From Cupriavidus necator N-1 (lineage in GTDB: Bacteria; Pseudomonadota; Gammaproteobacteria; Burkholderiales; Burkholderiaceae), in NCBI RefSeq assembly GCF_000219215.1, contig NC_015727.1:1364001-1428000 (forward strand): a stretch of DNA of 64,000 bases. The letters run 5' to 3'. A program made the position numbers and the translations under genes. Of this stretch, positions 1 through 64,000 are shown one piece after another. Position 1 is the first letter of the stretch, and every line of letters starts with the position of its first letter. Under the pieces are notes generated by a model. It worked only from the letters and a program-made list of their open reading frames with translations, was not told the origin of the DNA and searched no databases.

Positions 1-194
1 AGCAGAAACCGGCCTGGATCCTTGTCGTGCCGGACGCTGACGTGGCCAAAGGCATCGACAATGCCCTGATCGAACAAGATGTGATTGGCGCACACCAGGT
101 CTTCGATCAACGTGTCGCTTGCGGAGCCGGAAGGACGATCGAGATCCTCAGCGTAGTCGACACTGCTGTTGGAATTGGTATGGGAGTTGCACAT
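1..194 (-). CDS. Class II aldolase/adducin-family protein, N-terminal fragment (gene runs off the window)
   Basis: The minus strand is open from an ATG at 194 to the window edge, giving about 64 residues. The end of the readable part, DAFGHVSVRHD followed by PGRFL, is the opening signature of the class II aldolase/adducin fold; the Burkholderiales members are often annotated as HCOMODA-type decarboxylases. The first 20 residues are a polar leader rich in Ser and Asn. The catalytic half lies outside the window, so the reaction cannot be judged. A LysR gene lies immediately upstream on the same strand. Confidence 0.75.
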   Translation of the reverse strand, partial: MCNSHTNSNSSVDYAEDLDRPSGSASDTLIEDLVCANHILFDQGIVDAFGHVSVRHDKDPGRFL

Positions 195-322
195 GGAAGG
201 CCTAGTCTCAGGTTGGCGAGTGTGGTTCGATTCGCGTCCCGGGACATACGACGCCGTACTACTGCCCGGAACGTCGTTATAGCTTAGACTTGGGTTGATG
301 ATAGGTCTATTAGCTATTTAGG

Positions 323-341
323 ACTCAATCCATACTCAATC
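323..341. promoter_or_regulatory. Tandem 8-bp direct repeat upstream of the class II aldolase gene
   Basis: ACTCAATC occurs at 323-330 and again at 334-341, exactly 11 bp apart, followed by an AT-rich stretch. The spacing puts both on the same DNA face. It lies between the LysR stop codon and the aldolase start, so it could be an operator for the leftward aldolase promoter. The spacing is seen; the regulatory role is inferred. Confidence 0.35.
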
Positions 342-361
342 GACTATGATTTGAGATAGGC

Positions 362-1288
362 CTACAGGGCGTTGTTTGGCGGCGCGGAGTCGCGGATAAA
401 CTGCAAGAGCGCGGCCTGAAAAGCGGAGAAGCGCTTGTCTTCCCGGTACACCACATAGGATGGAATCTTCATTGGCAAGTCGGGGCGATCAAGAAGCACT
501 AGGTCTCCCCGTGCCACATCGTCGCGGATCGAGGAAGCCAACATGAAACTCAGCCCGATGTCCTGCCGGACAGCGTGCTTCATTGCTTCAGGATGCCCTA
601 GCTCCAGCACGACCCTGCGGTTCTCGAAGCCATGCTTGCGCAGCTGCGTGTCCTCCAGTTCACGCCTTGCCAGATTCCGTGGCGTGCTGATAAAGGGCAC
701 CTGATGAAGGTCGACTTCCTGCGACGGTAGTTTGACCCAGCGGCTGCCCGGCGCACATACCAGCAGAAGGTCTTCCTCCCACAGCGGAATCACTGTCAGC
801 CCATCCAGATCTTGCTTTGCCGCCAGCAGGATTACCGCAAAATCGCAGCCCCCTATGCGGGTCGCGTCCACTGCCGCTTGCGGGTTTGAAATCTGAAGGG
901 TCACCAGTCCGTTGGGGTGCTGTCGGTAGAAATCCACAATCAGTGGCGGCAATACATAGGAGCCAATCGACATCGACGTTGCCACAACCGCATTTCCAGC
1001 GCCCCCGCCCTCAAGTCCAGCGAGCTCCCGCTCGACCTCGCGGGTCCGCGTGATGACTTCGGTCGCCCAGCGATAGACACGCTCTCCTGCCTCGGTCAGC
1101 GCGATGTTCCTGCCGGCACGCGCGACCAGGGCATAGCCCAGCCGTGCCTCCATGCTGCGCAGGTGCGCAGTTACTACTGGTTGCGCAATGCACAGCCTGT
1201 CGGCTGCGCGCGTCACACTGCCGAGCTCCGCCACGGTGCAGAAAACTTCCAGTTTCTGGAAGGTGAGATATGGGTCGAATCCGCGCAC
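362..1288 (-). CDS. LysR-family transcriptional regulator
   Basis: About 308 residues, normal LysR length. The N-terminal winged helix-turn-helix is clear (LEVFCTVAELGSVTRAAD, then QPVVTAHLRSMEARLG), followed by the effector-binding domain from about residue 90 (VLPPLIVDFYRQHP). I favour the GTG at 1288, just after an AGGAGG; a TTG at 1300 is the longer alternative. The gene is divergent from the Bug receptor at 1423 and points toward the aldolase fragment, so it may control either. The effector is unknown. Confidence 0.85.
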   Translation of the reverse strand: MRGFDPYLTFQKLEVFCTVAELGSVTRAADRLCIAQPVVTAHLRSMEARLGYALVARAGRNIALTEAGERVYRWATEVITRTREVERELAGLEGGGAGNAVVATSMSIGSYVLPPLIVDFYRQHPNGLVTLQISNPQAAVDATRIGGCDFAVILLAAKQDLDGLTVIPLWEEDLLLVCAPGSRWVKLPSQEVDLHQVPFISTPRNLARRELEDTQLRKHGFENRRVVLELGHPEAMKHAVRQDIGLSFMLASSIRDDVARGDLVLLDRPDLPMKIPSYVVYREDKRFSAFQAALLQFIRDSAPPNNAL

Positions 1289-1422
1289 ACGCCTCCTCAA
1301 TCCATAGCTAAATTGCTATGTATTTGCGGCATAAGAACTATTTGAAGATATGGATAAGGTTACCCACAATTGCAGCCACAAGCAACATGGTGGCCTGGCA
1401 TCAGGCCTTCGCAGGAGACAGC

Positions 1423-2475
1423 ATGGACTGCACAGCCGTTATTAATCGCGCTTCTTGCCGGCACCACGGTAAGTCGTGGCTTGCCTCGGAAAGGGCACCC
1501 TTGGCCAGGATCGCAACAGCCACGCTCGCGGTAATGCTCTGGTCGACCGTAGTCGTCCAGTCCGCCATCGCGGCAGAAGGCTATCCGACCAAGCCGGTCC
1601 GCATTGTTGTGCCCTTTCCCGCGGGTGGCGGAACGGACAGCATCGCACGCGTACTTGCCAAGTCCTTTACGACGGATACAGGACAGCCTTTTGTAGTCGA
1701 GAACCGCGCCGGTGCGTCCGGGAACATCGGCCTGGATAACATCGCGAAATCGCAGGCAGACGGCTACACCATTGGCCTCACCACGAGCAATCTCACGATG
1801 AATGGTGCGCTGTACAAGCGGTTAGCCTTCGATCCGCAGCGAGATTTCCAGCCGATATCTCTGATTGCCTCATCTCCGCTCGTTATTGGTGTATCAAACA
1901 CGCTTGGCGTATCGGCATTGTCGGCCCTTCGCACCAAGGCGAAAGCGTCTGGCCAGCCGCTCGCATACTCGTCGTGCGGAAACGGCACACCGGAGCATTT
2001 CGCAGGCGCTATGCTCGCCGCGGCGTGGAATGTACGCTTCGTCCATGTTCCCTACAAGGGCTGTGCGCCAGCATTGGTCGATGCCTTAGGCGGCCAGGTC
2101 CCCATCTTTATCAGCACGGTTGCCAACGCGCTTCCGTACAGCCGAGATCCTCGAATTGGAGTGCTTGCGGTCACCGGCCATGACCGCAGCAGGTACATTC
2201 CCGGGGTGCCCTCAACGTCGGAACAAGGCGTGACCAGCTTGGATATGCGAGTGTGGTTCGGGCTCATTGCCCCGCACAACCTGCCGGAGCCAGTTCTGAA
2301 GAGACTGATCGCGCTCACATCGGCAGCGATGAAAAAGCCTGAGGTACGCCAGATCCTCGAGGCCCAGGGATATGACGCGGTGGGTTCAGATCCGGCAACT
2401 TTTGCCGCGACGATCGCGACCGAAATCCCGTTCTGGAAGCAACTCGCGGCAAAGTACGCGATATCTCTCGAATAG
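1423..2475 (+). CDS. Bug/TctC-family periplasmic substrate-binding protein
   Basis: About 350 residues. The start at 1423 follows AGGAGA; longer in-frame starts upstream lack a good ribosome site. A long signal peptide ends near the AIAAEGYP boundary, and the mature protein opens with the family hallmark KPVRIVVPFPAGGGTDSIAR. VPYKGCAPALVDALGGQV matches the second Bug hallmark. Such proteins capture small carboxylates or aromatic acids in the periplasm for tripartite transporters or signalling. No TctA/TctB membrane genes are adjacent, so it is an orphan receptor. It is divergent from the LysR gene at 362. Confidence 0.9.
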   Translation: MDCTAVINRASCRHHGKSWLASERAPLARIATATLAVMLWSTVVVQSAIAAEGYPTKPVRIVVPFPAGGGTDSIARVLAKSFTTDTGQPFVVENRAGASGNIGLDNIAKSQADGYTIGLTTSNLTMNGALYKRLAFDPQRDFQPISLIASSPLVIGVSNTLGVSALSALRTKAKASGQPLAYSSCGNGTPEHFAGAMLAAAWNVRFVHVPYKGCAPALVDALGGQVPIFISTVANALPYSRDPRIGVLAVTGHDRSRYIPGVPSTSEQGVTSLDMRVWFGLIAPHNLPEPVLKRLIALTSAAMKKPEVRQILEAQGYDAVGSDPATFAATIATEIPFWKQLAAKYAISLE

Positions 2476-2764
2476 AACTTGCCAGCTGTCCGTTCTGGCA
2501 ACACAGAACCTTCAATCCCCAAGTCGTACATGGAACAGGGAGCCGGCGCGAACATTCACCGTACCGGCTGCCACGCTCTCCGCACTTAGACGGCCATCGG
2601 CGCTATGCATCGGATGCGCTCCGAGTCGCATCGGGCGAAACAAGTCGTACGCCTTGAGCACGATTGTCATGAGGCAGGATTCGCCCACGGCGTGAGCCGC
2701 CTCGTCGTCGCGACGCTTTCGACACAAGCTCTGAGTGCCCCTCTCCCCTCGCAAGCCCAACAAT

Positions 2765-4300
2765 TTACTTGAGCAGCCGTTGACTTAAGCTGACCACGAC
2801 ACCGAGCCCACCAATCACCGCAATCACGGAAAAATGGTCAAGGTTTGCGAGAAGGTTTGCCTGTTGAGCCAAGGACTGTGCGAGCAGCGCCACGGCGACT
2901 CTTACTGCATCCGCTTGCCCAAGTGCGGCCGACAGCTGGCTTGCCAGGTGGTCGACAGCCTGGAGATAGATGGGGTTGCCGGGATGAATATTCCTGGCCA
3001 GCGCGTCGTAGTGCACTGTCGACCGCCATTGCTGTCCGATTGTCCCCAGACTGATTCCTAGTGCCAGACCGATCTGCGCCAGCATATTTTTAGCTTGCTG
3101 AGCATGGGAGAACACCGTTTCGTCGTACTGGACATCCCTGAATGTTTGGATTGCTGCATTGGCCATGACAAACATCATGAAGACGCCGTTCAGAAGCAAC
3201 GCTGGCAAGATATCCGACCACAGGTTAGCTGTAGGCGTGAGCCCGGACAGTAGCCAGCCGAATGCCGCCAGCGCCCCGAAACCAATTACGAAGAACTTGC
3301 GAGGACTCGGATACTTTGGCAGAAGTCGCGCCAGGATAAACCAGCTGACGAGAGCCGAGGCCAATCCCATTGCCTGAAACTGCCCAACCGTCTGCCATGG
3401 ATACCCAAGTGTCCGTTGCAAAAATACTGGAAGCACATAGTTATCCGCACCGAGAATGACATAGCAGCAGGTGAAAAGCAGAACCCCTGCGACATAGCGC
3501 GGATTTAGTAGCGCCCTGACTCTGATCAAAGGAGCTTCGCGTCGATGCTCAGCGCTGACATAGTAAATGAGAGCAACGATGGCAACTGAAGCGGTCAAAA
3601 CAAGGGGAATGCCGTCGCTGTAGAAATCGTAGTAGGTCCGCTGTAGCGAATAAAGTAGAAGGAATGCACCACTAGCCAGCAACATTAGTAAGACTGGATG
3701 CGATTGCGACGTATCACTGTCACTCGACGACGGCGACTCATCGTGGAAAACCGCCGTTACCAGTACAAACACTACCGCTGAGGCGCCGACCACGATCCAG
3801 AATATCGAGCTCCAATTGTCGTTCGCCACAGAAACCGATGCTAACCACGGTGCAGCCGCGGTACCGGCGGCGAGCGCAACAGCGAACGCTTTGATCCCGG
3901 TAAATCTTTGTGGGCCCGGATGAATATGATTGACCATGATGCGCGCCGAGGTCATGAATGATGCCCCACCTAGTGCCATCACGAGACGACCAATAAGGAA
4001 CTCACCATAGGCTTGACTTGATCCGCAAATGACCGCACCGATCATGAAGATGCCCAACGAGTACTGCAAAAACCGACGCCAACCCACTCGCTCGACAAAC
4101 CACCGTTGCTGGGATATATCCAAGACGGCAACGCTTGCGTAGGCTGCGCTGATCAAGCTAAATTCCTCAGGCCCAGCCCCGATCTCACCCATAATTGGGC
4201 CTGACGCGAACGCGATCATGCCGGTCTGGAGGAATTCGATGCCGTTGAGCAGGAATATAGTAAGGAGGAGAAGGTGTGGCTTTCTCGATAGCTGGCTCAC
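2765..4300 (-). CDS. MFS drug-efflux permease, EmrB/DHA2-like
   Basis: About 511 residues rich in hydrophobic helices, consistent with a 14-helix DHA2-type proton-drug antiporter. An early segment (IGAGPEEFSLISAAYASVAVL) and FLIGRLVMALGGASFM fit the conserved MFS helices. The GTG at 4300 follows GAGGGTCATC, a strong ribosome site, and lies 31 nt after the EmrA-like stop; a TTG at 4360 would overlap that gene. It is the last gene of an efflux operon with the membrane-fusion protein and the NodT lipoprotein. The substrate is not predictable. Confidence 0.85.
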   Translation of the reverse strand: MSQLSRKPHLLLLTIFLLNGIEFLQTGMIAFASGPIMGEIGAGPEEFSLISAAYASVAVLDISQQRWFVERVGWRRFLQYSLGIFMIGAVICGSSQAYGEFLIGRLVMALGGASFMTSARIMVNHIHPGPQRFTGIKAFAVALAAGTAAAPWLASVSVANDNWSSIFWIVVGASAVVFVLVTAVFHDESPSSSDSDTSQSHPVLLMLLASGAFLLLYSLQRTYYDFYSDGIPLVLTASVAIVALIYYVSAEHRREAPLIRVRALLNPRYVAGVLLFTCCYVILGADNYVLPVFLQRTLGYPWQTVGQFQAMGLASALVSWFILARLLPKYPSPRKFFVIGFGALAAFGWLLSGLTPTANLWSDILPALLLNGVFMMFVMANAAIQTFRDVQYDETVFSHAQQAKNMLAQIGLALGISLGTIGQQWRSTVHYDALARNIHPGNPIYLQAVDHLASQLSAALGQADAVRVAVALLAQSLAQQANLLANLDHFSVIAVIGGLGVVVSLSQRLLK

Positions 4301-4331
4301 GATGACCCTCGGATCTGGAATGACGCGACGA

Positions 4332-5504
4332 CTAGAGATTCGCTTGTATAAGCTTGTCAACCATTTCGTCTGCGTTCGCTAGTTCGTTGGCAAAAATATC
4401 TGTCTTGTAGGTTTGCGGACTATGCCCTTTCTCCGCCACCGCCTTACCATCCCGCTTCGTGGTATTGACGATTACCTTCATCGACAGGCCGACGCGCAGA
4501 GGATGGGTGGCAATCTGCGATGAATCCAGCGCTATTCTCACCGGCACTCGCTGGACGACCTTGATCCAGTTGCCAGTCGCATTTTGGGCTGGGAGTAACG
4601 CGAATGCACTACCGGTTCCGGCATCCTGGCCGACCACGACCCCTTGGTACTCAATCTCCCTCCCGTACACATCCGTAATAAGTGCGACAGGTTGACCAAT
4701 GCGGATATGCCTGAGCTGAGACTCCTTGAAATTAGCGCTCACCCAAAGATGGTCCAACGGCACCACAGACATCAGTGATGTGCCGGCATTAACACGCTGC
4801 CCGACCTGGACGCTACGCTTGGTCACAACGCCGCTAACTGGCGCCCGAATTACTGTGCGTTGTAATGCAACATATGCGTCTCGCACCTGCGTTGCCGCAC
4901 TCATTACATCAGGATGTGATGAAACATTCGTCCCGTCGATTTGGGCTCGACTTCCCACCAACTGCTGCTCCGCGGCTTCAAAGGCAGCCTTAGCGACCAC
5001 GAGCGCGTCTTCAGCGTGATACAACTCTTCTCCCGAAATCGCTCCGCTGGCTACCAGAGCCTTGCGCCGCAAGACATCTGCTTGAGCCTTGTTCAGATCT
5101 GCCGCCTTCAGGTCACGATTAGCCTTGGTCTGGCTTGCAGCGGCAAACTGACCGCGAACCTGCCTAACCGCTCTAGCCAGAGCAGCTTGAGCGCGGGCAA
5201 GCGACAGCTGCGCGTCAACATCATTTAGATGTACCAGTACCTGGCCCTCCGCTATGTAATCAGTGTTATCTGCGCCAATCGCAGTGACGACACCCGAAAC
5301 CTGTGGCGTCACCTGCACGATGTTCCCCTCCACGTAGGCATCTTCAGTCGTCTCCTGGTTGCGTGCGGCGCCATACCAGAAAACTGCTACGATGGCCAAA
5401 GCGGTTGCGACAGCAACTGGGATCACAATGTTCATCAGCTGGCGCTTACGTGGCTGAGAACTTTTAGCCGTTGGTGTTTCGGGGCCGTTTTCCGGATGTG
5501 TCAT
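4332..5504 (-). CDS. HlyD/EmrA-family membrane fusion protein
   Basis: 390 residues: a short cytoplasmic tail, one membrane anchor at about residues 24-46, and then the lipoyl/barrel-sandwich segment beginning with TTEDAYVEGNIVQVTPQVSG, which is typical of EmrA. A long Ala-rich coiled coil (about 110-215) precedes VIRAPVSGVVTKRSVQVGQRV, the second half of the lipoyl domain. It should bridge the MFS pump and the NodT channel across the periplasm. It lies 38 nt downstream of nodT and directly upstream of the permease gene. Confidence 0.9.
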   Translation of the reverse strand: MTHPENGPETPTAKSSQPRKRQLMNIVIPVAVATALAIVAVFWYGAARNQETTEDAYVEGNIVQVTPQVSGVVTAIGADNTDYIAEGQVLVHLNDVDAQLSLARAQAALARAVRQVRGQFAAASQTKANRDLKAADLNKAQADVLRRKALVASGAISGEELYHAEDALVVAKAAFEAAEQQLVGSRAQIDGTNVSSHPDVMSAATQVRDAYVALQRTVIRAPVSGVVTKRSVQVGQRVNAGTSLMSVVPLDHLWVSANFKESQLRHIRIGQPVALITDVYGREIEYQGVVVGQDAGTGSAFALLPAQNATGNWIKVVQRVPVRIALDSSQIATHPLRVGLSMKVIVNTTKRDGKAVAEKGHSPQTYKTDIFANELANADEMVDKLIQANL

Positions 5505-5542
5505 GTTTGCATCGTATCCAGCATGGGCATGTTCGACCGGCG

Positions 5543-7042
5543 TTACTGGTCCGTACCTTCTTCCGCAGCATAGCCGCCGCCAAGCGCGCGAATTAAGTCG
5601 ACTTTCAATTCGCGTCCGCGCGCCTCTTGCTCGACCAGAAGCCGCCTTTGTGTAAGTACCAGGCTCTCCGCAAAAAGCACCTGGAGATAGTTACCGATAC
5701 CACGCTTGTATCGATTCGTTGAGAGATCAAAGGCCTCCTGCGCCAGGATGAGAGCTTGGTGTTGCTCGTCAATTTGTTCTCCGAGCCATTTCATTGACGT
5801 CAGCTGATTGACTACGTCGTGCACTGCGGCAATGAGACTTCCGTTGTACTGTTCGACCGCAATGTCATACTCCGCCTGGTGTGCCGCCAAATTCCCCAGG
5901 AGGCGGCCTCCGTCAAAGATAGGCAGTGAGATGGCGGGCCCCACTCCTATGACACGGCTGCCTGCGGTGAGCAGATCCGGCAATCCAAGACTCTGGAAGC
6001 CCATGAACGCTGTCAGACTAACGTTCGGATAGAACTGCGCCCGCGCCACCTTGATGTCTTTGCTAGCCGCTTCAACACGCCACCGCTGCGCCACCAAATC
6101 GGGACGTCGACCAATGAGTTCCGCGGGTATATGGCTCGGCAGCGAAACTGGCGTGGACAGATTTAGTCGTGGACGGGAGATGGCCATGCCCCAGTCGGGG
6201 CCCTCGCCCACTAGCTGGGCAAGTTGTGCCTCCGTCAGCGCGATGAGTTCATTGAAGCTCGCGATGGCGCTTCGTGTAGCAGGCAGAGCGGCTTCTGCCT
6301 GCTTTAACTCCATTTTTGAGTCGATTTGTGCAGCAACTCTCTGTTGGGTCAGTTGCAGGATTTGCTCGCGCTCTTTCAATGTGGCTTCGGCAAGGTCTCT
6401 TTGCTCATAGCTGTGCGCAAGCCTGAGATAGGTGCGCGCGATCGAGGTTGTGAGCAACAACCGTGCTGCGTGGTAGTCAACTTCGATTCCCTGCGCTCGA
6501 TTCAGGGCGGCTTCAAACGTCGCCTGGTTCTTCCCCCAGAAGTCTATTTCATAACTGACGCCCAGACTTAGATCGCTAAAAACGTCCCAGGTGCCGGCCA
6601 GGGGCTTCGGCACAGTGCTATTTGCACTGTATCGCTGTCGGGTGCTCTTCAAGCTCGCGCCAACTTGCGGAAAGCGATTGGCACCGGCGACTCCAACAAG
6701 GGCTTCTGCCTGGCGGACGCGTGCCGCGGCTAGGCGTAGACTTGGTTGACCGGTCAAGGCTCTCTGCTCGAGCTCGTCTAACTGGTTGTCGCCAAACGTC
6801 GTCCACCACGCTTCACTCGGCCAGGATTCGGGGGAGACCGAAGTGCCCTCCAAACTCCGACTGGTAGTCAATCGATCGGCGGTATCTAATGCTGAATTCC
6901 TTGTCAGACCTCCGGAACTCAAACACGAAGCCAGCGTCACCGTCGCGGCCGATGCGAGTAACACCCTGAGCCTCCGCTGCAACAGTGAGGATAAAGATGG
7001 AGCTGGATATGGAACTGGTCTGGGATGCGTTCTCACGGTCAA
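5543..7042 (-). CDS. NodT-family RND/MFS efflux outer-membrane lipoprotein
   Basis: About 499 residues. The signal peptide (RRLRVLLASAATVTLASC) ends in a lipobox with the acylated Cys near residue 40. Two TolC-type repeats follow (SYEIDFWGKNQATFEAA and VGPAISLPIFDGGRL), each the start of a trimeric beta-barrel/alpha-tunnel half. It is the outer-membrane exit duct for the EmrAB-like pair. The longest start is TTG at 7042, with GTG at 7036 as an alternative; neither has a strong ribosome site. Confidence 0.9.
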   Translation of the reverse strand: MTVRTHPRPVPYPAPSLSSLLQRRLRVLLASAATVTLASCLSSGGLTRNSALDTADRLTTSRSLEGTSVSPESWPSEAWWTTFGDNQLDELEQRALTGQPSLRLAAARVRQAEALVGVAGANRFPQVGASLKSTRQRYSANSTVPKPLAGTWDVFSDLSLGVSYEIDFWGKNQATFEAALNRAQGIEVDYHAARLLLTTSIARTYLRLAHSYEQRDLAEATLKEREQILQLTQQRVAAQIDSKMELKQAEAALPATRSAIASFNELIALTEAQLAQLVGEGPDWGMAISRPRLNLSTPVSLPSHIPAELIGRRPDLVAQRWRVEAASKDIKVARAQFYPNVSLTAFMGFQSLGLPDLLTAGSRVIGVGPAISLPIFDGGRLLGNLAAHQAEYDIAVEQYNGSLIAAVHDVVNQLTSMKWLGEQIDEQHQALILAQEAFDLSTNRYKRGIGNYLQVLFAESLVLTQRRLLVEQEARGRELKVDLIRALGGGYAAEEGTDQ

Positions 7043-7107
7043 ACGTCACTGGATCTCGGGTTGGCAGAACCTCACGACAAGGTTCTGCCAGTCGCCCAAG
7101 AACGCTT

Positions 7108-7692
7108 TTAGCCTTGAAGCGCTGTCATCAGCACTTGCACCAATTGGCCGCCTTCTGGCGTAGCCCAGCTTCCGGCGAGTTCTGCAATCAGCTGGTTGGT
7201 GGTGGTCAGCGTCACGCCGCCGTTATCCATCCGCCGCAGGGCGATGTCATCGGCCATTACACTCGGTGAGCCACCAGCATCTGCAACCACCTGAACTTGA
7301 TACCCATCGCGCACCAGACTCAGCGCCGGATAGACCGTACAGACGTCATTGGTGACACCGGCAATAATGAGCTTTCTACGGCCCGTAGCTCTGACGGCGG
7401 AGGCGAAGTTTGCATCGTCCATGGCGTTCACGATACCCAGGCGCTTGACGCGGGAAGCGAACTCGGCTGGCAGAATTTGCTCCAGTTCGCTCACCAGCGG
7501 CCCCTGAGCGTGCTCCTCCATGCTGGAAGTCAGCACCACCGGCAGCTTCAGAATGCTTGCCGCCTTTGCGAGCATCAGAGCATTGCGTTTCATCTCTTCG
7601 AACGGAATAGATTTCACCCATCCCATAGTCCCCACTTGGTGATCAATCAGTAGCAGCGCGGCATTGTCGGCACTGAATTTTTCGTACGTCAT
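7108..7692 (-). CDS. Isochorismatase-family cysteine hydrolase (YcaC-like)
   Basis: 194 residues, start after AGGAGACTCATC. LLLIDHQVGT carries the catalytic Asp and GVTNDVCTVYP the catalytic Cys (about residue 118), with a central Lys candidate in RVKRLGIVNA. The length and the DHQ motif match the YcaC-type branch, whose physiological substrates are poorly defined. It lies 65 nt upstream of the NodT-EmrAB operon on the same strand, so it may be the first gene of that unit. A paralogue lies at 35758-36363. Confidence 0.88.
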   Translation of the reverse strand: MTYEKFSADNAALLLIDHQVGTMGWVKSIPFEEMKRNALMLAKAASILKLPVVLTSSMEEHAQGPLVSELEQILPAEFASRVKRLGIVNAMDDANFASAVRATGRRKLIIAGVTNDVCTVYPALSLVRDGYQVQVVADAGGSPSVMADDIALRRMDNGGVTLTTTNQLIAELAGSWATPEGGQLVQVLMTALQG

Positions 7693-7940
7693 GATGAGTC
7701 TCCTGGCTGTGAGGTTGGGGCACTAACGCCCCACGGTTGGGACTTTTTTCTATGTCGGTCGCGATCGATGTCGCTAATTCGCCAGCGTTCGGCTACTACT
7801 GGGGCAGAGCTGGATGGTGGAAAGTCGATGCGCACGAATGCACGATGGTGTTGGGGCTTGGAGACCTTGGCGAACTGGTCAAGTTCTATCCGGCGGTGAC
7901 CATCCAGGCGGGCGACGACAGCTTTTACCTAGAAGTGGGA

Positions 7941-8933
7941 TCACTCCTCAAGGCTGAATCCAGACGCCTGGACCACGCTGGCCCATCGCCGCAGGTCGGA
8001 TTTCAGGATCGAAGCAAGGCGGTCGCTGGATGCGTGCGCCGCGCTTACCCCAACGTTCACAAATCCCGCGGCAACCGTGCTGATCTGAAGCACTTTCGCG
8101 ATGACAGTGTCCAGTTCCGAAACGGTAGCCCGCGGCGTTCCAGCCGGCGCAAATATACCGATCCAGCTTTGCGCAACAACGTTCGGATAGCCGGACTCGC
8201 GGAATGTCGGCACGGCGGGAAGAAAGGGAGACCGTGCAGATCCCGTTGTGGCAAGCACACGGAGCCGACCGCCAGACAAGTGAGGAAGGATCTCACCGAT
8301 TGGATTGATGCTTGCGGGCACCTGGCCTCCCAGCAGATCCTGAACCGCCTGGGCACCCCCTTTGTAGGACACATGCGTCAACTCCGTTTCGGCCGCCCGC
8401 GCCAGCATTGTCCCCACGAAGTGGGCACTGGAGCCCGGTGCGGGCGAACCGTAGAGCGCATTGCGTGGGTTCGCACGACACCATTGGACAAACTGTCCTA
8501 CGTTGGCGACCTGCGCGGGCATCCCGGGGCCCACACATAACGCAAACTCCGAGGTTCCCACCATCGAGATAGGGATGAAGTCGGCGGTCGCGTCGTAGGC
8601 GAGTTTCCGATAGAGGGATGGAAAGATGGTCAGCGGGAAGTCCGGCGTCACGATGATCGTTGAGCCATCTTTCTCCGCGCGGCGTGCAGCGTCCAACGCA
8701 ATGCGGCCGCTTGCCCCAGGCCGGTTCTCCACGACAGCCGGTCCAACGGCGCTTCCCCCCATGTGTTGCGCAATCAATCGCGCAATGACATCGGTGGCGC
8801 CGCCAGGCGGATACCCCACCAGCACGCGTAGCGGCCTGGTGCCTGACTGGGCCAGAGCTGGCACCGACGCCCCTGCGGCGAGGAGTGTCGTTACGTTCTG
8901 AAGAAAGCGGCGGCGCGGCAGCGTGACAGGCAT
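7941..8933 (-). CDS. Bug/TctC-family substrate-binding protein with Tat-type signal
   Basis: About 330 residues from the ATG at 8933. The leader contains RRRFLQ followed by a short hydrophobic stretch ending PALAQS, a twin-arginine pattern, whereas the Bug protein at 1423 has an ordinary Sec-like leader. The mature N-terminus (LRVLVGYPPGGATDVIARL) and VSYKGGAQAVQDLLGGQVP are family hallmarks. It is co-directional with and 44 nt downstream of the FAA hydrolase gene, suggesting the receptor senses or captures a precursor of that enzyme's substrate. Confidence 0.9.
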   Translation of the reverse strand: MPVTLPRRRFLQNVTTLLAAGASVPALAQSGTRPLRVLVGYPPGGATDVIARLIAQHMGGSAVGPAVVENRPGASGRIALDAARRAEKDGSTIIVTPDFPLTIFPSLYRKLAYDATADFIPISMVGTSEFALCVGPGMPAQVANVGQFVQWCRANPRNALYGSPAPGSSAHFVGTMLARAAETELTHVSYKGGAQAVQDLLGGQVPASINPIGEILPHLSGGRLRVLATTGSARSPFLPAVPTFRESGYPNVVAQSWIGIFAPAGTPRATVSELDTVIAKVLQISTVAAGFVNVGVSAAHASSDRLASILKSDLRRWASVVQASGFSLEE

Positions 8934-8977
8934 TTGGACGATTCCTGAAGGTTGCAGTAGGGATCTGGAGCGTCTTG

Positions 8978-9883
8978 CTAACGGAGTGTCGTCTCCAGTT
9001 CCCCAAGTCCATCGATCCACACACGGACGCTGTCACCACGCTTCAGGAATGTTCCGGACTCCATGCCGACCCCCGCTGGTGTGCCCGTCAGAATGACATC
9101 CCCGGGGTATAGCGTCAGACGCTGGCTCAAGTACGCGACCTGCTCCGCAACCGAGTACAAATGGTTTGCCGTATTCGAATCCTGCTTCAGCTCGGCATTG
9201 ACCCAGAGCCGGATATCGAGTGCTTCCGGGGAGGTCACAAAGCTGGCGGGTGTCAGGTAGGGCCCGATAGGGCAGGATCCCTCAAAACACTTATGACCAA
9301 TCCAGTCAAAGCGGAACGGGGACGTAACGTCCACCTGATCGCGCCTAAGGTTATCGCGCGCAGATAGATCGTTTGCGACCGTATAGCCAGCTACGCAAGC
9401 AAGCGCATCTTCCTCAGATACATTACGGCAAGCTGTGCCGATAACAACGGCAAGCTCGGCTTCCCAATCCAGACGTTGCGTATGCCCGGGGTATGACACG
9501 GTTTGCCGATGCGCTGCAAGGGTGCCCCGCCCTGCCTTGATAAAGTGCCACGGTGGAATCCCTTCGCCCTTCGGGTCTGCCGCCAACCTCATGCCAAAGG
9601 CTTTTGCCATTGCCACCACATGGTCCCGGTAGTTGGCACCGGCACCGTAGATCACGCCGGGCCGGTACAGCGGAGACAGGAAGGTGATGGTTTCCGGATT
9701 CATCGACGAAGCACCGTCAGCCTGTTCCGCCACGAAGCGCGCGAGGCGCGCTTGGGAGTTGTCCCACTCCTCGAGCAGATCGTCGATGACGCCCTCGCCG
9801 AAGTGGACATGCTTGCCACCAACATGCACCCCGACATGAGGTTTGCCATCAGGGCCCGAGAAATTGAAGAGCTGGTATTTCAT
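8978..9883 (-). CDS. Fumarylacetoacetate hydrolase-family protein
   Basis: About 301 residues from the ATG at 9883, preceded by AAGG. The FAH fold is shown by YGAGANYRDHV, DWEAELAVVIGTACRNV (metal-binding acidic residues), GYTVANDLSARD and GDVILTGTPAGVG. The family cleaves C-C bonds of, or decarboxylates, 2-oxo acids in aromatic catabolism. It is closely similar to the FAA protein at 17175, including the DPKGEG/DPKGSG plus PWH loop, so the two probably act on related substrates. It is divergent from the LysR gene at 10108. Confidence 0.9.
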   Translation of the reverse strand: MKYQLFNFSGPDGKPHVGVHVGGKHVHFGEGVIDDLLEEWDNSQARLARFVAEQADGASSMNPETITFLSPLYRPGVIYGAGANYRDHVVAMAKAFGMRLAADPKGEGIPPWHFIKAGRGTLAAHRQTVSYPGHTQRLDWEAELAVVIGTACRNVSEEDALACVAGYTVANDLSARDNLRRDQVDVTSPFRFDWIGHKCFEGSCPIGPYLTPASFVTSPEALDIRLWVNAELKQDSNTANHLYSVAEQVAYLSQRLTLYPGDVILTGTPAGVGMESGTFLKRGDSVRVWIDGLGELETTLR

Positions 9884-10107
9884 GCTGCGCCTTACAGTCT
9901 GTTGTAACTGCATTCTTGTCGCCGCAGCCCTGTAAAGCCAGATGGCCCAGGTAAAACCAATGTATAAACCTGGTTTATGCTTTTCTGACGTGCAGCACCC
10001 GCGATCTGGTGTTACCGCGCACGAAGAATCAGCACATCTATGGCAATTGCGGCAGGAGAGAATCCGAGCGGAGCGACTTCTGCGGTTGGCCGACCAGGGA
10101 GAAACGC

Positions 10108-10824
10108 TTGAAAGACTTAAACCTGCTTTATGTGTTCGAGGCGCTTTGGAGAGATCGATCGGTCACAGCAGCCGCGGAGAATCTGGGGCTCACCCAAGCG
10201 GCGGTCAGCAGCGCCCTAAAGCGGCTGCGGGCGGAATATGGGGACCGGCTGTTCATGCTGGTCGGCCGGCGGATGGAGCCGACGCCCCTGGCCACGGCGA
10301 TTGCGGGAGCGCTACTCGACTCTCTGTCGACAATCCGCAAGACTACTGGCACCTTGATGCCCTTTGACCCAACACATGCCAGGCGTCAATTCACGATGCG
10401 CACACGGGATATAGGCGAAGTCGTGTTGCTGCCACGCATTCAGCAGGAACTACTGCGTGCCGCACCGCAGAGCAGCATCCAGACCGTCTACGCGCCGATC
10501 GACGAGACGCTGTCCGCTCTTGCGACCGGCCGAATGGACGTTGCGGTAGGCTACCTGCCGGCTCTCGAACGCAATATCTACAAGTGCCAGCTGTTCCTGG
10601 AGGAATACATTTGCGTTATGCGGGCTGGCCATCCGCTTGCAACGAGACCCGACCTCCCCCTTGAAGCGTTCCTGGCACAGGATCATCTCTTAATTACGTA
10701 CTCGGGCAGTGAGCATATCCTTCTCGAGCGCGCCCTGCTCGAGGCTGGAGCAAAATCGCGCATCAACCGGTTCGGATTGTCCGCAGGGGCGTTCGTTGAC
10801 CAGACCGAAGGTGCCGCAAAATGA
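10108..10824 (+). CDS. LysR-family regulator, C-terminally truncated
   Basis: A TTG at 10108 after GGGAGAAACGC gives about 238 residues; LysR proteins are usually near 300. The HTH (LKDLNLLYVFEALWRDRSV and LTQAAVSSALKRL) and most of the effector domain are normal up to LLERALLEAGAKSRI. The expected last 60 or so residues, present in the related LysR at 33291, are missing and replaced by an unrelated tail (NRFGLSAGAFVDQTEGAAK). The stop lies 4 nt from the converging hydrolase gene. A rearrangement at about 10760 is likely and the protein may be inactive. An upstream ATG at 10009 has no ribosome site. Confidence 0.75.
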   Translation: MKDLNLLYVFEALWRDRSVTAAAENLGLTQAAVSSALKRLRAEYGDRLFMLVGRRMEPTPLATAIAGALLDSLSTIRKTTGTLMPFDPTHARRQFTMRTRDIGEVVLLPRIQQELLRAAPQSSIQTVYAPIDETLSALATGRMDVAVGYLPALERNIYKCQLFLEEYICVMRAGHPLATRPDLPLEAFLAQDHLLITYSGSEHILLERALLEAGAKSRINRFGLSAGAFVDQTEGAAK

Positions 10825-10828
10825 TTTC

Positions 10829-11806
10829 TCAACTGGTACCGCAGATGATCTTCGCATCCGCGTAAGGCGCGAGGAACGCCTGGAGCGCCTCGAGCATGGC
10901 CTCCGGTTTCTCTTCCGCGGGATAATGGCCACTGCCCGCGATAATCACCGACTGCACGTTATCCGCCACTGTCCTCAGTTCCGCTTCCACACTGCCGCCA
11001 CAGGCAAGTTCGCCGGCAAACGCCAGGACCGGCAGCGTTAGCTTCGCACTGCGCGCGCGTTCACGATTCTGAGGAATCGATTCGTCTATCGCCCGGTAAT
11101 AGTCGAAGCTTGCGCGCAGCGCGTGTGGATCGCGCCTGAGTTGCTCAATGTAGAACGCTCTTGCGTAGGCGGGAACGGCGTCGGGAGAGCCGGCCTTCGT
11201 CGCAAACTGGTGGCCGAAATAGATGGACTCGCGTCCCTCGACGAGGCGCTCGTTGACCTCGCGGGCACGGTTGAAATTGAAGTGCCAAAGGAAATCGCTC
11301 AGCCAACGTTCATCAGAGAGAAGTGGGGGCGAGTCTGATACCCCGGGAATGAGCGCTTCACCGAGCGCGATACGTTCTATCCGGCCAGGTTGGTCGTATG
11401 CCATCGCGAAGCCAGTCCACATCCCAATGTCGTGGCCGACCATAGCGAAGCGCTCAAAGCCTAGCGCATCCATCAGTGCAAACATATCGGCGGCGAGCGT
11501 CTTGGAGTCGTATCCGGTTGCCGGCTTGTCCGAAAGTCCCACGCCGCGGGGGTCGACGGCGATAACCGTAAAGGATCGCGCCAACGGGAGCATCAAGTAC
11601 CGCCATGCGAACCAGTTCTGCGGCCACCCGCCAAGCAGTAGCAGCGGCGTGCCCTGGCCGCCGACGACGGCATGCAGGGTTAGGCCGCCAGCCGGCACCA
11701 GATAGCTTTCGAAGACATCTGTAAAGCCAGCGGCCAGTTGGGGAACATCATGTACTGAGCCGTATCCGGCTGCGCGTTTCATGCTTTGAATCAACGGGTT
11801 ATTCAT
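10829..11806 (-). CDS. Alpha/beta-fold hydrolase (epoxide-hydrolase-like)
   Basis: About 325 residues from ATG 11806; ATGs at 11848 and in-frame upstream are alternatives. The core motifs are PLLLLGGWPQNWFAWR (oxyanion region), VIAVDPRGVGLSD, and MVGHDIGMWTGFA, where Asp replaces Ser at the nucleophile elbow as in epoxide hydrolases and haloalkane dehalogenases. GSGHYPAEEKPE supplies the catalytic His. It converges with the truncated LysR gene. The substrate is unknown. Confidence 0.85.
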   Translation of the reverse strand: MNNPLIQSMKRAAGYGSVHDVPQLAAGFTDVFESYLVPAGGLTLHAVVGGQGTPLLLLGGWPQNWFAWRYLMLPLARSFTVIAVDPRGVGLSDKPATGYDSKTLAADMFALMDALGFERFAMVGHDIGMWTGFAMAYDQPGRIERIALGEALIPGVSDSPPLLSDERWLSDFLWHFNFNRAREVNERLVEGRESIYFGHQFATKAGSPDAVPAYARAFYIEQLRRDPHALRASFDYYRAIDESIPQNRERARSAKLTLPVLAFAGELACGGSVEAELRTVADNVQSVIIAGSGHYPAEEKPEAMLEALQAFLAPYADAKIICGTS

Positions 11807-11965
11807 CAGATTTTCTCTTGCTGCGGAAGACGTTGAACGTTCGCTCATGGCCAAACTAAGCAGAACGTGCCGGTAGTTGGGCCACGCCGGCAGGTGGTCA
11901 ACTGGTACAGGTGTTGATGGACTCGTTTCAGGCTTCAGCAGGGAAGCCACTGAGACAGCTCCGCC

Positions 11966-12018
11966 CTATGTCATGAGTTGGTTGGTGCTCGCCAGAGTGA
12001 CACCGCCGAATAGCCCGC
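11966..12018 (-). pseudogene. Remnant of an isochorismatase-family C-terminus
   Basis: On the minus strand this stretch reads GGVTLASTNQLMT and then a stop. It closely matches the near-C-terminal NGGVTLTTTNQLIAE of the isochorismatase at 7108. No upstream part of the gene remains. It lies just downstream of the Old Yellow Enzyme gene, the place where the second OYE module (35758-38320) keeps an intact isochorismatase. I infer that this module once had one and lost it by deletion. Confidence 0.45.
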
Positions 12019-12149
12019 GTGAGGGGATGCTGCGGAAAAGTCAATGCACTGAGCCAGGCATGACCCACTTCCGCGCTGACAACCTGCGCGGGAGCGAGAC
12101 GGCGCCGATCGTCGCTGCAGGCGGCAAATGGCTGGCATGGCGGCAGTTC

Positions 12150-13220
12150 TCAAGCAGTTTCTTCCGCATGCAAGGCGGGGTAGTCGGTATAACCGAGCTC
12201 ACCGGGCGTGTAGAACGTGGCCTTGTCGGGCGCGTTGAGCGCCGCGCCCTGACGGAAACGCACGGGCAGGTCTGGGTTGGCCAGGAAGGCACTACCGAAC
12301 ACGGCGGCGTCGACGCGCCCGAGGGCCAGCAGGGCCTCGGCAGCAGTCTGATCGAGTCCACCGCCGATCAGATAGGCGCCATCGAAGCGCGGCTTCAACA
12401 GCGCGTGGTAGTCGACACTGGCTCCGAACAGAGCGACGTGCAGGTAGGCAAGATCGAGTCGGCGCAATTGCTCGACCAAGTACGTGTAGGTTTCCTGCGG
12501 CGTGGCGTCGATCACATCGTTGAAGTTCATTTCCGGCGAAATCTTGATCCCGACGCGATCGCCTCCGGCCTCAGCCACCATCGCTTCCAGCACTTCCAGC
12601 ACAAAGCGCGCGCGATTGGCTACCGAACCGCCATATTCGTCCTGGCGCTGATTGCTGCCGGACGAGAGGAATTGTTCGGGCAGATAGCCCGATGCGGCAT
12701 GCAACTCGACCCCGTCAAAGCCCGCCTCCAGGGCGCGACGTGTCGCCAGGCGGTAGTCGGCAACCACCTCTGCGATTTCGGCCACGCTCAGCGCGCGGGG
12801 GGTGATGAATTCCCGCAGGCCATCGGCAGTCCAGGTCTGGCCAGCTGGCTTGATGGGCGACGGCGCCACCGGCAGCGCACCGTCCGGCAACAGTGACGGC
12901 TGAGAGATGCGCCCGCTGTGCATCAGTTGCATGAAGATGCGCCCTCCCTTGGCATGCACAGCTTCGGTCACACGCTTCCAGGCCGCCACCTGGGCGTCAT
13001 TGTGGATGCCGGGTGTGCGCACATAGCCCTTGCCCGTCGCGGAGGGATATACACCTTCGCTAATGATCAGGCCGGCGCCGCTCCGCTGGGCATAGTAGGT
13101 GGCAACGATGTCGCCCGGTACGCCCGCATCATCGGCGCGCGAACGGGTCATTGGGGCCATGACCAGGCGGTTGGGCAGGGTATGGCGACCAATACGAATG
13201 GGGGTAAATAGCTGGTGCAT
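12150..13220 (-). CDS. Old Yellow Enzyme-family alkene reductase (copy 1)
   Basis: About 356 residues from the ATG at 13220, with GGAG upstream. It is an FMN beta/alpha barrel opening LFTPIRIGRHTLPNRLVMAPMTRSRA. Other family segments are QLMHSGRIS, ELHAASGYLPEQFLSSGSNQR and AVFGSAFLANPDLP. The usual active-site His-x-x-Asn/His appears here as His-Ala-Ala-Ser, so the second substrate-anchoring residue is a Ser. It would reduce activated C=C bonds of enones or nitro-compounds with NAD(P)H. It is divergent from the LysR at 13327. A close paralogue lies at 37253-38320. Confidence 0.93.
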   Translation of the reverse strand: MHQLFTPIRIGRHTLPNRLVMAPMTRSRADDAGVPGDIVATYYAQRSGAGLIISEGVYPSATGKGYVRTPGIHNDAQVAAWKRVTEAVHAKGGRIFMQLMHSGRISQPSLLPDGALPVAPSPIKPAGQTWTADGLREFITPRALSVAEIAEVVADYRLATRRALEAGFDGVELHAASGYLPEQFLSSGSNQRQDEYGGSVANRARFVLEVLEAMVAEAGGDRVGIKISPEMNFNDVIDATPQETYTYLVEQLRRLDLAYLHVALFGASVDYHALLKPRFDGAYLIGGGLDQTAAEALLALGRVDAAVFGSAFLANPDLPVRFRQGAALNAPDKATFYTPGELGYTDYPALHAEETA

Positions 13221-13326
13221 GATGTGCTCCGAAGTGACTGCTTGATGTAGAGCATCATCCAGCAAATCACCCACGGGATAAATATGGCAAAATTGAATTG
13301 ATTGATCCATTCACGGCGCAATTAGC

Positions 13327-14205
13327 ATGGAACTGCTGAATGACATGGCCTTGTTTGTCGAGGTCGTCAAAGCCAGGAACTTTCGCAAAGCGGCGGAGGC
13401 AATCGGGATGCCGAACTCGACACTGTCGCGCCGCATCAGCGTCCTGGAGAAGGCGATCGGGCTGCGCCTGTTGCATCGCACCACGCGCAAGATCGAGTTG
13501 ACTGAGGCCGGCCAGCTCTATTTCGAGCGCTGCAAACGTATCGTCGACGAGGCGCGGCTCGCGCACGAGCAACTCGGGGAGTTGCTGGCGCAGCCCAGCG
13601 GCGTGCTGCATGCCTCGCTACCGGTGGATTTCGCCAATATATTGCTGGCACCGCTGATCGCGGAATTCGCACAACGTTATCCTGGCATCAGTTTCGAATT
13701 CGACCTCACGCCGCGGCGCGTCGATCTGGTGGCTGAGCCGTTCGATGTCGCGATCCGCATGGGGGAACCGCCAAGTTCGAACCTGATCGCTCGCCGCCTC
13801 GCCCGCCTGCCCCGCTATCTTTACGCTTCGCCGCAATATATTGAACGCTTCGGCGAGCCAAGCCAGCCGGCCGACCTTGTAGCGCATGAGTGCCTGCGGC
13901 TCCGCACGACAGAGGCCAGCGCCTGGACGCTGAAGGACGCGACGAAAACGATTGAGGTCGCAGTCGGCGGCCGGTTTTTGCTCAATAGCGTCGGCATGAT
14001 CCGACGCCTGGCAACGCTCGACCTCGGCATCGCCGTACTGGCCGAGGCTATCATCGGCGACGACGTGGCCAATGGGCTATTGCGTCGAGTGCTACCACAG
14101 TGGCAGGCCACGCCCATACCCGTCTATGCCATGACCGAGACGCGCCTGCTGCCGGCGAAGACGCAGCGCTTTATCGAGTTTCTGCGAGAGCGCCTGGAGC
14201 AGTGA
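13327..14205 (+). CDS. LysR-family regulator of the Old Yellow Enzyme module
   Basis: 292 residues, complete. The winged HTH (MALFVEVVKARNFRKAAEAI, then STLSRRISVLEKAIG) is of the CrgA/AaeR-like type, followed by the effector domain and an intact C-terminus (LLPAKTQRFIEFLRERL). It is divergent from OYE copy 1 across a 106-bp intergenic region, the usual layout for LysR regulation. The damaged LysR at 38488-38930 is its paralogue beside OYE copy 2, so this protein may have to serve both. Confidence 0.9.
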   Translation: MELLNDMALFVEVVKARNFRKAAEAIGMPNSTLSRRISVLEKAIGLRLLHRTTRKIELTEAGQLYFERCKRIVDEARLAHEQLGELLAQPSGVLHASLPVDFANILLAPLIAEFAQRYPGISFEFDLTPRRVDLVAEPFDVAIRMGEPPSSNLIARRLARLPRYLYASPQYIERFGEPSQPADLVAHECLRLRTTEASAWTLKDATKTIEVAVGGRFLLNSVGMIRRLATLDLGIAVLAEAIIGDDVANGLLRRVLPQWQATPIPVYAMTETRLLPAKTQRFIEFLRERLEQ

Positions 14206-14299
14206 GACCTCTCTGCCCGGAGGCGCAACGGGCCGCGACGATTCCGAAGTCCGACCGACGCTTCCGTGGCTCGTCCCCGTCCGCCGGCAGCGACCTACT

Positions 14300-14314
14300 A
14301 TTGATATAATCAAT
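14300..14314. promoter_or_regulatory. Perfect inverted repeat overlapping a -10-like element
   Basis: ATTGAT-ATA-ATCAAT is a perfect dyad of 6-bp arms around a 3-bp centre, and it contains TATAAT. It lies 18 bp upstream of the LysR ATG at 14333. A symmetric site over the -10 box suggests autorepression or bidirectional control. The dyad is seen; the function is inferred. Confidence 0.45.
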
Positions 14315-14332
14315 TCCCCCCCCGGAGCAACG

Positions 14333-15250
14333 ATGAACAAGCTCTACTCTCTGGACCTGAATCTCCTGCTTGTGTTTGATGCAATGCTCCGCGTCGGCAG
14401 CGTGTCCAGGACCGCAGAGGAGATGGGGCTGACCCAGCCCTCCACGAGCAATGCGCTCGCGCGCCTGCGGAATTTCTTCGGCGACCCGCTGTTCGTGCGT
14501 TCGGACGGTGCCATGAGGCCGACGCCGCTGGCCTTGCAAATGGCGGAACCGGTCCAGGAAGCGCTGGGACAACTCCGCCGGGCGATCGAGGACAAGCGGT
14601 ATTTCGACCCGATGACCTCTTGTCGGCGTTTTTCCATCTGCATGAATGAAATGGGACAACGCGTCTTTTTGCCGAAGATCGTCACCCGTTTCGCCGAGAT
14701 CGCGCCTGGGGTAGACCTCGAGGCTATGGAAATGACATCGCAGCTAGCGCAGGCGGCGATGCCAAATGGCGACGTGGACCTTGTGATTGGCTATTTTTCG
14801 GATTTCGGGCCGAGCTTTTTCCGCCAGCGCGTAACGACAGGTCATTACGTCGCCGTTGCCCGCAAGGGACATCCCCAAATAGACGGGATCTTGACCCTGC
14901 CCGCCTACCTGAGCGCCTCGCACATCTCCTACGTGCCTGCTCTAGGCAATCATGCCGCGCTGGAAGCGCTCCTCGCAGAAGAGTTCATGAAACACGGCGT
15001 GCGGCGCCGTGTCGCGTTGCGCGTCGCAAATTCGCTTGGCATCCCGAAGATCATCTCCAGTACCGACCTGATCATGACCGTTCCGTCCGTGCTGGCACAT
15101 GCGTTCTGCGAAACGGCCCCCGTGCAGGTCTTCGACCTGCCGTTCGATATTCCGCATATCGAGATATTTCAATACTGGCACGCACGCTATCACCACGACC
15201 CCGCCAATCAGTGGCTACGCGCCCAGTTCAAAAGCTTGTTTCCGGACTGA
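14333..15250 (+). CDS. LysR-family regulator (NodD/NahR-like), probable activator of the 15549 operon
   Basis: 305 residues, start after CGGAGCAACG. LDLNLLLVFDAMLRVGSVSRTAEEMGL is the NodD/NahR-type opening, and the C-terminus ends in the family-typical YWHARYHHDPANQWLRA. This subgroup often responds to aromatic acids. It is followed after 298 bp by the reductase/VOC/FAA operon on the same strand and is the best candidate for its regulator. The LysR proteins at 10108 and 33291 belong to the same subgroup. Confidence 0.9.
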   Translation: MNKLYSLDLNLLLVFDAMLRVGSVSRTAEEMGLTQPSTSNALARLRNFFGDPLFVRSDGAMRPTPLALQMAEPVQEALGQLRRAIEDKRYFDPMTSCRRFSICMNEMGQRVFLPKIVTRFAEIAPGVDLEAMEMTSQLAQAAMPNGDVDLVIGYFSDFGPSFFRQRVTTGHYVAVARKGHPQIDGILTLPAYLSASHISYVPALGNHAALEALLAEEFMKHGVRRRVALRVANSLGIPKIISSTDLIMTVPSVLAHAFCETAPVQVFDLPFDIPHIEIFQYWHARYHHDPANQWLRAQFKSLFPD

Positions 15251-15465
15251 CACTCTGAACGCCATTGGCAGGATCAATGCTCTACAGGCTTGCAGAGCAC
15301 ATTTCATCAGTGAGCTGAACCGATTCCGGCGATTTCTGCCTCGCGCCTTACGACTTCTCTCGCCCGTATTCACTGCGTCAATAACCTACATTGATGCTAC
15401 TGCATAGACGCACTGCGGGTCGCGCCTTAACCTCCCAGCACATTCCCGAAGAAGGAGGAGACGCA

Positions 15466-15552
15466 ATGAAGCTATCTCAGCTGCGGCCGTCAGCGCGTGT
15501 TACGGCATCATCCACTTCCACGATCGCAGTAGCTTGGGAGCTCTTGTCATGA
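15466..15552 (+). CDS. Possible 28-residue leader peptide coupled to the reductase gene
   Basis: A very strong ribosome site (GAAGGAGGAGACGCA) precedes an ATG that opens a 28-codon frame ending in TGA, which overlaps the ATG of the reductase gene (ATGA). The peptide has no recognised domain and ends AVAWELLS. It could be a translational-coupling leader, or the surviving ends of a larger gene removed by deletion. The ribosome site and overlap are visible; the role is inferred. Confidence 0.45.
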   Translation: MKLSQLRPSARVTASSTSTIAVAWELLS

Positions 15553-16592
15553 CCAAGCACACGATCACTCTGCTGCCCAGTGGCAACCAGTTCCAGTGTG
15601 ACGACGGCGAGACTATCCTGAAGGCCGGCTTGGCTGCCGGCCTCCTCATGCCTTATAGCTGCCGCTCTGGTGTCTGCAACACTTGCCGCGGCACCGTCAG
15701 GCAAGGCAAGGTGGATTTCGGCAATGTTCACCCGACCTACCTCAGTGAAGACGACAAGCATGCCGGCAAAGCGCTGCTGTGCTCGGCCAAAGCCATCGGC
15801 GACTGCAGCATCGAGGTCCGCGAACTGGACCCGGCAGAAGCTTTCCCGGTGCGCCGTTTGCCGTGCCGCGTACTGCATCTCGAAAGGCTAGCGCCAGACG
15901 TCATGCTGATCACCATTGGCCTGCCGCCCAACGAGCCAACCGTCTTCAAAGCCGGCCAGTACGTTGACTTCGTGCTCAAGGACGGCACGCGCCGCAGCTA
16001 CTCGATCGCGACCGCACCTTCCAGCGAAGGTGTAAGGCAAGTCGACCTGCACGTTCGCCTGGTTCCCGGTGGTCGCTTCACGGAGCACGTGTTCAACACG
16101 ATGAAGCTGCGCGAAACGATGATGCTGGAGATGCCGCTCGGGTCCTTCTACTGGCGAGCGAGCAGCGACAAACCAATGATCATGCTCGCTTCAGGCACGG
16201 GATTCGCACCGATCAAGTCCATCATCGACTACAGCATCGCGTGCGGAAACACGCGTCCCATCACCCTTTACTGGGGCGGCCGCACGCGTGCATGCATCTA
16301 CATGGCTTCGCTTGTCGAGAAGTGGGTCGCTGAGCACGACCACATCAAGTTTATCCCCGTCGTGAGTGACGCCACCCCCGAATGCAACTGGACTGGTCGC
16401 AGCGGATTCGTGCACAAGGCGGTCATAGAAGACTTCCCCGACATGTCCGCCTATCAGGTATATGCCTGCGGCGCGCCGATCGTCGTCGATTCCGCCCGCC
16501 GCGATTTTACGGCGCGGTGCGGCCTTCCAGAAGACGAGTTCTACGCCGATTCCTTTATCAACGAAGCAGACCGACAGAAAGCCGCTGCTTGA
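15549..16592 (+). CDS. Ferredoxin-type NAD(P)H:flavin oxidoreductase (2Fe-2S, FAD, NAD domains)
   Basis: About 347 residues. An N-terminal plant-type ferredoxin domain has CRSGVCNTC and a downstream LLCSA Cys. A flavin domain (RRSYSIATAPS) and a nucleotide domain (LASGTGFAPIKSII, YACGAPIVVDSAR) follow. This order matches electron-transfer reductases of multicomponent oxygenases and CDP-glucoseen reductase-like proteins. It would pass electrons from NAD(P)H to an oxygenase. No oxygenase alpha subunit is next to it, so the partner must be elsewhere or was lost. It starts within the stop codon of the leader ORF. Confidence 0.9.
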   Translation: MTKHTITLLPSGNQFQCDDGETILKAGLAAGLLMPYSCRSGVCNTCRGTVRQGKVDFGNVHPTYLSEDDKHAGKALLCSAKAIGDCSIEVRELDPAEAFPVRRLPCRVLHLERLAPDVMLITIGLPPNEPTVFKAGQYVDFVLKDGTRRSYSIATAPSSEGVRQVDLHVRLVPGGRFTEHVFNTMKLRETMMLEMPLGSFYWRASSDKPMIMLASGTGFAPIKSIIDYSIACGNTRPITLYWGGRTRACIYMASLVEKWVAEHDHIKFIPVVSDATPECNWTGRSGFVHKAVIEDFPDMSAYQVYACGAPIVVDSARRDFTARCGLPEDEFYADSFINEADRQKAAA

Positions 16593-16622
16593 GCTCACCG
16601 GCAATACTAAGGAGACAACACG

Positions 16623-17174
16623 ATGGAAATCAACATCGAAGATGCCATTCCCACGGACTTCACCGCGCCTGTCCCAGAGCGCAATTCGCATGTGAAGCCC
16701 TTCTGTCTTGGACATGGCACCCTGGAATGCTTCAGCCTGAAGGAGTCCCGCAAATTCTATGAGGAGTTCCTCGGCCTGGAGTGCCGCCGCCACGCCAAAC
16801 CGTCAATGTCGGTTCGCCTGGGTATGCGCTTCCACATTGTGTGCGTGGAAGTCGGTGACGCAGTCCACCCTTGCAATGTCCTTAACCACTGGGGGCTGGA
16901 CGTCAAGTCGCGCGAAAGTGTGGACGAAGCCTACCAGGCGGCGCTCAAGTACAAAGACCAATACAAGATCCGTCAGGTGCTGGAACCGCACGAGCAGCAC
17001 AGCGTGTACTCGTTCTACCTGGAAGACCTGGACCACAACTGGTGGGAGATCCAGTACTACCCGAACGGGTTCCAGCATGACGACTTCTTCGATTTTGGGG
17101 ACCGATTCTCCGACGACGAAAAAGTCGACCTTAGCGCGCTCCCTGAACTCAATATCTTCGGAAAGGCAGACTAA
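16623..17174 (+). CDS. VOC (glyoxalase/extradiol dioxygenase superfamily) protein
   Basis: 183 residues, start after AAGGAGACAACACG. A single glyoxalase-type module runs from about residue 30 (GHGTLECFSLKESRKFYEEFL), with metal-ligand candidates in GHGTLE, LNHWGLDV and NWWEIQYYPNG. Such one-module proteins can be dioxygenases, isomerases or lyases, so the reaction is open. The stop is followed directly by the FAA start (no gap), so the two are tightly co-expressed. Sequential action on a ring-cleavage intermediate is plausible. Confidence 0.85.
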   Translation: MEINIEDAIPTDFTAPVPERNSHVKPFCLGHGTLECFSLKESRKFYEEFLGLECRRHAKPSMSVRLGMRFHIVCVEVGDAVHPCNVLNHWGLDVKSRESVDEAYQAALKYKDQYKIRQVLEPHEQHSVYSFYLEDLDHNWWEIQYYPNGFQHDDFFDFGDRFSDDEKVDLSALPELNIFGKAD

Positions 17175-18068
17175 ATGATCCAGCTCGTTACCTTCAAGGT
17201 GCCAGAGGGCGTGCGCACCGGCATGATGACCAACGGCAAGATTTACCAGTCCGGTGCCTACAACGACATGCTCGAAGTACTCGCGGACTGGTCCAACGCT
17301 TCAGCAAAGCTCGAGACGCTTGGCCCCAAACTGGCCGAGCGAGACGACGTGAAGAATGCCGAACTGGTTGCACCGCTTCCGGCGCCGCGGAACATCTATT
17401 TCGCAGGGGCGAACTACAAGGACCACGTTGAGGAAATGAGGGAGCGCCTCAAGCTCAACATCAACGCTGATCCGAAGGGCAGCGGCGAGAAGCCCTGGCA
17501 CTCGCTCAAGTCGACCGGCTCGAGCGTGGTGGGTCCCGGCACCAGGGTGGCGCTGCCAGGCGGGTCGAAGATGCTCGATTGGGAGGTGGAACTGGCAGTC
17601 GTCATCGGCAAGCCTGCAAAGGATGTGTCGCGGGACAACGCGCTCGACTGTGTGGCTGGCTATACCGTCGCCAACGACCTGTCCGCTCGCGACCACATCT
17701 TCCGCCCCGAAGTGGCAGAGACCTCGCCCTTCCGCTATGACTGGATCGGCCAGAAGTCATTCGACGGTTCTTGCCCGATGGGTCCGGCCATCACCCCTGC
17801 GCAATTCATTGGCGACCCGATGAACCTGAGCATGAAACTGTGGGTCAACGACAAGCTTAAGCAGGATTCCAACACCAACCAGATGCTGTTCGACATCGCC
17901 GACCAGATCTCCCATCTGTCCTCGCGCGTGACGCTCCTCCCAGGCGACGTTATCCTGACAGGCACGCCAGCCGGGGTTGGTATGCCGAACAGCGATTTCT
18001 TGAAGCCGGGCGATGTCGTCAAGCAGTGGATCGAAAGCATTGGCGAATTCGAGTTCACGATCGCATAA
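17175..18068 (+). CDS. Fumarylacetoacetate hydrolase-family protein
   Basis: 297 residues starting on the base after the VOC stop. FAH motifs are FAGANYKDHVEEM, DWEVELAVVIGKPAKDV, GYTVANDLSARDH, SFDGSCPMGPAITP and GDVILTGTPAGVGMP. It is closely similar to the FAA protein at 8978. The position between a VOC protein and a GlcG-like protein suggests hydrolysis of a ring-cleavage product, or tautomerisation/decarboxylation as in HpcE-like members. Confidence 0.92.
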   Translation: MIQLVTFKVPEGVRTGMMTNGKIYQSGAYNDMLEVLADWSNASAKLETLGPKLAERDDVKNAELVAPLPAPRNIYFAGANYKDHVEEMRERLKLNINADPKGSGEKPWHSLKSTGSSVVGPGTRVALPGGSKMLDWEVELAVVIGKPAKDVSRDNALDCVAGYTVANDLSARDHIFRPEVAETSPFRYDWIGQKSFDGSCPMGPAITPAQFIGDPMNLSMKLWVNDKLKQDSNTNQMLFDIADQISHLSSRVTLLPGDVILTGTPAGVGMPNSDFLKPGDVVKQWIESIGEFEFTIA

Positions 18069-18147
18069 GCGGCCTAGCGATTGAGACTAGCAGGCAGCGC
18101 CGGCGCACGTTGACGCCGGCGCTGCCATTAATGGAGAGGACATAAGG

Positions 18148-18552
18148 ATGTATCAGAAGACCAGTCTCGGCATGGCGGAACTGAAGAAGGTAGCCGATGC
18201 TGCCCAGGCCTATGCCAGCGCAAAACAATGGATCGTGACGATTGCCATCGTCGACGATGGCGGCCATCTGCAATGGCTGCAGCGGGCCGACGGGGCCCCG
18301 CCGGCAACCGCCTACATCGCAGCCGCCAAGGCCCGCACGGCGGCGATGGGCCAGCGTGAAAGCAAGTTCTATGAAGATATGGTCAACGCAGGTCGGCAGG
18401 CGTTTTTGACTGCGCCCGGCCTGGATTGCCTTCTGGAAGGCGGCGTGCCAATCACGGTCAACGGTAGCTGCGCCGGGGCGATCGGTGTGAGCGGCGTCCG
18501 CTCCAACGAAGATGTTGAAATCGCGCGCGCTGGTATCGCTGCGCTGGCCTAG
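18148..18552 (+). CDS. GlcG/HbpS-family (DUF336) protein
   Basis: 134 residues, start after a purine-rich ribosome site. Family features are VTIAIVDDGGHLQWLQRADGA, AARTAAMGQRESK and GGVPITVNGSCAGAIGVSG. Members are small oligomeric proteins found in many catabolic operons; some bind haem or corrinoids and the enzymatic role is usually unproved. It is the last gene of the plus-strand operon and is followed by a strong hairpin terminator. Confidence 0.88.
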   Translation: MYQKTSLGMAELKKVADAAQAYASAKQWIVTIAIVDDGGHLQWLQRADGAPPATAYIAAAKARTAAMGQRESKFYEDMVNAGRQAFLTAPGLDCLLEGGVPITVNGSCAGAIGVSGVRSNEDVEIARAGIAALA

Positions 18553-18709
18553 CCTGCTTGTCGCGGGCGGCCAGTTTTCCCCACCCGCCAATCGTCGACG
18601 CAGATAACGACGCGACGTGCCGATCCTGCAGACCGACCGCAGGTAAAGAATGACCGCGTAGCAGTGCCAGGGTGGAAGCGGTTTGCGCATGCGTTTCGAC
18701 AACGAAATT

Positions 18710-18752
18710 GGCCGGAAATGTTCTCGGCAACATTTCCGGCCTTTCCTCGTTC
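18710..18752 (+). terminator. Rho-independent-type terminator of the reductase-VOC-FAA-GlcG operon
   Basis: A perfect 13-bp stem (18710-18722 pairs with 18729-18741, GGCCGGAAATGTT against its complement) with a 6-nt loop is followed by TTTCCTCGTT. It sits between the end of the GlcG gene and the converging dehydrogenase gene, so it may work for both strands. Confidence 0.8.
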
Positions 18753-18772
18753 AAGCGAGCCCCATGCGCATT

Positions 18773-19621
18773 TCAGGAGATCACTTCCACCAAGCTCTCG
18801 GTGTCTGAGTCTCCCAACCCTTCGGATACCGCTCTTTCATAGTACTGCTTCGCGCTGCCCAAGAACGTAAGTTCCATTCCCGACGCCAACGCGTCGTCGT
18901 GGATCACGTTGATCACGTCGAGCAGCATCGATACCGTGCCCGCACCCTTACCATAGGCGCCGCTGGCCATCGTCTTGCCGCGCATGCCGAGTACACCGGA
19001 CTGCGCGATCGGCGGGATATGGTCGAGCAACGTGCCGATGTCGAGCCCCGATCTCTTCGCGTAGACAACCGCCTCTGCCGCGGCGACCGTATGTACGGCG
19101 AGCAGCATGTTGGACACGTACTTCAGCTTGGAGCCGTCGCCGAACTTTCCCACGTAACGGGCGGCGGCGAACTTCCGCAGTTCGTCTTCGACAACGCGGC
19201 AGGCCTCCTCCTCTCCGCTCATGTATACCACCGCGCGACCCGCTTCGATCAGCGGCGGATTGCCCATGACGGGAGCGTCAAGGAAGATTGCTGATGCACG
19301 CGACAAGCGGTCGCGCACCTCGCGCTTGAGCTCGATCGGCGCTACCCCGAGGTCGACGAATGTCTGACCGGCCCTGACGTGCGCGAGCACATTACCTGCG
19401 CCGAAAAACAGGGATTCGAGCGCCGCGTCTGGCACGCACAACAGCACGATATCCGACTGGTCGACCAACTCCGCCGCCGACGCGCAGTGCCGGCCGCCGG
19501 CCTCAACAAAGGCGGAGTTGTCAGCACGGCGATAGCCGAAGGGCACTGTACCCGCACCAATGAGCTTGCGGGCGATGGCCAGGCCGATGCCACCCGTTCC
19601 CAGAATTCCAATAGATGTCAT
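18773..19621 (-). CDS. NAD(P)-dependent beta-hydroxyacid dehydrogenase-family protein
   Basis: 282 residues. The Rossmann motif GILGTGGIGLAIARKL opens the protein; FVDLGVAPIELKREV and LDAPVMGNPPLIEAG are the substrate-loop region, and KLKYVSNMLLAVHTVAAAEA holds the conserved catalytic Lys/Asn helix. It belongs to the 3-hydroxyisobutyrate/6-phosphogluconate dehydrogenase superfamily. It is the last gene of the long minus-strand aromatic series, 6 nt after the YciI-like gene. The substrate is unknown. Confidence 0.88.
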   Translation of the reverse strand: MTSIGILGTGGIGLAIARKLIGAGTVPFGYRRADNSAFVEAGGRHCASAAELVDQSDIVLLCVPDAALESLFFGAGNVLAHVRAGQTFVDLGVAPIELKREVRDRLSRASAIFLDAPVMGNPPLIEAGRAVVYMSGEEEACRVVEDELRKFAAARYVGKFGDGSKLKYVSNMLLAVHTVAAAEAVVYAKRSGLDIGTLLDHIPPIAQSGVLGMRGKTMASGAYGKGAGTVSMLLDVINVIHDDALASGMELTFLGSAKQYYERAVSEGLGDSDTESLVEVIS

Positions 19622-19627
19622 CTCTTC

Positions 19628-19969
19628 TTAACCAAGTTCGAATTTTCCGGTGGAATAGTTGAGAGTAAGGCGTAGGCCGCCTTCCATCAGCATCCAGGTG
19701 AGCAACTCGTATTCCACGGCGCCAGCAGCCACAAACGGGTCAGTATCGCCGATTGCTATCGCTTCCTGCTCATCGGTCGCACGCAAGACAGTCATGCCGC
19801 CGCCAGCACCACGCGGCCGGCCGCGCACGATGAATGGGCCAGAGGCGAAGATCACTCCCTCGCGCTCCTGCGCGATCATCCATTTCAAATGAAGCGCGAC
19901 GAGTTCTTCGTTCAGCAACTCGGCGCGCACGGTCCGGCGCAGCATCACATACAGCTTCTGGTTGAGCAT
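19628..19969 (-). CDS. YciI-like protein
   Basis: About 113 residues from the ATG at 19969; a longer frame to 20041 would overlap livF. HLKWMIAQEREGVIFASGPF, a Gly-rich turn, EQEAIAIGDTDPFVAAGAVEYELLTW and the compact ferredoxin-like size fit the YciI/muconolactone-isomerase fold. In catabolic operons such proteins are often isomerases or dehalogenation helpers. It sits between the ABC importer and the dehydrogenase. Confidence 0.75.
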   Translation of the reverse strand: MLNQKLYVMLRRTVRAELLNEELVALHLKWMIAQEREGVIFASGPFIVRGRPRGAGGGMTVLRATDEQEAIAIGDTDPFVAAGAVEYELLTWMLMEGGLRLTLNYSTGKFELG

Positions 19970-20000
19970 GCCGGCGGTCAACGAATCTACGAGCGAGCGA

Positions 20001-20693
20001 TCAGACTCCAAGATATCGCTCCCAGATCTCCGGCTGTTCACTTAGCTGTGCGCTGCTTCCTGTCCATCCGATCCGTCCGTTTTCGATGAAGTAGTGACGA
20101 TCCGCGAGGCCAATCAGGTTCTGGACATACTTATCGATCACCAGGATGGACTGGCCTTCCCTCTTCACCTCGTGCAGGCAACGCCAGATCTCCTGGCGAA
20201 TCAGCGGCGCCAGCCCTTCGGTTGCCTCGTCGATCAGCAACAGCCTGGCGTTGGTCAACAGCGCCCGCGAAATGGCCAGCATTTGCTGCTCGCCGCCAGA
20301 TAGCTGGAAGCCCATGTTGTCCTTACGCCTTTCCAGGACCGGAAACAGCTTGTATATCCGTTGCAAGGTCCACTGGCCCCGGCGCGCGAACGCAACGAGG
20401 TTCTCGTATACCGTCAGGTTGGAAAAAATCCGGCGGCCTTCCGGCACCAGGCCGATCCCATTTCGACTGATGCGTTCCGGTGCCATCCCGGCCACCTCGC
20501 ATCCGTTGAAGCGCACACTGCCGCGCATCGGCCTTAGCAGGCCAGAGGTGGCCTTGACGGTCGTGCTCTTGCCCATGCCGTTGCGGCCGAGCAGCGTCAC
20601 TACTTCGCCTTCATCGATAAAGAGGTCGACACCGAACAGCACCTGGCTCGCGCCGTAGCCGGCCTCAACCGACGTCAGTTCCAGCAGGCTCAT
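20001..20693 (-). CDS. livF: Branched-chain-type ABC importer ATPase, LivF-like
   Basis: 230 residues. Walker A is LLGRNGMGKSTT, the signature is LSGGEQQM and Walker B is RLLLIDEATEGLAP. The small size and the ENLVAFARR region are LivF-like. It begins 1 nt after the livG stop. Together with LivG, M, H and K it forms a complete HAAT-type importer, here placed for aromatic-acid or amino-acid-like substrate uptake by its setting in the meta-cleavage operon. Confidence 0.93.
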   Translation of the reverse strand: MSLLELTSVEAGYGASQVLFGVDLFIDEGEVVTLLGRNGMGKSTTVKATSGLLRPMRGSVRFNGCEVAGMAPERISRNGIGLVPEGRRIFSNLTVYENLVAFARRGQWTLQRIYKLFPVLERRKDNMGFQLSGGEQQMLAISRALLTNARLLLIDEATEGLAPLIRQEIWRCLHEVKREGQSILVIDKYVQNLIGLADRHYFIENGRIGWTGSSAQLSEQPEIWERYLGV

Positions 20694-20694
20694 A

Positions 20695-21438
20695 TCACTC
20701 TCCCAGATAGGCGCGCTTTACTTCCGCGCTGCTCTTGACTTCGTCGGGTGATCCATTAAAGATCCGCTTTCCCGCCACAAACACCGAGATCCGATCGGAC
20801 AGCCTGAAGACTGCGTCCATGTCGTGCTCGATCAGCAGGATGGACAGGTTCTTTCCCTTGAGGCTCTTGATGAAGTCGACAAACCAGGGTACCTGGTTCG
20901 GGGATAGCCCGGCCATCGGCTCATCAAGCAGCAACAGGCGCGGCCTTAGCGCCAGCGCGAGCCCGATTTCCAGCTGGCGCTGCTGGCCATATGACAAGTG
21001 GGAGGCCTGGGTATGAAGTTCGTCCGCCAACTGGATGCGGTGCGCAACCGAAACCACTTCCTCGCGCAGTTCTTCGACCAATGCCTTACCAAAGAAGCGG
21101 AAGCTAGCCTTCAGCCGCGACTGAACGCTGATGGCGAGATTCTCGAATACCGAGAGATTGCGGAAAATGCTGGTGATCTGGTAAGAGCGCACCAGGCCCA
21201 TGTCGGCGCGCTCGGCCATGCTCAGGCGGGTTATGTCGGTTCCGTAGAATGAAATGGATCCCTTATCCGAAAGCAGCCCGCCGGCGAGCTGCGATATGAA
21301 CGTGGTCTTGCCGGCTCCGTTTGGCCCGATCAGCGCGTGGATCTGGCTGTCCGTGATGTCGAAGTCGACATGATCGGTAGCCATCAGTCCGCCAAAGCGC
21401 TTGACGAGGCCCCTTACCGCTAACACTTGCTCAGCCAT
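20695..21438 (-). CDS. livG: Branched-chain-type ABC importer ATPase, LivG-like
   Basis: 247 residues. Walker A LIGPNGAGKTTF, signature LSYGQQRQLEIGLAL, Walker B LLLLDEPMAGLSP and the switch His in LLIEHDMDAVF are all intact. The start overlaps the end of livM by 8 nt, implying coupled translation, and follows GAGGTGGGTA. It is the second ATPase of the importer. Confidence 0.94.
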   Translation of the reverse strand: MAEQVLAVRGLVKRFGGLMATDHVDFDITDSQIHALIGPNGAGKTTFISQLAGGLLSDKGSISFYGTDITRLSMAERADMGLVRSYQITSIFRNLSVFENLAISVQSRLKASFRFFGKALVEELREEVVSVAHRIQLADELHTQASHLSYGQQRQLEIGLALALRPRLLLLDEPMAGLSPNQVPWFVDFIKSLKGKNLSILLIEHDMDAVFRLSDRISVFVAGKRIFNGSPDEVKSSAEVKRAYLGE

Positions 21439-22438
21439 TACCCACCTCGCTCGACGAACGGCGCTGCCCCACTTGCGGGACGCGGACGCGCCACCGCAGG
21501 CCGGTCAATCCCTCCGGCACACGCATGACGACCAGGATGACAAAGACGCCCATGGCGATCTGCCAATACCTGGTCAGGTGTGGCAGCACTTCTTCCAGCA
21601 CACAAAAAACGATGGCACCTACAGCGCCACCCCAGAAGTTCACGCTGCCTCCGAGGATCACCATGATGAGCAGGCTGCCGGACTGCAGCCAGCTGAACAG
21701 GCTCGGGCTGGCATAGCTGTTCTGATTGGCCAGCAGTGCACCGGACAGTCCGGCAGCGGCGCCGGCAATCGCGAACACCATCAGCTTGTACCTGTAGGTG
21801 CGGTAGCCGAGCGCCTGCATCCGGGTTTCGTTCTCCTTGATGCCTTTCATCACGCGCCCCAGCGGCGACCGGATCAAGAAGCGAAAGAGCAGGTTCACCA
21901 GGACCACGGTGACGAGCACCACGTAATAGAACGTGACGTTGTCACCGGTATCGAGACCGAAGCCAAGCCTGGAGCGGTGCGCCATATTGATGCCCTCGTC
22001 GCCACCGTACATCTTCAGTGATTCGAACAAATAGAACGTCATCTGGGCGAACGCAAGCGTGATCATGATGAAGTAAGCACCCTTCGTGCGCAGCGAGATC
22101 ATGCCGATCACCAGCGCCAGCAACGCTGACACCATGACGGCAATCGGCCAGGCGATCCATGCGGAATCCGTACCCGGCAGCAAGCCGACTGGCGCTGTCA
22201 GTTCCTTAGACAAGATGGCGACCACGAAGGCGCCGGTGCCAAAGAAGGCGGCGTGTCCAAAAGATACGAGGGCCAGTTCGCCGACCAGCAGTCGCAGGCT
22301 GGTTGCGGCCAAGGCCAGGATCAGCACGCGCGTGGCGAAGCCAACGTAGAAGCTGCCGCCGAACGCCTGTGCCATCGCAGGGAATGCGATCAGAAGGACG
22401 GCAAGCAATGCCCAGGCAATGTGGGAATGAGATTTCAT
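21431..22438 (-). CDS. livM: Branched-chain-type ABC importer permease, LivM-like
   Basis: 335 residues, about 8-10 membrane helices, with the LivM signature ALAATSLRLLVGELALVSFGHAAF near residue 45 and LGRVMKGIKENETRMQALGY (the EAA-like cytoplasmic loop that contacts the ATPase). It pairs with LivH to form the inner-membrane channel. Confidence 0.94.
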   Translation of the reverse strand: MKSHSHIAWALLAVLLIAFPAMAQAFGGSFYVGFATRVLILALAATSLRLLVGELALVSFGHAAFFGTGAFVVAILSKELTAPVGLLPGTDSAWIAWPIAVMVSALLALVIGMISLRTKGAYFIMITLAFAQMTFYLFESLKMYGGDEGINMAHRSRLGFGLDTGDNVTFYYVVLVTVVLVNLLFRFLIRSPLGRVMKGIKENETRMQALGYRTYRYKLMVFAIAGAAAGLSGALLANQNSYASPSLFSWLQSGSLLIMVILGGSVNFWGGAVGAIVFCVLEEVLPHLTRYWQIAMGVFVILVVMRVPEGLTGLRWRVRVPQVGQRRSSSEVGNG

Positions 22439-22445
22439 GACAGCC

Positions 22446-23357
22446 TCAGCGCGAGAAAAGACCTTGCGGCCGCCAGTACAAGACCAGCGCCATCAGTAGA
22501 TAAATCGAAACGGCTGACAGCGTGGATGCCAGCGAATCAGCCAGCCCTTGGTCCGGCAGGCTGCGCAGCGCCATCGGAATCAACGCCCGGCCCAGCGCGT
22601 CGACAACGCCGACGAGCACAGCGCCGGCAAGCGCACCCTGGACGGAACCGATGCCACCGATCACCACCACCACGAAGGCCAGGATCAGAATGCTCTCGCC
22701 CATGCCGACGTTGATCGACAGCAAAGGACCGAGCAGGCCTCCGGCGATGGCGCACAGCGCCGCGCCGAGACCGAACACGAGCGAGAACACAAGGTTGATG
22801 TTCGCCCCCATGGCGCGGGCCATCTCACGGTCGGCCGCACCCGCCCGGATCCACATGCCGACCCGCGTCTTCGTGATGAGCAGCGCCAGCAGTGCGGCGA
22901 TCAGCAGGCCGACGACGATAATGAACAGCCGGAAGACCGGATACTCGAAGAGACCGACGAGCGGCACGGACTCACTCAACGACGGCGGCATGCTGGTCAT
23001 GATCGGCTGCGCCCCCCAGATCTCCTGCACCGCATGGTTGGCGATCAGGATGATGCCGAACGTGACAAGCACCTGGGTAAGATGGTCCTTGTCATAAAGC
23101 CGGCGCAACAGGCTCATTTCGAGCACGACGCCAATCGCCGCGGTCAGTGCCACGCCGCCGATCAGCCCGAACAGGAAGCTGTCCGTCTTCAGGGTCAGCG
23201 TGGCGACCAGATAGGCACCGATCATGTACAGCGACCCGTGCGCCAGATTGATCATGTTCATGATGCCGAACACGAGTGTCAGGCCCGCCGCCAGCAGAAA
23301 CAGCATGAGCCCGAACTGCACGCCGTTGAGGAGCTGCTCGAACAGAAAAACCAGCAT
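22446..23357 (-). CDS. livH: Branched-chain-type ABC importer permease, LivH-like
   Basis: 303 residues, start after AAGGAGTACATC. It is hydrophobic throughout, with LLNGVQFGLMLFLLAAGLTL at the N-terminus and the cytoplasmic loop AADREMARAMGANINLV, typical of LivH. It is separated by 7 nt from livM and by 24 nt from the binding-protein gene. Confidence 0.94.
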   Translation of the reverse strand: MLVFLFEQLLNGVQFGLMLFLLAAGLTLVFGIMNMINLAHGSLYMIGAYLVATLTLKTDSFLFGLIGGVALTAAIGVVLEMSLLRRLYDKDHLTQVLVTFGIILIANHAVQEIWGAQPIMTSMPPSLSESVPLVGLFEYPVFRLFIIVVGLLIAALLALLITKTRVGMWIRAGAADREMARAMGANINLVFSLVFGLGAALCAIAGGLLGPLLSINVGMGESILILAFVVVVIGGIGSVQGALAGAVLVGVVDALGRALIPMALRSLPDQGLADSLASTLSAVSIYLLMALVLYWRPQGLFSR

Positions 23358-23381
23358 GATGTACTCCTTCCAACGGTTGTC

Positions 23382-24569
23382 CTATTTCGCCGCGAGCTTG
23401 CATTCGCCCACGTAGGGATCGCTCTGGTCGGCATACACCGGCGTGCTGCTGACGGTCTTGTTGGTCAGGTTGCCCTTCTCGTTTTTCACCACCTGGCGCA
23501 AGTAGATGTTCTGGGTGGCGTTCTGGTTCGCGGAGAACTTGAAGTAGCTGCGCACCGATTCGTACTTTGCCGACATAATCGCGTCGTGCAGTACCTTGTC
23601 ATCCTTGTACTTGCCCTTGCTGTCGCGAATCGCGGCATCCAGAAGCAGTCCAACCTCGTAGCCCTGCGAGGCGTAGCTCGAGGCGGGTCGCTTGAATTCC
23701 TTCTCGAAATCCTCGACGAATTTCCTGTTGACCGCGTTGGGAAGGTCCGGACTCCACTGGCTGGTGTTGTAGATGCCGACGGCTGCGTCGCCGAGCGCAG
23801 GCAGGGTGTCGGCGTCGACGGCGAAGCCGGCAGTGACCAGGTCGATCTTCTTGTTCAGGCCTGCCTGGTTGAACTGCTTGACAAAATTGATCGCCATCGG
23901 CCCCCACAGCGCGAAGAAGACCGCATCAGGGTTGGCGGCGCGGATCTGGCCGATTTCCACAGAGAAATCCAGCTGGCCCACCTTGTTGCGGGCGCGGCCT
24001 GCGATCTCGCCCTTGTATTCCTTCTCGAAGCCCTCGGCATGCTCGCGACCTGCCTGGTAGTTCGGTGCAATCACGAATATCCGCTTGTATCCCTTCTGGG
24101 TGGCGAAGCGGCCAGCGGCCTCGGACAGCGCGCTGGTATGCCAGGTAGGATTGAAGTAGTAGTAATTGCACGAGGCCCCGGCGAGTTCCTTGGGGCCTGC
24201 GTTGGAATTGACGAAGAAGATCTTGTCCTTGAACGCCGTGGGTGCCACGGCCAGCATCACGTTGGTGAATGCCATGCCGGTGATGATGTCGACATTCTCG
24301 CTTTTGGCCATGCGCTCGTAGACCTGCTTGCCGGTATCCGGGTTAGCCTGGTCGTCGCCATACGCCACGACGGTATCGACACCGCCGAGTTTGCCTCCCT
24401 TGTGCTTGAGCGCGAGATTGAATCCGTCTTTCATGTCGGTCGACAGCGTCGACAGTGGTCCAGTGAGGGAGCCGATGAATCCGATTTTGATTGGGTCGGC
24501 GGCCTGTGCAGCCGGCGTGCAGGACAGGGCGATGGCAGTGAAGGCAATCCATCTCTTTGCTTGAAGCAT
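23382..24569 (-). CDS. ABC importer periplasmic substrate-binding protein, LivK/HAAT-type
   Basis: About 395 residues from the ATG at 24569, preceded by GAGGAGGAGACACAT. The signal peptide ends TPAAQAAD; the mature protein opens IKIGFIGSLTGPLSTLSTDM, a type I periplasmic-binding fold. VAYGDDQANPDTGKQVYERM and GYKRIFVIAPNYQAG fit the aromatic-acid-associated branch more than true LivK. It is the first gene of the importer, 185 bp downstream of the porin. The ligand is not determined by sequence. Confidence 0.92.
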   Translation of the reverse strand: MLQAKRWIAFTAIALSCTPAAQAADPIKIGFIGSLTGPLSTLSTDMKDGFNLALKHKGGKLGGVDTVVAYGDDQANPDTGKQVYERMAKSENVDIITGMAFTNVMLAVAPTAFKDKIFFVNSNAGPKELAGASCNYYYFNPTWHTSALSEAAGRFATQKGYKRIFVIAPNYQAGREHAEGFEKEYKGEIAGRARNKVGQLDFSVEIGQIRAANPDAVFFALWGPMAINFVKQFNQAGLNKKIDLVTAGFAVDADTLPALGDAAVGIYNTSQWSPDLPNAVNRKFVEDFEKEFKRPASSYASQGYEVGLLLDAAIRDSKGKYKDDKVLHDAIMSAKYESVRSYFKFSANQNATQNIYLRQVVKNEKGNLTNKTVSSTPVYADQSDPYVGECKLAAK

Positions 24570-24754
24570 ATGTGTCTCCTCCTCGTGTGCTTGTGGTCCG
24601 TCCATTCCCGGCGGCCACTGTGTGCAAAGCGCATTGCGTGCGGCAATGCGGAAATGCATGTGGAATGATTCTGTGGGGGCCAGATGTAGCCTGAAGACTG
24701 GCTGGCTGGATCCTCAAGGGGCGCCGCTCCCCGGCGCCGTGCAAAATGACTCGC

Positions 24755-25852
24755 CTAAAAGATGTGCTTCACGCCGACCATTGCGCCGAACTGGTTTCCA
24801 CCTGGCGCCGGGTTGGTACCGGCCTGACCACTATTGACGGACAAGGCGAGGTTGCCGAGATTGTCGATAAAGCCCGCGGTCGCATACGCGGAGGTCCGTT
24901 TTGAGAACGCATAGCTGCCGCGGCCCGCGAACATCCATGCCTTGTTCAGGCTGTTGTGAAAGCGAAGGTGATAGGCCTCGGCATCGACGCTGATCCTCGG
25001 CGTGATCGGGTAGGACGTCCCCAGGTAGTAGAGATCGCTGCGCGGCGTCGCGCTTGCCCGGTTGTCGCGGCGCAGCCATCCGCCCCCGATCTTCGCCTCT
25101 CCCACCATGAAATACCCGTTGAGCGAAAGCCGGTCGTCTGTCAGGGCGCTGCTTGTCAGGCCGGCAAAGGCACCGGGCCCGCCTCGTAATGAATCGTAGG
25201 CCGCCGCTACGCTCCAGCGCGGCGCATCGTACTTCAGGAGCACCGACCACTCACGACACGCGCGCTGGTCTGCCGGGTTCTCCCCCGCGCAATTGGTGCC
25301 GCCCGGACTCGGTCCGGCATTGACCGTGTCGCGACCGAAGCTGTAGGTGGCGCCAACCGTCAGGCCACCAAAGGTGCCCTTGTAGGACACGGCGTTGTCC
25401 GTGCGCGTATTGGGTATGTAACTGTCGAGCGATCCGGAACCAAAGAGATTCGGGCCAAGCATGTCGGGCTCGGCCATGGCCCAGAAGAGCATCGTGTACT
25501 GGCGCCCGATGGCCACCTGCCCCAAGCGCCCGGACAGGCCCACCAGCGCCTGGCGGCCGAATAGCCGCCCTCCCTGACTCGACGCACCGCTGTCTGGCTG
25601 GAAACCCGACTCCAGCCAGAAGATCGCCTTGCTGCCGCCACCGATGTCTTCGCTCCCGCGCAAGCCCCAACGGGACGGAACGGTACTGGTCAGGCCAGGC
25701 ATGAAAGCTTCGGTGTTGCGTGCCTGGCCAACGCCATTGACGAAGGCGATGCCGGTGTCGACGACTCCATACAACGTCACGTTCTGCGCGGCGGCCAATC
25801 CGGGAGCTGCCATCAGCAGCGCACATCTTACGAATCTCCATGTCTCCTCCAT
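24755..25852 (-). CDS. Gram-negative general porin (Burkholderiales type)
   Basis: 365 residues. After the signal peptide (ALLMAAPGLAAAQ) come NVTLYGVVDTG and RWGLRGSEDIGGGSKAIFWLESGF, the hallmark of betaproteobacterial trimeric porins; the protein ends VGVKHIF with the C-terminal Phe needed for barrel assembly. The best ribosome site (GGAGGAGAC, 25842-25850) precedes an ATG at 25841 that is in another frame, so the signal peptide may carry a 1-nt frameshift; the only in-frame ATG is 25852. It should let the aromatic substrate cross the outer membrane. Confidence 0.85.
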   Translation of the reverse strand: MEETWRFVRCALLMAAPGLAAAQNVTLYGVVDTGIAFVNGVGQARNTEAFMPGLTSTVPSRWGLRGSEDIGGGSKAIFWLESGFQPDSGASSQGGRLFGRQALVGLSGRLGQVAIGRQYTMLFWAMAEPDMLGPNLFGSGSLDSYIPNTRTDNAVSYKGTFGGLTVGATYSFGRDTVNAGPSPGGTNCAGENPADQRACREWSVLLKYDAPRWSVAAAYDSLRGGPGAFAGLTSSALTDDRLSLNGYFMVGEAKIGGGWLRRDNRASATPRSDLYYLGTSYPITPRISVDAEAYHLRFHNSLNKAWMFAGRGSYAFSKRTSAYATAGFIDNLGNLALSVNSGQAGTNPAPGGNQFGAMVGVKHIF

Positions 25853-26042
25853 TACCTTTCATATAGTTATTGGCTAACGTTGCGAGAGCGCCACCGAGCC
25901 TCCGTCAAGGTGGTAAATGCCCAGCCGTACGTGCCGGCAGTTTCTGTGACCAGGTGTTGTGCCATTCGGCACGGGGCCGCATGCTTCATACCCGGCTCAT
26001 CCGAAATTCGCCAAGTCTGTCGATCCGCAGCGGGGGATGTCT

Positions 26043-27080
26043 CTAGACCTCAGCAGGTTCCCCGCCTCGCTGCGTAACCAGGTCGAGCGCCACATCGACG
26101 ATCATGTCCTCCTGGCCGCCCACCATGCGACGCTTGCCCAGTTCCACCAGGATGTCGACGGTTTTTAGCTTGTAGCGTGCCGCTGCGGCTTCGGCGTGGC
26201 GCAGGAAGCTCGAATAGACGCCCGCGTAGCCCAGCGCCAGCGTTTCCCGGTCCACGCGTACTGGCCTGTCCTGCAACGGGCGTACGATGTCGTCGGCGGC
26301 ATCCATCAGGGTGTAGAGGTCGCAGCCGTGATTCCAGCCCATCCGGCTGGCGGCGGCGATGAACACCTCCAGCGGTGCGTTCCCTGCGCCCGCCCCCATG
26401 CCGGCCAGGCTCGCGTCCACACGGTCGCAGCCCTCTTCCACCGCGACGATGGAGTTGGCCACACCCAGGCTCAGGTTGTGGTGGGCGTGAATGCCGGTCT
26501 GGGTCTCTGACTTGAGCACGTCCTTGAAGGCGCGGAAACGATCGCGCACATCGTTCATGTTCAGCGCCCCACCGGAATCGACCACGTAAATGCACTGCGC
26601 GCCATAGCTTTCCATCAGCTTCGCCTGCTGCGCCAGCGCGGCGGGATCGGTCATATGACTCATCATCAGGAAGCCGACGGCATCCATTCCGAGTTCACGC
26701 GCGAAAGCAATGTGCTGGCGCGAGACGTCCGCCTCGGTGCAGTGCGTGGCTACGCGCACGACCCTCGCGCCGGCATCGTAGGCAGCGCGCAGGTCGTGCA
26801 CCGTGCCCACTCCGGGCAGCAGCAGCGTCGCCACCTTGGCGCGACGCACGGTATCGGCTACCGCGGCGATCCACTCGACATCGGTATGCGCGCCGAAGCC
26901 ATAGTTGAAGCTCGAACCCGAGAGGCCGTCACCGTGCGCGACCTCGATCGAGTCCACGCCCGCTGCGTCCAGCGCCGCGGCAATGCGGCGCACGTGGTCC
27001 AGGCTGTACTGGTGGCGGATGGCATGGCTGCCGTCGCGCAGGGTGACATCCGAGATATAAAGCTTCTTGTTCAGATCCAT
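26043..27080 (-). CDS. dmpG: 4-Hydroxy-2-oxovalerate aldolase (DmpG/MhpE type)
   Basis: About 345 residues from the ATG at 27080, after [29 protein letters not shown] is the N-terminal signature with the catalytic Arg and metal Asp; [16 protein letters not shown] and [15 protein letters not shown] (metal His residues) follow. It splits 4-hydroxy-2-oxovalerate into pyruvate and acetaldehyde and normally forms a channelling complex with the acylating dehydrogenase encoded 20 nt upstream. Confidence 0.95.
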
Positions 27081-27100
27081 GTCTGTCTCCTTCTGCACGG

Positions 27101-28045
27101 TCAGGCGGCTGCCAGGCTGGTCTCGGCCAGGCGTTCGGCGCAAGCCAGCGCGGCGCTGGTCATGATGTCGAGATTGCCGGCATAGGCCGGCAGGTAGTGA
27201 GCGGCGCCCTCCACTTCCAGGAACACGGTGGTCTTCAATCCGCTGGCAGGCCCGATGCCCGGCACGTTCAGCGGCGCGGAAGCGGGAATGCGCTCAAACT
27301 GCACGCGCTGCTTGAGTCGGTAGCCTGGCACATAGGCCTGCACGGCCTGCACCATCTGCGCAATGCTCGCCTCGATCTCCGCCTCGTCGGCAAGATCGGA
27401 CAGCGTGAACACCGTATCGCGCATGATCAGCGGCGGCTCGGCGGGGTTCAGCACGATGATGGCCTTGCCGCGCGCGGCGCCGCCTACCGAGCAGATCGCC
27501 TGGCTGGTGGTCTCGGTGAACTCGTCAATATTGGCGCGCGTGCCCGGCCCGGCCGACTTGCTGGAGATCGACGCCACGATCTCGGCGTAGTGCACCTTCG
27601 CCACACGCGATACCGCCGCCACCATCGGAATGGTGGCCTGGCCGCCGCAGGTGACCATATTGATATTGCTGGCCTCCAGGTGCTGGTCAAGGTTGACCAC
27701 GGGCACCACATAGGGGCCGATCGCCGCCGGCGTCAGGTCGATCACCCGCACGCCATGCTGCTGCAGCAACTGGTTATGGTGCGCGTGCGCGCCGGCCGAA
27801 GTGGCGTCGAAAGCGATACGGATATCGCCAAAGCTCTCCATTGCCAGCAGGCCTTCGATGCCCCCGGCGGTAGTCGGCACGCCCAGGCGCGCGGCGCGCG
27901 CCAGACCGTCGGAGGCGGGATCGATGCCGACCATCGCGCCCATCTCCAGATGACGGCCGTGCCGCATCACCTTGATCATCAGGTCGGTGCCGATATTGCC
28001 CGAGCCGATGATGGCAACCTTGTGCTTGCCTGCTTTCATGTCCAT
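27101..28045 (-). CDS. dmpF: Acetaldehyde dehydrogenase (acylating), DmpF type
   Basis: 314 residues, start after [30 protein letters not shown] is the Rossmann motif, and [14 protein letters not shown] contains the catalytic Cys. It converts acetaldehyde and CoA to acetyl-CoA with NAD. The pair with DmpG is the standard last step of meta-cleavage pathways. Confidence 0.96.
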
Positions 28046-28085
28046 CTTGATTCTCCGTTGCCGCCGCTGTCCGTTAGCGGCCTGA

Positions 28086-28277
28086 TTAGCGGCCCAATTC
28101 CTTGGCGGATTTCCCGCCGATGCCGAAATGCGCCTTGGGCATTTCGGTGATCAGCACACGCACGGATTCGCGCGGGACGCCGATCGACGCCACCGCCGCG
28201 TCAGTGAGCGCGCCGATCAGGCCCGCCTTCTGTTCCTCCGTCCTTCCTTCCATCAGGAAAACTTGCATGATGGGCAT
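28086..28277 (-). CDS. dmpI: 4-Oxalocrotonate tautomerase family (DmpI type)
   Basis: 63 codons. The start at 28277 is set by AGGAGTGAAGTA and by the need for Pro as residue 2, which becomes the catalytic N-terminal Pro after Met removal ([16 protein letters not shown]). The Arg in the EGRT loop and the Arg in [10 protein letters not shown] match the substrate-binding arginines of the family. It isomerises 2-hydroxymuconate to 2-oxohex-3-enedioate. Confidence 0.95.
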
Positions 28278-28340
28278 TACTTCACTCCTGTCATTGGTCA
28301 TTGGGAGCACACCGTCTTGCTCCCGCTAGCTGTGCTGCCA

Positions 28341-29129
28341 TCAGACAAAGCGCATCGATACCGTCCCCAGGTGCTGGTAGCGCACGGTAACGTTGTCGCC
28401 CGCCTGCACCGCCACCGCCTCGGTCACGCCGCCGGTCATGATGAAGGTGCCGGCCGGCAGTTCGCGCCCCCGCGCACCCAGCATGTTGGCCAGCATGGCC
28501 ACGCTGCTGGCCGGGTGGCCGAGCACGGCCGCACCGGCGGCGGTGGCGACCACTTCGCCGTTCTTTTCCATCACCACGCCGAGGTTCTTCAGATCGATGC
28601 CATCGGCGCTGCGATGCGTGCCGCCCACTACGAAGCGGGCCGAGGAGGTGTTGTCCGCGATCACGCTCTTCAGGTCGAAACGGAAGTTCTCGTAGCGCGA
28701 GTCGATCACCTCCACCGCCGGCAGCACGAAGTCGGTCGCGGCCAGCACGTCGCCGATATGGCAGCCGGGCCCCTTGAGCGGACGTTTAAGGACGAAGGCG
28801 ATCTCCGCCTCCACCTTGGGATGGATCAGCGATGCGGTATCGATGGCGCCGCCATCCATGCAGGCGCCGTAGTCGGTCACGAAGCCATAGACCGGCTCGG
28901 TCACGCCCATCTGGCGCATCTTTGCGAACGAGGTCAGCCCCATCTTGAGGCCGGCAATGCGCGTGCCGCGTGCCTCCTTGCGTGCCCGGATCGCGTCCTG
29001 GATCGCGTAGGCATCGTCCCAGTCCATCTCGGGATAGTCGTCGGTGATCTTGCGCACCGGCTCGCGGTTGAGTTCGGCGTTCTCCAGATGCTCGGCGAGC
29101 TGCTGGATGATGTCTTGGGTGAGATTCAT
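28341..29129 (-). CDS. dmpH: 4-Oxalocrotonate decarboxylase (DmpH type)
   Basis: About 262 residues, the usual DmpH length. LAEHLENAELNREPVRKITDD, GLKMGLTSFAKMRQMGV, KVEAEIAFVLKRPLKGPGCH and the C-terminal VTVRYQHLGTVSMRF distinguish it from the hydratase paralogue next door. It decarboxylates 2-oxohex-3-enedioate and normally works in complex with the hydratase. Start at the ATG near 29129. Confidence 0.94.
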   Translation of the reverse strand: MNLTQDIIQQLAEHLENAELNREPVRKITDDYPEMDWDDAYAIQDAIRARKEARGTRIAGLKMGLTSFAKMRQMGVTEPVYGFVTDYGACMDGGAIDTASLIHPKVEAEIAFVLKRPLKGPGCHIGDVLAATDFVLPAVEVIDSRYENFRFDLKSVIADNTSSARFVVGGTHRSADGIDLKNLGVVMEKNGEVVATAAGAAVLGHPASSVAMLANMLGARGRELPAGTFIMTGGVTEAVAVQAGDNVTVRYQHLGTVSMRFV

Positions 29130-29161
29130 GGCGATGTCCTGGGCTGCGATGTGGAATCCGT

Positions 29162-29944
29162 TCAGATGAAGCGCACGCCGGCCGAGCCGATGCCGCCCAG
29201 GCTGATGCGAAGCTGGTCGCCGGCCTTGATCGGCACCATCGCGGCCAGCGAGCCGGACAGGATCACCTCGCCCTTCTTCAGCCCCATGCCGAGACGGCCC
29301 AGCGTATTGGCCAGCCACGCCACGGCGTTGGCCGGATGGCCGAGCGCGGCGGCACCGGCGCCGGTGGCGACGATCTCGCCGTTCTTCTCCAGAGTCATCC
29401 CGACCGTGCCGAGATCCAGCCCGCGCGGGTCCACGGCGGCGTCGCCCAGCACAAACACGCCGGACGATGCGTTATCCGCCACCGTGTCCTGGATGCGAAT
29501 CTTCCAGTCGCGGATGCGCGAGTCGACAATCTCGAAGCACGGCAGCACGTAGGCGGTGGCGCGCAGCACATCGGCATTGGTCACGCCCGGGCCTTCCAGG
29601 TCTTCCTTGAGCACAAAGGCAATCTCGCCCTCGGCCTTGGGCGCGATCAGCGTGTCGGCAGCAATGGCGGCGCCATCGCCGTAGACCATGCCGGACAGCA
29701 GGTGCCCGAAGTCCGGCTGGCGCACATCGAGCATGTCCATCACCACCCGGCTGGTCACGCCGATCTTCTTGCCGATGACACGCTCGCCGGCATCCAGCCG
29801 ATGCTGCACCATGGCGAGCTGGATGCCGTAGGCGTCGTCGAGGGACAGATCCGGATAGCTTTCGGTCAGCGGTGCGATGGCCTGGCGCGCGGACAGCGCG
29901 TGGTGAAGGCCAGCAGCGATATCGAGGATTTGTTCTGGTTTCAT
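29162..29944 (-). CDS. dmpE: 2-Oxopent-4-enoate (2-hydroxypenta-2,4-dienoate) hydratase, DmpE type
   Basis: About 260 residues from the ATG at 29944; a longer frame to 29968 would overlap the dehydrogenase. GKKIGVTSRVVMDMLDVRQPDFGHL and KAEGEIAFVLKEDLEGPGV are typical of the hydratase branch, which is paralogous to DmpH. It adds water to 2-hydroxypenta-2,4-dienoate to give 4-hydroxy-2-oxovalerate. Confidence 0.94.
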   Translation of the reverse strand: MKPEQILDIAAGLHHALSARQAIAPLTESYPDLSLDDAYGIQLAMVQHRLDAGERVIGKKIGVTSRVVMDMLDVRQPDFGHLLSGMVYGDGAAIAADTLIAPKAEGEIAFVLKEDLEGPGVTNADVLRATAYVLPCFEIVDSRIRDWKIRIQDTVADNASSGVFVLGDAAVDPRGLDLGTVGMTLEKNGEIVATGAGAAALGHPANAVAWLANTLGRLGMGLKKGEVILSGSLAAMVPIKAGDQLRISLGGIGSAGVRFI

Positions 29945-29952
29945 GGCCTGGC

Positions 29953-31407
29953 TCACAGTTTCACGCACACATTGCGCAGCTCGGTATAGAACTCCAGCGA
30001 ATGCACTCCGCCCTCGCGGCCGATGCCGGATTGCTTAGCGCCGCCGAAGGCGGTGCGCAGGTCGCGCAGGAACCATGCGTTGATCCAGCAGATGCCCACC
30101 TCCAGCGCGCTGCCCATGCGGTGTGCCGTACCGAGATCGGACGTCCACACCGTCGCGGCCAGGCCATAGGGCGTGTCGTTGGCGAGCCGGATGGCTTCTT
30201 CCTCGGTATCGAACGGCGCGATATGGCAGCAAGGGCCAAAGATCTCCTCGCGGATCACGGCCGAATCCTCGGGCAGGCCTGTCCAGATGGTGGGCTGCAC
30301 CCAGGCGCCTTCGGCCAGCGCTTCGGGCATCTCGGGCACGCCCCCGCCGGTGACGACGGTGGCGCCCTCTTCAGCCGCCTTCCTGTAGTACGACAGCACC
30401 TTGGCCTGGTGCTCCAGCGAAACCAGCGGGCCCATGTTCACGCCGTCGCCGTCCGGGGAGCCCAGCCGCAAGCCTTCGGCCTTTGCCTTGAGCGCCGCGA
30501 CGAAGCGCTCGAAGATCGGCCGCTGCACGTAGACGCGCTCAGTGCCCAGGCACACCTGGCCGCTGTTCTCGAAGGCCGAGCGCGCAATGCCGGCGACGGC
30601 CTTGTCGAAATCCGCGTCGGCGAACACGATGCCGGCGTTCTTGCCTCCCAGCTCCAGCGAGACCGGACGCACGCCGTTGGCGGCGGCCTTCATGATGGCC
30701 TCGCCGGTACGGGTTTCGCCGGTGAAGGTGATGCCGTTCACATCCGGGTGCGCGGTCAGGAATGCACCGGCGGAATCCGGGCCAAAACCGTGGACCACGT
30801 TGTACACGCCGGGCGGCACGCCAGCCTCGTTCATCACTTCGCCGAGCAAGGTGGCGGTAGCCGGTGTTTCCTCGGACGGCTTGACCACGACCGTATTGCC
30901 GCAGGCCAGCGCGGGGCCGACCTTCCAGGTCATCAGCAGCAGCGGCAGGTTCCAGGGGCATACCACACCGATCACGCCGCGCGGCGAGCGCACCGCGTAG
31001 TTGATGGCCTCGCCGCCGTCGGGCGTAGCCATCGCGAAACTCTCCGCCGGTACGTTCCTGATCAGGTCGGCGAACACCTTGAAGTTGGCCGCGCCGCGTG
31101 GAATGTCGACGTGGCTGGCGAGCGACAGCGGCTTGCCGGTGTCGGCAATCTCGGCCTGCAGGAATTCGTCGAAGCGGCGGTTGATGCCGTCGGCCACGGC
31201 GTGCAGCAGCTCGACGCGCCGGGCCACCGTCATGCGCCCCCACTCGCCCTGCAACGCGCGGCGCGCGGCCGCGACGGCGGCGTCGACCTCTGCCTGGCCG
31301 GCCTCGTGGACGTGCCCGATCAGGCTGTTGTCGACCGGATTGCGGTTCTCGAAGGTCCGTCCGGTGCCGACCCATTCGCCGTTAATGAAGTTGCGGAATT
31401 GTTTCAT
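29953..31407 (-). CDS. dmpC: 2-Hydroxymuconic semialdehyde dehydrogenase (DmpC type)
   Basis: 484 residues, start after GAGGCAATTGC. It is an NAD-dependent aldehyde dehydrogenase with GVIGVVCPWNLPLLLMTWK, FTGETRTGEAIM, SLELGGKNAGIV (catalytic Glu) and ENSGQVCLGTERVYV (catalytic Cys). It oxidises the ring-cleavage semialdehyde to 2-hydroxymuconate, sending flux into the oxalocrotonate branch. A 2-aminomuconate semialdehyde dehydrogenase would look alike; the presence of DmpI and DmpH favours the hydroxymuconate role. Confidence 0.92.
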   Translation of the reverse strand: MKQFRNFINGEWVGTGRTFENRNPVDNSLIGHVHEAGQAEVDAAVAAARRALQGEWGRMTVARRVELLHAVADGINRRFDEFLQAEIADTGKPLSLASHVDIPRGAANFKVFADLIRNVPAESFAMATPDGGEAINYAVRSPRGVIGVVCPWNLPLLLMTWKVGPALACGNTVVVKPSEETPATATLLGEVMNEAGVPPGVYNVVHGFGPDSAGAFLTAHPDVNGITFTGETRTGEAIMKAAANGVRPVSLELGGKNAGIVFADADFDKAVAGIARSAFENSGQVCLGTERVYVQRPIFERFVAALKAKAEGLRLGSPDGDGVNMGPLVSLEHQAKVLSYYRKAAEEGATVVTGGGVPEMPEALAEGAWVQPTIWTGLPEDSAVIREEIFGPCCHIAPFDTEEEAIRLANDTPYGLAATVWTSDLGTAHRMGSALEVGICWINAWFLRDLRTAFGGAKQSGIGREGGVHSLEFYTELRNVCVKL

Positions 31408-31500
31408 GCAATTGCCTCGGTGACTGATTTTGAAAGGGATGGGAGCCGCGCCGTCCAGGGCGCGTCGGACCCGAGCAGCAGCGCCTGTTCGCCTGGAGCG

Positions 31501-32208
31501 CTAGGCTGATCCGATCGCCGTGCCCTCCGGATCGCCGGCTGTCAGGTATTCCCACATCCGTTCGAAGATCCGGCCAGCGCGGGTCGCCCGCAGTTCGACC
31601 TCCGCCTGCGGGATGACTGCGGCACGGTCGCTCAGTCCCGCACCGCGTAACGCGAGATCCATGCGTGCCGCATCTTCCAGGTACCACGTCAGCACCACCG
31701 CCTCCTCCAGTGAAGCGCCGGCAACCACGGCGCCGTTGCCCCGCATCACCACCGCGCTGGCCGCACCCAGGGTTTCGACCACACCTGCCGCCTGCTCAGG
31801 CGTGCGGACCAGTTGCGGGTCGTCCCACAGCGGCACTCCGGCGGAGAAGTACGTGCCAATGCCGTGCAGGCAGCGCGGTGTCAGGCGTGCTGCCGACAAC
31901 GCCATCACGGCCGGTGGCATGCTGCGCACGACGCCGCCAACGTGCGGATGCTGCCGGTAGATCTCCTGGTGAATGCGGACTTCGCCCAGCACGCCTTCTG
32001 GCAGCGCCCCGTCGACGTTCACTACCGTGCCGGTGTCGCTTCCCCCGATCAGTCCCATCGGTTTGGCCGCACACACCAGAAACTCGCCCGGGCTCAGGCG
32101 CACACTGCAATGTCCATAGGCATGGGCAAGATGAGCCCGACCGATCGCCCGCGCTGCCACACGCAGGAGGCGTTGTTGCGCGTCAATGAGCGTGGAGGCC
32201 GTGCTCAT
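31501..32208 (-). CDS. Class II aldolase/adducin-fold protein, probable decarboxylase-like, lacking canonical metal His
   Basis: About 235 residues from the ATG at 32208, which overlaps the dioxygenase stop (ATGA). The fold is recognisable from YGHCSVRLSPGEFLV, EVRIHQEIYRQHP, and MRGNGAVVAGASLEEAVVLTWYLEDAAR. In active class II enzymes the second block has a His-x-His and the third GHG; here they read VVRSMPP and GNG, so the usual three zinc histidines are absent. By position it should act on the dioxygenase product, as HCOMODA/CmtD-type decarboxylases do, but the chemistry may be different. Confidence 0.8.
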   Translation of the reverse strand: MSTASTLIDAQQRLLRVAARAIGRAHLAHAYGHCSVRLSPGEFLVCAAKPMGLIGGSDTGTVVNVDGALPEGVLGEVRIHQEIYRQHPHVGGVVRSMPPAVMALSAARLTPRCLHGIGTYFSAGVPLWDDPQLVRTPEQAAGVVETLGAASAVVMRGNGAVVAGASLEEAVVLTWYLEDAARMDLALRGAGLSDRAAVIPQAEVELRATRAGRIFERMWEYLTAGDPEGTAIGSA

Positions 32209-33071
32209 GAACGAAACTCGGCAATGTCCGGCTTGGCACCCCACATGCAGAAGGATGACGAAGTCCCGGTGGGAAAATGCCGAGGGCGGTAGGTCTTCTC
32301 GTCTTCCACCGAGATGGTCCTGACGCCTGTCGAGTACTCGTAGATCATGTCGTCCGGACCTTCGAAGTAGAGGAACACCGCGCCCGAGGTGGGATGCCGT
32401 CCCGGACCGAACAGGATGCGGACCCCCCGTTCGCGCAAGAGGTAGTAAGACCGCATCAGGTCATCGACGCTCTCCACCTGGTGGTTGATATGCTGGACGC
32501 CGGCGTAAGTGGAAGGGAACAGCGCGATCTTGTGGTGGATCTCGTCGATTCGCAGCAATGGCGCCTCGCCGATCCAGTCACTTACCTTTGCATTGCAGAG
32601 CCCCGTCCAGAATATTTCGTCGCGCGCCGGACTGGTCGAGCGCAAGCCGATGTGGCTGAAGCCGGTGATGCCGGCATCGCGCGATGGAAAATATCGACGA
32701 CCGCTGTGGTCGGGCGCGACCACGAGATCAATGCTGTTGCCAGACGGATCACGAAAGTTGATGAAGGCACCAACCCGTCGCAACTCGCACTGCTCTTTGG
32801 AGCCCGTGACGACACGCACATCGTTGCGATCGAGCAAGTCGGCGGCCGCGGCAAGTTCGGCGGGAGACGCTACCTCGAAGGCGGAAGTATGGTCTTTGGG
32901 GCCGCCCTCGAAATAGCACAGCGTGTGGTCTCGGCTGTCCGAGCGGAAGTACAGAGCGCCTCTCTCGCGATGCGCGACCTCCAGGCCCAGCACCTGCGTA
33001 GCGTACTGCTCGCAACCCTGCAGGTCGCGCGTCCCAAGACGCACATAACGGATATCGGAAAGGTGAATCAT
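32205..33071 (-). CDS. Extradiol ring-cleavage dioxygenase (two-module VOC type)
   Basis: About 288 residues from the ATG at 33071, after AGGAGACCCG. It has two glyoxalase-like modules; the C-terminal one carries the probable Fe(II) ligands His140 (GFSHIGL), His197 (QHINHQ) and Glu245 (DMIYEYS). It is the first gene of the meta-cleavage operon and should open the catecholic ring next to the diol. Which catechol is not shown by sequence; the neighbouring aldolase/decarboxylase-fold gene suggests a carboxylated catechol. Confidence 0.88.
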   Translation of the reverse strand: MIHLSDIRYVRLGTRDLQGCEQYATQVLGLEVAHRERGALYFRSDSRDHTLCYFEGGPKDHTSAFEVASPAELAAAADLLDRNDVRVVTGSKEQCELRRVGAFINFRDPSGNSIDLVVAPDHSGRRYFPSRDAGITGFSHIGLRSTSPARDEIFWTGLCNAKVSDWIGEAPLLRIDEIHHKIALFPSTYAGVQHINHQVESVDDLMRSYYLLRERGVRILFGPGRHPTSGAVFLYFEGPDDMIYEYSTGVRTISVEDEKTYRPRHFPTGTSSSFCMWGAKPDIAEFRS

Positions 33072-33247
33072 CGGGTCTCCTGTTGATCGCCGCCGGCAGA
33101 TCACGAGGCAGGAGTCCTCAGGCACGCGCTTCCCCGGTCACAGCGTGAACCGGCCTGGCTACGTTCGTCTCCTGCCCCGCAGGCATCGATGCTGAGCATC
33201 CCGCCGGCTGGTTTTCGAAAAATGTAGCGGCGCCGAACGCATAAACA

Positions 33248-33279
33248 AAGCAAATTGTTATAATTCAGATTATTTGCTT
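33248..33279. promoter_or_regulatory. Inverted repeat flanking a -10 box in the meta operon/LysR intergenic region
   Basis: AAGCAAAT at 33248-33255 pairs perfectly with ATTTGCTT at 33272-33279, with a 16-bp centre that contains TTATAATTC. It ends 11 bp before the LysR ATG at 33291 and lies 177 bp upstream of the dioxygenase start. Such dyads between divergent LysR and target genes commonly bind the regulator. The dyad is seen; binding is inferred. Confidence 0.6.
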
Positions 33280-33290
33280 TTCAGATATCC

Positions 33291-34196
33291 ATGCGACTCG
33301 ATCTGAATTTGCTGCGGGTCTTGCTGGCGATCTACGACACCGGCAGCGTGACGGCGGCGGCCAAGCGCCTGAACATGAGCCAGCCGGCGGCCAGCGCCGC
33401 CCTCGCCCGGTTGCGCGAGTCATTGGGAGATGCCCTGTTTATCCGGCAGGTCGATGGCATGTCACCTACGCCCCGCGCGCAAAGCCTGGCGGGCAAGGCC
33501 AGGGAAGTCCTGGACGCAATCGATCACGATATCCTGCGGGCGCCGGAATTTGATCCGCGGGTGTGCAGCGATGAATTCGTCTTTTGCCTGAGCGCGATCG
33601 GAGAGATCGTGTTTCTGCCAAAGCTGGTGCAACACATCCGCGCTACGGCGCCGTCTGCGCGCATTCGTGGGGTCAGCCTTGCCCCCGCCCAGTTGGAGGA
33701 CGCCTTGCGAGCCGGCGAGGTCGATCTGGCGCTGGGCTATTTCCCGGATCTACGCAAGGCCGAATTCTTCCAGCGGCGCCTGTTTTCGCATGACCTTGTA
33801 TGTATGGTGCGCACCGGGCACAGGATCAAAGGACCGCGCATGAACCTGGCGCAATTTCAGGCTGCAGAACATGCTTTCGTCAAGGATGGAAGTCGTAGCC
33901 AGGAGATGTTTGAAGAGGTTCTCACCAAACAGGGAATCCAGCGCAATATCGTCTTGCATACTGCGCACTATATGAGCATCCCCACCATCATCGCCGAATC
34001 CGATCTGGTGGTGGTGCTGCCGCGTACGGTCGCCAATGTGTTCGCCGACTCCAAGAGGGTGCGCATCGTAACGCCTCCAGTTGAAATTCCGCATTACGAC
34101 CTGAAGGTGTACTGGCATCGGCGTTTTGCCAAGGATCCCAAATCGAAATGGCTGCGCTCCGTGGTCACAGAGGTTTTCGCTACCGACGCCGACTGA
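33291..34196 (+). CDS. LysR-family regulator of the meta-cleavage operon
   Basis: 301 residues, complete. MRLDLNLLRVLLAIYDTGSVTAAAKRL and SQPAASAALARLRESLG form the HTH, and the C-terminus ends YWHRRFAKDPKSKWLRSVV, typical of the NahR/NodD-like branch. It is divergent from the 14-kb aromatic degradation and uptake series and is its most likely activator. The inducer is presumably the pathway substrate or a ring-cleavage product. Confidence 0.9.
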   Translation: MRLDLNLLRVLLAIYDTGSVTAAAKRLNMSQPAASAALARLRESLGDALFIRQVDGMSPTPRAQSLAGKAREVLDAIDHDILRAPEFDPRVCSDEFVFCLSAIGEIVFLPKLVQHIRATAPSARIRGVSLAPAQLEDALRAGEVDLALGYFPDLRKAEFFQRRLFSHDLVCMVRTGHRIKGPRMNLAQFQAAEHAFVKDGSRSQEMFEEVLTKQGIQRNIVLHTAHYMSIPTIIAESDLVVVLPRTVANVFADSKRVRIVTPPVEIPHYDLKVYWHRRFAKDPKSKWLRSVVTEVFATDAD

Positions 34197-34237
34197 GCAA
34201 TTGCCGGGACGGGGCGCGGCCCGTAGCAATCAGAGCA

Positions 34238-34379
34238 CTTTGCGCATCGGAACTCAAGACTGCTCGCCTGCACGAGAAGGTTGCGCTACTGCGCCACGAT
34301 CGGCGCCATGTAATCAATTACGCGCAATGGGAGGACGAGGCTTCTTTCCGAGGCTTCATCGAAGATCCTGAGGGCGAAC
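34238..34379 (+). pseudogene. Remnant of an antibiotic-biosynthesis-monooxygenase (ABM) domain protein
   Basis: The plus strand reads VALLRHDRRHVINYAQWED, then EASFRGFIEDPEGE. This matches the core strand and following helix of ABM-domain proteins, where VNYAQW is a common motif. No proper start or C-terminus remains, and the frame begins inside the preceding LysR gene. The fragment is probably what is left of a small monooxygenase or quinol-handling gene next to the FAD monooxygenase. Confidence 0.5.
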
Positions 34380-34463
34380 GATGCACCCATTCAGGCTCCC
34401 CCGGCGATCGAGGAGCCATGTTGGCGATGGATGGTTGAGATCGCATGCGTGCGGCGGTGCCGA

Positions 34464-35588
34464 TCATGGTCCTCTTGCGTAGCGAAGATAGTCCGCGCTG
34501 ATTCGCCTTGAATGATTCACCAGCGCACGGACGAAAGGAAGTCTTGCTGCTTCGTAACGCGCGAGGGGCGCAGAGACCGATTCGCCGACGTGCTGGTCAG
34601 CGAGTAATCGCGAGAGCACGGCTGCGTCCTCTACGCCAGTCGCAAAGCCACGTCCAGTCATGGGTGAGACGACATGGGCGGCGTCACCCACGATCGCCAA
34701 CCGGCCGGCCGATAGCCGCGACGGTTCATATTCAGCGATAGGGGCGCCACTCAGTACATCTGTCGAGCGGATTCCGACATCCACCGCTTCTGCCCATGTC
34801 GCGGGCCAAAGCCTCGGAACCAGTGCAAGCAACTCCTCGCGGACCTCGGTGTCAATTGTTCCGGGTCCCAGTGTCCCCACTAGGTACCCATCTGCGGTCA
34901 GCCGATTGGTGCGGCGGAGCAACGCTTCCCGGTGCACATCGAACCATGCAAAAGTGACCTGGCGGTGACCGACTTCGAGAGAGCCATCGCGCCCCGGAAG
35001 CACGGCGGCGACCAACCGATATCCCTCAACAAATTCAATCCACAATCCGCCCGTCGCGGGCAACGGGATGGGTCGCCCGAGCACCCGCTCATCAATCAGA
35101 CCCCGCCACACAACGTAACCCGCATGACGTGCAAGGGGCGCGTCTGGCGCGATAGCCTGGCGAACAGTGCTGCGGTACCCGTCAGCGCCAATCACCGCGT
35201 CGGCAACCATTTCCGTTCCATCCGAAAAGAGAAGTTGCGCGCGATCACCCACGTTTGCGACCGATGTGACGGATTTTCCTTCCTCAATGAGAATGCCCGG
35301 CGTTTCGGCAGCGCGGTCATGCAGCCACGAATACAGCGCCGGCCAGGTGGTCAGATGACGATCACGATAGGCGGGTACGACGGGCAATATGGGATGCAAC
35401 CGCGGATTATGACCGACGGTCGCTGCCAGCGCCGGAAGATCCACACTCAGACTGTCGCCACCTTGTACGCGGCGGGCCGAGCGCTCGACAACATGAACCG
35501 GCACACCTCTTGATGCGCACGCCAATGCAAGCGTGAGGCCGGCAAGTGAGCCGCCGACGATAACGATTTGCGAGTGGGGGGCGTTCAT
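34464..35588 (-). CDS. FAD-dependent monooxygenase (PHBH/UbiH-like)
   Basis: 374 residues. IVIVGGSLAGLTLALACASRG is the N-terminal FAD-binding motif, VIGADGYRSTVR the DG motif and LAIVGDAAHVVSPMTGRG the GD motif, in the right order for group A flavoprotein hydroxylases. It would hydroxylate an aromatic or polyketide-like compound with NAD(P)H. It is an isolated gene, converging with the ABM remnant. The substrate is unknown. Confidence 0.88.
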   Translation of the reverse strand: MNAPHSQIVIVGGSLAGLTLALACASRGVPVHVVERSARRVQGGDSLSVDLPALAATVGHNPRLHPILPVVPAYRDRHLTTWPALYSWLHDRAAETPGILIEEGKSVTSVANVGDRAQLLFSDGTEMVADAVIGADGYRSTVRQAIAPDAPLARHAGYVVWRGLIDERVLGRPIPLPATGGLWIEFVEGYRLVAAVLPGRDGSLEVGHRQVTFAWFDVHREALLRRTNRLTADGYLVGTLGPGTIDTEVREELLALVPRLWPATWAEAVDVGIRSTDVLSGAPIAEYEPSRLSAGRLAIVGDAAHVVSPMTGRGFATGVEDAAVLSRLLADQHVGESVSAPLARYEAARLPFVRALVNHSRRISADYLRYARGP

Positions 35589-35757
35589 CGGGAGGGATCA
35601 CTCATGAAATTTCGCTTGCGGCCGAGTATGTTCAGTCGCAGGGAGCATGTGAAGAAGGATGATTCTTTGGCAGATCAAACCAGTACCGCATGGCCAACAA
35701 GGCCCGTTCTATCGACCGAACGAGACTCACTTCGGTCGACAGCTTCTGGCTTCGGCC

Positions 35758-36363
35758 TCAGGAGATGCTGGCGCCGAGGGCCGGGAACACATCGCTGAAC
35801 AACAAGCCGATCAACTGTTGGCCGGCAGGCGTTGACCAATCCTGCGCGATCTCCGCCATGAGCGTGTTGGTCGCGGTGAGCACCACGCCGGCGTCGTGCA
35901 TCCGTTGACGCGAAAATTCTTCGGAGAGATCGCTCGGCGATCCCGAGGCGTCCATCACGGCCTGAACAGCAAAGCCCTCGACTGCAGCATCAATTGCAGG
36001 GAAGATAAGGCAGACGTCGGTGGTCACGCCCGCCATGATCAGGTTCTTGCGCCCGGTGGCGAGCACCGCATTGCGGAAGTCGGGATAGGCCCATGCATTC
36101 ACCACGCCGGGACGCTTGATCCGGGCCGCGTGTGCCTGAGGCAGGATCTGGGCGATCTCTGGAAGAATCGGGCCTTGCGCCCGGTCCTCCTGGCTCGACG
36201 TGATCACAACCGGCAGATTCAGGATCTTGGCCATCTTGGCCAGCGCGATCGACTGCTTGGCTGCAAGTTGCTGGTCGATGTTCTTGATCAGCTGCATCGT
36301 GCCAACCTGATGGTCAATAAGCAGCAATGCGCTATTTTCTGCGGTGAATCGTTCAACCTTCAT
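35758..36363 (-). CDS. Isochorismatase-family cysteine hydrolase (YcaC-like), copy 2
   Basis: About 201 residues, start after AAGGAGATTCATC. LLLIDHQVGTMQLI holds the catalytic Asp and GVTTDVCLIFP the Cys. It is clearly paralogous to the protein at 7108. It is the last gene of an OYE-pirin-isochorismatase series (54 nt after the pirin gene), which suggests a shared role in detoxifying electrophiles or quinones. Confidence 0.9.
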   Translation of the reverse strand: MKVERFTAENSALLLIDHQVGTMQLIKNIDQQLAAKQSIALAKMAKILNLPVVITSSQEDRAQGPILPEIAQILPQAHAARIKRPGVVNAWAYPDFRNAVLATGRKNLIMAGVTTDVCLIFPAIDAAVEGFAVQAVMDASGSPSDLSEEFSRQRMHDAGVVLTATNTLMAEIAQDWSTPAGQQLIGLLFSDVFPALGASIS

Positions 36364-36417
36364 GATGAATCTCCTTGGTGATGAATGGGGCATAGGCCCC
36401 CGGTGTGTGGGCAGCTC

Positions 36418-37242
36418 TTACAGGCTTCCCAGATCGCCGCGGTGATAAGCGGCGGTTGCTGCGGACAGACTCTCCTGGCTCGCGAAAGCCATGGGGCCAT
36501 TCGAAAGAACGGGCTGATGCAAAGGGCGACCAATGAACACCGCGACCTTGGCTCCGCCGGGCTCTCCGATGAGCTTGAATGTCGTCGCATCGGTCGTGGC
36601 AGGACGGATCGGAACACCGAGGTTATCCAGGCCGAAGGTCTCTCCATCGAGTTCCGCACTGCCGAATATCGGCATGACGAAGGCTTGGTGTCCCGCCGGC
36701 AAAGGCAGGTCCAGCGCTGCGCCTGCGTCTAGCGAGATATCGAGCAAGGTGACGTCGGTCGGCGGTACCAGCGGGGAGCGCGCGTCGCCGAAGCTGCCAA
36801 GGGGAACCCGGATGCGCACGCCGGGCCGCTGCACCACCGGCACGTCCTGCGGTGCCAGGGTCAGCGCAAACGGCGCGGCTTCCTGACGTTCCCGAGGGAG
36901 ATTGACGAAGATCTGCAGAAGGTGGGTCGTGCTTCCCAACACGGCAGGGTTCTCCTCATGGATCACACCACGCCCGGCGGCGGTCCAATGCAGGCCGCCG
37001 GGCTCGATCAGCACGCTGTTGCCCAACGAATCGCGATTGGCAATGCCTGTCTCCGAATCGAGGAACAGATAGGTGACCGCGGAAAAGCCGGCGTGTGGAT
37101 GCGGCGGAAACGTTGGAGCGCTCATCCAGGCATGGTCGATTCCCATGAAGGGATCAAGTAACGCCGGATCTGCGCCATGCAGGCGGTATGCCCGGAAATG
37201 GCTTCCCCGGTTAGCGCGTTGCATGCGGGCGGTGGTGGTCAT
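36418..37242 (-). CDS. Pirin-family protein (bicupin)
   Basis: About 274 residues from the ATG at 37242, after AAGGAGTCAACC. FPPHPHAGFSAVTYLF provides two metal His, and HWTAAGRGVIHEENP the remaining His and Glu of the N-terminal cupin; a C-terminal cupin follows. Bacterial pirins can act as quercetinases or redox-sensing regulators. It lies 10 nt downstream of OYE copy 2. Confidence 0.92.
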   Translation of the reverse strand: MTTTARMQRANRGSHFRAYRLHGADPALLDPFMGIDHAWMSAPTFPPHPHAGFSAVTYLFLDSETGIANRDSLGNSVLIEPGGLHWTAAGRGVIHEENPAVLGSTTHLLQIFVNLPRERQEAAPFALTLAPQDVPVVQRPGVRIRVPLGSFGDARSPLVPPTDVTLLDISLDAGAALDLPLPAGHQAFVMPIFGSAELDGETFGLDNLGVPIRPATTDATTFKLIGEPGGAKVAVFIGRPLHQPVLSNGPMAFASQESLSAATAAYHRGDLGSL

Positions 37243-37252
37243 GGTTGACTCC

Positions 37253-38320
37253 TTAGACGGCTTCAGCAGCCAGCGCCGGATAGTCGATGTATCCCTTGGC
37301 GGTGGGCGGGGCAAAAAACGTGTCGCGGTCCGGCGCGTTGAGGGCGGCACCTTGACGGAAGCGTTCCGGCAGGTCGGGGTTGGCAAGGAACGCACTGCCG
37401 AATACGGTGGCGTCGGCCTTGCCTCCGTCGAGTACGGCTTCGGCGCTGTCCTGCGTCAAGCCGCTTCCGATCAGGTATGCGCCGTCGAAAAGCGGGCGCA
37501 GCAACGCGTGATAGTCGACTTTCGTTCCGAACAGGGCGACATGCAGATAGGCCAGGCCCATTCCGCGAAGCTTGTCGACGAGATACGTGTAGGTTTCTTG
37601 CGGCGCGGCATCCGTGATGCTGTTGTAGTTCATCTCTGGAGAGATCTTGATGCCCACGCGGTCCGCCCCCGCCTCGGCGACCATGGCAGCCAGCACGTCG
37701 AGCATGAAGCGGGCGCGGCCTTCAACGGAACCACCGTATTGATCCTGGCGCTGGTTGCTGCCCGTCGATAGGAATTGTTCGGGCAGGTAGCCGGACGCGC
37801 CGTGCAGTTCCACACCGTCGAATCCGGCGTCGATCGCCCGGCGGGTGGCCTGGCGATACTCATCGATGATGCCGGCGATCTCGCCGAGGCCCAGTGCGCG
37901 GGGCGTGACGAAGTCGACTTGGCCACCGGGCGTCCATGCCTGCCCCTCGGGCTTGATGGCAGAAGGGGCCACGGGCGTCGCGCCATCCAGCAAAGAAGGA
38001 TGCGAGACACGGCCGCAATGCATCAACTGCATGAATATGCGACCGCCACGTGCGTGCACGGCCTCAGTCACCTTCTTCCATGCGGCAACCTGGGCCTCGG
38101 TCTCGATGCCGGGGGTATGCACGTAGCCCTTACCCATGGCGGACGGAAATACGCCTTCCGAGATGATGAGGCCTGCGCTGGCACGCTGAGCGTAATAGGT
38201 AACGGTCATGTCGCTGGGAACACCGTCGTTGCCCGCGCGGGACCGGGTCATCGGGGCCATGACGAGGCGGTTCGGCGCAACGTAGCGACCAATGCGAACG
38301 GGGGTGAGAAGCTTGTTCAT
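37253..38320 (-). CDS. Old Yellow Enzyme-family alkene reductase (copy 2)
   Basis: About 355 residues from the ATG at 38320, after AAGGACTTCAAC. It is strongly similar to copy 1 along its full length (PVRIGRYVAPNRLVMAPM, QLMHCGRVSHPS, ELHGASGYLPEQFLSTGSNQ). It shares the His-x-x-Ser substitution at the position that is usually His-x-x-Asn/His. It heads an OYE-pirin-isochorismatase operon and is divergent from the broken LysR at 38488. Confidence 0.93.
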   Translation of the reverse strand: MNKLLTPVRIGRYVAPNRLVMAPMTRSRAGNDGVPSDMTVTYYAQRASAGLIISEGVFPSAMGKGYVHTPGIETEAQVAAWKKVTEAVHARGGRIFMQLMHCGRVSHPSLLDGATPVAPSAIKPEGQAWTPGGQVDFVTPRALGLGEIAGIIDEYRQATRRAIDAGFDGVELHGASGYLPEQFLSTGSNQRQDQYGGSVEGRARFMLDVLAAMVAEAGADRVGIKISPEMNYNSITDAAPQETYTYLVDKLRGMGLAYLHVALFGTKVDYHALLRPLFDGAYLIGSGLTQDSAEAVLDGGKADATVFGSAFLANPDLPERFRQGAALNAPDRDTFFAPPTAKGYIDYPALAAEAV

Positions 38321-38487
38321 GTTGAAGTCCTTGAAGGTAACGAGGTGCGGAAGCGTGGAGGCCGCTAGACCGGCTTGCCCACCGTCCGCCCCAACACGCG
38401 GTGGCGATGCACGTATCTTGGATTGATTCACGAGGGAGATAAAGGCGGTAGATTGGCAATCATTGATCCATAAATGGCGCAATCTCT

Positions 38488-38930
38488 GTGGAACTGCTGA
38501 CCGACATGGCCTTGTTTGTCGAGGTCGTCCAGATACGTAGTTTTCGAGGCGCCGCCGGCCTCACCGCTACATCTCGAACTTTCCGACGAGCCGGCCCATC
38601 CCACCGACCTGACACGGCACGAGTGCCTCGGCTTCCCCAAAGCAGGAAAGTGGATGCTCCAGCTAGGTGAGGAAACCGTTGAGGTTGAGGTCGGCGGGAG
38701 GTTCCAGGTCAACAGCGTCGGCATGTTCCGGAGGTTGGCGACGCTGGACCTGGGTGTGGCACTTCTGCCGGTCGAGATGGCTGCGGAAGATTTGGCGGCG
38801 GGTCGCCTGCGAAGAATTCTGCCCGAGTGGCAGACAAGTTCGGCCCCGGTCTATGCGCTGACCGAAGCCCGCTTGCTACCTGCGAAAACTCTGCGCTTTA
38901 TCGAGTTCTTGCGCCAACGGCTGGCAAGGA
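38488..38930 (+). pseudogene. LysR-family regulator with a large internal deletion
   Basis: A GTG start opens MELLTDMALFVEVVQIRSF, equivalent to residues 1-22 of the LysR at 13327. The sequence then jumps, in another frame, to SPLHLELSDEPAHPTDLTRHECLG, equivalent to about residue 168, and continues to the normal end LLPAKTLRFIEFLRQRLA. About 145 codons, covering most of the HTH and half of the effector domain, are gone. It cannot make a working regulator. OYE copy 2 has therefore lost its divergent partner. Confidence 0.9.
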
Positions 38931-39382
38931 GAATTAGTGCTTGGGGCTCCTGGGCAGTTCCACTGCATGCCGGAAAGTCTCGTTCCGTTAGCTTGCAAAC
39001 AGGGGCGTGCGAGTTAGGTGCTCGTTATCAGTTTTTCCGAGCGTCGCATATGAAGAGGATTGCGGTCACTGGAGCGCCGGCGTTTATATGGCCGCAACGG
39101 GTCGCAATGAGGCAAACGCGTAGGCGGTGATCTCCCCATCCATTGCACCGTTCTCTAACTTCATAATTTCATCATCATGAAATTAAGGATTGGCACTCCT
39201 CGCCGGCTTCCCGCCCATGCTTTGGAAGATTTGGACTGCCCGCCGCCGGCCCATTAGACTACAGGCAACGAGCATCCGGCCGCCTGCCAGCCACCACAGC
39301 TGAACTTTGTTCCTTCTGCAGACGATCATGCATCGTCTCGCAGCGGATCAACACCTTTGGCGCGGCCAAGGCGGCTAGACCC
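38931..39382. other. 452-bp non-coding stretch with one strong palindrome
   Basis: No protein-coding stretch is convincing. The notable element is a 22-bp perfect palindrome at 39164-39185 (see separate entry). The frame of the LysR remnant runs on to 39130 without similarity to anything recognised. Confidence 0.6.
39164..39185. promoter_or_regulatory. 22-bp perfect palindrome
   Basis: TAATTTCAT-CATC-ATGAAATTA: 9-bp arms, 4-bp centre, AT-rich. It is not followed by a T-run on the plus strand, so an operator is more likely than a terminator. The nearest gene starts are far away, so its target is unclear. Confidence 0.4.
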
Positions 39383-39760
39383 TCACAGCGTGATCTTGGG
39401 CTTCTTGATGGTGACTTTCGGCTTCTTGACGCTGACCTTCACGCCGCCGGCCTGCACTTCGACGTTCTTCTTGTCGATCTTGACCGAGGGCACGCCAGTA
39501 GCCTTGTCGATGACCTTTTTGATGTTGTCCTTATCCGCCTTCGACACCAGCGGGATGTTGGTGACCACATCCTTTGCCATCTTGTTGACGACCGCGTGAT
39601 AGACGATGGCGCTGGGGCCCAGTGCCGCCAGCACATTGCCCTTCTCAATTTCGTTCGCCAGCGACGCGCACGAGACGTCCGCATACTGGAACACATAGGT
39701 GCCCATCTCGCTGGCGCCGGGTGCCCCTAACGCGTCATGTGCGACGCTACTGCTTCCCAT
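39383..39760 (-). CDS. Hypothetical protein with basic beta-repeat tail
   Basis: 125 residues from ATG 39760; ATG at 39706 is an alternative. No family recognised. The middle is ordinary soluble sequence (GNVLAALGPSAIVYHAVVNKM). The last 20 or so residues alternate hydrophobic and Lys/Pro residues in short repeats (KVSVKKPKV, TIKKPKITL), which would make a positively charged extended strand. The start lies inside the end of the upstream gene (14-nt overlap), so the two are probably translationally coupled. Confidence 0.6.
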   Translation of the reverse strand: MGSSSVAHDALGAPGASEMGTYVFQYADVSCASLANEIEKGNVLAALGPSAIVYHAVVNKMAKDVVTNIPLVSKADKDNIKKVIDKATGVPSVKIDKKNVEVQAGGVKVSVKKPKVTIKKPKITL

Positions 39761-40301
39761 CGGCCCGGACCAGCTGCCATGTGCCGACTTGATGTTGGAA
39801 CATGGATCCGTCGGGTGCCGTTACGGTTTGCACATCGCAAAAGCGGTACCTGTTGGACTTCCCACCGATTGATATGGTCTGGCCGCCAGCGATGCGTGCG
39901 CCTTTTACAAGCAAATGCCGGGTTAATATTCCGACAACGCTTGTACGATCGGGGGCGCAGGCCGGGACCCTGACTTCCTTCAGTCCGAAATTGTGAATAC
40001 CACAACTGTAGGCACCAGTGACTGGCCCATCAACGGTGACGACAAACGCGCGGTGAATTCCTTCGAGGCCACCATTACCCAGATCGAGCCATGCCTGAGG
40101 AGCATGGGCAATGCCAACGTGCTCCACGTGCACGCCCAGCGCCCCAGCTCGTACTACGGCGCTCGCAGCAATCATTACATGCGTCATCCGATCCACACCG
40201 CCACCGACGCCCTTTAAGACGACGTGCGAGGTATGCCGCTCAACGGCACGCATCTCGTCAGTGTCCTGCCAATGCTGACCCGACCATCTGAAGTCATTCA
40301 C
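39747..40301 (-). CDS. Hypothetical protein
   Basis: Up to 184 residues from a GTG at 40301; an ATG at 40253 is an alternative. No family recognised. It has plausible coding composition and regular glycine turns (VLKGVGGGVDRM, ARIAGGQTISIGGKSNRY), with two Cys in CGIHNFG and VPACAPDR. No signal peptide or membrane segment is evident. It overlaps the next gene by 14 nt and forms a two-gene unit with it. Confidence 0.55.
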   Translation of the reverse strand: MNDFRWSGQHWQDTDEMRAVERHTSHVVLKGVGGGVDRMTHVMIAASAVVRAGALGVHVEHVGIAHAPQAWLDLGNGGLEGIHRAFVVTVDGPVTGAYSCGIHNFGLKEVRVPACAPDRTSVVGILTRHLLVKGARIAGGQTISIGGKSNRYRFCDVQTVTAPDGSMFQHQVGTWQLVRADGKQ

Positions 40302-40364
40302 GATATTCTTGCTGCGCCCTTTCCGGAACTCGATGTGGACGGCCTCTTGCGTCCAGGTGCCAAC

Positions 40365-41783
40365 CTACGCACCACCGCCTAGCGCCTTGTACAGCGTGAC
40401 CATATTGTTCAATCGGTCCAGGCGATTCTTCGCGCAAGCGCCCTGCAGTTGGCGCACCTGTTTTTGCTCGTCAAGCCAGGGTTGCACGTCGGACAGCCCT
40501 GCCACAAAGCGAGCGCGAGCCAGCCCTTCTGCGCGCTGGGCCCGCTCCAACGATAGGGCATGCAGGGACTTCTGCTGCTCGAGCTGCCAGCGCCCCGACA
40601 AGGCGGAATCAACCTCGGCGAGCGCCGTGTACCACGTTTTCCTGAACTCGGCGACGTTGGCTTCGTATTCGTCGCGCGAAACCTCTACCCCTCGCTGCCG
40701 CATCCCCCAGTCGAGCAACGGCAGCACAACGCCTAGTCCAATCCCGTCAATCGGGTTCGACAGCAGACCCACGAGGCTGGCGCTGGAGCGCCCAGCCTTA
40801 CCGGCGAGCGAAAAAGTGGGATACAGCTCCGCACGGGCCTGGTTGATTCTCGCCAGCAACCGGCGCAACTCGAATTCGGCCTTGCGCAGGTCGGGGCGAC
40901 GGCTTAACAGATCCGCAGGCAGGGAATCGGGTACGCCTGGCAAGTGCCCTTCGGGCAGATGCCCAGGTTCGTGCAGCCAGCCCTGTGGCGGGCGGTCCAG
41001 CAGGATCGCGAGGTCATTCCGATGACGCGTGCGCTGCGCCAGCAGGTTCAGCCTCAGCGCTTCCAGCGTCGCCACACCTTGCTCGGCGCGTACGACGTCC
41101 AGGCCATGCGCGGCGCCGGCCTCATGCCGGCCCCGCACGATGGCGAGCGTCCTCTGTGCATTGGCAATATCCGCCTCGTTGCGGACGAGCTCATGATTCA
41201 GATAGCCGATCTGCCAGTAGTGCTTCGCCGTGTCCCCGATGAGGGTCATTCTGATCGCTTCACGTTCTGCCTCTGCGGCCCTTGCGGCCCAGCGCGCGGC
41301 GTCGCGCTCGGCCGCCAGCTTGCCCCAGAGATCCAGCTCGTAGCTGAGCGAAACGGAATAATCGCCCTGAACCCGGAGCGAACCGGTTTCGCGACCGGCG
41401 TTGAGCCCTAGCCCGGAGGAGATTCTTGGATATGCATTGCTGGCCGCAATGCCGGCCTGCAACCGGGCCTGATGAATACGGATCGCCGCAGCCGCCAGCT
41501 GGCTGTTGACAACCAGCACGTCCTCCACTAATTGATCCAGATTGGCATCTCCGAAAGCTCGCCACCAATCGTACGGCCCCGTTTCGGACGGTGCGCCAGC
41601 CCCCAGCTCACGGGTGCGCGTCTGTGCGTCGCCACCGTCTCCGTACTGGTTCCATTGCGTCGGGATTTCCACGGCAGGAGTGAGATATTGGCTGGCCGGC
41701 AAGCAGCCTGCCAACGATGCGGCGAGGCACGCGGCGCCCACCCAGCACGATCCGCGTCGCCGCCTTGATGTGTATGTCGGCAT
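40365..41783 (-). CDS. NodT-family efflux outer-membrane lipoprotein
   Basis: 472 residues. The signal peptide ends in LAASLAGC, a lipobox. TolC-type repeats are SLSYELDLWGKLAAERDAA and GLGVVLPLLDWGMR. It is the last gene of a MacA-MacB-NodT operon (9 nt after macB) and supplies the outer-membrane duct that MacAB pumps in other bacteria borrow from TolC. Confidence 0.92.
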   Translation of the reverse strand: MPTYTSRRRRGSCWVGAACLAASLAGCLPASQYLTPAVEIPTQWNQYGDGGDAQTRTRELGAGAPSETGPYDWWRAFGDANLDQLVEDVLVVNSQLAAAAIRIHQARLQAGIAASNAYPRISSGLGLNAGRETGSLRVQGDYSVSLSYELDLWGKLAAERDAARWAARAAEAEREAIRMTLIGDTAKHYWQIGYLNHELVRNEADIANAQRTLAIVRGRHEAGAAHGLDVVRAEQGVATLEALRLNLLAQRTRHRNDLAILLDRPPQGWLHEPGHLPEGHLPGVPDSLPADLLSRRPDLRKAEFELRRLLARINQARAELYPTFSLAGKAGRSSASLVGLLSNPIDGIGLGVVLPLLDWGMRQRGVEVSRDEYEANVAEFRKTWYTALAEVDSALSGRWQLEQQKSLHALSLERAQRAEGLARARFVAGLSDVQPWLDEQKQVRQLQGACAKNRLDRLNNMVTLYKALGGGA

Positions 41784-41792
41784 GGCGTCGTC

Positions 41793-43787
41793 TCACTCGC
41801 GGGCAAGCGCGTCGACCGGGTTCAGGCGGGCGGCGTTCCGGGCAGGGAAATAGCCGAACACGATGCCAACCAGCGTCGAGCATAGCGTTGCCACCACGAC
41901 AGGCCCGAGGGTAAATGCCATCCTCGTCTGCTGCCCGAGCCACGGGAGGATCAGGCCCACCAGCAGCGCAAGTCCGATTCCGAGCGCGGCACCCAGCAGG
42001 CACACCATCACCGCCTCGCAGAGGAACTGCATCAGGATGTCCCGCTGTCTTGCACCGACGGCCATCCTGATGCCGATTTCTTGGGTGCGCTCCGCGACGG
42101 AAACGAGCATGATGTTCATCACGCCTATCCCGCCGACAATCAGCGAGATCACGGAGACGGTCAGCAACATGCGCGTCAGCACGCCTTGGGCCTTCTGCCT
42201 CCTCTTGGCGACTTCGTCAAGGTTGATTGTCATAAAATCCTTCGTACGGTGGCGCAGCGTGAGGATCTTCTCGACCCCCTCCTCGACCACCTTCGCAGGA
42301 ATGCGTTCGTGACCGCGTACGATGATCCGTTCCACGTGCTGACGGCCAAAGAGCCGGTCACTGGCGGTGGTATAGGGTAACCACACGTTCAATTGCCGAG
42401 GGTTCAGGAGCATGCCCGCGTTCACGACGGCAACGCCGACCACCACGCATGGCACGTTGTCGATCAGGATGATCTTTCCCAGCGCGCTCCCGGCAGCCGG
42501 GAACAGCTTGCGGCGCGCCACTTCGTCGATGACCACGACCTGCGCGCGGCGCTGCACGGCGGCTTGTCCGAACCATGCCCCCTCGACAAGCCTTGCCCCG
42601 TACATCCGGGCGTAGTTCGCACTCACCCCTATGACATCCGCCAAGGCGTCGACGCCCCGGTAACGTACGGTGGCGCCCTGCGGAGTTTCAGGCGTCGCAT
42701 CGTCGACGAATGCCTGCTCTGCCAGGGCGGCCGCGTCGGCCGGCACAAGCGTCTGGATCTCCGACGCCCGGGGATCGCCCCAGTCCCGACCTGAATAGAC
42801 GTGAATGACATTCGTCCCGATACTGCCAAATGACTCGAGCGCTTGCCGCTTGGCGGCTTCTCCGATCCATGCGATCGCTACGACGGATGCGATTCCGATC
42901 GTGATGCCAAGCGTTGTGAGTATCGTCCTCAACCGCCGAGCCACCATCGATTGTGACGCCATGCGCAGCGCCTCGATAAAGCTACGCGGCGTATCGATAT
43001 CCCCGAGCAACGGTTCAGCGCACGCGGCGGGCCGGGCTGCCCGGCCGAGTGACGCCGTCGCGCTCGCGTTGTCAGGAGAGATTCCATCCCGAGGGATGGC
43101 GTACTGTCGCGAGTCCGCGACCAACTCGCCGTCACGCAGTTCGATGACACGGCTTGCATGCGCGGCGACGCCGGGATCATGCGTGATGACGATCACGGTG
43201 CGGCCGCGTGCATTCAGATCCCGAAGGGTGTCCATCACTTGCTGGCCACTCGAGGAGTCGAGCGCACCCGTTGGCTCGTCCGCAAGGATGACGTCTGCCC
43301 CATTCATCAACGCCCGTGCAATGCTGACACGCTGTTGCTGCCCCCCCGACAATTGGCCTGGCCTGTGATTGGCACGCTCTCCGAGCCCCAGTTGCCCGAG
43401 GAGTTCGAGGGCACGCGCCTGCCTTGCGCGTTGCCCGGCGCCGGTGTAGACCGCGGGCATCTGGACGTTGGCCGATGCATCGAGGTACGTCAGCAGTTGG
43501 TAGCGCTGGAAAATGAAGCCGAAGCGCTGTCGCCGCAGATAGGCAAGCTCGTCGTGACCGAGGTCACCGATTTCCCGCCCATTGATACGGTAGCTGCCCG
43601 AACTCGGTTGGTCCAGGCAGCCCAGGATATTCATCAACGTCGACTTGCCGGAGCCCGATGTACCCACAATGGCCACGAATTCGCCGGCATCGATCGACAG
43701 GTTGATGTCCTTGAGCACGACCACGTCGCGGTCCCAGGAAGGAAACCGGCGCGTCACGTTCGTCAACTGTAGCAGGGGGGCATTCAC
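41793..43787 (-). CDS. macB: MacB-type ABC efflux transporter (ATPase-permease fusion)
   Basis: 664 residues from a GTG. The N-terminal ATPase has Walker A VGTSGSGKST, the signature LSGGQQQRVSIARAL and Walker B VILADEPTGALDS. The C-terminal half has one helix at about residue 285, a large periplasmic domain, and three helices near 540-650 with VGGIGVMNIMLVSVAERTQEI and GARQRDIL, the MacB mechanotransmission region. It exports macrolides, peptides or lipid-like molecules with MacA. Its start lies 2 nt after the macA stop. Confidence 0.95.
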   Translation of the reverse strand: MNAPLLQLTNVTRRFPSWDRDVVVLKDINLSIDAGEFVAIVGTSGSGKSTLMNILGCLDQPSSGSYRINGREIGDLGHDELAYLRRQRFGFIFQRYQLLTYLDASANVQMPAVYTGAGQRARQARALELLGQLGLGERANHRPGQLSGGQQQRVSIARALMNGADVILADEPTGALDSSSGQQVMDTLRDLNARGRTVIVITHDPGVAAHASRVIELRDGELVADSRQYAIPRDGISPDNASATASLGRAARPAACAEPLLGDIDTPRSFIEALRMASQSMVARRLRTILTTLGITIGIASVVAIAWIGEAAKRQALESFGSIGTNVIHVYSGRDWGDPRASEIQTLVPADAAALAEQAFVDDATPETPQGATVRYRGVDALADVIGVSANYARMYGARLVEGAWFGQAAVQRRAQVVVIDEVARRKLFPAAGSALGKIILIDNVPCVVVGVAVVNAGMLLNPRQLNVWLPYTTASDRLFGRQHVERIIVRGHERIPAKVVEEGVEKILTLRHRTKDFMTINLDEVAKRRQKAQGVLTRMLLTVSVISLIVGGIGVMNIMLVSVAERTQEIGIRMAVGARQRDILMQFLCEAVMVCLLGAALGIGLALLVGLILPWLGQQTRMAFTLGPVVVATLCSTLVGIVFGYFPARNAARLNPVDALARE

Positions 43788-43789
43788 CT

Positions 43790-44968
43790 TCAGCTCGTCG
43801 TGGTGGTGGGTTCGGCCATGCCCGTCACAACGCGTTCGCCCTGCGCCAGACCCTTGCGCACCTCCACGTTCACATTGTTGTTCAGGCCAACGTAGACCGC
43901 GCGCTCGACGACACGCTCGTCGCGACCGATCACGCGCACCAGATGGCGACCATCGGCGATCTGTTCGCCCAGCGCGGCCACCGGGATGCTAAGTGCCTGA
44001 CGCACGGTCGCGATCAGCACGCTCACCTGCGCGGTCATGGAGATGCGCAGGCGCCGGTCGGCATTCGGTACCTCGAATAGCGCGTTGTAGAAGACTGCGG
44101 CGCCTGGCTTGGACGATTGTCCACTGTTCGTGCCCGGGGTGGAGCCGGGCGGATCCAGGAAGCCCTGAGGCACCGGCTCGATGGCCCGGATCTTTCCGTA
44201 ATAGCGTTTGTCCGGGTCGCCCAGGATTGTGAAGTAGGCAGTTTGTCCCGGGCGCAGGCGGACCACATCCGCCTCGGAGACTTGCGCTCTGACGGTCATC
44301 GAGTCCATATCGGCCAGTCTGAGAATCTCCGGCGCCTGTTGGCTGGCAATGACGGTCTGCCCCTCCTGGGTGACGATGGCTACCACTTCGCCATTCCTTG
44401 GCGCGACAATCTGCGTGTAGCCCAGGTTCGCGCGCGCAATCTCCACCTCGGCATGAGCGCCTTCGATCCTCGCATCAAGCGCGGTGAGCCGTGCCCGCTG
44501 CTCGTCGACCAGGGCTCTCGCCGCCTCGAAGTCTTGCCGCGAGGAGGCGTCGATAGCTAGCAAATTGCGCTGACGATTCAACGCCGGCTCGGCTTTTGCC
44601 AGCGTCGCGACAGTCTCCTGTCTTTGCGCGACCAGTTCCTTTTCATTGGCGATCTTCTGGCGCAGTTCGTTGTGTGCCGGTACCGAATCGATCTCCGCGA
44701 GCAGCTGTCCCTTAATTACCTTGTCGCCAAGCTCGACCTTCAACGCCTTGATCTGTCCATCCACCTGGGCGCCCACCTTGACCTGCTGGGATGGCTGGAG
44801 CGAGCCCACCGCCAACACCGCCAGTTCGAGATCCTTGCGTTCGACTGGCGCCGTGGTATATGGAGAGGGCTTCGTACAGGCGAGCTGGCACAGCGCGATG
44901 GTCAGTATCGTGGCGCAAACAGCGGCGCCGATGACCCGGGAGCGATAGCGAAGCGACATGATCTTCAT
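43790..44968 (-). CDS. macA: MacA-type membrane fusion protein
   Basis: About 392 residues from the ATG at 44968; ATG 44959 is possible. An N-terminal membrane segment (VIGAAVCATILTIALC) precedes lipoyl halves VGAQVDGQIKALKVELGDKV and LGYTQIVAPRNGEVVAIV, with a coiled coil between. It couples MacB to the outer-membrane duct. It is the first gene of the efflux operon. The promoter at 45103-45150 carries a lux-box-like motif matching that of luxI. Confidence 0.93.
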   Translation of the reverse strand: MKIMSLRYRSRVIGAAVCATILTIALCQLACTKPSPYTTAPVERKDLELAVLAVGSLQPSQQVKVGAQVDGQIKALKVELGDKVIKGQLLAEIDSVPAHNELRQKIANEKELVAQRQETVATLAKAEPALNRQRNLLAIDASSRQDFEAARALVDEQRARLTALDARIEGAHAEVEIARANLGYTQIVAPRNGEVVAIVTQEGQTVIASQQAPEILRLADMDSMTVRAQVSEADVVRLRPGQTAYFTILGDPDKRYYGKIRAIEPVPQGFLDPPGSTPGTNSGQSSKPGAAVFYNALFEVPNADRRLRISMTAQVSVLIATVRQALSIPVAALGEQIADGRHLVRVIGRDERVVERAVYVGLNNNVNVEVRKGLAQGERVVTGMAEPTTTTS

Positions 44969-45102
44969 GGGGACACTACATCCGCAGAGGCGGTTCGATG
45001 GACGATGGAAGCCCGGGCGCCGACTCCATGCAACCTCAGCCGTCATCGCCGGCTGCCGTCCCTTCGAGATACGCGGGCCTTTCATTGCTGTGACATGCCG
45101 CG

Positions 45103-45150
45103 ATTAGATCGCCTCATCGTACTCTTCGGCAACCATCCAAACTGACAGGT
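45103..45150 (-). promoter_or_regulatory. Lux-box promoter of the macA-macB-nodT operon
   Basis: Read on the minus strand: a 19-bp lux-box-like motif (ACCATCCAAACTGACAGGT on the plus strand, 45132-45150), a -35 TTGCCG (45127-45132), an 18-bp spacer, and a -10 TCTAAT (45103-45108). The -10 region and box are nearly identical to those before luxI (48890-48937), while the spacers differ. A LuxR-AHL-activated class II-type promoter is inferred. Confidence 0.7.
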
Positions 45151-45360
45151 ATGTAGGTGAATTCGCTGGTGAGCAACCGGCTTCCCCACCGTGGCCGGAA
45201 ACGTGAAGGGCCGCCGCGCCCGTCGATGACGCATCCATCGGACAGCCTTCCAGCGCGAGGGGGGCGCAAACCACGCCGCCAGGATCCCGAGCGCCAGGCG
45301 CAACCGCCGCCCGCGTGTGCGATAGCCTCTCGCGCAAGGGGATCCGCGCCTGTCGAGGGC

Positions 45361-45465
45361 TCAAGACTGCTCAAGCAACTTCGCAACGAGGGCGAACAAG
45401 CCGCCGATGGCGACGCACAGCGCAATCCATGCAGCGATGATGCCAACACAAACCTTCAGCTTCAT
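45361..45465 (-). CDS. 34-residue single-helix membrane peptide
   Basis: The minus-strand ATG at 45465 gives 34 residues: basic start (MKLKVCVG), one hydrophobic helix (IIAAWIALCVAIGGLFAL) and a polar end (VAKLLEQS). AGAAG lies upstream. A 19-bp lux-box-like motif (45540-45558) lies about 75 bp ahead. No family recognised. It would sit in the inner membrane; small peptides of this shape often modulate transporters, and the macA operon lies just downstream. Confidence 0.6.
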   Translation of the reverse strand: MKLKVCVGIIAAWIALCVAIGGLFALVAKLLEQS

Positions 45466-45539
45466 GATGCTTCTGATGGGCCAACTAGGCTAACGGGCGG
45501 GGGATGCCTGAATTGGAAGCCTCGCCCGGCCCTTCGACA

Positions 45540-45558
45540 ACCTTCAGAACTGAGAGGT
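45540..45558 (-). promoter_or_regulatory. Lux-box-like motif upstream of the 34-residue peptide
   Basis: ACCTTCAGAACTGAGAGGT matches the 19-bp motif found before luxI and macA and in the same orientation. A TTGTCG at the -35 position overlaps its end; the -10 is weaker (CCAATT). Upstream of the small membrane-peptide gene at 45361-45465. Confidence 0.5.
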
Positions 45559-45672
45559 ATGCTGGTAAGTTCCGGGACGATATTTCTCACCGCACCGGCG
45601 TCGCGTGTCAGCATCGGGCGAGTTGGGCGCTACATCAGATTGCATGGGATGCTGCACCGGTGGTGCGCGACG

Positions 45673-45691
45673 ACCAGCAGAATTGACAGGT
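45673..45691 (-). promoter_or_regulatory. Lux-box-like motif just downstream of luxR
   Basis: ACCAGCAGAATTGACAGGT is a further copy of the motif in the same orientation, 38 bp after the luxR stop. No good -10 or start codon is placed for it, so it may be an auxiliary or relic site. Confidence 0.4.
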
Positions 45692-45728
45692 CTTTCAGAT
45701 CAGGAATCGCACCCTGTCGTGCTACGAG

Positions 45729-46442
45729 TCAGCTGAGCATGCCGCTCATGGCCGCATAGACAGCCGCCGCGGTCTTGTTGGGCACGTTGAGCTTGGTGAT
45801 AATGTTGCGGATGTGGAAGCGCACGGTGCATTCCGACAATGAGAGCAGATCGGCAATCTCGAGCGTGGTCTTCCCATCGGCCGTCCACTTGAGCACCTCG
45901 ATCTCCCGGCTCGTCAGAGCCCCGGCCCGCTGGGCGAAGTGGTCGGGCAGCATCACTTCCGATAGGCGCAGATGGGCAATGGCCGTCAGCCCGCGCAACT
46001 CCGCTTCCTTGTACGCACGCTCCTCGTCCGCTAACGGCGTCGCCGACCGCGCCACGGTGAACATGCCGCCCTGCGAGGCGCCGCTAAAGCAGGATTGGGC
46101 CCACCCCACACGCAGGCCAGCGCCCTGCGCTTCTTCCCAGAAGGCGGGCACCCGCGCAAACATTCTCGGCGTCCATACGAAGGGGGTGTCGGATTGCTCG
46201 CCGCGCGCGATCGTGGGATCGATCTCCAGATAGCGGTTGCGCGCGTAACGCTCCTGCCAGATGGCGGGATAGTTATTCCGCATCAGTGTCTCGGGTCTCG
46301 ACACTGGCCAGGGTGTGCGCAGCCCGTACGCGCAATACTCGAACTCGAGCTTCACCGCCACGCGCAGTATGGCTTCGAAGATCGCCTGCTCGCTATGCAC
46401 ACCATCGATGGAAGTCAGCAAATCAAGTAGCCAGTGCTTCAT
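45729..46442 (-). CDS. LuxR-family quorum-sensing regulator
   Basis: About 237 residues from the ATG at 46442, after GGTGAGGCC. The N-terminal autoinducer-binding domain shows the expected Trp/Tyr/Asp pocket (PAIWQERYARNRYLEIDPTI, then TPFVWTPRMF and GGMFTVARS). The C-terminal HTH is LTSREIEVLKWTADGKTTLEIADLL and TVRFHIRNIITKLNV. It should bind the acyl-homoserine lactone made by the LuxI protein at 48188-48859 and act on the repeated 19-bp boxes around it. Confidence 0.92.
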   Translation of the reverse strand: MKHWLLDLLTSIDGVHSEQAIFEAILRVAVKLEFEYCAYGLRTPWPVSRPETLMRNNYPAIWQERYARNRYLEIDPTIARGEQSDTPFVWTPRMFARVPAFWEEAQGAGLRVGWAQSCFSGASQGGMFTVARSATPLADEERAYKEAELRGLTAIAHLRLSEVMLPDHFAQRAGALTSREIEVLKWTADGKTTLEIADLLSLSECTVRFHIRNIITKLNVPNKTAAAVYAAMSGMLS

Positions 46443-46753
46443 GGCCTCACCCCGCTTTGCGCGATCACCCACCTCATGCCACACCCAACGTCTCTCGTAT
46501 CCCTTTCAACACTGCATTCCCCACACCACATCACGGCGTACATCGGGCCGTCACAGAAAACAACTGTTCATTATGGGCGATTAATTTTATCAATACAATT
46601 TGAATTTTATTCATATGCGTATGCATATAAGTCAAATAGTTATGATGGCCAGTTCATATATTTAAATAAATTATCTTTGGATCTCGGATACCGTTGCTCG
46701 CGACGCTATCCGAATTTGGCCGGCCATTCATGCGCATTTCGGCGTAATGTGGA
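46443..46753. other. AT-rich intergenic region upstream of luxR
   Basis: The stretch 46560-46690 is far richer in A and T than anything nearby and contains a perfect dyad ATATGC-GTAT-GCATAT at 46613-46628. It presumably holds the luxR promoter, and may bind a xenogeneic silencer or a global regulator. No gene seen. Confidence 0.55.
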
Positions 46754-46772
46754 GCTATCCAAACTGAGAGGT
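46754..46772 (-). promoter_or_regulatory. Lux-box-like motif upstream of luxR
   Basis: GCTATCCAAACTGAGAGGT is the most degenerate of the five copies of the 19-bp motif, in the same orientation. It lies 312 bp upstream of the luxR start and may allow feedback by LuxR-AHL. Confidence 0.4.
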
Positions 46773-46910
46773 TTCCTACTGCGTTGAGACCGCGTAATGT
46801 GCCCGGGTGTTTTCTTCCTTAATAGCCATCGAGGGCAATCCAGCCGTTGCGATCCATCAATATGACGTGGGAACAAGCTCGTCTGGGAGCCTCGGACGTT
46901 CAACGGTATC

Positions 46911-47141
46911 GTGAATTTTCGGGCGCCGCCCAAAAAGGTAGGCGATGACTTTCACCCCGCGGTCAAGGCGCTGGTAAGCGGCGCTGCCTACGGCCGTCGC
47001 AATGTGTATTGCATACGACCGTCGGAGTACGAGCCGCATGCCATGTTCGACGACGAGAAGCGCATTGTCTATGTCATCGCCCGACCGACCGGAGATCGCT
47101 GCATCTTCACCTTCCCGCAGGAGGTCGACACGATAGGATGA
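46911..47141 (+). pseudogene. 5'-truncated copy of the exported hypothetical protein at 59841
   Basis: A GTG opens 76 residues, NFRAPPKKVGDDFHPAVKAL to GRPTGDRCIFTFP in pattern, that align with residues 60-134 of the protein at 59841 (shared: DFH-AV-ALVSG, YGRRN-YCI-PS-Y, RPTG-RC-F). Similarity continues in frame upstream to 46875 (VWEPRT, versus IWEPRT) before a stop codon. The signal peptide and first third are lost. It is probably a decayed duplicate, though the remaining frame is still open. Confidence 0.65.
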
Positions 47142-47564
47142 CCTGACGCGAACGGCTTGATCCGCCGCGCCTGAGTCACCGATATACAGTCGAGGCTGAC
47201 AAGGAGCCCCGCGATGGCATTTCAGCCGCCGCCGACCGCGAGTCTCTCACCCACACGCGAGCGTCGGCGAGCCGCAGGATCTGGGTCTTCTACTTGCTTA
47301 TCGCTGTGGCGCCCGGAAGTCGAGACATGTCCAACGCCGCTTGCATTGGCGCCCGCGTATCGGCCATGCGCATGCGGTGCCAGTGGGTGGGGTGCCGCCT
47401 GAACTGCTGACAGCGCATTCAGAAGCCACCGGAGCGGCTGGCATCGGCATGGCGCCGCTGCGCAATGATGCAAACGTCCTGACCCGGTAGCCGGCGACCG
47501 GTCCTTCGCACCCAGGCGCCAACAGCGATGCCGCCTGGTACAGTGACGACGCCTGCGGTGCGTG
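47142..47564. other. 423-bp stretch with no convincing gene
   Basis: A short plus-strand frame at 47214-47402 follows AAGGAG but has Pro/Ser/Arg-rich, non-conserved content and I do not accept it. Nothing else is recognised. Confidence 0.5.
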
Positions 47565-47786
47565 CTACCGCTTCTCTTCCTTGCCAGTCTTGGACTGCCC
47601 CTTGGGTTTGGGTTTATGCACGGGATAGCAAAGCCCCCTGGCATCACTGGCTGGCATCTCGGAGCACGGCCGTAGCGTAACCTCCTGCCGCGGTGATTTG
47701 GCGGGCTCGGATTGCTGTTCGATGACATAAATGAACCCGCAGTCCACGGCCAGCGTCGCAAGCGCCAGCAGCACGATGTTGTTCAC
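47565..47786 (-). CDS. 73-residue small membrane-anchored protein downstream of luxI
   Basis: A GTG at 47786 follows GAGGAGATCTCGCT, an excellent ribosome site. It has one N-terminal hydrophobic helix (NNIVLLALATLAVDCGFIYVI), then a polar tail with two further Cys (TLRPCSEMP and ARGLCYPVH) and a very basic end (KPKPKGQSKTGKEEKR). It resembles the 69-residue protein encoded just upstream in layout (helix, then Cys-containing tail). No family recognised. Topology is inferred: N-terminal helix with the Cys pair in the periplasm or cytosol. Confidence 0.65.
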   Translation of the reverse strand: MNNIVLLALATLAVDCGFIYVIEQQSEPAKSPRQEVTLRPCSEMPASDARGLCYPVHKPKPKGQSKTGKEEKR

Positions 47787-47981
47787 AGCGAGATCTCCTC
47801 GAAATGATTGGCGATTGAGAGGTGCACCGCCGCGCAGTAACGCCGGGCGGGATCCGGCGCATGGCACAGCGATCCAATCCTTCGGCGACAGCAAATGAGC
47901 GGGCACGATGCGCGGCCCGACATAACATGCCTGCGCTCGCCTCGACTCAAGGGGGGCGCAGCGGTAGTTCCCGGGCCGCCG

Positions 47982-48191
47982 CTAATTGGTCGACTTCCGT
48001 CCCCCGGCATGCCAGTCTCCGGAGATAAACGGCGTGGCGTTGGGTGCAACGTGACATTGGGTGCGTTCCCGGTTGGGCTGCTGACACTCCAGATGCGAGG
48101 GATTTCGCGCTGGCATTTCAGGCGCGGTGGGTCCCTTCGCCGCACCGTTCACCAACAGCTTGACGAGCGCGAGCAGCAGTATTTCGCTCAT
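47982..48191 (-). CDS. 69-residue small membrane-anchored protein coupled to luxI
   Basis: The ATG at 48191 overlaps the luxI stop by 4 nt (ATGA), so it is translated with the synthase. It has one short hydrophobic helix (SEILLLALVKLLVNGAA), then a polar tail with two Cys (HLECQQPN and RTQCHVAP). It parallels the 73-residue protein at 47565. No family recognised. The tight coupling suggests a role linked to signal synthesis, export or response. Confidence 0.7.
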   Translation of the reverse strand: MSEILLLALVKLLVNGAAKGPTAPEMPARNPSHLECQQPNRERTQCHVAPNATPFISGDWHAGGRKSTN

Positions 48192-48859
48192 CGCGTCATC
48201 TCTCCGATGTGATGGGAGTTCAGCGGGTCCTCCTGACTGTCCGATGAGTCGGCGTCGGCCGGGCACAGGGACCGCTGATCTGCGTCGCCCATCGCGCTCT
48301 GGTATTGCCCGGTATCGATGCGACACGCAAAGAGTTGTCGCCCGTCGATGGCGACCGGCGATGCTGTCTTGAAGCGCAATCCGGCGCGCTGAAGAAGCCG
48401 CTCGATGCCGACGGGAGAGACTGACACAAGTTCGCTTGCACCGAGTTCCGCTGCGCACATAATGGTCGCGCGCAGCAGGGCCGTGGCCGAACGGGAAGAG
48501 AACTGCACATTGCCCGGCAACGCCGGCGCTTTGAGTTCCACCACCGCGAAGCGCGAGATCTCCCAGATGTTGGGAGACGCCGGAGCCGGCGAGCCGTGCA
48601 GTAGCGCCGGAAAGATGTCGCGAAGCAGGTATGGGCCGGTAGTGGGCAACAGGCGCGCCATGCCACGGATCGCACCACTATGCTTGTCCAGTGCCACCAC
48701 ATACACGGTATCTTCACGATCGAACTGATCGAGTTCGATCCCATCGGGACAAGGCAGCTTCCAGCCCAGGCGCTGCACGAAGACTTCGTGCCGATAGCGC
48801 GCAAGGCGCGACATCATGGCCGGCTGCAGGTGGGTCGATTCCCCCGAGATAATACGCAC
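48188..48859 (-). CDS. LuxI-family acyl-homoserine-lactone synthase
   Basis: About 223 residues from a GTG at 48859, chosen because CGGAGGAAAGT lies just before it; the protein then begins RIISGESTHLQ as LuxI proteins do. Invariant residues are visible: LARYRHEVFVQRLGW (Arg, Phe, Trp), LDQFDRED (Asp pair), IRGMARLLPT (Arg) and WEISRFAV (Glu, Arg). It joins S-adenosylmethionine to an acyl carrier to make an AHL. The C-terminal 30 residues are acidic and longer than in most LuxI proteins. The gene has a perfect lux-box dyad upstream. Confidence 0.94.
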   Translation of the reverse strand: MRIISGESTHLQPAMMSRLARYRHEVFVQRLGWKLPCPDGIELDQFDREDTVYVVALDKHSGAIRGMARLLPTTGPYLLRDIFPALLHGSPAPASPNIWEISRFAVVELKAPALPGNVQFSSRSATALLRATIMCAAELGASELVSVSPVGIERLLQRAGLRFKTASPVAIDGRQLFACRIDTGQYQSAMGDADQRSLCPADADSSDSQEDPLNSHHIGEMTR

Positions 48860-48889
48860 ACTTTCCTCCGAGCACTCTGCTGTGTCCGG

Positions 48890-48937
48890 ATTAGATCGCC
48901 TCATTCGACCTTGGAGCAACCGTCAAAACTGACGGGG
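48890..48937 (-). promoter_or_regulatory. Lux-box promoter of luxI
   Basis: The box at 48920-48935 is a perfect dyad, CCGTCA-AAAC-TGACGG. On the minus strand it abuts a -35 TTGCTC (48914-48919), an 18-bp spacer, and a -10 TCTAAT (48890-48895). The leader to the GTG start is only about 25 nt. The arrangement equals that of the macA promoter and supports positive feedback on luxI by LuxR-AHL. Confidence 0.75.
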
Positions 48938-49130
48938 GTACACATGGCATACCTCGGGACACTGCGTCACGCCGAGCTCCGCCTGGGTGAATAACGCACT
49001 GCTTTGATGCGTACGCGCATCGCCGATGTAGAGCGTCAGGCGTGCGGTGTACAGGTCGCCCTTCTGGAGGCCGTCTGCCTCGCCCTGTCGAACCCACGCC
49101 TGGGCGTGCGAGTTCGTGCCATCAAGGTGC

Positions 49131-49218
49131 GCAGCGCGCGTCTCCCGTCTTCATCATGTGCCATTTCGACTGCGGTTCGGCGGGCCGACTGAGAACGGCG
49201 CTGGCGAGCGTGGATCTT
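49131..49218 (+). repeat. 88-bp imperfect direct repeat, copy A
   Basis: Matches 49812-49899 at about 85% over 88 bp without gaps, by eye. Shared blocks include GTGCCATTTC and GGCGCTGGC. Copy B abuts the IS701-type remnant, so the repeat may be an end of a lost element. Confidence 0.6.
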
Positions 49219-49811
49219 GACCCTTCAAACTACAGACGGATATCCAGCGCAAACGGATGCCGCCGCAACTCCGGCGGCCCGTCGCCCGTCAGGCGCAGCC
49301 GCGCGGGCAGTCCGGGCGCATCGGCGGGCAGGACATGGCATTAAACGCGCCAGTGCAGCTTGCCGATGGTATCGGCGATGCGTGGCAGGCAGTCCGCTTC
49401 AAAGCGGGCGAAGATGTGTGGTCAAGGTAGGGGCGTCCTGACGTTGCGGGTTGGCGGTGCTGGCTGCGCCTGCCGTGCGCCGCAGTGGCAGGCCACTATA
49501 CGCCAGCCGGCGTCAGGCCGGCCGGTACACCCAGAAGCCAGGTGAGTGGCTCCAAATCGCCCTAGTAGCACCGGTGACCCGGGACTCCATATTCCCCTTA
49601 CCTTTAAAAGGTTGTAAAAGGCCTTTTAGGTAGCCTGCTTGTTCCAGCCGTTGGAAGCCCGCCTGTTCCAGCGCCGTGAAGCGCGTCGACAGAGCGGGCA
49701 TGGAAGGCCGGGTGTGCCAGCTATCCCCTGGGGATAGCACGGCAGTGTTCGGCTAGTTCATGGGGCTGTGGGCGCTGTACCTCTCGCGCTCTATACCAAA
49801 CGACCGGTTTG

Positions 49812-49899
49812 GCAGTGCGCGTCCCCCTTCTTCATCTTGTGCCATTTCTACTGCGAATCGGCGGACCGGCTAAGAGCGGCGCTGGCAAGCGTGAATCTT
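49812..49899 (+). repeat. 88-bp imperfect direct repeat, copy B
   Basis: Same orientation as copy A, 681 bp away. It interrupts the IS701-type transposase frame just after the TGFP motif. Confidence 0.6.
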
Positions 49900-50221
49900 C
49901 GCGGAAAGCCGGTATCGTCAATAATCAGCGCCTCCGGCAACCCGCACGCCGGCTGATTCGCTCAAGCGTGTAACTGCGCACCGCATCGAGCACCGCTTCG
50001 TCCGACCACGGCGCATCGGCTACAAAATGATGCAGGCGTTGGTGCTCCGAGCGTACCCGGTTTGGCGACAAATGCGCCGCCATGGGCTCAACGCTCTTAC
50101 GCTTGACCGGCAACATCAACCCTGTGCAGTAGCCACGAAACGGCTCCACGCGATCAGCATGCCCAAGCGACTGCGCCATCAAAGACACGTAATCCGCGAA
50201 CCGTTCCGTAGAGGCTCCCAT
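49900..50221 (-). pseudogene. IS701-type transposase, N-terminal remnant
   Basis: The ATG at 50221 starts FADYVSLMAQSLGHADRVEPF, PVKRKSVEPMAAHLSP and LHHFVADAPWSDEAVL, the N-terminal region of IS701/DDE-superfamily transposases. After about 90 residues there is a frameshift; the other frame still reads ALIIDDTGFP, the first catalytic Asp block. The rest is missing, replaced by repeat copy B. It is inactive. Confidence 0.85.
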
Positions 50222-50469
50222 CGCTTTCCTCGTAATTCACTTGAAGACAAGCGAATAATGCCTTAATTCTTAACACAGTAGTACTAGTTAGTTTTTTAAG
50301 GTGGATAAGTTAACGGAGCCGCTAGCCCGCACCGGTATTGGCTTTGCGGGCATTCCGTACTCCTGATAGCACGAGGCTGTTCACAGGTTGTCCCCAAGTG
50401 CGGCCCGGTTGGCAGGCAGTCGGGACCTGCGCCGCGAACCGCGCCGGTCCCGACCCTTGAATGGGCACG

Positions 50470-50685
50470 CTAGCCGTAGCTGATCGCGTCCACCGAACAG
50501 CTGGACTGATTGGATTGGTAGCTGTTGGCGCGGACCCGCCATTGGCCGCCACGTTCGGCTTGCAGCCATAGCTCGATGGCGGTGATCAGAGTGGCGTCAT
50601 GGACATGCTTGTCCTGGCGCCAGCAGACCTTCACCTCGGTGCCGTTGGTGGTTTCAGTAAATTTTTCCTGGCAGTACTTTGGCAT
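50470..50685 (-). CDS. 71-residue hypothetical protein (fourth gene of the paralogue operon)
   Basis: Start after AAAGGAGTGAGCC. Small soluble sequence beginning PKYCQEKFTETTNG, with three Cys (about residues 5, 21 and 63), Trp-rich in the middle (VCWRQDK, ELWLQAERGGQWRV). No family recognised, no signal peptide. It lies 68 nt after the 84-residue gene, in the same direction. It may form a compact beta domain; the function is unknown. Confidence 0.7.
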   Translation of the reverse strand: MPKYCQEKFTETTNGTEVKVCWRQDKHVHDATLITAIELWLQAERGGQWRVRANSYQSNQSSCSVDAISYG

Positions 50686-50753
50686 GGCTCACTCCTTTAG
50701 CGTAGATCGACGCAGACGTTTCAACTGAAACGGTAAAGTTCGGGCGATGACGT

Positions 50754-51008
50754 TCAGACGGTGTAGTAGTCGCGCCATGCCGCAACCAGTTGAGTGCGGA
50801 TCTGCTCGGGCAATTGGTTGTTGTTGAACGTAGGCGGCTTCCTGTTGCCGTAGTAGTAGGCCGTGCGGTCATTCGTCGCCATATGGTCGCGGGCGGGATT
50901 GTCGACGCTGCGGCTCATGTGGATGCCGGGGAAGGCGGGATTTTCATAGTAGACCCAGGTGCCGCCGTTGTCGGGGTCGACATAGCCGCTCACTTTCCAA
51001 TCGTCCAT
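50754..51008 (-). CDS. 84-residue hypothetical protein (third gene of the paralogue operon)
   Basis: The ATG at 51008 follows AGGAGAACTGC. It is an aromatic-rich small protein: VSGYVDPDNGGTWVYYENP, then FPGIHMSRS, AYYYGNRKPP and a helical C-terminus EQIRTQLVAAWRDYY. No family recognised, no signal peptide and no Cys. It lies 21 nt downstream of the 431-residue paralogue, so it is clearly co-transcribed. Confidence 0.75.
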   Translation of the reverse strand: MDDWKVSGYVDPDNGGTWVYYENPAFPGIHMSRSVDNPARDHMATNDRTAYYYGNRKPPTFNNNQLPEQIRTQLVAAWRDYYTV

Positions 51009-51029
51009 CATTGCAGTTCTCCTGACGTG

Positions 51030-52325
51030 CTACTGCGGTTTGTGCGTCGGCGGTGCTGACGCGCCGTCGACGCTGCGAACCGGCTTGCTAATGACACCAA
51101 GCAAGACCGGAGTATTCGAATCGCTGGCATCGAACCGCACCTCCGTTCCCGTGCATCCGCTGCAAGCAAGCGCGGCGGCCATGGCGGGCGCGCGCCGTAT
51201 GCTGAAAGGGCCGATGCTTGCCACCGACGCGGCCAGCTCCTGCGCCAGGCGGCTATTGGCTGCCCGCAGCGATAGGCGCGGTCGAAAGCCGATAACCGCG
51301 CGCGCCGGAAGCAGGCCGAGCGCACCATCCATACCGAAAAAATCCGGCGCGCCAGCCGGCAGCGTTGCGTGCCCGCCTTCGAGCAGCTCGGCGTCGAACC
51401 AATTGCCGGGCTGTATAGGGAAGACGCCGAATCCGGCCAGGGTCAGGGTCAGACCTTCGAGCAACCCGTCGGCCGCAGTGCGCTGCAGCGCTGGCCGTTC
51501 CGCAACCGCCGCACTGGCATTGGGCATGTGCAGTCCGAGAAAGGCGGGCCAGCCGGCCCCGACGAAGGGATCCGGTGTCGGCGCTGCGGCCGGTGCGGCA
51601 GATGCCCCCAATGTGGCCGGCAGACCCCGCGGGCTGGCGAGCGTGGTAGGCGAAGGCAAGGTCAGCGACAACGCCGGCGGCAAATCTGCCGGCGAGCTGC
51701 GCCAAGCGCCAAGGCCGGTGGCCCAGCCGCCCAGCGAGTACCGCGGACAGCAGAACTCGGTACTGCCTGCATACAGGCTGGCGGCCATGTTCAGTTCGCT
51801 GGCCTCCGGCAGGGACGCGATAAGGCAGCGATTCATCGCCACGCTCAGCGCCGGCGCCCGGCCGTCCAGCGTAGCGATCAGGGCATCATGGGCGCCCAGC
51901 AGTCCTGCGCGCTGGCCATCCTGCGGGGCCGCGTCGGCGACAGCGCGGCCGGCAATGCCGTGCAGCGGCAGGTGCCGCGCCTGCAGCAGTCGCCGGTACC
52001 GCGCCAGATCCGTGCTCAAGAGGTCGCCAAGTGCTGCCGGCCGCAAAGGTCCGCGCCGCGTCATGGATGCGGCGGCCTCCACCAGAAAGCTCAGGCATAG
52101 CCAGTAAGCCGTGAATAGGCCGCTGCGAGAAGCGTAAGCACCCGCGCTGGCGGGGATGCCATTGCCGAGCTGGAAGATGCTCCAGTTGACGACCGCGGGC
52201 TGCGCATCACCCAGCCCGCTGAAAGAAGTAACAGCGGCAGGAGAGAACAGATCCGGCGCGGCGACGCCGGCATGGTTTGCGATGGCGTCGGCGTAGAGGC
52301 GCCATAGCGCGTGATCGGACAGCAT
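51030..52325 (-). CDS. Large unknown protein, paralogue B
   Basis: About 431 residues from the ATG at 52325, after GGAGATCTC. It is homologous along its length to the protein encoded upstream (52428). Shared blocks are an N-terminal LW-x-x-Y helix and an IPAS-AYAS-GLFTAYW segment, then a C-terminal domain with GFGVFPIQPGNWFD, GAPDFFGMDGALGLLP, AVIGFRPRL, IGPFSI and PVLLGVISKPV. The centre is Ala/Pro-rich. No signal peptide, membrane helix or known domain was recognised. It is more diverged and Ala-rich than its partner. Confidence 0.8.
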   Translation of the reverse strand: MLSDHALWRLYADAIANHAGVAAPDLFSPAAVTSFSGLGDAQPAVVNWSIFQLGNGIPASAGAYASRSGLFTAYWLCLSFLVEAAASMTRRGPLRPAALGDLLSTDLARYRRLLQARHLPLHGIAGRAVADAAPQDGQRAGLLGAHDALIATLDGRAPALSVAMNRCLIASLPEASELNMAASLYAGSTEFCCPRYSLGGWATGLGAWRSSPADLPPALSLTLPSPTTLASPRGLPATLGASAAPAAAPTPDPFVGAGWPAFLGLHMPNASAAVAERPALQRTAADGLLEGLTLTLAGFGVFPIQPGNWFDAELLEGGHATLPAGAPDFFGMDGALGLLPARAVIGFRPRLSLRAANSRLAQELAASVASIGPFSIRRAPAMAAALACSGCTGTEVRFDASDSNTPVLLGVISKPVRSVDGASAPPTHKPQ

Positions 52326-52427
52326 GAGATCTCCAGCGGGCGGACGGTTGTCAACTGCAGCCGAGGCGGATGCACAAAGGTGTCGGACGTGGCGCCCCGA
52401 ACTCATCTGCGGGGCGCCATGCGCGCA

Positions 52428-53789
52428 TCAGCCGCCCAGCTTCTGGCTCACCACGCCGAGCAGGATGGGAAGGGTGCTGCTGACCGGCCCGATCGTAACG
52501 GTGGCTGAAGCGTCATCCCACTTGATGTCCTGCTTGGTGCCGCTGGTCGATACCGTGGCCGAGCCGATGCGGAACGGCCCGATGCCGATCGAGGCCGTGG
52601 CTTGCGCTTGCCAGCTGTTCTTGACGTTGCTGTAGTCGCTTGCCGTCATTTTTAGCTTCACGGTCGGCTGAAAGCCGGCGATGATTTGCGTCGGCACCCG
52701 GGCCAGCGCACCGTTGTCGCCGAAGAAGTCCGGCGCGCCGGGCTTGAGCCGGTTGTGATAGGTGGCAACCAGCCCGCCGTTGTCCCACCACAGTCCGGGG
52801 CCGATCGGAAAGGTGCCAAAGCCGGTAAAGTCCACCGCCAGGCTAAAATCGGAGCTGCTCGTGTTGATGCTAGTTTTCTGCCCGCTTGCCGAACCGCCGC
52901 CGAAGAAGGAGAAGAAGTCGCCGAACAAGCTGGCATCCACTGACGTGCTCCAGCCGGACTCGTCGAAGTCATAGCTGCCGGAACTCGAGCTGATCGAGAT
53001 CGAGGCGCCCGCGTTGTTCTTGCCTGCCACACTGGCCTGCTGCCACTCAGCATACTTGGCGCTAAATGCCTGCAGTGAATAGGACGGTGCGAAGGCCGAG
53101 AACAAGTTGTTGGCCGGGACCGGATTGGTGCCACCGATCACCACCGGCTGGCTGCCGGCCGGCGCCACACTGCCCATCTTGACAGGCATGTTGTAGGGGT
53201 TCTGCGTGGCCATGTTCTGCGCGCCGTTGATGCCGACCTTGGCACGCGCCTGCTGCACGACGCTATAGCCGGGGCCGTAGGCCTTGATCATGATCTCGTC
53301 GTAGGCGCCGGATGCGCCGATCAGCGCATTGTTGGCATTCAGATAGCTCGGGTAGTTCTGCTGTACCCAGGCCTGGAACGGCGGAGGGTTAGGATTGACG
53401 TTCTTGTAGGCGCCATAGGCGTTGTAGGCCGCCACCTGGACATTGTTGAAATTGGTCTGTGCGGTGTTGAGCGCGGCCGTCGCCTGGTTCACCTGGCTTT
53501 CCAGGTTGGGATTGACCATTGCCCCGAGGTCCACCCAGTCGAGGAAGGTCGCATAGGCGGCAAGCAGTCCGCCGGCGGAGGAGTAGGCGGGACTGGCGGC
53601 GGGAATGACATCGCCGATGCCATACACGTAGTAGTTGGTGATGCCGGGGTCGCCATTGCCGAGGTCGACATTCAGCGTGGTCGAGCCAGCGCTGAATTGC
53701 TGCTGGTCGGTGAGCCCATTCGGGAACGCTTGGGCCTGCACAGCGCCCATCCACTTCTTCCAGAGATCCAAGGTATCGACATTTGCCAT
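52428..53789 (-). CDS. Large unknown protein, paralogue A
   Basis: About 453 residues from the ATG at 53789, after GGAGCAGAGAA. The N-terminal part (ANVDTLDLWKKWMGAVQAQ, GIGDVIPAASPAYSSAGGLL) and the C-terminal domain (GFGTFPIGPGLWWDNGG, GAPDFFGDNGALARVP, IIAGFQPTVKL, IGIGPFRIG, LPILLGVVSQKLG) match paralogue B. The middle has a helical stretch and a Ser/Gly-rich region (ISISSSSGSYDFDES, FFSFFGGGSASG) like those of surface or assembly-prone proteins. No signal peptide and no recognised family. It is first in a four-gene operon. Confidence 0.82.
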   Translation of the reverse strand: MANVDTLDLWKKWMGAVQAQAFPNGLTDQQQFSAGSTTLNVDLGNGDPGITNYYVYGIGDVIPAASPAYSSAGGLLAAYATFLDWVDLGAMVNPNLESQVNQATAALNTAQTNFNNVQVAAYNAYGAYKNVNPNPPPFQAWVQQNYPSYLNANNALIGASGAYDEIMIKAYGPGYSVVQQARAKVGINGAQNMATQNPYNMPVKMGSVAPAGSQPVVIGGTNPVPANNLFSAFAPSYSLQAFSAKYAEWQQASVAGKNNAGASISISSSSGSYDFDESGWSTSVDASLFGDFFSFFGGGSASGQKTSINTSSSDFSLAVDFTGFGTFPIGPGLWWDNGGLVATYHNRLKPGAPDFFGDNGALARVPTQIIAGFQPTVKLKMTASDYSNVKNSWQAQATASIGIGPFRIGSATVSTSGTKQDIKWDDASATVTIGPVSSTLPILLGVVSQKLGG

Positions 53790-54008
53790 TTCTCTGCTCC
53801 AGTTGGTTTGGCGGAAATGGACGACAACGGCGGCAGTGCCAGCATCGTCCACAGACGCGCCGTGCCGCCATGTCGCTTGCACCGCCCGTCTGGATTCCAT
53901 GGTCGGCGATCGCGGGCGCCGGCGAACTGTGCGGAAGACTGATTTGCCCCTTCAAAGAAACTGATTTGCGCATCGGCAGGAGCCGCATATGGCAAGTGTT
54001 GCCGCCGT

Positions 54009-54653
54009 TCAGAACAGACCTTCGTGAATCGCATAGCGGGTCAGCTGTGCAATGCCCTTTACTTGGAGCTTCCTCATGATGTGCTCGCGATGCGTGCCGA
54101 CAGTTTTGGTGCTAATGTGCAGCTGCTCCGCGATCTCTCTGGTTGAGTGGCCTTCTACCAGCAGCTGGAGGATCTGGCGCTCGCGCGCACTGAGCGTGGC
54201 GCCCGGGGCCGGCGTGCCATGACTGCGTGCCGAGCGCAAGCTGGCCAACATGGCGGTGGCCACCTCGGCGCTCAGGTAGGAACGTCCGCTAGCCACGGTG
54301 CGAATGGCTTTGCCCAATTCGTCGAACGCGCAGTCCTTGAGCAGATAACCCAGAGCGCCCGCATCCAGCGCGGCGGCGATTATGCGCTGCTCGCTGTGCG
54401 CCGATACGCATAGCACGCGCACCGACGGTGACAACGGCAGGATGCGGCCGATCGCATCAATGCCGTTGAGCGCCGGCATCCCGACGTCAAGCGCGACCAC
54501 GTCCGGGCGCAAGCGGTCGGTCAGGCGCATCGCTTCTATGCCGTCGGCGGCTTGCCCGACGACTTCCATGTCGCTCTCCTTGCACAGCAAGGCCGCCAGT
54601 CCTTCGCGAAACAACCTGTGGTCGTCCGCTAGCAATACACGGATGCGAGGCAT
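54009..54653 (-). CDS. NarL/FixJ-type response regulator
   Basis: About 214 residues from the ATG at 54653, after GAGGTTGAAT. The receiver domain has IRVLLADDHRLFREGL (acidic pocket), VVALDVGMP (phospho-Asp), VLCVSAHS and YLLKD (Lys). The LuxR-type HTH is LSARERQILQLLVEGHSTREIAEQL with KTVGTHREHIMRKL. It starts 2 nt after the kinase stop. It lies 219 bp upstream of the unknown paralogue operon on the same strand and is a good candidate for its regulator. Confidence 0.93.
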   Translation of the reverse strand: MPRIRVLLADDHRLFREGLAALLCKESDMEVVGQAADGIEAMRLTDRLRPDVVALDVGMPALNGIDAIGRILPLSPSVRVLCVSAHSEQRIIAAALDAGALGYLLKDCAFDELGKAIRTVASGRSYLSAEVATAMLASLRSARSHGTPAPGATLSARERQILQLLVEGHSTREIAEQLHISTKTVGTHREHIMRKLQVKGIAQLTRYAIHEGLF

Positions 54654-54655
54654 AT

Positions 54656-55513
54656 TCAACCTCGCGGACGGGACGCGCGCGCGCTGCCGCCAGTGTCGCC
54701 GTAGGAGAGGCCCAGGCGCGTGGCGGGCCTGCGCCGGCCTTGCGGCAGCGGTAGCACAATGCGGACTTGTGTGCCGCTGCCGAGGGCAGAATTCACCTCC
54801 AGCCTTCCCCCCAACGCGGCCAGCTGGGCCGCGCAACTGGACAGACCGAAGCCGCCCGCAGCGTTACCGGACGACGAGCAGAGCCGGGGATCGAAGCCGC
54901 GGCCGTCGTCGCTCACGGTGACATAGACATGGCCGCGACCGCAGGCACAGCGCACCCAGACCTGTTTGGCGCCGCTGTGCCGGCGCACATTGGCAAGCAA
55001 TTCGTTCGCTACGCGCAGCACCACAGCCATAGTGGTCCGGTCAAGCGACACGGGCGGGCCGTGCAGTTCCAGACGCGTCAGCAGCGCATCCTGCCGCCTT
55101 GCCTGAAAGCGGTCTGCGAGACCGCGCAGGGCATCGTCCAGGCGCCCCTGCACCAGCAAGCCGAGGCCGAGGTCTAAGGTGACCGCGCGAATCGTACCAA
55201 CCGCATCGTCGACCAGCGAGCGCGTTTCGTCGATCAGAGCTTTTGCCGTGGGCGCACACGCCAGGCCTTCCAGCTCGCGCAGCCGCAGCTGTGCCAGCGC
55301 GAGCGCCTGGCCGACTTCATCGTGCAAACCGCAGGCGATGCGCTGGCGCTCACGTTCGCGCACGCGGGCCTCAAGGGTGGCCAGCCAGTGCCGGCTCTGC
55401 CGCCCGCTGCGCGGCGATGCTTCAGTCGCCGATGCGATTCCGTCCCGTTCGCAAAGACGCTGCTGCCCCGAAAATGCTGACCATGCTGACCTCATATTCT
55501 TGTTCCACGTCAT
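54656..55513 (-). CDS. Soluble NarX/DesK-type sensor histidine kinase
   Basis: About 285 residues from the ATG at 55513 (GGGGACTCGC upstream). The HisKA_3 phospho-acceptor motif is ERQRIACGLHDEVGQALALAQ (His near residue 68); the ATPase domain has ANELLANVRRHSGAK (N box), VSDDGRGFDP (G1) and GGFGLSSCAAQL (G2). There is no membrane helix, so the signal is cytoplasmic or relayed by a partner. It is co-transcribed with the response regulator. Confidence 0.92.
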   Translation of the reverse strand: MTWNKNMRSAWSAFSGQQRLCERDGIASATEASPRSGRQSRHWLATLEARVRERERQRIACGLHDEVGQALALAQLRLRELEGLACAPTAKALIDETRSLVDDAVGTIRAVTLDLGLGLLVQGRLDDALRGLADRFQARRQDALLTRLELHGPPVSLDRTTMAVVLRVANELLANVRRHSGAKQVWVRCACGRGHVYVTVSDDGRGFDPRLCSSSGNAAGGFGLSSCAAQLAALGGRLEVNSALGSGTQVRIVLPLPQGRRRPATRLGLSYGDTGGSARASRPRG

Positions 55514-55681
55514 GCGAGTCCCCATAAAGGCGAAAAAATCGCCATTATCCGAATATCTCTTTTAAATATTATTCAATTGACATATATTGCATGAAAGCCT
55601 TATTCCGCCTGAAGTGAGCAACGGGCTCCGTGCCATCATCAGGTGGCCTGCGCGAGCTCCGCAATACTGCCAATGCCGTAG

Positions 55682-56107
55682 TCAGGAGGTGTCCGGCGGG
55701 TCTAGCAGGCCATGACGCAGGCAATGGATTGCCACCCCCGCGGCATTGCCGATGCCCAGCTTCCGATACAGGTTTTCACGGTGCTTGCGTATCGTCAGAT
55801 CACTCAGACCGAATTCCCGCGCGATCTGCTTGCTGGTCTGTCCACTGGCAATCCGCAGCGCGATATCGCGCTCGCGCGGTGTCAGCGAAGGCGGCGGCGC
55901 TAGACGGTGAGAAGGCTTGTCATCGAGCACGGACAAGCTTTGCGCCGCGTCGCGGGCGCTGCCCTCTCGCGGGTCAGCATAGGCTGCGGGCGCCGGCGCG
56001 GCTTGTACCCCGTCCGCGGGCGCACTTTCCGCTTGCGCGCTGCCTACTTGTGCAGTGTCAGGTTGCAGGCGCGAGTCGGACGAGGGAGCGAGCACGACGA
56101 AATCCAT
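55682..56107 (-). CDS. LuxR-type HTH protein, single DNA-binding domain with Ala-rich leader
   Basis: About 141 residues from ATG 56107; ATG 56140 or 56119 are alternatives. The first 75 residues are low-complexity Ala/Pro/Ser. The C-terminal HTH is LTPRERDIALRIASGQTSKQIAREFGL with LTIRKHRENLYRKLGI. There is no receiver or ligand domain. It overlaps the upstream HTH gene, which is a paralogue, so the two are a tandem duplicate pair. Possible GerE-like coregulators of the adjacent kinase system. Confidence 0.75.
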   Translation of the reverse strand: MDFVVLAPSSDSRLQPDTAQVGSAQAESAPADGVQAAPAPAAYADPREGSARDAAQSLSVLDDKPSHRLAPPPSLTPRERDIALRIASGQTSKQIAREFGLSDLTIRKHRENLYRKLGIGNAAGVAIHCLRHGLLDPPDTS

Positions 56108-56309
56108 GCTCGACGGCATATGAGGCCAGTTGCGCGGCATTGCGCGTGCCGGTCTTGGCTAGCAGATTGCTCCGGTGCTTGCGCACGGTCAGCACGCTGA
56201 TCCCCAATTCGATGGCAATCGAACGGCTATTCTTGCCGGCGGCGATCATGCGGAGAACTGCCTGTTCGCGCAGGGTCAATGTGTGCCGTGGTGCGTGTTG
56301 TGCCGGCAT
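56058..56309 (-). CDS. LuxR-type HTH protein, stand-alone domain
   Basis: 83 residues from ATG 56309, preceded by GGGAAGG and an in-frame stop upstream. Almost the whole protein is a GerE-type HTH: LTLREQAVLRMIAAGKNSRSIAIELGI and LTVRKHRSNLLAKTGTRNAAQL. Closely paralogous to the HTH encoded by the overlapping downstream gene. Stand-alone HTH proteins of this size often act as dimeric regulators without a sensor. Confidence 0.8.
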   Translation of the reverse strand: MPAQHAPRHTLTLREQAVLRMIAAGKNSRSIAIELGISVLTVRKHRSNLLAKTGTRNAAQLASYAVEHGFRRARSLVRLAPAT

Positions 56310-56770
56310 GCCTTCCCGCGGATTCGTTGGAGTCGGTCATTGTCGCAGATCGGCCGGTGCACGCTGGCCAGGCCTCCTCCGTCTAACGAACATCGCGACA
56401 AACTAGATAAAAGGCGGCTTCTGCCTGGCGTTTAGATTGTGCCTCAAAGTGTGCGCGCCACGCCGACGCTTGACACGACCTAGGGAGCTGGGTGATGGGT
56501 CGGCTTCAACATCGACGCCCAGAGACGGCGACCAGCAAGATGGGAATGCCAGTCATGGTGGATGTGTCCGGCGACAACAATTACGCGCCAAATAGACTTT
56601 AGCGGTCCTCTGCCAGCCCTGCTGCGATCAATCGGAAAGGCCAATCGCTCGGAACGGAATATCTCGATGCGTCTTAAAAATATGTTTCGTCCTTCGGCGC
56701 CCGGAGGCTGGTGGCCGTAGCGCTAACCGCGGTTCTGGGTGTTGTTTGACCAGGTGCGCGGCAAGCCTCG
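56310..56770. other. 461-bp non-coding stretch upstream of the IS4-family element
   Basis: No convincing gene. It should hold the promoter for the leftward tandem HTH genes. The end next to the insertion sequence belongs to the interrupted IS605-type end described separately. Confidence 0.5.
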
Positions 56771-56780
56771 GCCTTTAGGC
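56771..56780 (+). repeat. Target-site duplication of the IS4-family element, left copy
   Basis: GCCTTTAGGC directly precedes the left inverted repeat and recurs directly after the right one (58256-58265). A 9-10 bp duplication fits IS4-family insertion. Confidence 0.85.
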
Positions 56781-58255
56781 CTGAGGATTACCCACAAATC
56801 CGGTTGTAAACTGGATTGAGCGGTGTTAACTTTCGCCCATCCTATTTATGTTGTTGCAGCGGATTGGCGATCAGAGACGACACGGCAGACTGGGCTAGCG
56901 AAGAATTCGCAGAGGCGAGTCTCGGCGATGCTCGCCTGTCGCAGCGACTGGTCGCGCTGGCCCGGCAGCTGGCCATCAGTCCACACACTTCGCTCCCCCA
57001 GGCCCTGTCACCAGCTGAACTGAAGGCGGCCTACCGCTTCTTCGATAACGATCAGGTCGATACCAACGGCGTGCTGGCGCCGCATATTGCACAGACGTTG
57101 CACCGCATGGAACAGTTGCCAGTGGTGCTGGCAATACAGGATACGACCGAATTCAATCTGACGCACCTGCACGCCACAGAGGGCTTAGGTCGCTGTACCG
57201 GTGGCAATGAGCGTGGTTTCCTGATGCACAGCCTGCTGGCAGTCAGTCCAGAGGGGCTGCCGCTTGAGGTGCTGGGCATGAAGACGTGGACACGCGCTGA
57301 AGCAACCAAAGGTAGTGCTGCGCAGCGCAAGTCCCGACCCGTCCACGAGAAAGAAAGCGCTAAGTGGATCGAGGGTCTTGCCCATCTGTCTGCGCTGAAG
57401 TCGCGCTGTGCACAGACCCAACTGGTAGGGATCGGAGATCGCGAAAGCGATGTGTATGAACTGTTTGCTGCCGAGCGACCAGACGGAGTGGACTGGCTGG
57501 TGCGCGCAGCATGGAATCGCTGTGCCCGCCATCCCCAGCGCTATCTCTGGCAAGCGGTATTGGACACCCCTGCGACAGGCTACACCGAGTTGCTGATTCC
57601 GGCCAGAGGTGCACGCACCCTACGCACGGCCCGCCTGACGCTGCGATACGCGCCCGTTCGCCTGCAACCACCTCAGACGCGGGCTGGCTTGCCCGAGCAG
57701 AATGTCTTCGCTGTGCATGTCATCGAGGACGAACCGCCCGCCGGTATCGAGCCGCTCGAATGGATGCTACTCAGTTCGGTGCCCACGCACTCGCCTGAGC
57801 AGGCTCTTGAGCGGCTTCAGTGGTATGCGCGGCGCTGGACCATCGAGACCTGGCACCGTGTGCTCAAGAGTGGCTGCCGTATCGAGGCCCGCCAATTCGG
57901 TACACTGGAACGCTTCGTGCGGGCCACCTCCCTGTTTGCCGTAATCGCCTGGCGCATTCTGTACACGACTCTACTGGCTCGCCTTGATGGCGAGTTGCCC
58001 TGCGAGGTAGTCCTTCAGCCCATCGAATGGCAGGCTCTGTATTGCCGCGTACACCGAACCACCCGGCCACCGGACAAAGTGCCATCGCTGAATCAGGCAG
58101 TACTGTGGATCGCCACGCTGGGTGGCTACCTGAATCGCCGCAGTGATCCTCCGCCCGGCGCCACGGTTATCTGGCGAGGCTTCTTCGTCCTCCACGAGAT
58201 TACCGAAATGTTCCGCATCTTCAGTTCAGGTCCATAGGATGTGGGTAAAGCTCAG
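56781..58255 (+). mobile_element. IS4-family insertion sequence, apparently intact (1475 bp)
   Basis: The ends are inverted repeats: left CTGAGGATTACCCACA, right (complement) CTGAGCTTTACCCACA, 14 of 16 matching. A perfect 10-bp direct repeat flanks it. One transposase gene fills the element. The insertion split an older IS605-type end (the flanks read across as one hairpin sequence). Confidence 0.9.
56816..58237 (+). CDS. IS4-family transposase (IS50/Tn5-like group)
   Basis: Up to 473 residues from a TTG; the true start could be a little downstream, before DWASEEFAEASLGDARLSQRL, the Tn5-type DNA-binding opening. DDE residues lie in LAIQDTTEFNL, GIGDRESDVYE and in the YREK signature YARRWTIETWHRVLK, which is complete. 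The frame is uninterrupted, so the element may be active. Confidence 0.92.
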   Translation: MSGVNFRPSYLCCCSGLAIRDDTADWASEEFAEASLGDARLSQRLVALARQLAISPHTSLPQALSPAELKAAYRFFDNDQVDTNGVLAPHIAQTLHRMEQLPVVLAIQDTTEFNLTHLHATEGLGRCTGGNERGFLMHSLLAVSPEGLPLEVLGMKTWTRAEATKGSAAQRKSRPVHEKESAKWIEGLAHLSALKSRCAQTQLVGIGDRESDVYELFAAERPDGVDWLVRAAWNRCARHPQRYLWQAVLDTPATGYTELLIPARGARTLRTARLTLRYAPVRLQPPQTRAGLPEQNVFAVHVIEDEPPAGIEPLEWMLLSSVPTHSPEQALERLQWYARRWTIETWHRVLKSGCRIEARQFGTLERFVRATSLFAVIAWRILYTTLLARLDGELPCEVVLQPIEWQALYCRVHRTTRPPDKVPSLNQAVLWIATLGGYLNRRSDPPPGATVIWRGFFVLHEITEMFRIFSSGP

Positions 58256-58282
58256 GCCTTTAGGCAGGGGAGGACGTCAAGG
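58256..58282 (+). repeat. IS605-type right-end sequence, copy 1
   Basis: 27 bp identical, in inverted orientation, to 62574-62600 at the end of the TnpB element. It contains GCCTTTAGGCAGGGGAGG, typical of IS200/IS605-family right ends. No tnpB accompanies it. The complementary strand provides the stop codon of the LysR gene at 58277. Confidence 0.8.
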
Positions 58283-59242
58283 TGCAACGTCCTCCTCGAC
58301 GTTATGTTGAGAATCGTGACAGGTTTCGCTACAGGCGCGCGACTCGACAGCGCTTGCCCGCTCGATGAAGCGGGTTAAGGTCACTGACGGTTCCGTATCG
58401 CGGCGCAGGAGATAGGTGGTGACTAGGGGAACTTGCCCTGCCAGCGGGCGCGCTACCACACCCGCTCCCCTGCTGGCGAGCGCATGCGATGCACCCGTAA
58501 GCCCTAAAGCAAGGCCTGCCGACACCAACGTCATCATTAGCTCAAATGAGGACACACGATCCACGACCAGCGGCTCCTGATCCACGCAGCGCAACAAGCG
58601 GTCAACCAGCCGGGCATGGCCCTCGCATGCTTGCGGGTCGCAAAGCACCAAGGGATAGCGCAGCAGTTCTTCAAGCGGAATCTGTGGATAGGCAAGCAGC
58701 GGATGCCGTAGGGGCAACGCTACCACCAGCGGCTCGCGCCAAAGTGGATGCGCGATGATGCCGTCGCCTACGTCGTTGGTTAGGGAGAATCCGACATCGT
58801 ATAGACCATCGTTCAGACCCTCAATCTGCTTTGACAACGGCACCTCGAATAGTCGGACCTCGACCGCCGGCTCATCCTCCCGCCACAACGCAAGCAACGC
58901 CGGCAGACGCGATCGGGCACTACAGTCTGACAGGACGATGCGCAATTGATCGTGAAAACCGTTTGCGACTGCTTGGACACAGTCGCGCGCACGCCCCACC
59001 GCAGCGAAGATGGCTGGTAGGTTCTCCAAGAGCACCTCACCAGCGCGAGTCAGGCGCGTACTACGGGTGGTCCTCGCGAAAAGCAGCACCCCCAGGTCTT
59101 CTTCCAGCTCTCTGATAGCACGAGATAGCGGCGACTGCTCCATGTGCAATCGTTCTGCCGCTCTCGTGAAATGGAGTTCTTCGGCAACGGCCAGAAAGCA
59201 GCGCAGATGGCGCAACTCCGTCCTGAGTGACTTGCTAGACAT
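58277..59242 (-). CDS. LysR-family regulator whose C-terminus ends in a mobile-element end
   Basis: About 321 residues from the ATG at 59242 (GGGAGTGCGC upstream). HTH: LRHLRCFLAVAEELHFTRAAERL, QSPLSRAIRELEEDLG; effector domain RIVLSDCSARSRLPALLALW onward. It belongs to the BenM/CatR-like branch that has VAEELHF. The last residues (EEDVAP and stop) are encoded by the IS605-type end, so the native C-terminus has been trimmed or replaced. No obvious target gene is adjacent. Confidence 0.88.
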   Translation of the reverse strand: MSSKSLRTELRHLRCFLAVAEELHFTRAAERLHMEQSPLSRAIRELEEDLGVLLFARTTRSTRLTRAGEVLLENLPAIFAAVGRARDCVQAVANGFHDQLRIVLSDCSARSRLPALLALWREDEPAVEVRLFEVPLSKQIEGLNDGLYDVGFSLTNDVGDGIIAHPLWREPLVVALPLRHPLLAYPQIPLEELLRYPLVLCDPQACEGHARLVDRLLRCVDQEPLVVDRVSSFELMMTLVSAGLALGLTGASHALASRGAGVVARPLAGQVPLVTTYLLRRDTEPSVTLTRFIERASAVESRACSETCHDSQHNVEEDVAP

Positions 59243-59840
59243 GCGCACTCCCAAGCAAGACGCCCGGATGAAAGCGGTTCACCAGTTGCCGATAGTACCG
59301 ATTCTTCTGCACGAGACACTCCTAGCGAATGAGCGAAAACCGCTGCCAGATCTGCGTCCTGAATCCAGCGACGCAGCTGCTGATTCTGTCTTCGCCGAGC
59401 ATGCATTGCGAAGGCGCTCCAAATCCACGTTAGATGACGTAAGCCAACAAACGATGTCGATGGCAGACCTTATCGACGTTTTCATGCCGATAGCATCAAC
59501 CCAACCGATAGAGAAACCGCTCATCCCCACATGAGATGGCCTCAAGATGAGGCATTAAAAATGCTTATCCCGGGTGGAACAAGTCAAGAATCGACATGAT
59601 TTAGATCGAATCGGAAATAAACCTCGCGACCCATTGCGAGATCATTCAATCATTCCGCCGATTTAGAGCCGGCGGTCAATGGACCCCCACATGTGCGATA
59701 GCTGGTGGGCGATGCGCGGAGCGCCGCCACAAAAAGGCCGCGCGGAGCCGATCGGTATCGCGATGACGCATCCATAAATCGCTGCTAGGCAGCGAGGCCC
59801 AAGATCCGCCGCGAGAACTGGGCAGTACACGAATTCCGAC
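59243..59840. other. 598-bp stretch with no convincing gene
   Basis: Short frames on both strands (for example 59279-59545 minus) show no recognised motif. It should contain promoters for the leftward LysR and the rightward gene at 59841. Confidence 0.45.
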
Positions 59841-60245
59841 ATGACGATACTCGCCCGCCCACGCCACACGTCCTCAGTTGCCGCTTTCCTGGCCGCAATT
59901 CTTGTGGTGCCTGCCACAGTCTTTGCATTCAGCGTCACCGGGGCACACGGTCGCTCGACGTTCAATGCAGTCAAACATTGGGCGGCAGACATGAATTACG
60001 GTGTCATCTGGGAGCCACGAACGAATGGGGGTGTGGTGGATTTCTCTGCGCCCCAATGCTACGTGCACGAGGACTTCCATATTGCGGTCCAGGCACTGGT
60101 CAGCGGCGAGGTATATGGACGACGCAACGAGTATTGCATCCCGCCTTCCGTATACCAGGCCCAAGCCGTGATTGACGACCAATTGCGACTGGTTTACGTA
60201 TTCGGACGTCCCACTGGAAAGCGCTGCGTGTTCCCCTATCCATAG
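59841..60245 (+). CDS. Exported small hypothetical protein
   Basis: 134 residues. An N-terminal signal peptide (SVAAFLAAILVVPATVFAFS) precedes a compact domain with WEPRTNGGVVDF, EDFHIAVQALVSG, YGRRNEYCIPPSVYQ and RPTGKRCVFPYP. It has three Cys after the leader. A 5'-truncated relative lies at 46911 within the quorum-sensing island. No family recognised; probably periplasmic. Confidence 0.75.
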   Translation: MTILARPRHTSSVAAFLAAILVVPATVFAFSVTGAHGRSTFNAVKHWAADMNYGVIWEPRTNGGVVDFSAPQCYVHEDFHIAVQALVSGEVYGRRNEYCIPPSVYQAQAVIDDQLRLVYVFGRPTGKRCVFPYP

Positions 60246-60570
60246 CGCCTTCAGAGGGGACGGAATTGCCCACACGTGGTGACTACTCTCCCGCCGGATC
60301 GCTCTCATCCCATAGGCGATCCAGACCAATCCTCAAGACATTCAGACGGAACAGGAATGAATATCTCTCGAACTCGATCATCAACCGGTCAGTCCATTGC
60401 TTAGGAGAGATTGAATCGGGCCTCAGAGGGAATATTTGTCAAAAATAGACGCGCATTGACCGAGGCTGCGAGCCTTCCGCGGAAGGCCGCATTTCAGACT
60501 TCGCCCACTGAGCAGAACTAATGAAGGCTCGACGAAACGAATGATTCCCACGGTTAGTAGGATGACAAGC
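60246..60570. other. 325-bp intergenic region with a 16-bp palindrome
   Basis: GCCTTCCGCGGAAGGC at 60472-60487 is a perfect palindrome about 85 bp upstream of the oxygenase gene, a possible operator. No gene seen. Confidence 0.5.
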
Positions 60571-61344
60571 ATGAACCCGGAACACATTTACGAATTTGAT
60601 CTCAACGGATATGTCATCATTCCTGCGGCCATCACGCAGCCCCATCTTCTGCGCCTGCAGGAGTACTGGTCAAGGCATCTCATCACGCATTTTCTGCATG
60701 ATGTTAACTTCGACTGGGGCGAGGAATGGCGCGCACTGATTGATCTCGAAGCGGTCTATCGCTTCCTCGATATCATTTACCGGTCAAGATTCCGCCTCGA
60801 CCATATGTTCTGCGTCGACGAGCGGTTTATCAGTAGTGGTGGCAATCTGCACCATGAGGCTGATATGTTCGATGATGGCATATATTACTGGGTACGGAAT
60901 CACCGTATCCACAGCGGGCTTGTCGCAGTCCAATATGCCGTTTCGGATATCAGCGCGACCGAGAATCACTTCTGCTGCATCCCGGGCTCGCATCGTGCAA
61001 ACTTCCCGGTTCCAGACCGCTACCGGAGCCTCGCAAACAACCCGCTGTTGCGGCACGTCTTCCTGCGAGCCGGGGACGCCGTGATTTTCTCCGAAGCGCT
61101 TGTCCACGGAACCTGCAAGGTGGCCGACTCCGGGCGACGACGCTCGGTGTTTGCGCGCTATATGAACAGTCATTCCTATTTCAGAAGGCCTCCCGCGCAT
61201 CAGGAGATTACGGCGTTGCCGGCCACGCCCAACCATTCGGTCGCTGGCACACAGCTATTTTCCCCGGATCGCCTTACACCGCGGCAGCGGCAACTGGTTG
61301 CTGCGCCCGCCTACGCAAGGAGCCACCCGGCCATACGGAGCTAG
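60571..61344 (+). CDS. Phytanoyl-CoA-dioxygenase-like (PhyH) Fe(II)/2-oxoglutarate oxygenase
   Basis: About 257 residues from the ATG at 60571 (AGGA upstream); ATGs at 60541 and 60562 are alternatives. FDLNGYVIIPAAIT is the PhyH opening; LHHEADMFDD gives His and acidic ligands, CCIPGSHRANFPVP the family loop, and AGDAVIFSEALVHGT the distal His, followed by RRRSVFARY with the 2-oxoglutarate Arg. Enzymes of this type hydroxylate or halogen-free oxidise small metabolites and biosynthetic intermediates. It lies 5 nt before the fusion gene, so the two are co-transcribed. Confidence 0.85.
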   Translation: MNPEHIYEFDLNGYVIIPAAITQPHLLRLQEYWSRHLITHFLHDVNFDWGEEWRALIDLEAVYRFLDIIYRSRFRLDHMFCVDERFISSGGNLHHEADMFDDGIYYWVRNHRIHSGLVAVQYAVSDISATENHFCCIPGSHRANFPVPDRYRSLANNPLLRHVFLRAGDAVIFSEALVHGTCKVADSGRRRSVFARYMNSHSYFRRPPAHQEITALPATPNHSVAGTQLFSPDRLTPRQRQLVAAPAYARSHPAIRS

Positions 61345-61349
61345 CACGA

Positions 61350-62579
61350 ATGGAACCCGTGAGCGCAAAAGCGATTATGTTTGGACCGAGAGGGGTTCTG
61401 TTCGTCAAGAATCCACGCAACGAATTGGAGTTACCGGGGGGACGACCCGAGGCGGGAGAAGGGCTCGAGCGTGCACTGGTACGCGAGGTAAGGGAAGAGT
61501 GCGGCCTGGATGTCACCTCGACGGTCTATCTCGGCAGCAGATCCTGCGAGATCATTCCGGACAGACGTGTGTTGCTTGTGTTCTTTCTATGCGAGTTCGC
61601 CGGGCAAGTCCTGACGTTGAGCGAAGAACATACGGCCTATGAATGGATAGACATCGCGGCTGAAAAGCCGGCGATTCTACCGTCTTACTACTGGGATTTC
61701 TGCCGAGATTTTGCCTTGTCTCGCAAGGAACATTCGTATGTCGGAGGTCTGTCGCAGGAGGCAGTACCGACGTGCCCGCTTCATACTGGTGAGTCAGATC
61801 GACAGCGCCTTCAAATCATGTCATCGATCTACGACCCAGCCACGAGGGATTTCTTGAGTCGGTATCTCCCAGATCAGGGACGCGCCTTGGATGTCGGCTC
61901 TGGTCACGGACAGATTGCATGCTGGATGGCCAGTAGTAGACCGCAGTCTACGGTGTTGGGTATCGATAACAATCCGAATCAAATCGACATGGCGAGGTCT
62001 ACCGCTCGGCGGCTGGCGTTGACCAATGTCGCATTTCGCCTCGGGGATGTCACCCAACTCACCAACGTCGTTCAGCCGGAAGGGGCGTTTGACCTCATCA
62101 CCTGCCGATTCACGCTGCTGCATATCCAAAAACGTGCGAATGTCATCCGGACGCTCCTTAAACAGCTCGCCCCAGGGGGAACCATGGTCATCGAGGAGCC
62201 ATCGCTGGCAAGTCTGTTCTCAGTGCCGGCGGTATCGGCATTCGCGGAGGCGAATGCCGTCATGATGGCCTACGGCTGGAGAAATGGTGTCCCCTATGAC
62301 TGCATCGAGGACATTTGGGCAATCGTCACCAATCTGGATGTCAATATCATGGAAGCCAGATTCAGCCAGCCTACGGTCTGGAAGAAGGAACACAAGGAAG
62401 TCGTCTACTTATCCTTCCAACAGTGCCGGCCTCAGCTCGTCGAGCAAGGACTCATTGCAGAGAAACGCGCGGAGGCTGTTGCTCAAGCGCTCACCCAGGA
62501 ATTTATGGATGACACCGTGATATCCGGCGGGCTACGCACGCTGCAACTAGCCATTTCCATACGAGGACAAGAACCTTGA
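61350..62579 (+). CDS. NUDIX hydrolase-methyltransferase fusion protein
   Basis: 409 residues. Residues 1-130 are a NUDIX domain with a perfect box (GRPEAGEGLERALV followed by REVREECGL). Residues 155-400 are a class I SAM-dependent methyltransferase: ALDVGSGHGQIACWMA (motif I), VLGIDNNPNQ, FDLITCRFTLLHI (motif IV) and LKQLAPGGTMVIEEP. The fusion is unusual. The stop codon (CCT TGA) belongs to the inserted IS605-type end, so the native C-terminus may have been slightly longer. Coupled to the PhyH gene. The substrate is unknown. Confidence 0.88.
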   Translation: MEPVSAKAIMFGPRGVLFVKNPRNELELPGGRPEAGEGLERALVREVREECGLDVTSTVYLGSRSCEIIPDRRVLLVFFLCEFAGQVLTLSEEHTAYEWIDIAAEKPAILPSYYWDFCRDFALSRKEHSYVGGLSQEAVPTCPLHTGESDRQRLQIMSSIYDPATRDFLSRYLPDQGRALDVGSGHGQIACWMASSRPQSTVLGIDNNPNQIDMARSTARRLALTNVAFRLGDVTQLTNVVQPEGAFDLITCRFTLLHIQKRANVIRTLLKQLAPGGTMVIEEPSLASLFSVPAVSAFAEANAVMMAYGWRNGVPYDCIEDIWAIVTNLDVNIMEARFSQPTVWKKEHKEVVYLSFQQCRPQLVEQGLIAEKRAEAVAQALTQEFMDDTVISGGLRTLQLAISIRGQEP

Positions 62580-62600
62580 CGTCCTCCCCTGCCTAAAGGC
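62574..62600 (-). repeat. IS605-type right-end sequence, copy 2
   Basis: 27 bp identical in inverted orientation to 58256-58282. It overlaps the tnpB stop codon and provides the last codons of the NUDIX-methyltransferase gene. Confidence 0.85.
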
Positions 62601-63645
62601 AAGGGATTCCCACACCTGGCGATGCACGTCCGCATCGGAGAATGTTTAACGCAGCATTGGTATCACGGTCATGCACGACACCACATCTACTGCAGGTCCA
62701 CTCTCTTATTCGCAGTCCTGCGATACCTTTCGGCCGCGTCGTGCTGTCCTTCGAACCGCACGCCGAACAGGACTGGGTAGAACCGCTTTCGTTCACTTCC
62801 TCAAACGTGGCTCCGTGCGCAATCGCTTTGTAGCGGAGCTTGTCCCGGAAGGACGACCAGGATGCGTCGTAGACGCTCTTCGCCATCTTGGTTTTGGCGA
62901 GTTTCAAAGCCGACACGTTGCCGACCGCGATGTAATCGAAGCGCCGGACGAGCTCGAGCGCAAGCTTGTGCTGGAAGTCGGCGCGGGCATTCGCCACCTT
63001 GGCATGCAGCTTGGCAATATGCCGCTTGTGCTTTCGCGCACGCTGCGCCTTCGCCAGTCGTTCGGCGGCATGCCGGCCAAACCGGTCATTGGGGAGCTTC
63101 TCGCCGGTCGAAAGCGTCGCGAAGTCCTTCAAACCAAGATCGATGCCGACGCCAGTTTGAATCGGGCGTGCCGGCATATCAGCAACTTCTATCACGATGT
63201 TGAGAAACCAGTTCCCGCGCGAATCCTGCGCAAAGTTGCTGCCGTCCCTGACCTTGCCTTCGGGCAACAGGCGACTATTGAAAACGCGGAAGGTATGCCC
63301 GGCAAAGCGAAACGCCTCGCCCTCTCGTTTCAAATCGCGGCCCTTCATGGGCACCCATCCAAGGCTCTTCCTGCCGCGGTATCGCAAGTAAGGACGGCGA
63401 TGCTGGCTGCGCGATTTCGCGTACTGCTCGCATGTCGCGTTGACCGTACCGGAATGGATGCCGAGTTCCTTGCTGCTGCCCGTGGTCAGCACGTTCAGAT
63501 CGAACCCGCTCGGCCACGTCTTCCCCCATTTGAGCGCGTGCTTCTGCGTGTCATTGCAGAAGTTCCAGACGTAGTTCACCGCGCGGCTCTGCTTGTTGAG
63601 CAGGCCGTTGAGCGACTTCACCCGGTAGCGGTAGACACGAATCAT
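62593..63645 (-). CDS. tnpB: TnpB (IS605 OrfB) family RNA-guided nuclease-like protein
   Basis: About 350 residues from ATG 63645 (ATG 63654 also possible). N-terminal YRYRVKSLNGLLNKQSRAV and VNYVWNFCNDTQKHAL; RuvC-I GVGIDLGLKDFATLS has its Asp; the zinc ribbon is CSACGSKD with WTCSRCGVVHDRD; RuvC-III Asp is in HDRDTNAALNIL. The RuvC-II segment, where an acidic Glu is expected, reads YIAVGNVSALKL with Gly. The frame ends inside the right-end hairpin, as usual for this family. Confidence 0.9.
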   Translation of the reverse strand: MIRVYRYRVKSLNGLLNKQSRAVNYVWNFCNDTQKHALKWGKTWPSGFDLNVLTTGSSKELGIHSGTVNATCEQYAKSRSQHRRPYLRYRGRKSLGWVPMKGRDLKREGEAFRFAGHTFRVFNSRLLPEGKVRDGSNFAQDSRGNWFLNIVIEVADMPARPIQTGVGIDLGLKDFATLSTGEKLPNDRFGRHAAERLAKAQRARKHKRHIAKLHAKVANARADFQHKLALELVRRFDYIAVGNVSALKLAKTKMAKSVYDASWSSFRDKLRYKAIAHGATFEEVNESGSTQSCSACGSKDSTTRPKGIAGLRIREWTCSRCGVVHDRDTNAALNILRCGRASPGVGIPCL

Positions 63646-63734
63646 GCCGCTCATTCTAACGTGGGAATGCCGCCTTTCGGCGGCGCTCCTTTCACTCCCC
63701 GCCTTGAATGGCGAGGTTTCTCGGAGCAAATCTG

Positions 63735-64000
63735 ATGATGCAGGTGACGGTCTCTCAAGTATCACAAGGCATCTATGAGCACATTCCGACGGAGGACGTA
63801 GTGGGCTATCTCCTGCGCGAGCGCTCAATGCTAGCTTGGGCGATTGATGGCGCCTCCCCTGTCACCGCCGCGCCATTCAAGACTTACGAAGACGTCACTG
63901 ACGCCGGATGGTTCGCGCGACGGCTCAGCCAGTTGCTGGAAAAGCAATTTCAAGACATTCCCTTCAGCAAGGCGCAGCTGTGCAACAGTCTGCAGGTCCT
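63735..64000 (+). CDS. Probable PP2C-like protein phosphatase, N-terminal part (gene runs off the window)
   Basis: An ATG at 63735 after CGGAGCAAATCTG opens a frame that stays open to the window end (88 residues). MLAWAIDGASPVTAAPFK followed by EDVTDAGWFARRLSQLLE resembles the N-terminal metal-binding Asp-Gly motif and following helix of PP2C-like phosphatases. The assignment rests on this motif only. It probably belonged to the PhyH-NUDIX/methyltransferase operon before the TnpB element was inserted; its ribosome site lies at the element boundary. Confidence 0.6.
   Translation, partial: MMQVTVSQVSQGIYEHIPTEDVVGYLLRERSMLAWAIDGASPVTAAPFKTYEDVTDAGWFARRLSQLLEKQFQDIPFSKAQLCNSLQV

Follow-up and report, generated by a model that had tools for sequence, protein, structure and literature searches.

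A wall hydrolase without a signal peptide would need a way across the inner membrane, as in phage holin-endolysin cassettes, and bacterial gasdermins offer a further point of comparison for the gene pair analyzed in this work. The long and short CDCL pairs of Bacteroidota are encoded by adjacent paralogous genes whose unequal products act together with the involvement of a protease, and they carry PF01289 and SpII signal peptides (PMC11169675, PMC11952106). Genes A and B of the soil bacterium Cupriavidus necator N-1 share with these pairs the arrangement of adjacent unequal paralogues and the occurrence of Bacteroidota among the hosts of their relatives, but lack PF01289, a signal peptide and any PDB match beyond chance.

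A and B belong to a group of four minus-strand genes (A-D, Table 1) at 50470-53789 of the window, i.e., the whole stretch of 64,000 nucleotides that was analyzed; the coordinates and lengths given in the first-pass annotation were verified. An in-frame ATG upstream of B, at 52406, would extend its product to 458 aa, and the use of the second ATG of C would shorten that protein to 84 aa. The intergenic gaps A-B, B-C and C-D are 102, 18 and 68 nt, a spacing that suggests a single transcript. All four genes are under purifying selection, as estimated from dN/dS against two relatives (0.09, 0.30, 0.16 and 0.09 for A, B, C and D versus L038; 0.11, 0.32, 0.22 and 0.10 versus L039), with the highest values in B (0.30-0.32, compared to 0.09-0.11 in A). 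The full unit is larger than these four genes; HTH, kinase and regulator genes lie upstream and a common repeat precedes A.

Table 1. Genes and repeat of the A-D locus and its upstream region (positions in the window)
Feature	Position	Strand	Description
Gene A	52428..53789	minus	453 aa; paralogue, Ser/Thr/Gly-rich segments, C-terminal part in wider superfamily
Gene B	51030..52325	minus	431 aa; paralogue of A, Pro/Ala-rich linker replacing the first Ser/Thr/Gly-rich segment
Gene C	50754..51011	minus	85 aa; aromatic-rich, putative weak crystallin likeness
Gene D	50470..50685	minus	71 aa; homologues behind B in Pseudomonas
Direct repeat AATCAG-N16-AATCAG	53939..53966	minus	22-bp period; between regulator and A, upstream of A
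NarL/LuxR-type response regulator	54009..54653	minus	Response_reg + GerE
Histidine kinase	54656..55525	minus	HisKA_3 + HATPase_c, no further domain family (scanned 54656-55522)
Small LuxR-type HTH protein	55682..56140	minus	GerE; translation possibly starting further downstream (scanned 55682-56137)
Second small LuxR-type HTH protein	56058..56309	minus	GerE (scanned 56058-56306)

The HisKA_3/HATPase kinase and the receiver-GerE regulator upstream of A form a two-component system of the NarL/FixJ type and carry the domains expected of such systems, but differ from them in that the predicted site of the regulator is a near-unique repeat of 22-bp period before one operon. This repeat was found exactly in all seven Cupriavidus loci and in five of the six Pseudomonas loci, and a genome-wide search detected nine copies over six genomes (1-2 per genome, one before A each time); it may serve as the operator to which the neighboring response regulator binds. 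No RNA family reached the gathering score within 49000-57000, and scans for promoters and terminators returned fewer sites than in shuffled sequences.

The paralogy of A and B proposed on first pass extends over the full length of both proteins (371 columns aligned in a profile-profile comparison, E 2e-50; single-pair BLASTP E 8e-17) and is not due to chance, and the motifs GAPDFFG-xx-GAL, GF-x-P-xxx-L, I-x-PF-x-I and P-x-LLGV-x-S are indeed present in both. The reported absence of signal peptides from A-D was borne out by a simple hydropathy scan, which revealed no signal-like N-terminus in these proteins, nor in any of the 33 A-family and 16 B-family proteins. Neither A nor B has a strong hydrophobic stretch of 19 residues, and only one relative in each family (1/33 and 1/16) lies just above the cut-off. 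Expressed as a fraction of protein length, the median start of the richest Ser/Thr/Asn/Gly window is 0.59 for A-family proteins and 0.57 for the distant A3 family, versus 0.08 for the B family. The segment preceding the conserved strand consists of 54% Ser, Thr, Gly and Asn in A (P0001), whereas the corresponding segment in B (P0002) has 42% Pro plus Ala and 23% of these four residues. The Ser/Thr block was individually significant in 2/33 A-family, 19/23 A3 and 1/16 B-family proteins. Beta-type hydropathy alternation was observed in 21 windows of the A family, more than in any of the 500 column shuffles (mean 4.5, maximum 18), whereas the three windows in A3 fell below the shuffle mean of 5.1, so that the test fails for this family; the strand-segment-strand order is based on visual inspection of alignments A1, A3 and A4. 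It is plausible that A and B represent two subunits of one putative assembly.

As first noted, A-D match no recognized family with confidence in searches of Pfam, NCBIfam, PHROGs, PADLOC or PDB sequences. Searches of Pfam, NCBIfam and the PDB gave no sequence match to a known pore former, and only chance-level matches to PDB chains were obtained. PF01289 (CDC/CDCL) is absent from A-D (P0001-P0004) and all 33 A1 members at E <= 0.1; neither PF01823 nor a solved MACPF structure matched A-D or the A1 members, as searched in Pfam and PDB sequences, and aerolysin or ETX-MTX2 families had no Pfam match in the same proteins. A putative Ser/Thr-rich strand-loop-strand would resemble that of aerolysin and ETX-MTX2. 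Two sub-threshold hits were rejected as chance, namely DUF1207 for A (E 0.012, below the cut-off and in 1/33 family members) and TIGR00709 for P0131, a distant relative (E 6.6e-5, yet a score of only 21.7 bits where the cut-off is 401.6). The open-licence PMC articles searched contained nothing on the motif string or on Cupriavidus basilensis together with pore-forming.

Through its C-terminal part, A is a member of a larger superfamily (E 2e-12 by profile comparison; homology confined to the C-terminal 150-170 columns), to which B shows a weak match and a distant member of which had 261 matches. This superfamily, too, had no confident counterpart in the family, defence and PDB libraries searched. 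Its hosts include Proteobacteria, Bacteroidota, one Gemmatimonadetes MAG and Ktedonobacter, and paralogue pairs occur in 15 of the 21 other loci. A and B are paralogues that form the core of an undescribed superfamily with recurring pairs. Among these 21 loci, in which neighboring genes were chosen for scanning by eye and without a background rate, six have a peptidoglycan hydrolase gene that shares the strand and is separated by no more than one gene, and three have a caspase- or trypsin-like gene (L027, L033 and L055). The caspase domain PF00656 lies upstream of the pair on the same strand in L055 and L033, both of which match the PADLOC caspase model, and the trypsin-like gene beside A in L027 scored below the Pfam cut-off. 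In the Cupriavidus and Pseudomonas cassettes we noticed neither a hydrolase nor a protease, and in that of the window no protease; most other loci lack them. A signal-like N-terminus was detected by the simple scan in a few superfamily members (L048 4171-5655, score 2.63; L082 11903-12823, score 2.69), and the partner protein in L048 scored 1.88, just below the cut. TIR genes near the Sinorhizobium meliloti pair (L048) and an OmpA gene in L046 were noticed at no other loci. None of the six hydrolases has a signal-like N-terminus in the simple hydropathy scan, and their position beside superfamily genes is reminiscent of phage holin-endolysin cassettes; however, A and B lack a strong 19-residue hydrophobic stretch, the hydrolase is missing at most loci, and A has no match in phage records. 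A phage origin was rejected, with no match of A in 50,697 phage records or IMG/VR and none of A3 in IMG/VR.

The idea that the four genes travel together held within Cupriavidus, where the same 6 of 60 genomes carry A, C and D, and B follows A in all six (intact in five, split over two frames in G005/L018), but not outside this genus, where, at the loci compared, C was not found and D was found in some Pseudomonas only. Among 18 compared loci, C was restricted to the three Cupriavidus loci and D to these and four of the six Pseudomonas loci, behind B (L020, L021, L024 and L025, with two copies in L024), and the type of small accessory protein behind B varies. As the A-B pair is retained well outside Cupriavidus, the patchiness of C and D implies that A and B are the core and the small partners are changeable. 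The flanks of the Cupriavidus cassettes differ between loci; A matched two Cupriavidus plasmid records of ~1.19 Mb, one being the same place as L041. The A4 profile matched 1/398 Pseudomonadota and 9/395 Bacteroidota genomes, a very patchy distribution. Aromatic residues make up 13 of 85 positions in C and 7 of 71 in D, each including three Trp. C may weakly resemble gamma-S crystallin (single-sequence E 0.0086; profile E 0.056, per-domain i-Evalue 40) and has no Pfam match, crystallin included.

The reading we favor, with a probability of roughly one in three, is that A and B form a hetero-oligomeric two-subunit membrane-active complex (a beta-hairpin pore or lysis complex), a function guessed from sequence features. 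The kinase and regulator would bind the repeat and switch on A-B-C-D. A might behave like beta-pore formers, with two small-residue-rich segments each between strands, and B would have lost the first such segment but still possess the GPF motif together with the strands of the C-terminal part; A could then line the opening, B nucleate, target or restrain it, and C and D serve as targeting or protective partners. In favor of this reading are the full-length homology of A and B, the recurrence of pairs, the placement of the small-residue-rich window in A and A3 compared to B, the alternation in the A family, the neighboring hydrolases and proteases of some relatives and the conserved repeat. Against it stand the missing matches to pore formers, the low number of A-family proteins with a significant Ser/Thr block, the failed alternation test in A3, the restriction of the wider homology to the C-terminal columns of A, the weak match of B and the many loci without hydrolase or protease; the lack of an export signal in A and B also leaves the route to a foreign membrane unexplained.

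A and B may instead be subunits of a non-lytic structural assembly, such as a storage, surface or extracellular polymer, which is produced when needed and capped or folded by C and D. Small-residue-rich paralogues without a signal peptide or strong transmembrane stretch, a conserved pair order and changing accessory proteins after B are consistent with such a polymer, but it accounts neither for the hydrolase and protease neighbors of some relatives nor for the patchy occurrence of A4, and we consider it unlikely. Self-directed defence or programmed lysis, with gasdermin-like activation inside the cell by proteolysis or induction and death of the producer under attack, appears less probable again. 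The missing export signal, the caspase genes of L055 and L033, the sub-threshold trypsin-like gene of L027 and the signal-less wall hydrolases adjoining pairs point in this direction. On the other hand, a two-component system would be an unusual trigger of anti-phage defence, no protease was noticed in the cassettes of the window, Cupriavidus and Pseudomonas, and no PADLOC model matches A-D, although PADLOC may lack a gasdermin model. Compared to bacterial gasdermins, A and B are similar in lacking an export signal and in the caspase- or trypsin-like genes near some relatives, but they differ in comprising two large paralogues without sequence match, with no protease noticed in the window cassette and dedicated two-component genes (PMC11952106).

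A toxin pair released via lysis or a carrier against competing bacteria, protists or invertebrates would fit the patchy cassette-like distribution, varied Cupriavidus flanks, dedicated regulators, the signal-like N-termini in L048 and L082 and small partners that could act as targeting or immunity parts; this is doubtful, as A and B lack an export signal, no secretion genes were noticed in the conserved cassette and known toxins gave no sequence match in Pfam or PDB sequences. A role of A-D as cargo of, or accessories to, an extracellular contractile injection system (eCIS) is very improbable and was rejected: a Pvc16_N gene (PF14065, 9e-34) and genes that look sheath- and tube-like by eye follow the cassette in one genome only (Cupriavidus sp. 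LEh25, L038), with no eCIS noticed by eye at other loci, the sheath query has no match in the window's own genome (G000), and sheath matches occur both in A-bearing (3/6) and in A-less (3/8, hand-chosen) Cupriavidus genomes, which argues against linkage; some of the weaker matches may belong to contractile systems of another kind.

The favored two-subunit membrane complex could also be extended, as a rather remote speculation, to a new membrane-opening machine composed of a hairpin-bearing and a hairpin-less paralogue. The opening would be coupled to signal-less peptidoglycan hydrolases in some lineages, amounting to regulated lysis, gated by caspase- or trypsin-like proteases in others, and placed under a private two-component switch in Cupriavidus and Pseudomonas. 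This unannotated superfamily of paralogue pairs, with regulator genes and a repeat of its own, provides a clean handle in the form of one kinase, one regulator and one operon. If A and B open membranes, they would represent a new lineage of two-component pore formers with a bacterial link to caspases and wall hydrolases, with a bearing on the origin of bacterial cell-death and killing modules; if they do not, they would still constitute a new regulated protein assembly whose inducer is easily testable.

All four genes of the cassette, A to D, are real; they run in the same direction, with intergenic gaps of 102, 18, and 68 nt in turn. The motifs that the first-pass annotation listed for the two large paralogues (GAPDFFG-xx-GAL, GF-x-P-xxx-L, I-x-PF-x-I, and P-x-LLGV-x-S) are present in A as well as B, the single pair was matched by BLASTP at 8e-17, and profile comparison of the A-family alignment (A1, 33 sequences) with the B-family alignment (A5, 16 sequences) gave an E-value of 2e-50 over 371 columns. 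Against Cupriavidus sp. LEh25 (L038), dN/dS was 0.09, 0.30, 0.16, and 0.09 for A, B, C, and D, and L039, a more distant relative, gave 0.11, 0.32, 0.22, and 0.10; B had the highest value in each case. The four-gene set was observed correctly, and it forms part of a larger unit whose regulation is more specific than first described.

Coordinates of the four cassette genes in the window
Gene	Position	Strand	Product (aa)
A	53789-52428	minus	453
B	52325-51030	minus	431
C	51011-50754	minus	85
D	50685-50470	minus	71

The proteins matched no known family: searches of Pfam, NCBIfam, PHROGs, and PADLOC yielded no above-cut-off match for A-D. Every Pfam family was matched by at most one of the 33 A-family members (E <= 0.1), and NCBIfam gave matches, far below cut-off, in three of ten distant relatives. 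Sequence searches of the PDB with A, A1, a distant family around a Robiginitalea relative (A3), a broader superfamily set (A4), that relative itself, D, and a D alignment returned nothing or chance-level matches (best E 0.35). A weak likeness of C to gamma-S crystallin (E 0.0086, single sequence) was not strengthened by a seven-sequence alignment of close C homologues (0.056, per-domain 40). As unequal paralogue pairs, A and B resemble the CDCL long/short pairs of PMC11169675 and PMC11952106; A and B have neither PF01289 nor export signals and are therefore not CDCLs.

Homologue searches, in which the best-sharing ~8,000 candidates were scored, recovered at least 45 A and at least 8 B proteins, the window's own included in each case. 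A occurs in six of 60 Cupriavidus genomes, and C and D each in the same six; B immediately follows A in all six and is intact in five, because in C. basilensis OR16 (G005; L018 = L040), unlike the other five, its parts fall in two reading frames, which may reflect either decay or an assembly error. The expected co-occurrence of the four genes therefore holds within Cupriavidus but not outside it: A and B are both present in all six Pseudomonas loci, a D homologue was found in four (L020, L021, L024 with two copies, and L025) and not in L022 or L023, and C was found in Cupriavidus only among 18 loci from a genome-contig scan. An order-wide draw of 399 genomes had a match in the window's own genome only. 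The flanking genes, compared by eye, vary among the A-bearing Cupriavidus genomes, which suggests that the cassette is mobile, and transposase genes on both sides of it in the window are in line with mobility (Tn5-type upstream, 56864-58237; a short transposase-like ORF downstream, 49925-50221, by eye). Beyond D, the window also contains an autoinducer synthase (48188-48919; PF00765, 5.5e-26) and a LuxR-type regulator (45729-46442, by eye). About 350 bp past D, Cupriavidus sp. LEh25 has the start of a PVC/Afp-like contractile injection cluster (L038:10869-17889), recognized from Pvc16_N by Pfam and, by eye, from sheath-, tube-, and LysM-like genes.

Upstream of A in the window, two small LuxR-type HTH genes, a HisKA_3/HATPase kinase, and a Response_reg-GerE regulator lie in the same direction. 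Kinase and regulator were read by eye in all seven Cupriavidus loci (the window and L038-L043), and one or more small HTH genes were called in every one of them; in Pseudomonas, where L025 was covered as far as just past the regulator, the regulator was called in 6/6 loci and a kinase ORF in five (none being called in L024). Between regulator and A, 130-182 bp before A, lies the direct repeat AATCAG-N16-AATCAG (period 22 bp), which is exact in 7/7 Cupriavidus and 5/6 Pseudomonas loci (L022 and L023 being near-identical) and has one half altered in L020. With one mismatch allowed, the window has one match against 0.16 expected; in the six Cupriavidus genomes the exact repeat occurs nine times (once before A per genome and three times elsewhere) and a reversed control pattern not at all. 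A search of the 260 bp upstream of A in L028-L031 did not find the repeat; small HTH genes lie near some of these four loci, and no such response regulator was noted alongside. The repeat is a candidate site to which the regulator may bind.

The 18 loci comprised three from Cupriavidus, six from Pseudomonas, and nine single-taxon loci (Rubrivivax, Janthinobacterium, Pseudoduganella, Methylotenera, Woodsholea, a Gemmatimonadetes MAG, an alphaproteobacterial MAG, Lewinella, and Robiginitalea). The Robiginitalea protein had 261 relatives, and the few named among the best 120 of these were from Bacteroidota (Cellulophaga, Chitinophaga, Spirosoma, Hymenobacter, and others), a Nitrosomonas MAG, and Ktedonobacter. 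A1 matched A3 (E 4e-7) and A4 (E 2e-12) over the C-terminal 150-170 columns only, and B matched A4 weakly (4e-4, probability 34%). The spread across sampled genomes is sparse: A3 matches occurred in 4/198 and A4 matches in 9/395 Bacteroidota genomes, both counts including the genome on which the draw was centred and overlapping in G517, G616, and G631, and A4 matches in 1/398 Pseudomonadota genomes, a count too low for the A branch because A4 misses the window's own A.

Two superfamily members stand together in 15 of 21 loci outside Cupriavidus and Pseudomonas (L026-L034, L045-L048, L055-L057, and L082-L086; G1152 is one further A4 match outside this count), namely L028-L031, L033, L034, L045, L047, L048, L055, L057, and L082-L085, with two genes between the members in L082; L026, L027, L032, L046, L056, and L086 have a single member, which in L086 adjoins a GerE response regulator. 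Six loci encode a peptidoglycan hydrolase on the strand of the superfamily genes and no more than one gene away from them (Rv2525c-type in L029 and L030, CHAP in L034 and L085, N-acetylmuramidase in L055 and L083; an opposite-strand GH25 gene in L027 was excluded), and none of the six passed a simple signal-peptide scan. Protease genes are near three: L033 (caspase), L055 (caspase and a trypsin-like protein below cut-off), and L027 (a trypsin-like protein below cut-off), a clear trypsin-like gene nearly 7 kb away in L084 being excluded. The caspase-domain genes, from two Bacteroidota genomes, are upstream of the pairs on the same strand (L033:4705-6681 and L055:4978-5841). Since neighbours were chosen by eye without a background rate, the hydrolase and protease counts are suggestive only. 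Downstream of the Robiginitalea pair, one protein combines hemopexin repeats with an L,D-transpeptidase (YkuD_2; L034:11829-13223), and on an S. meliloti accessory plasmid five TIR-domain genes form a run ~5 kb from a pair (L048:10662-14174).

In the A1, A3, and A4 alignments, read by eye, the C-terminal half consists, in order, of a strand, a Gly/Ser/Thr-rich segment that has a short aromatic tip, a strand, a conserved loop, a strand, a second segment with a GPF motif, and a strand. This order resembles that of beta-pore formers. The first segment of the A protein is 54% S/T/G/N, and the corresponding part of B is 42% Pro+Ala. Taken protein by protein, the composition peak reaches significance in 2/33 A-family, 19/23 A3, and 1/16 B proteins; hydropathy alternation in the A family exceeded all 500 shuffles, and A3 failed this test. 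A and B may tentatively be regarded as a two-subunit membrane-active complex (probability roughly one in three), of which the fold, the contact between A and B, and a pore would be predicted features. The A-D set makes a good candidate for a hitherto undescribed system, and its membrane-active function is putative.
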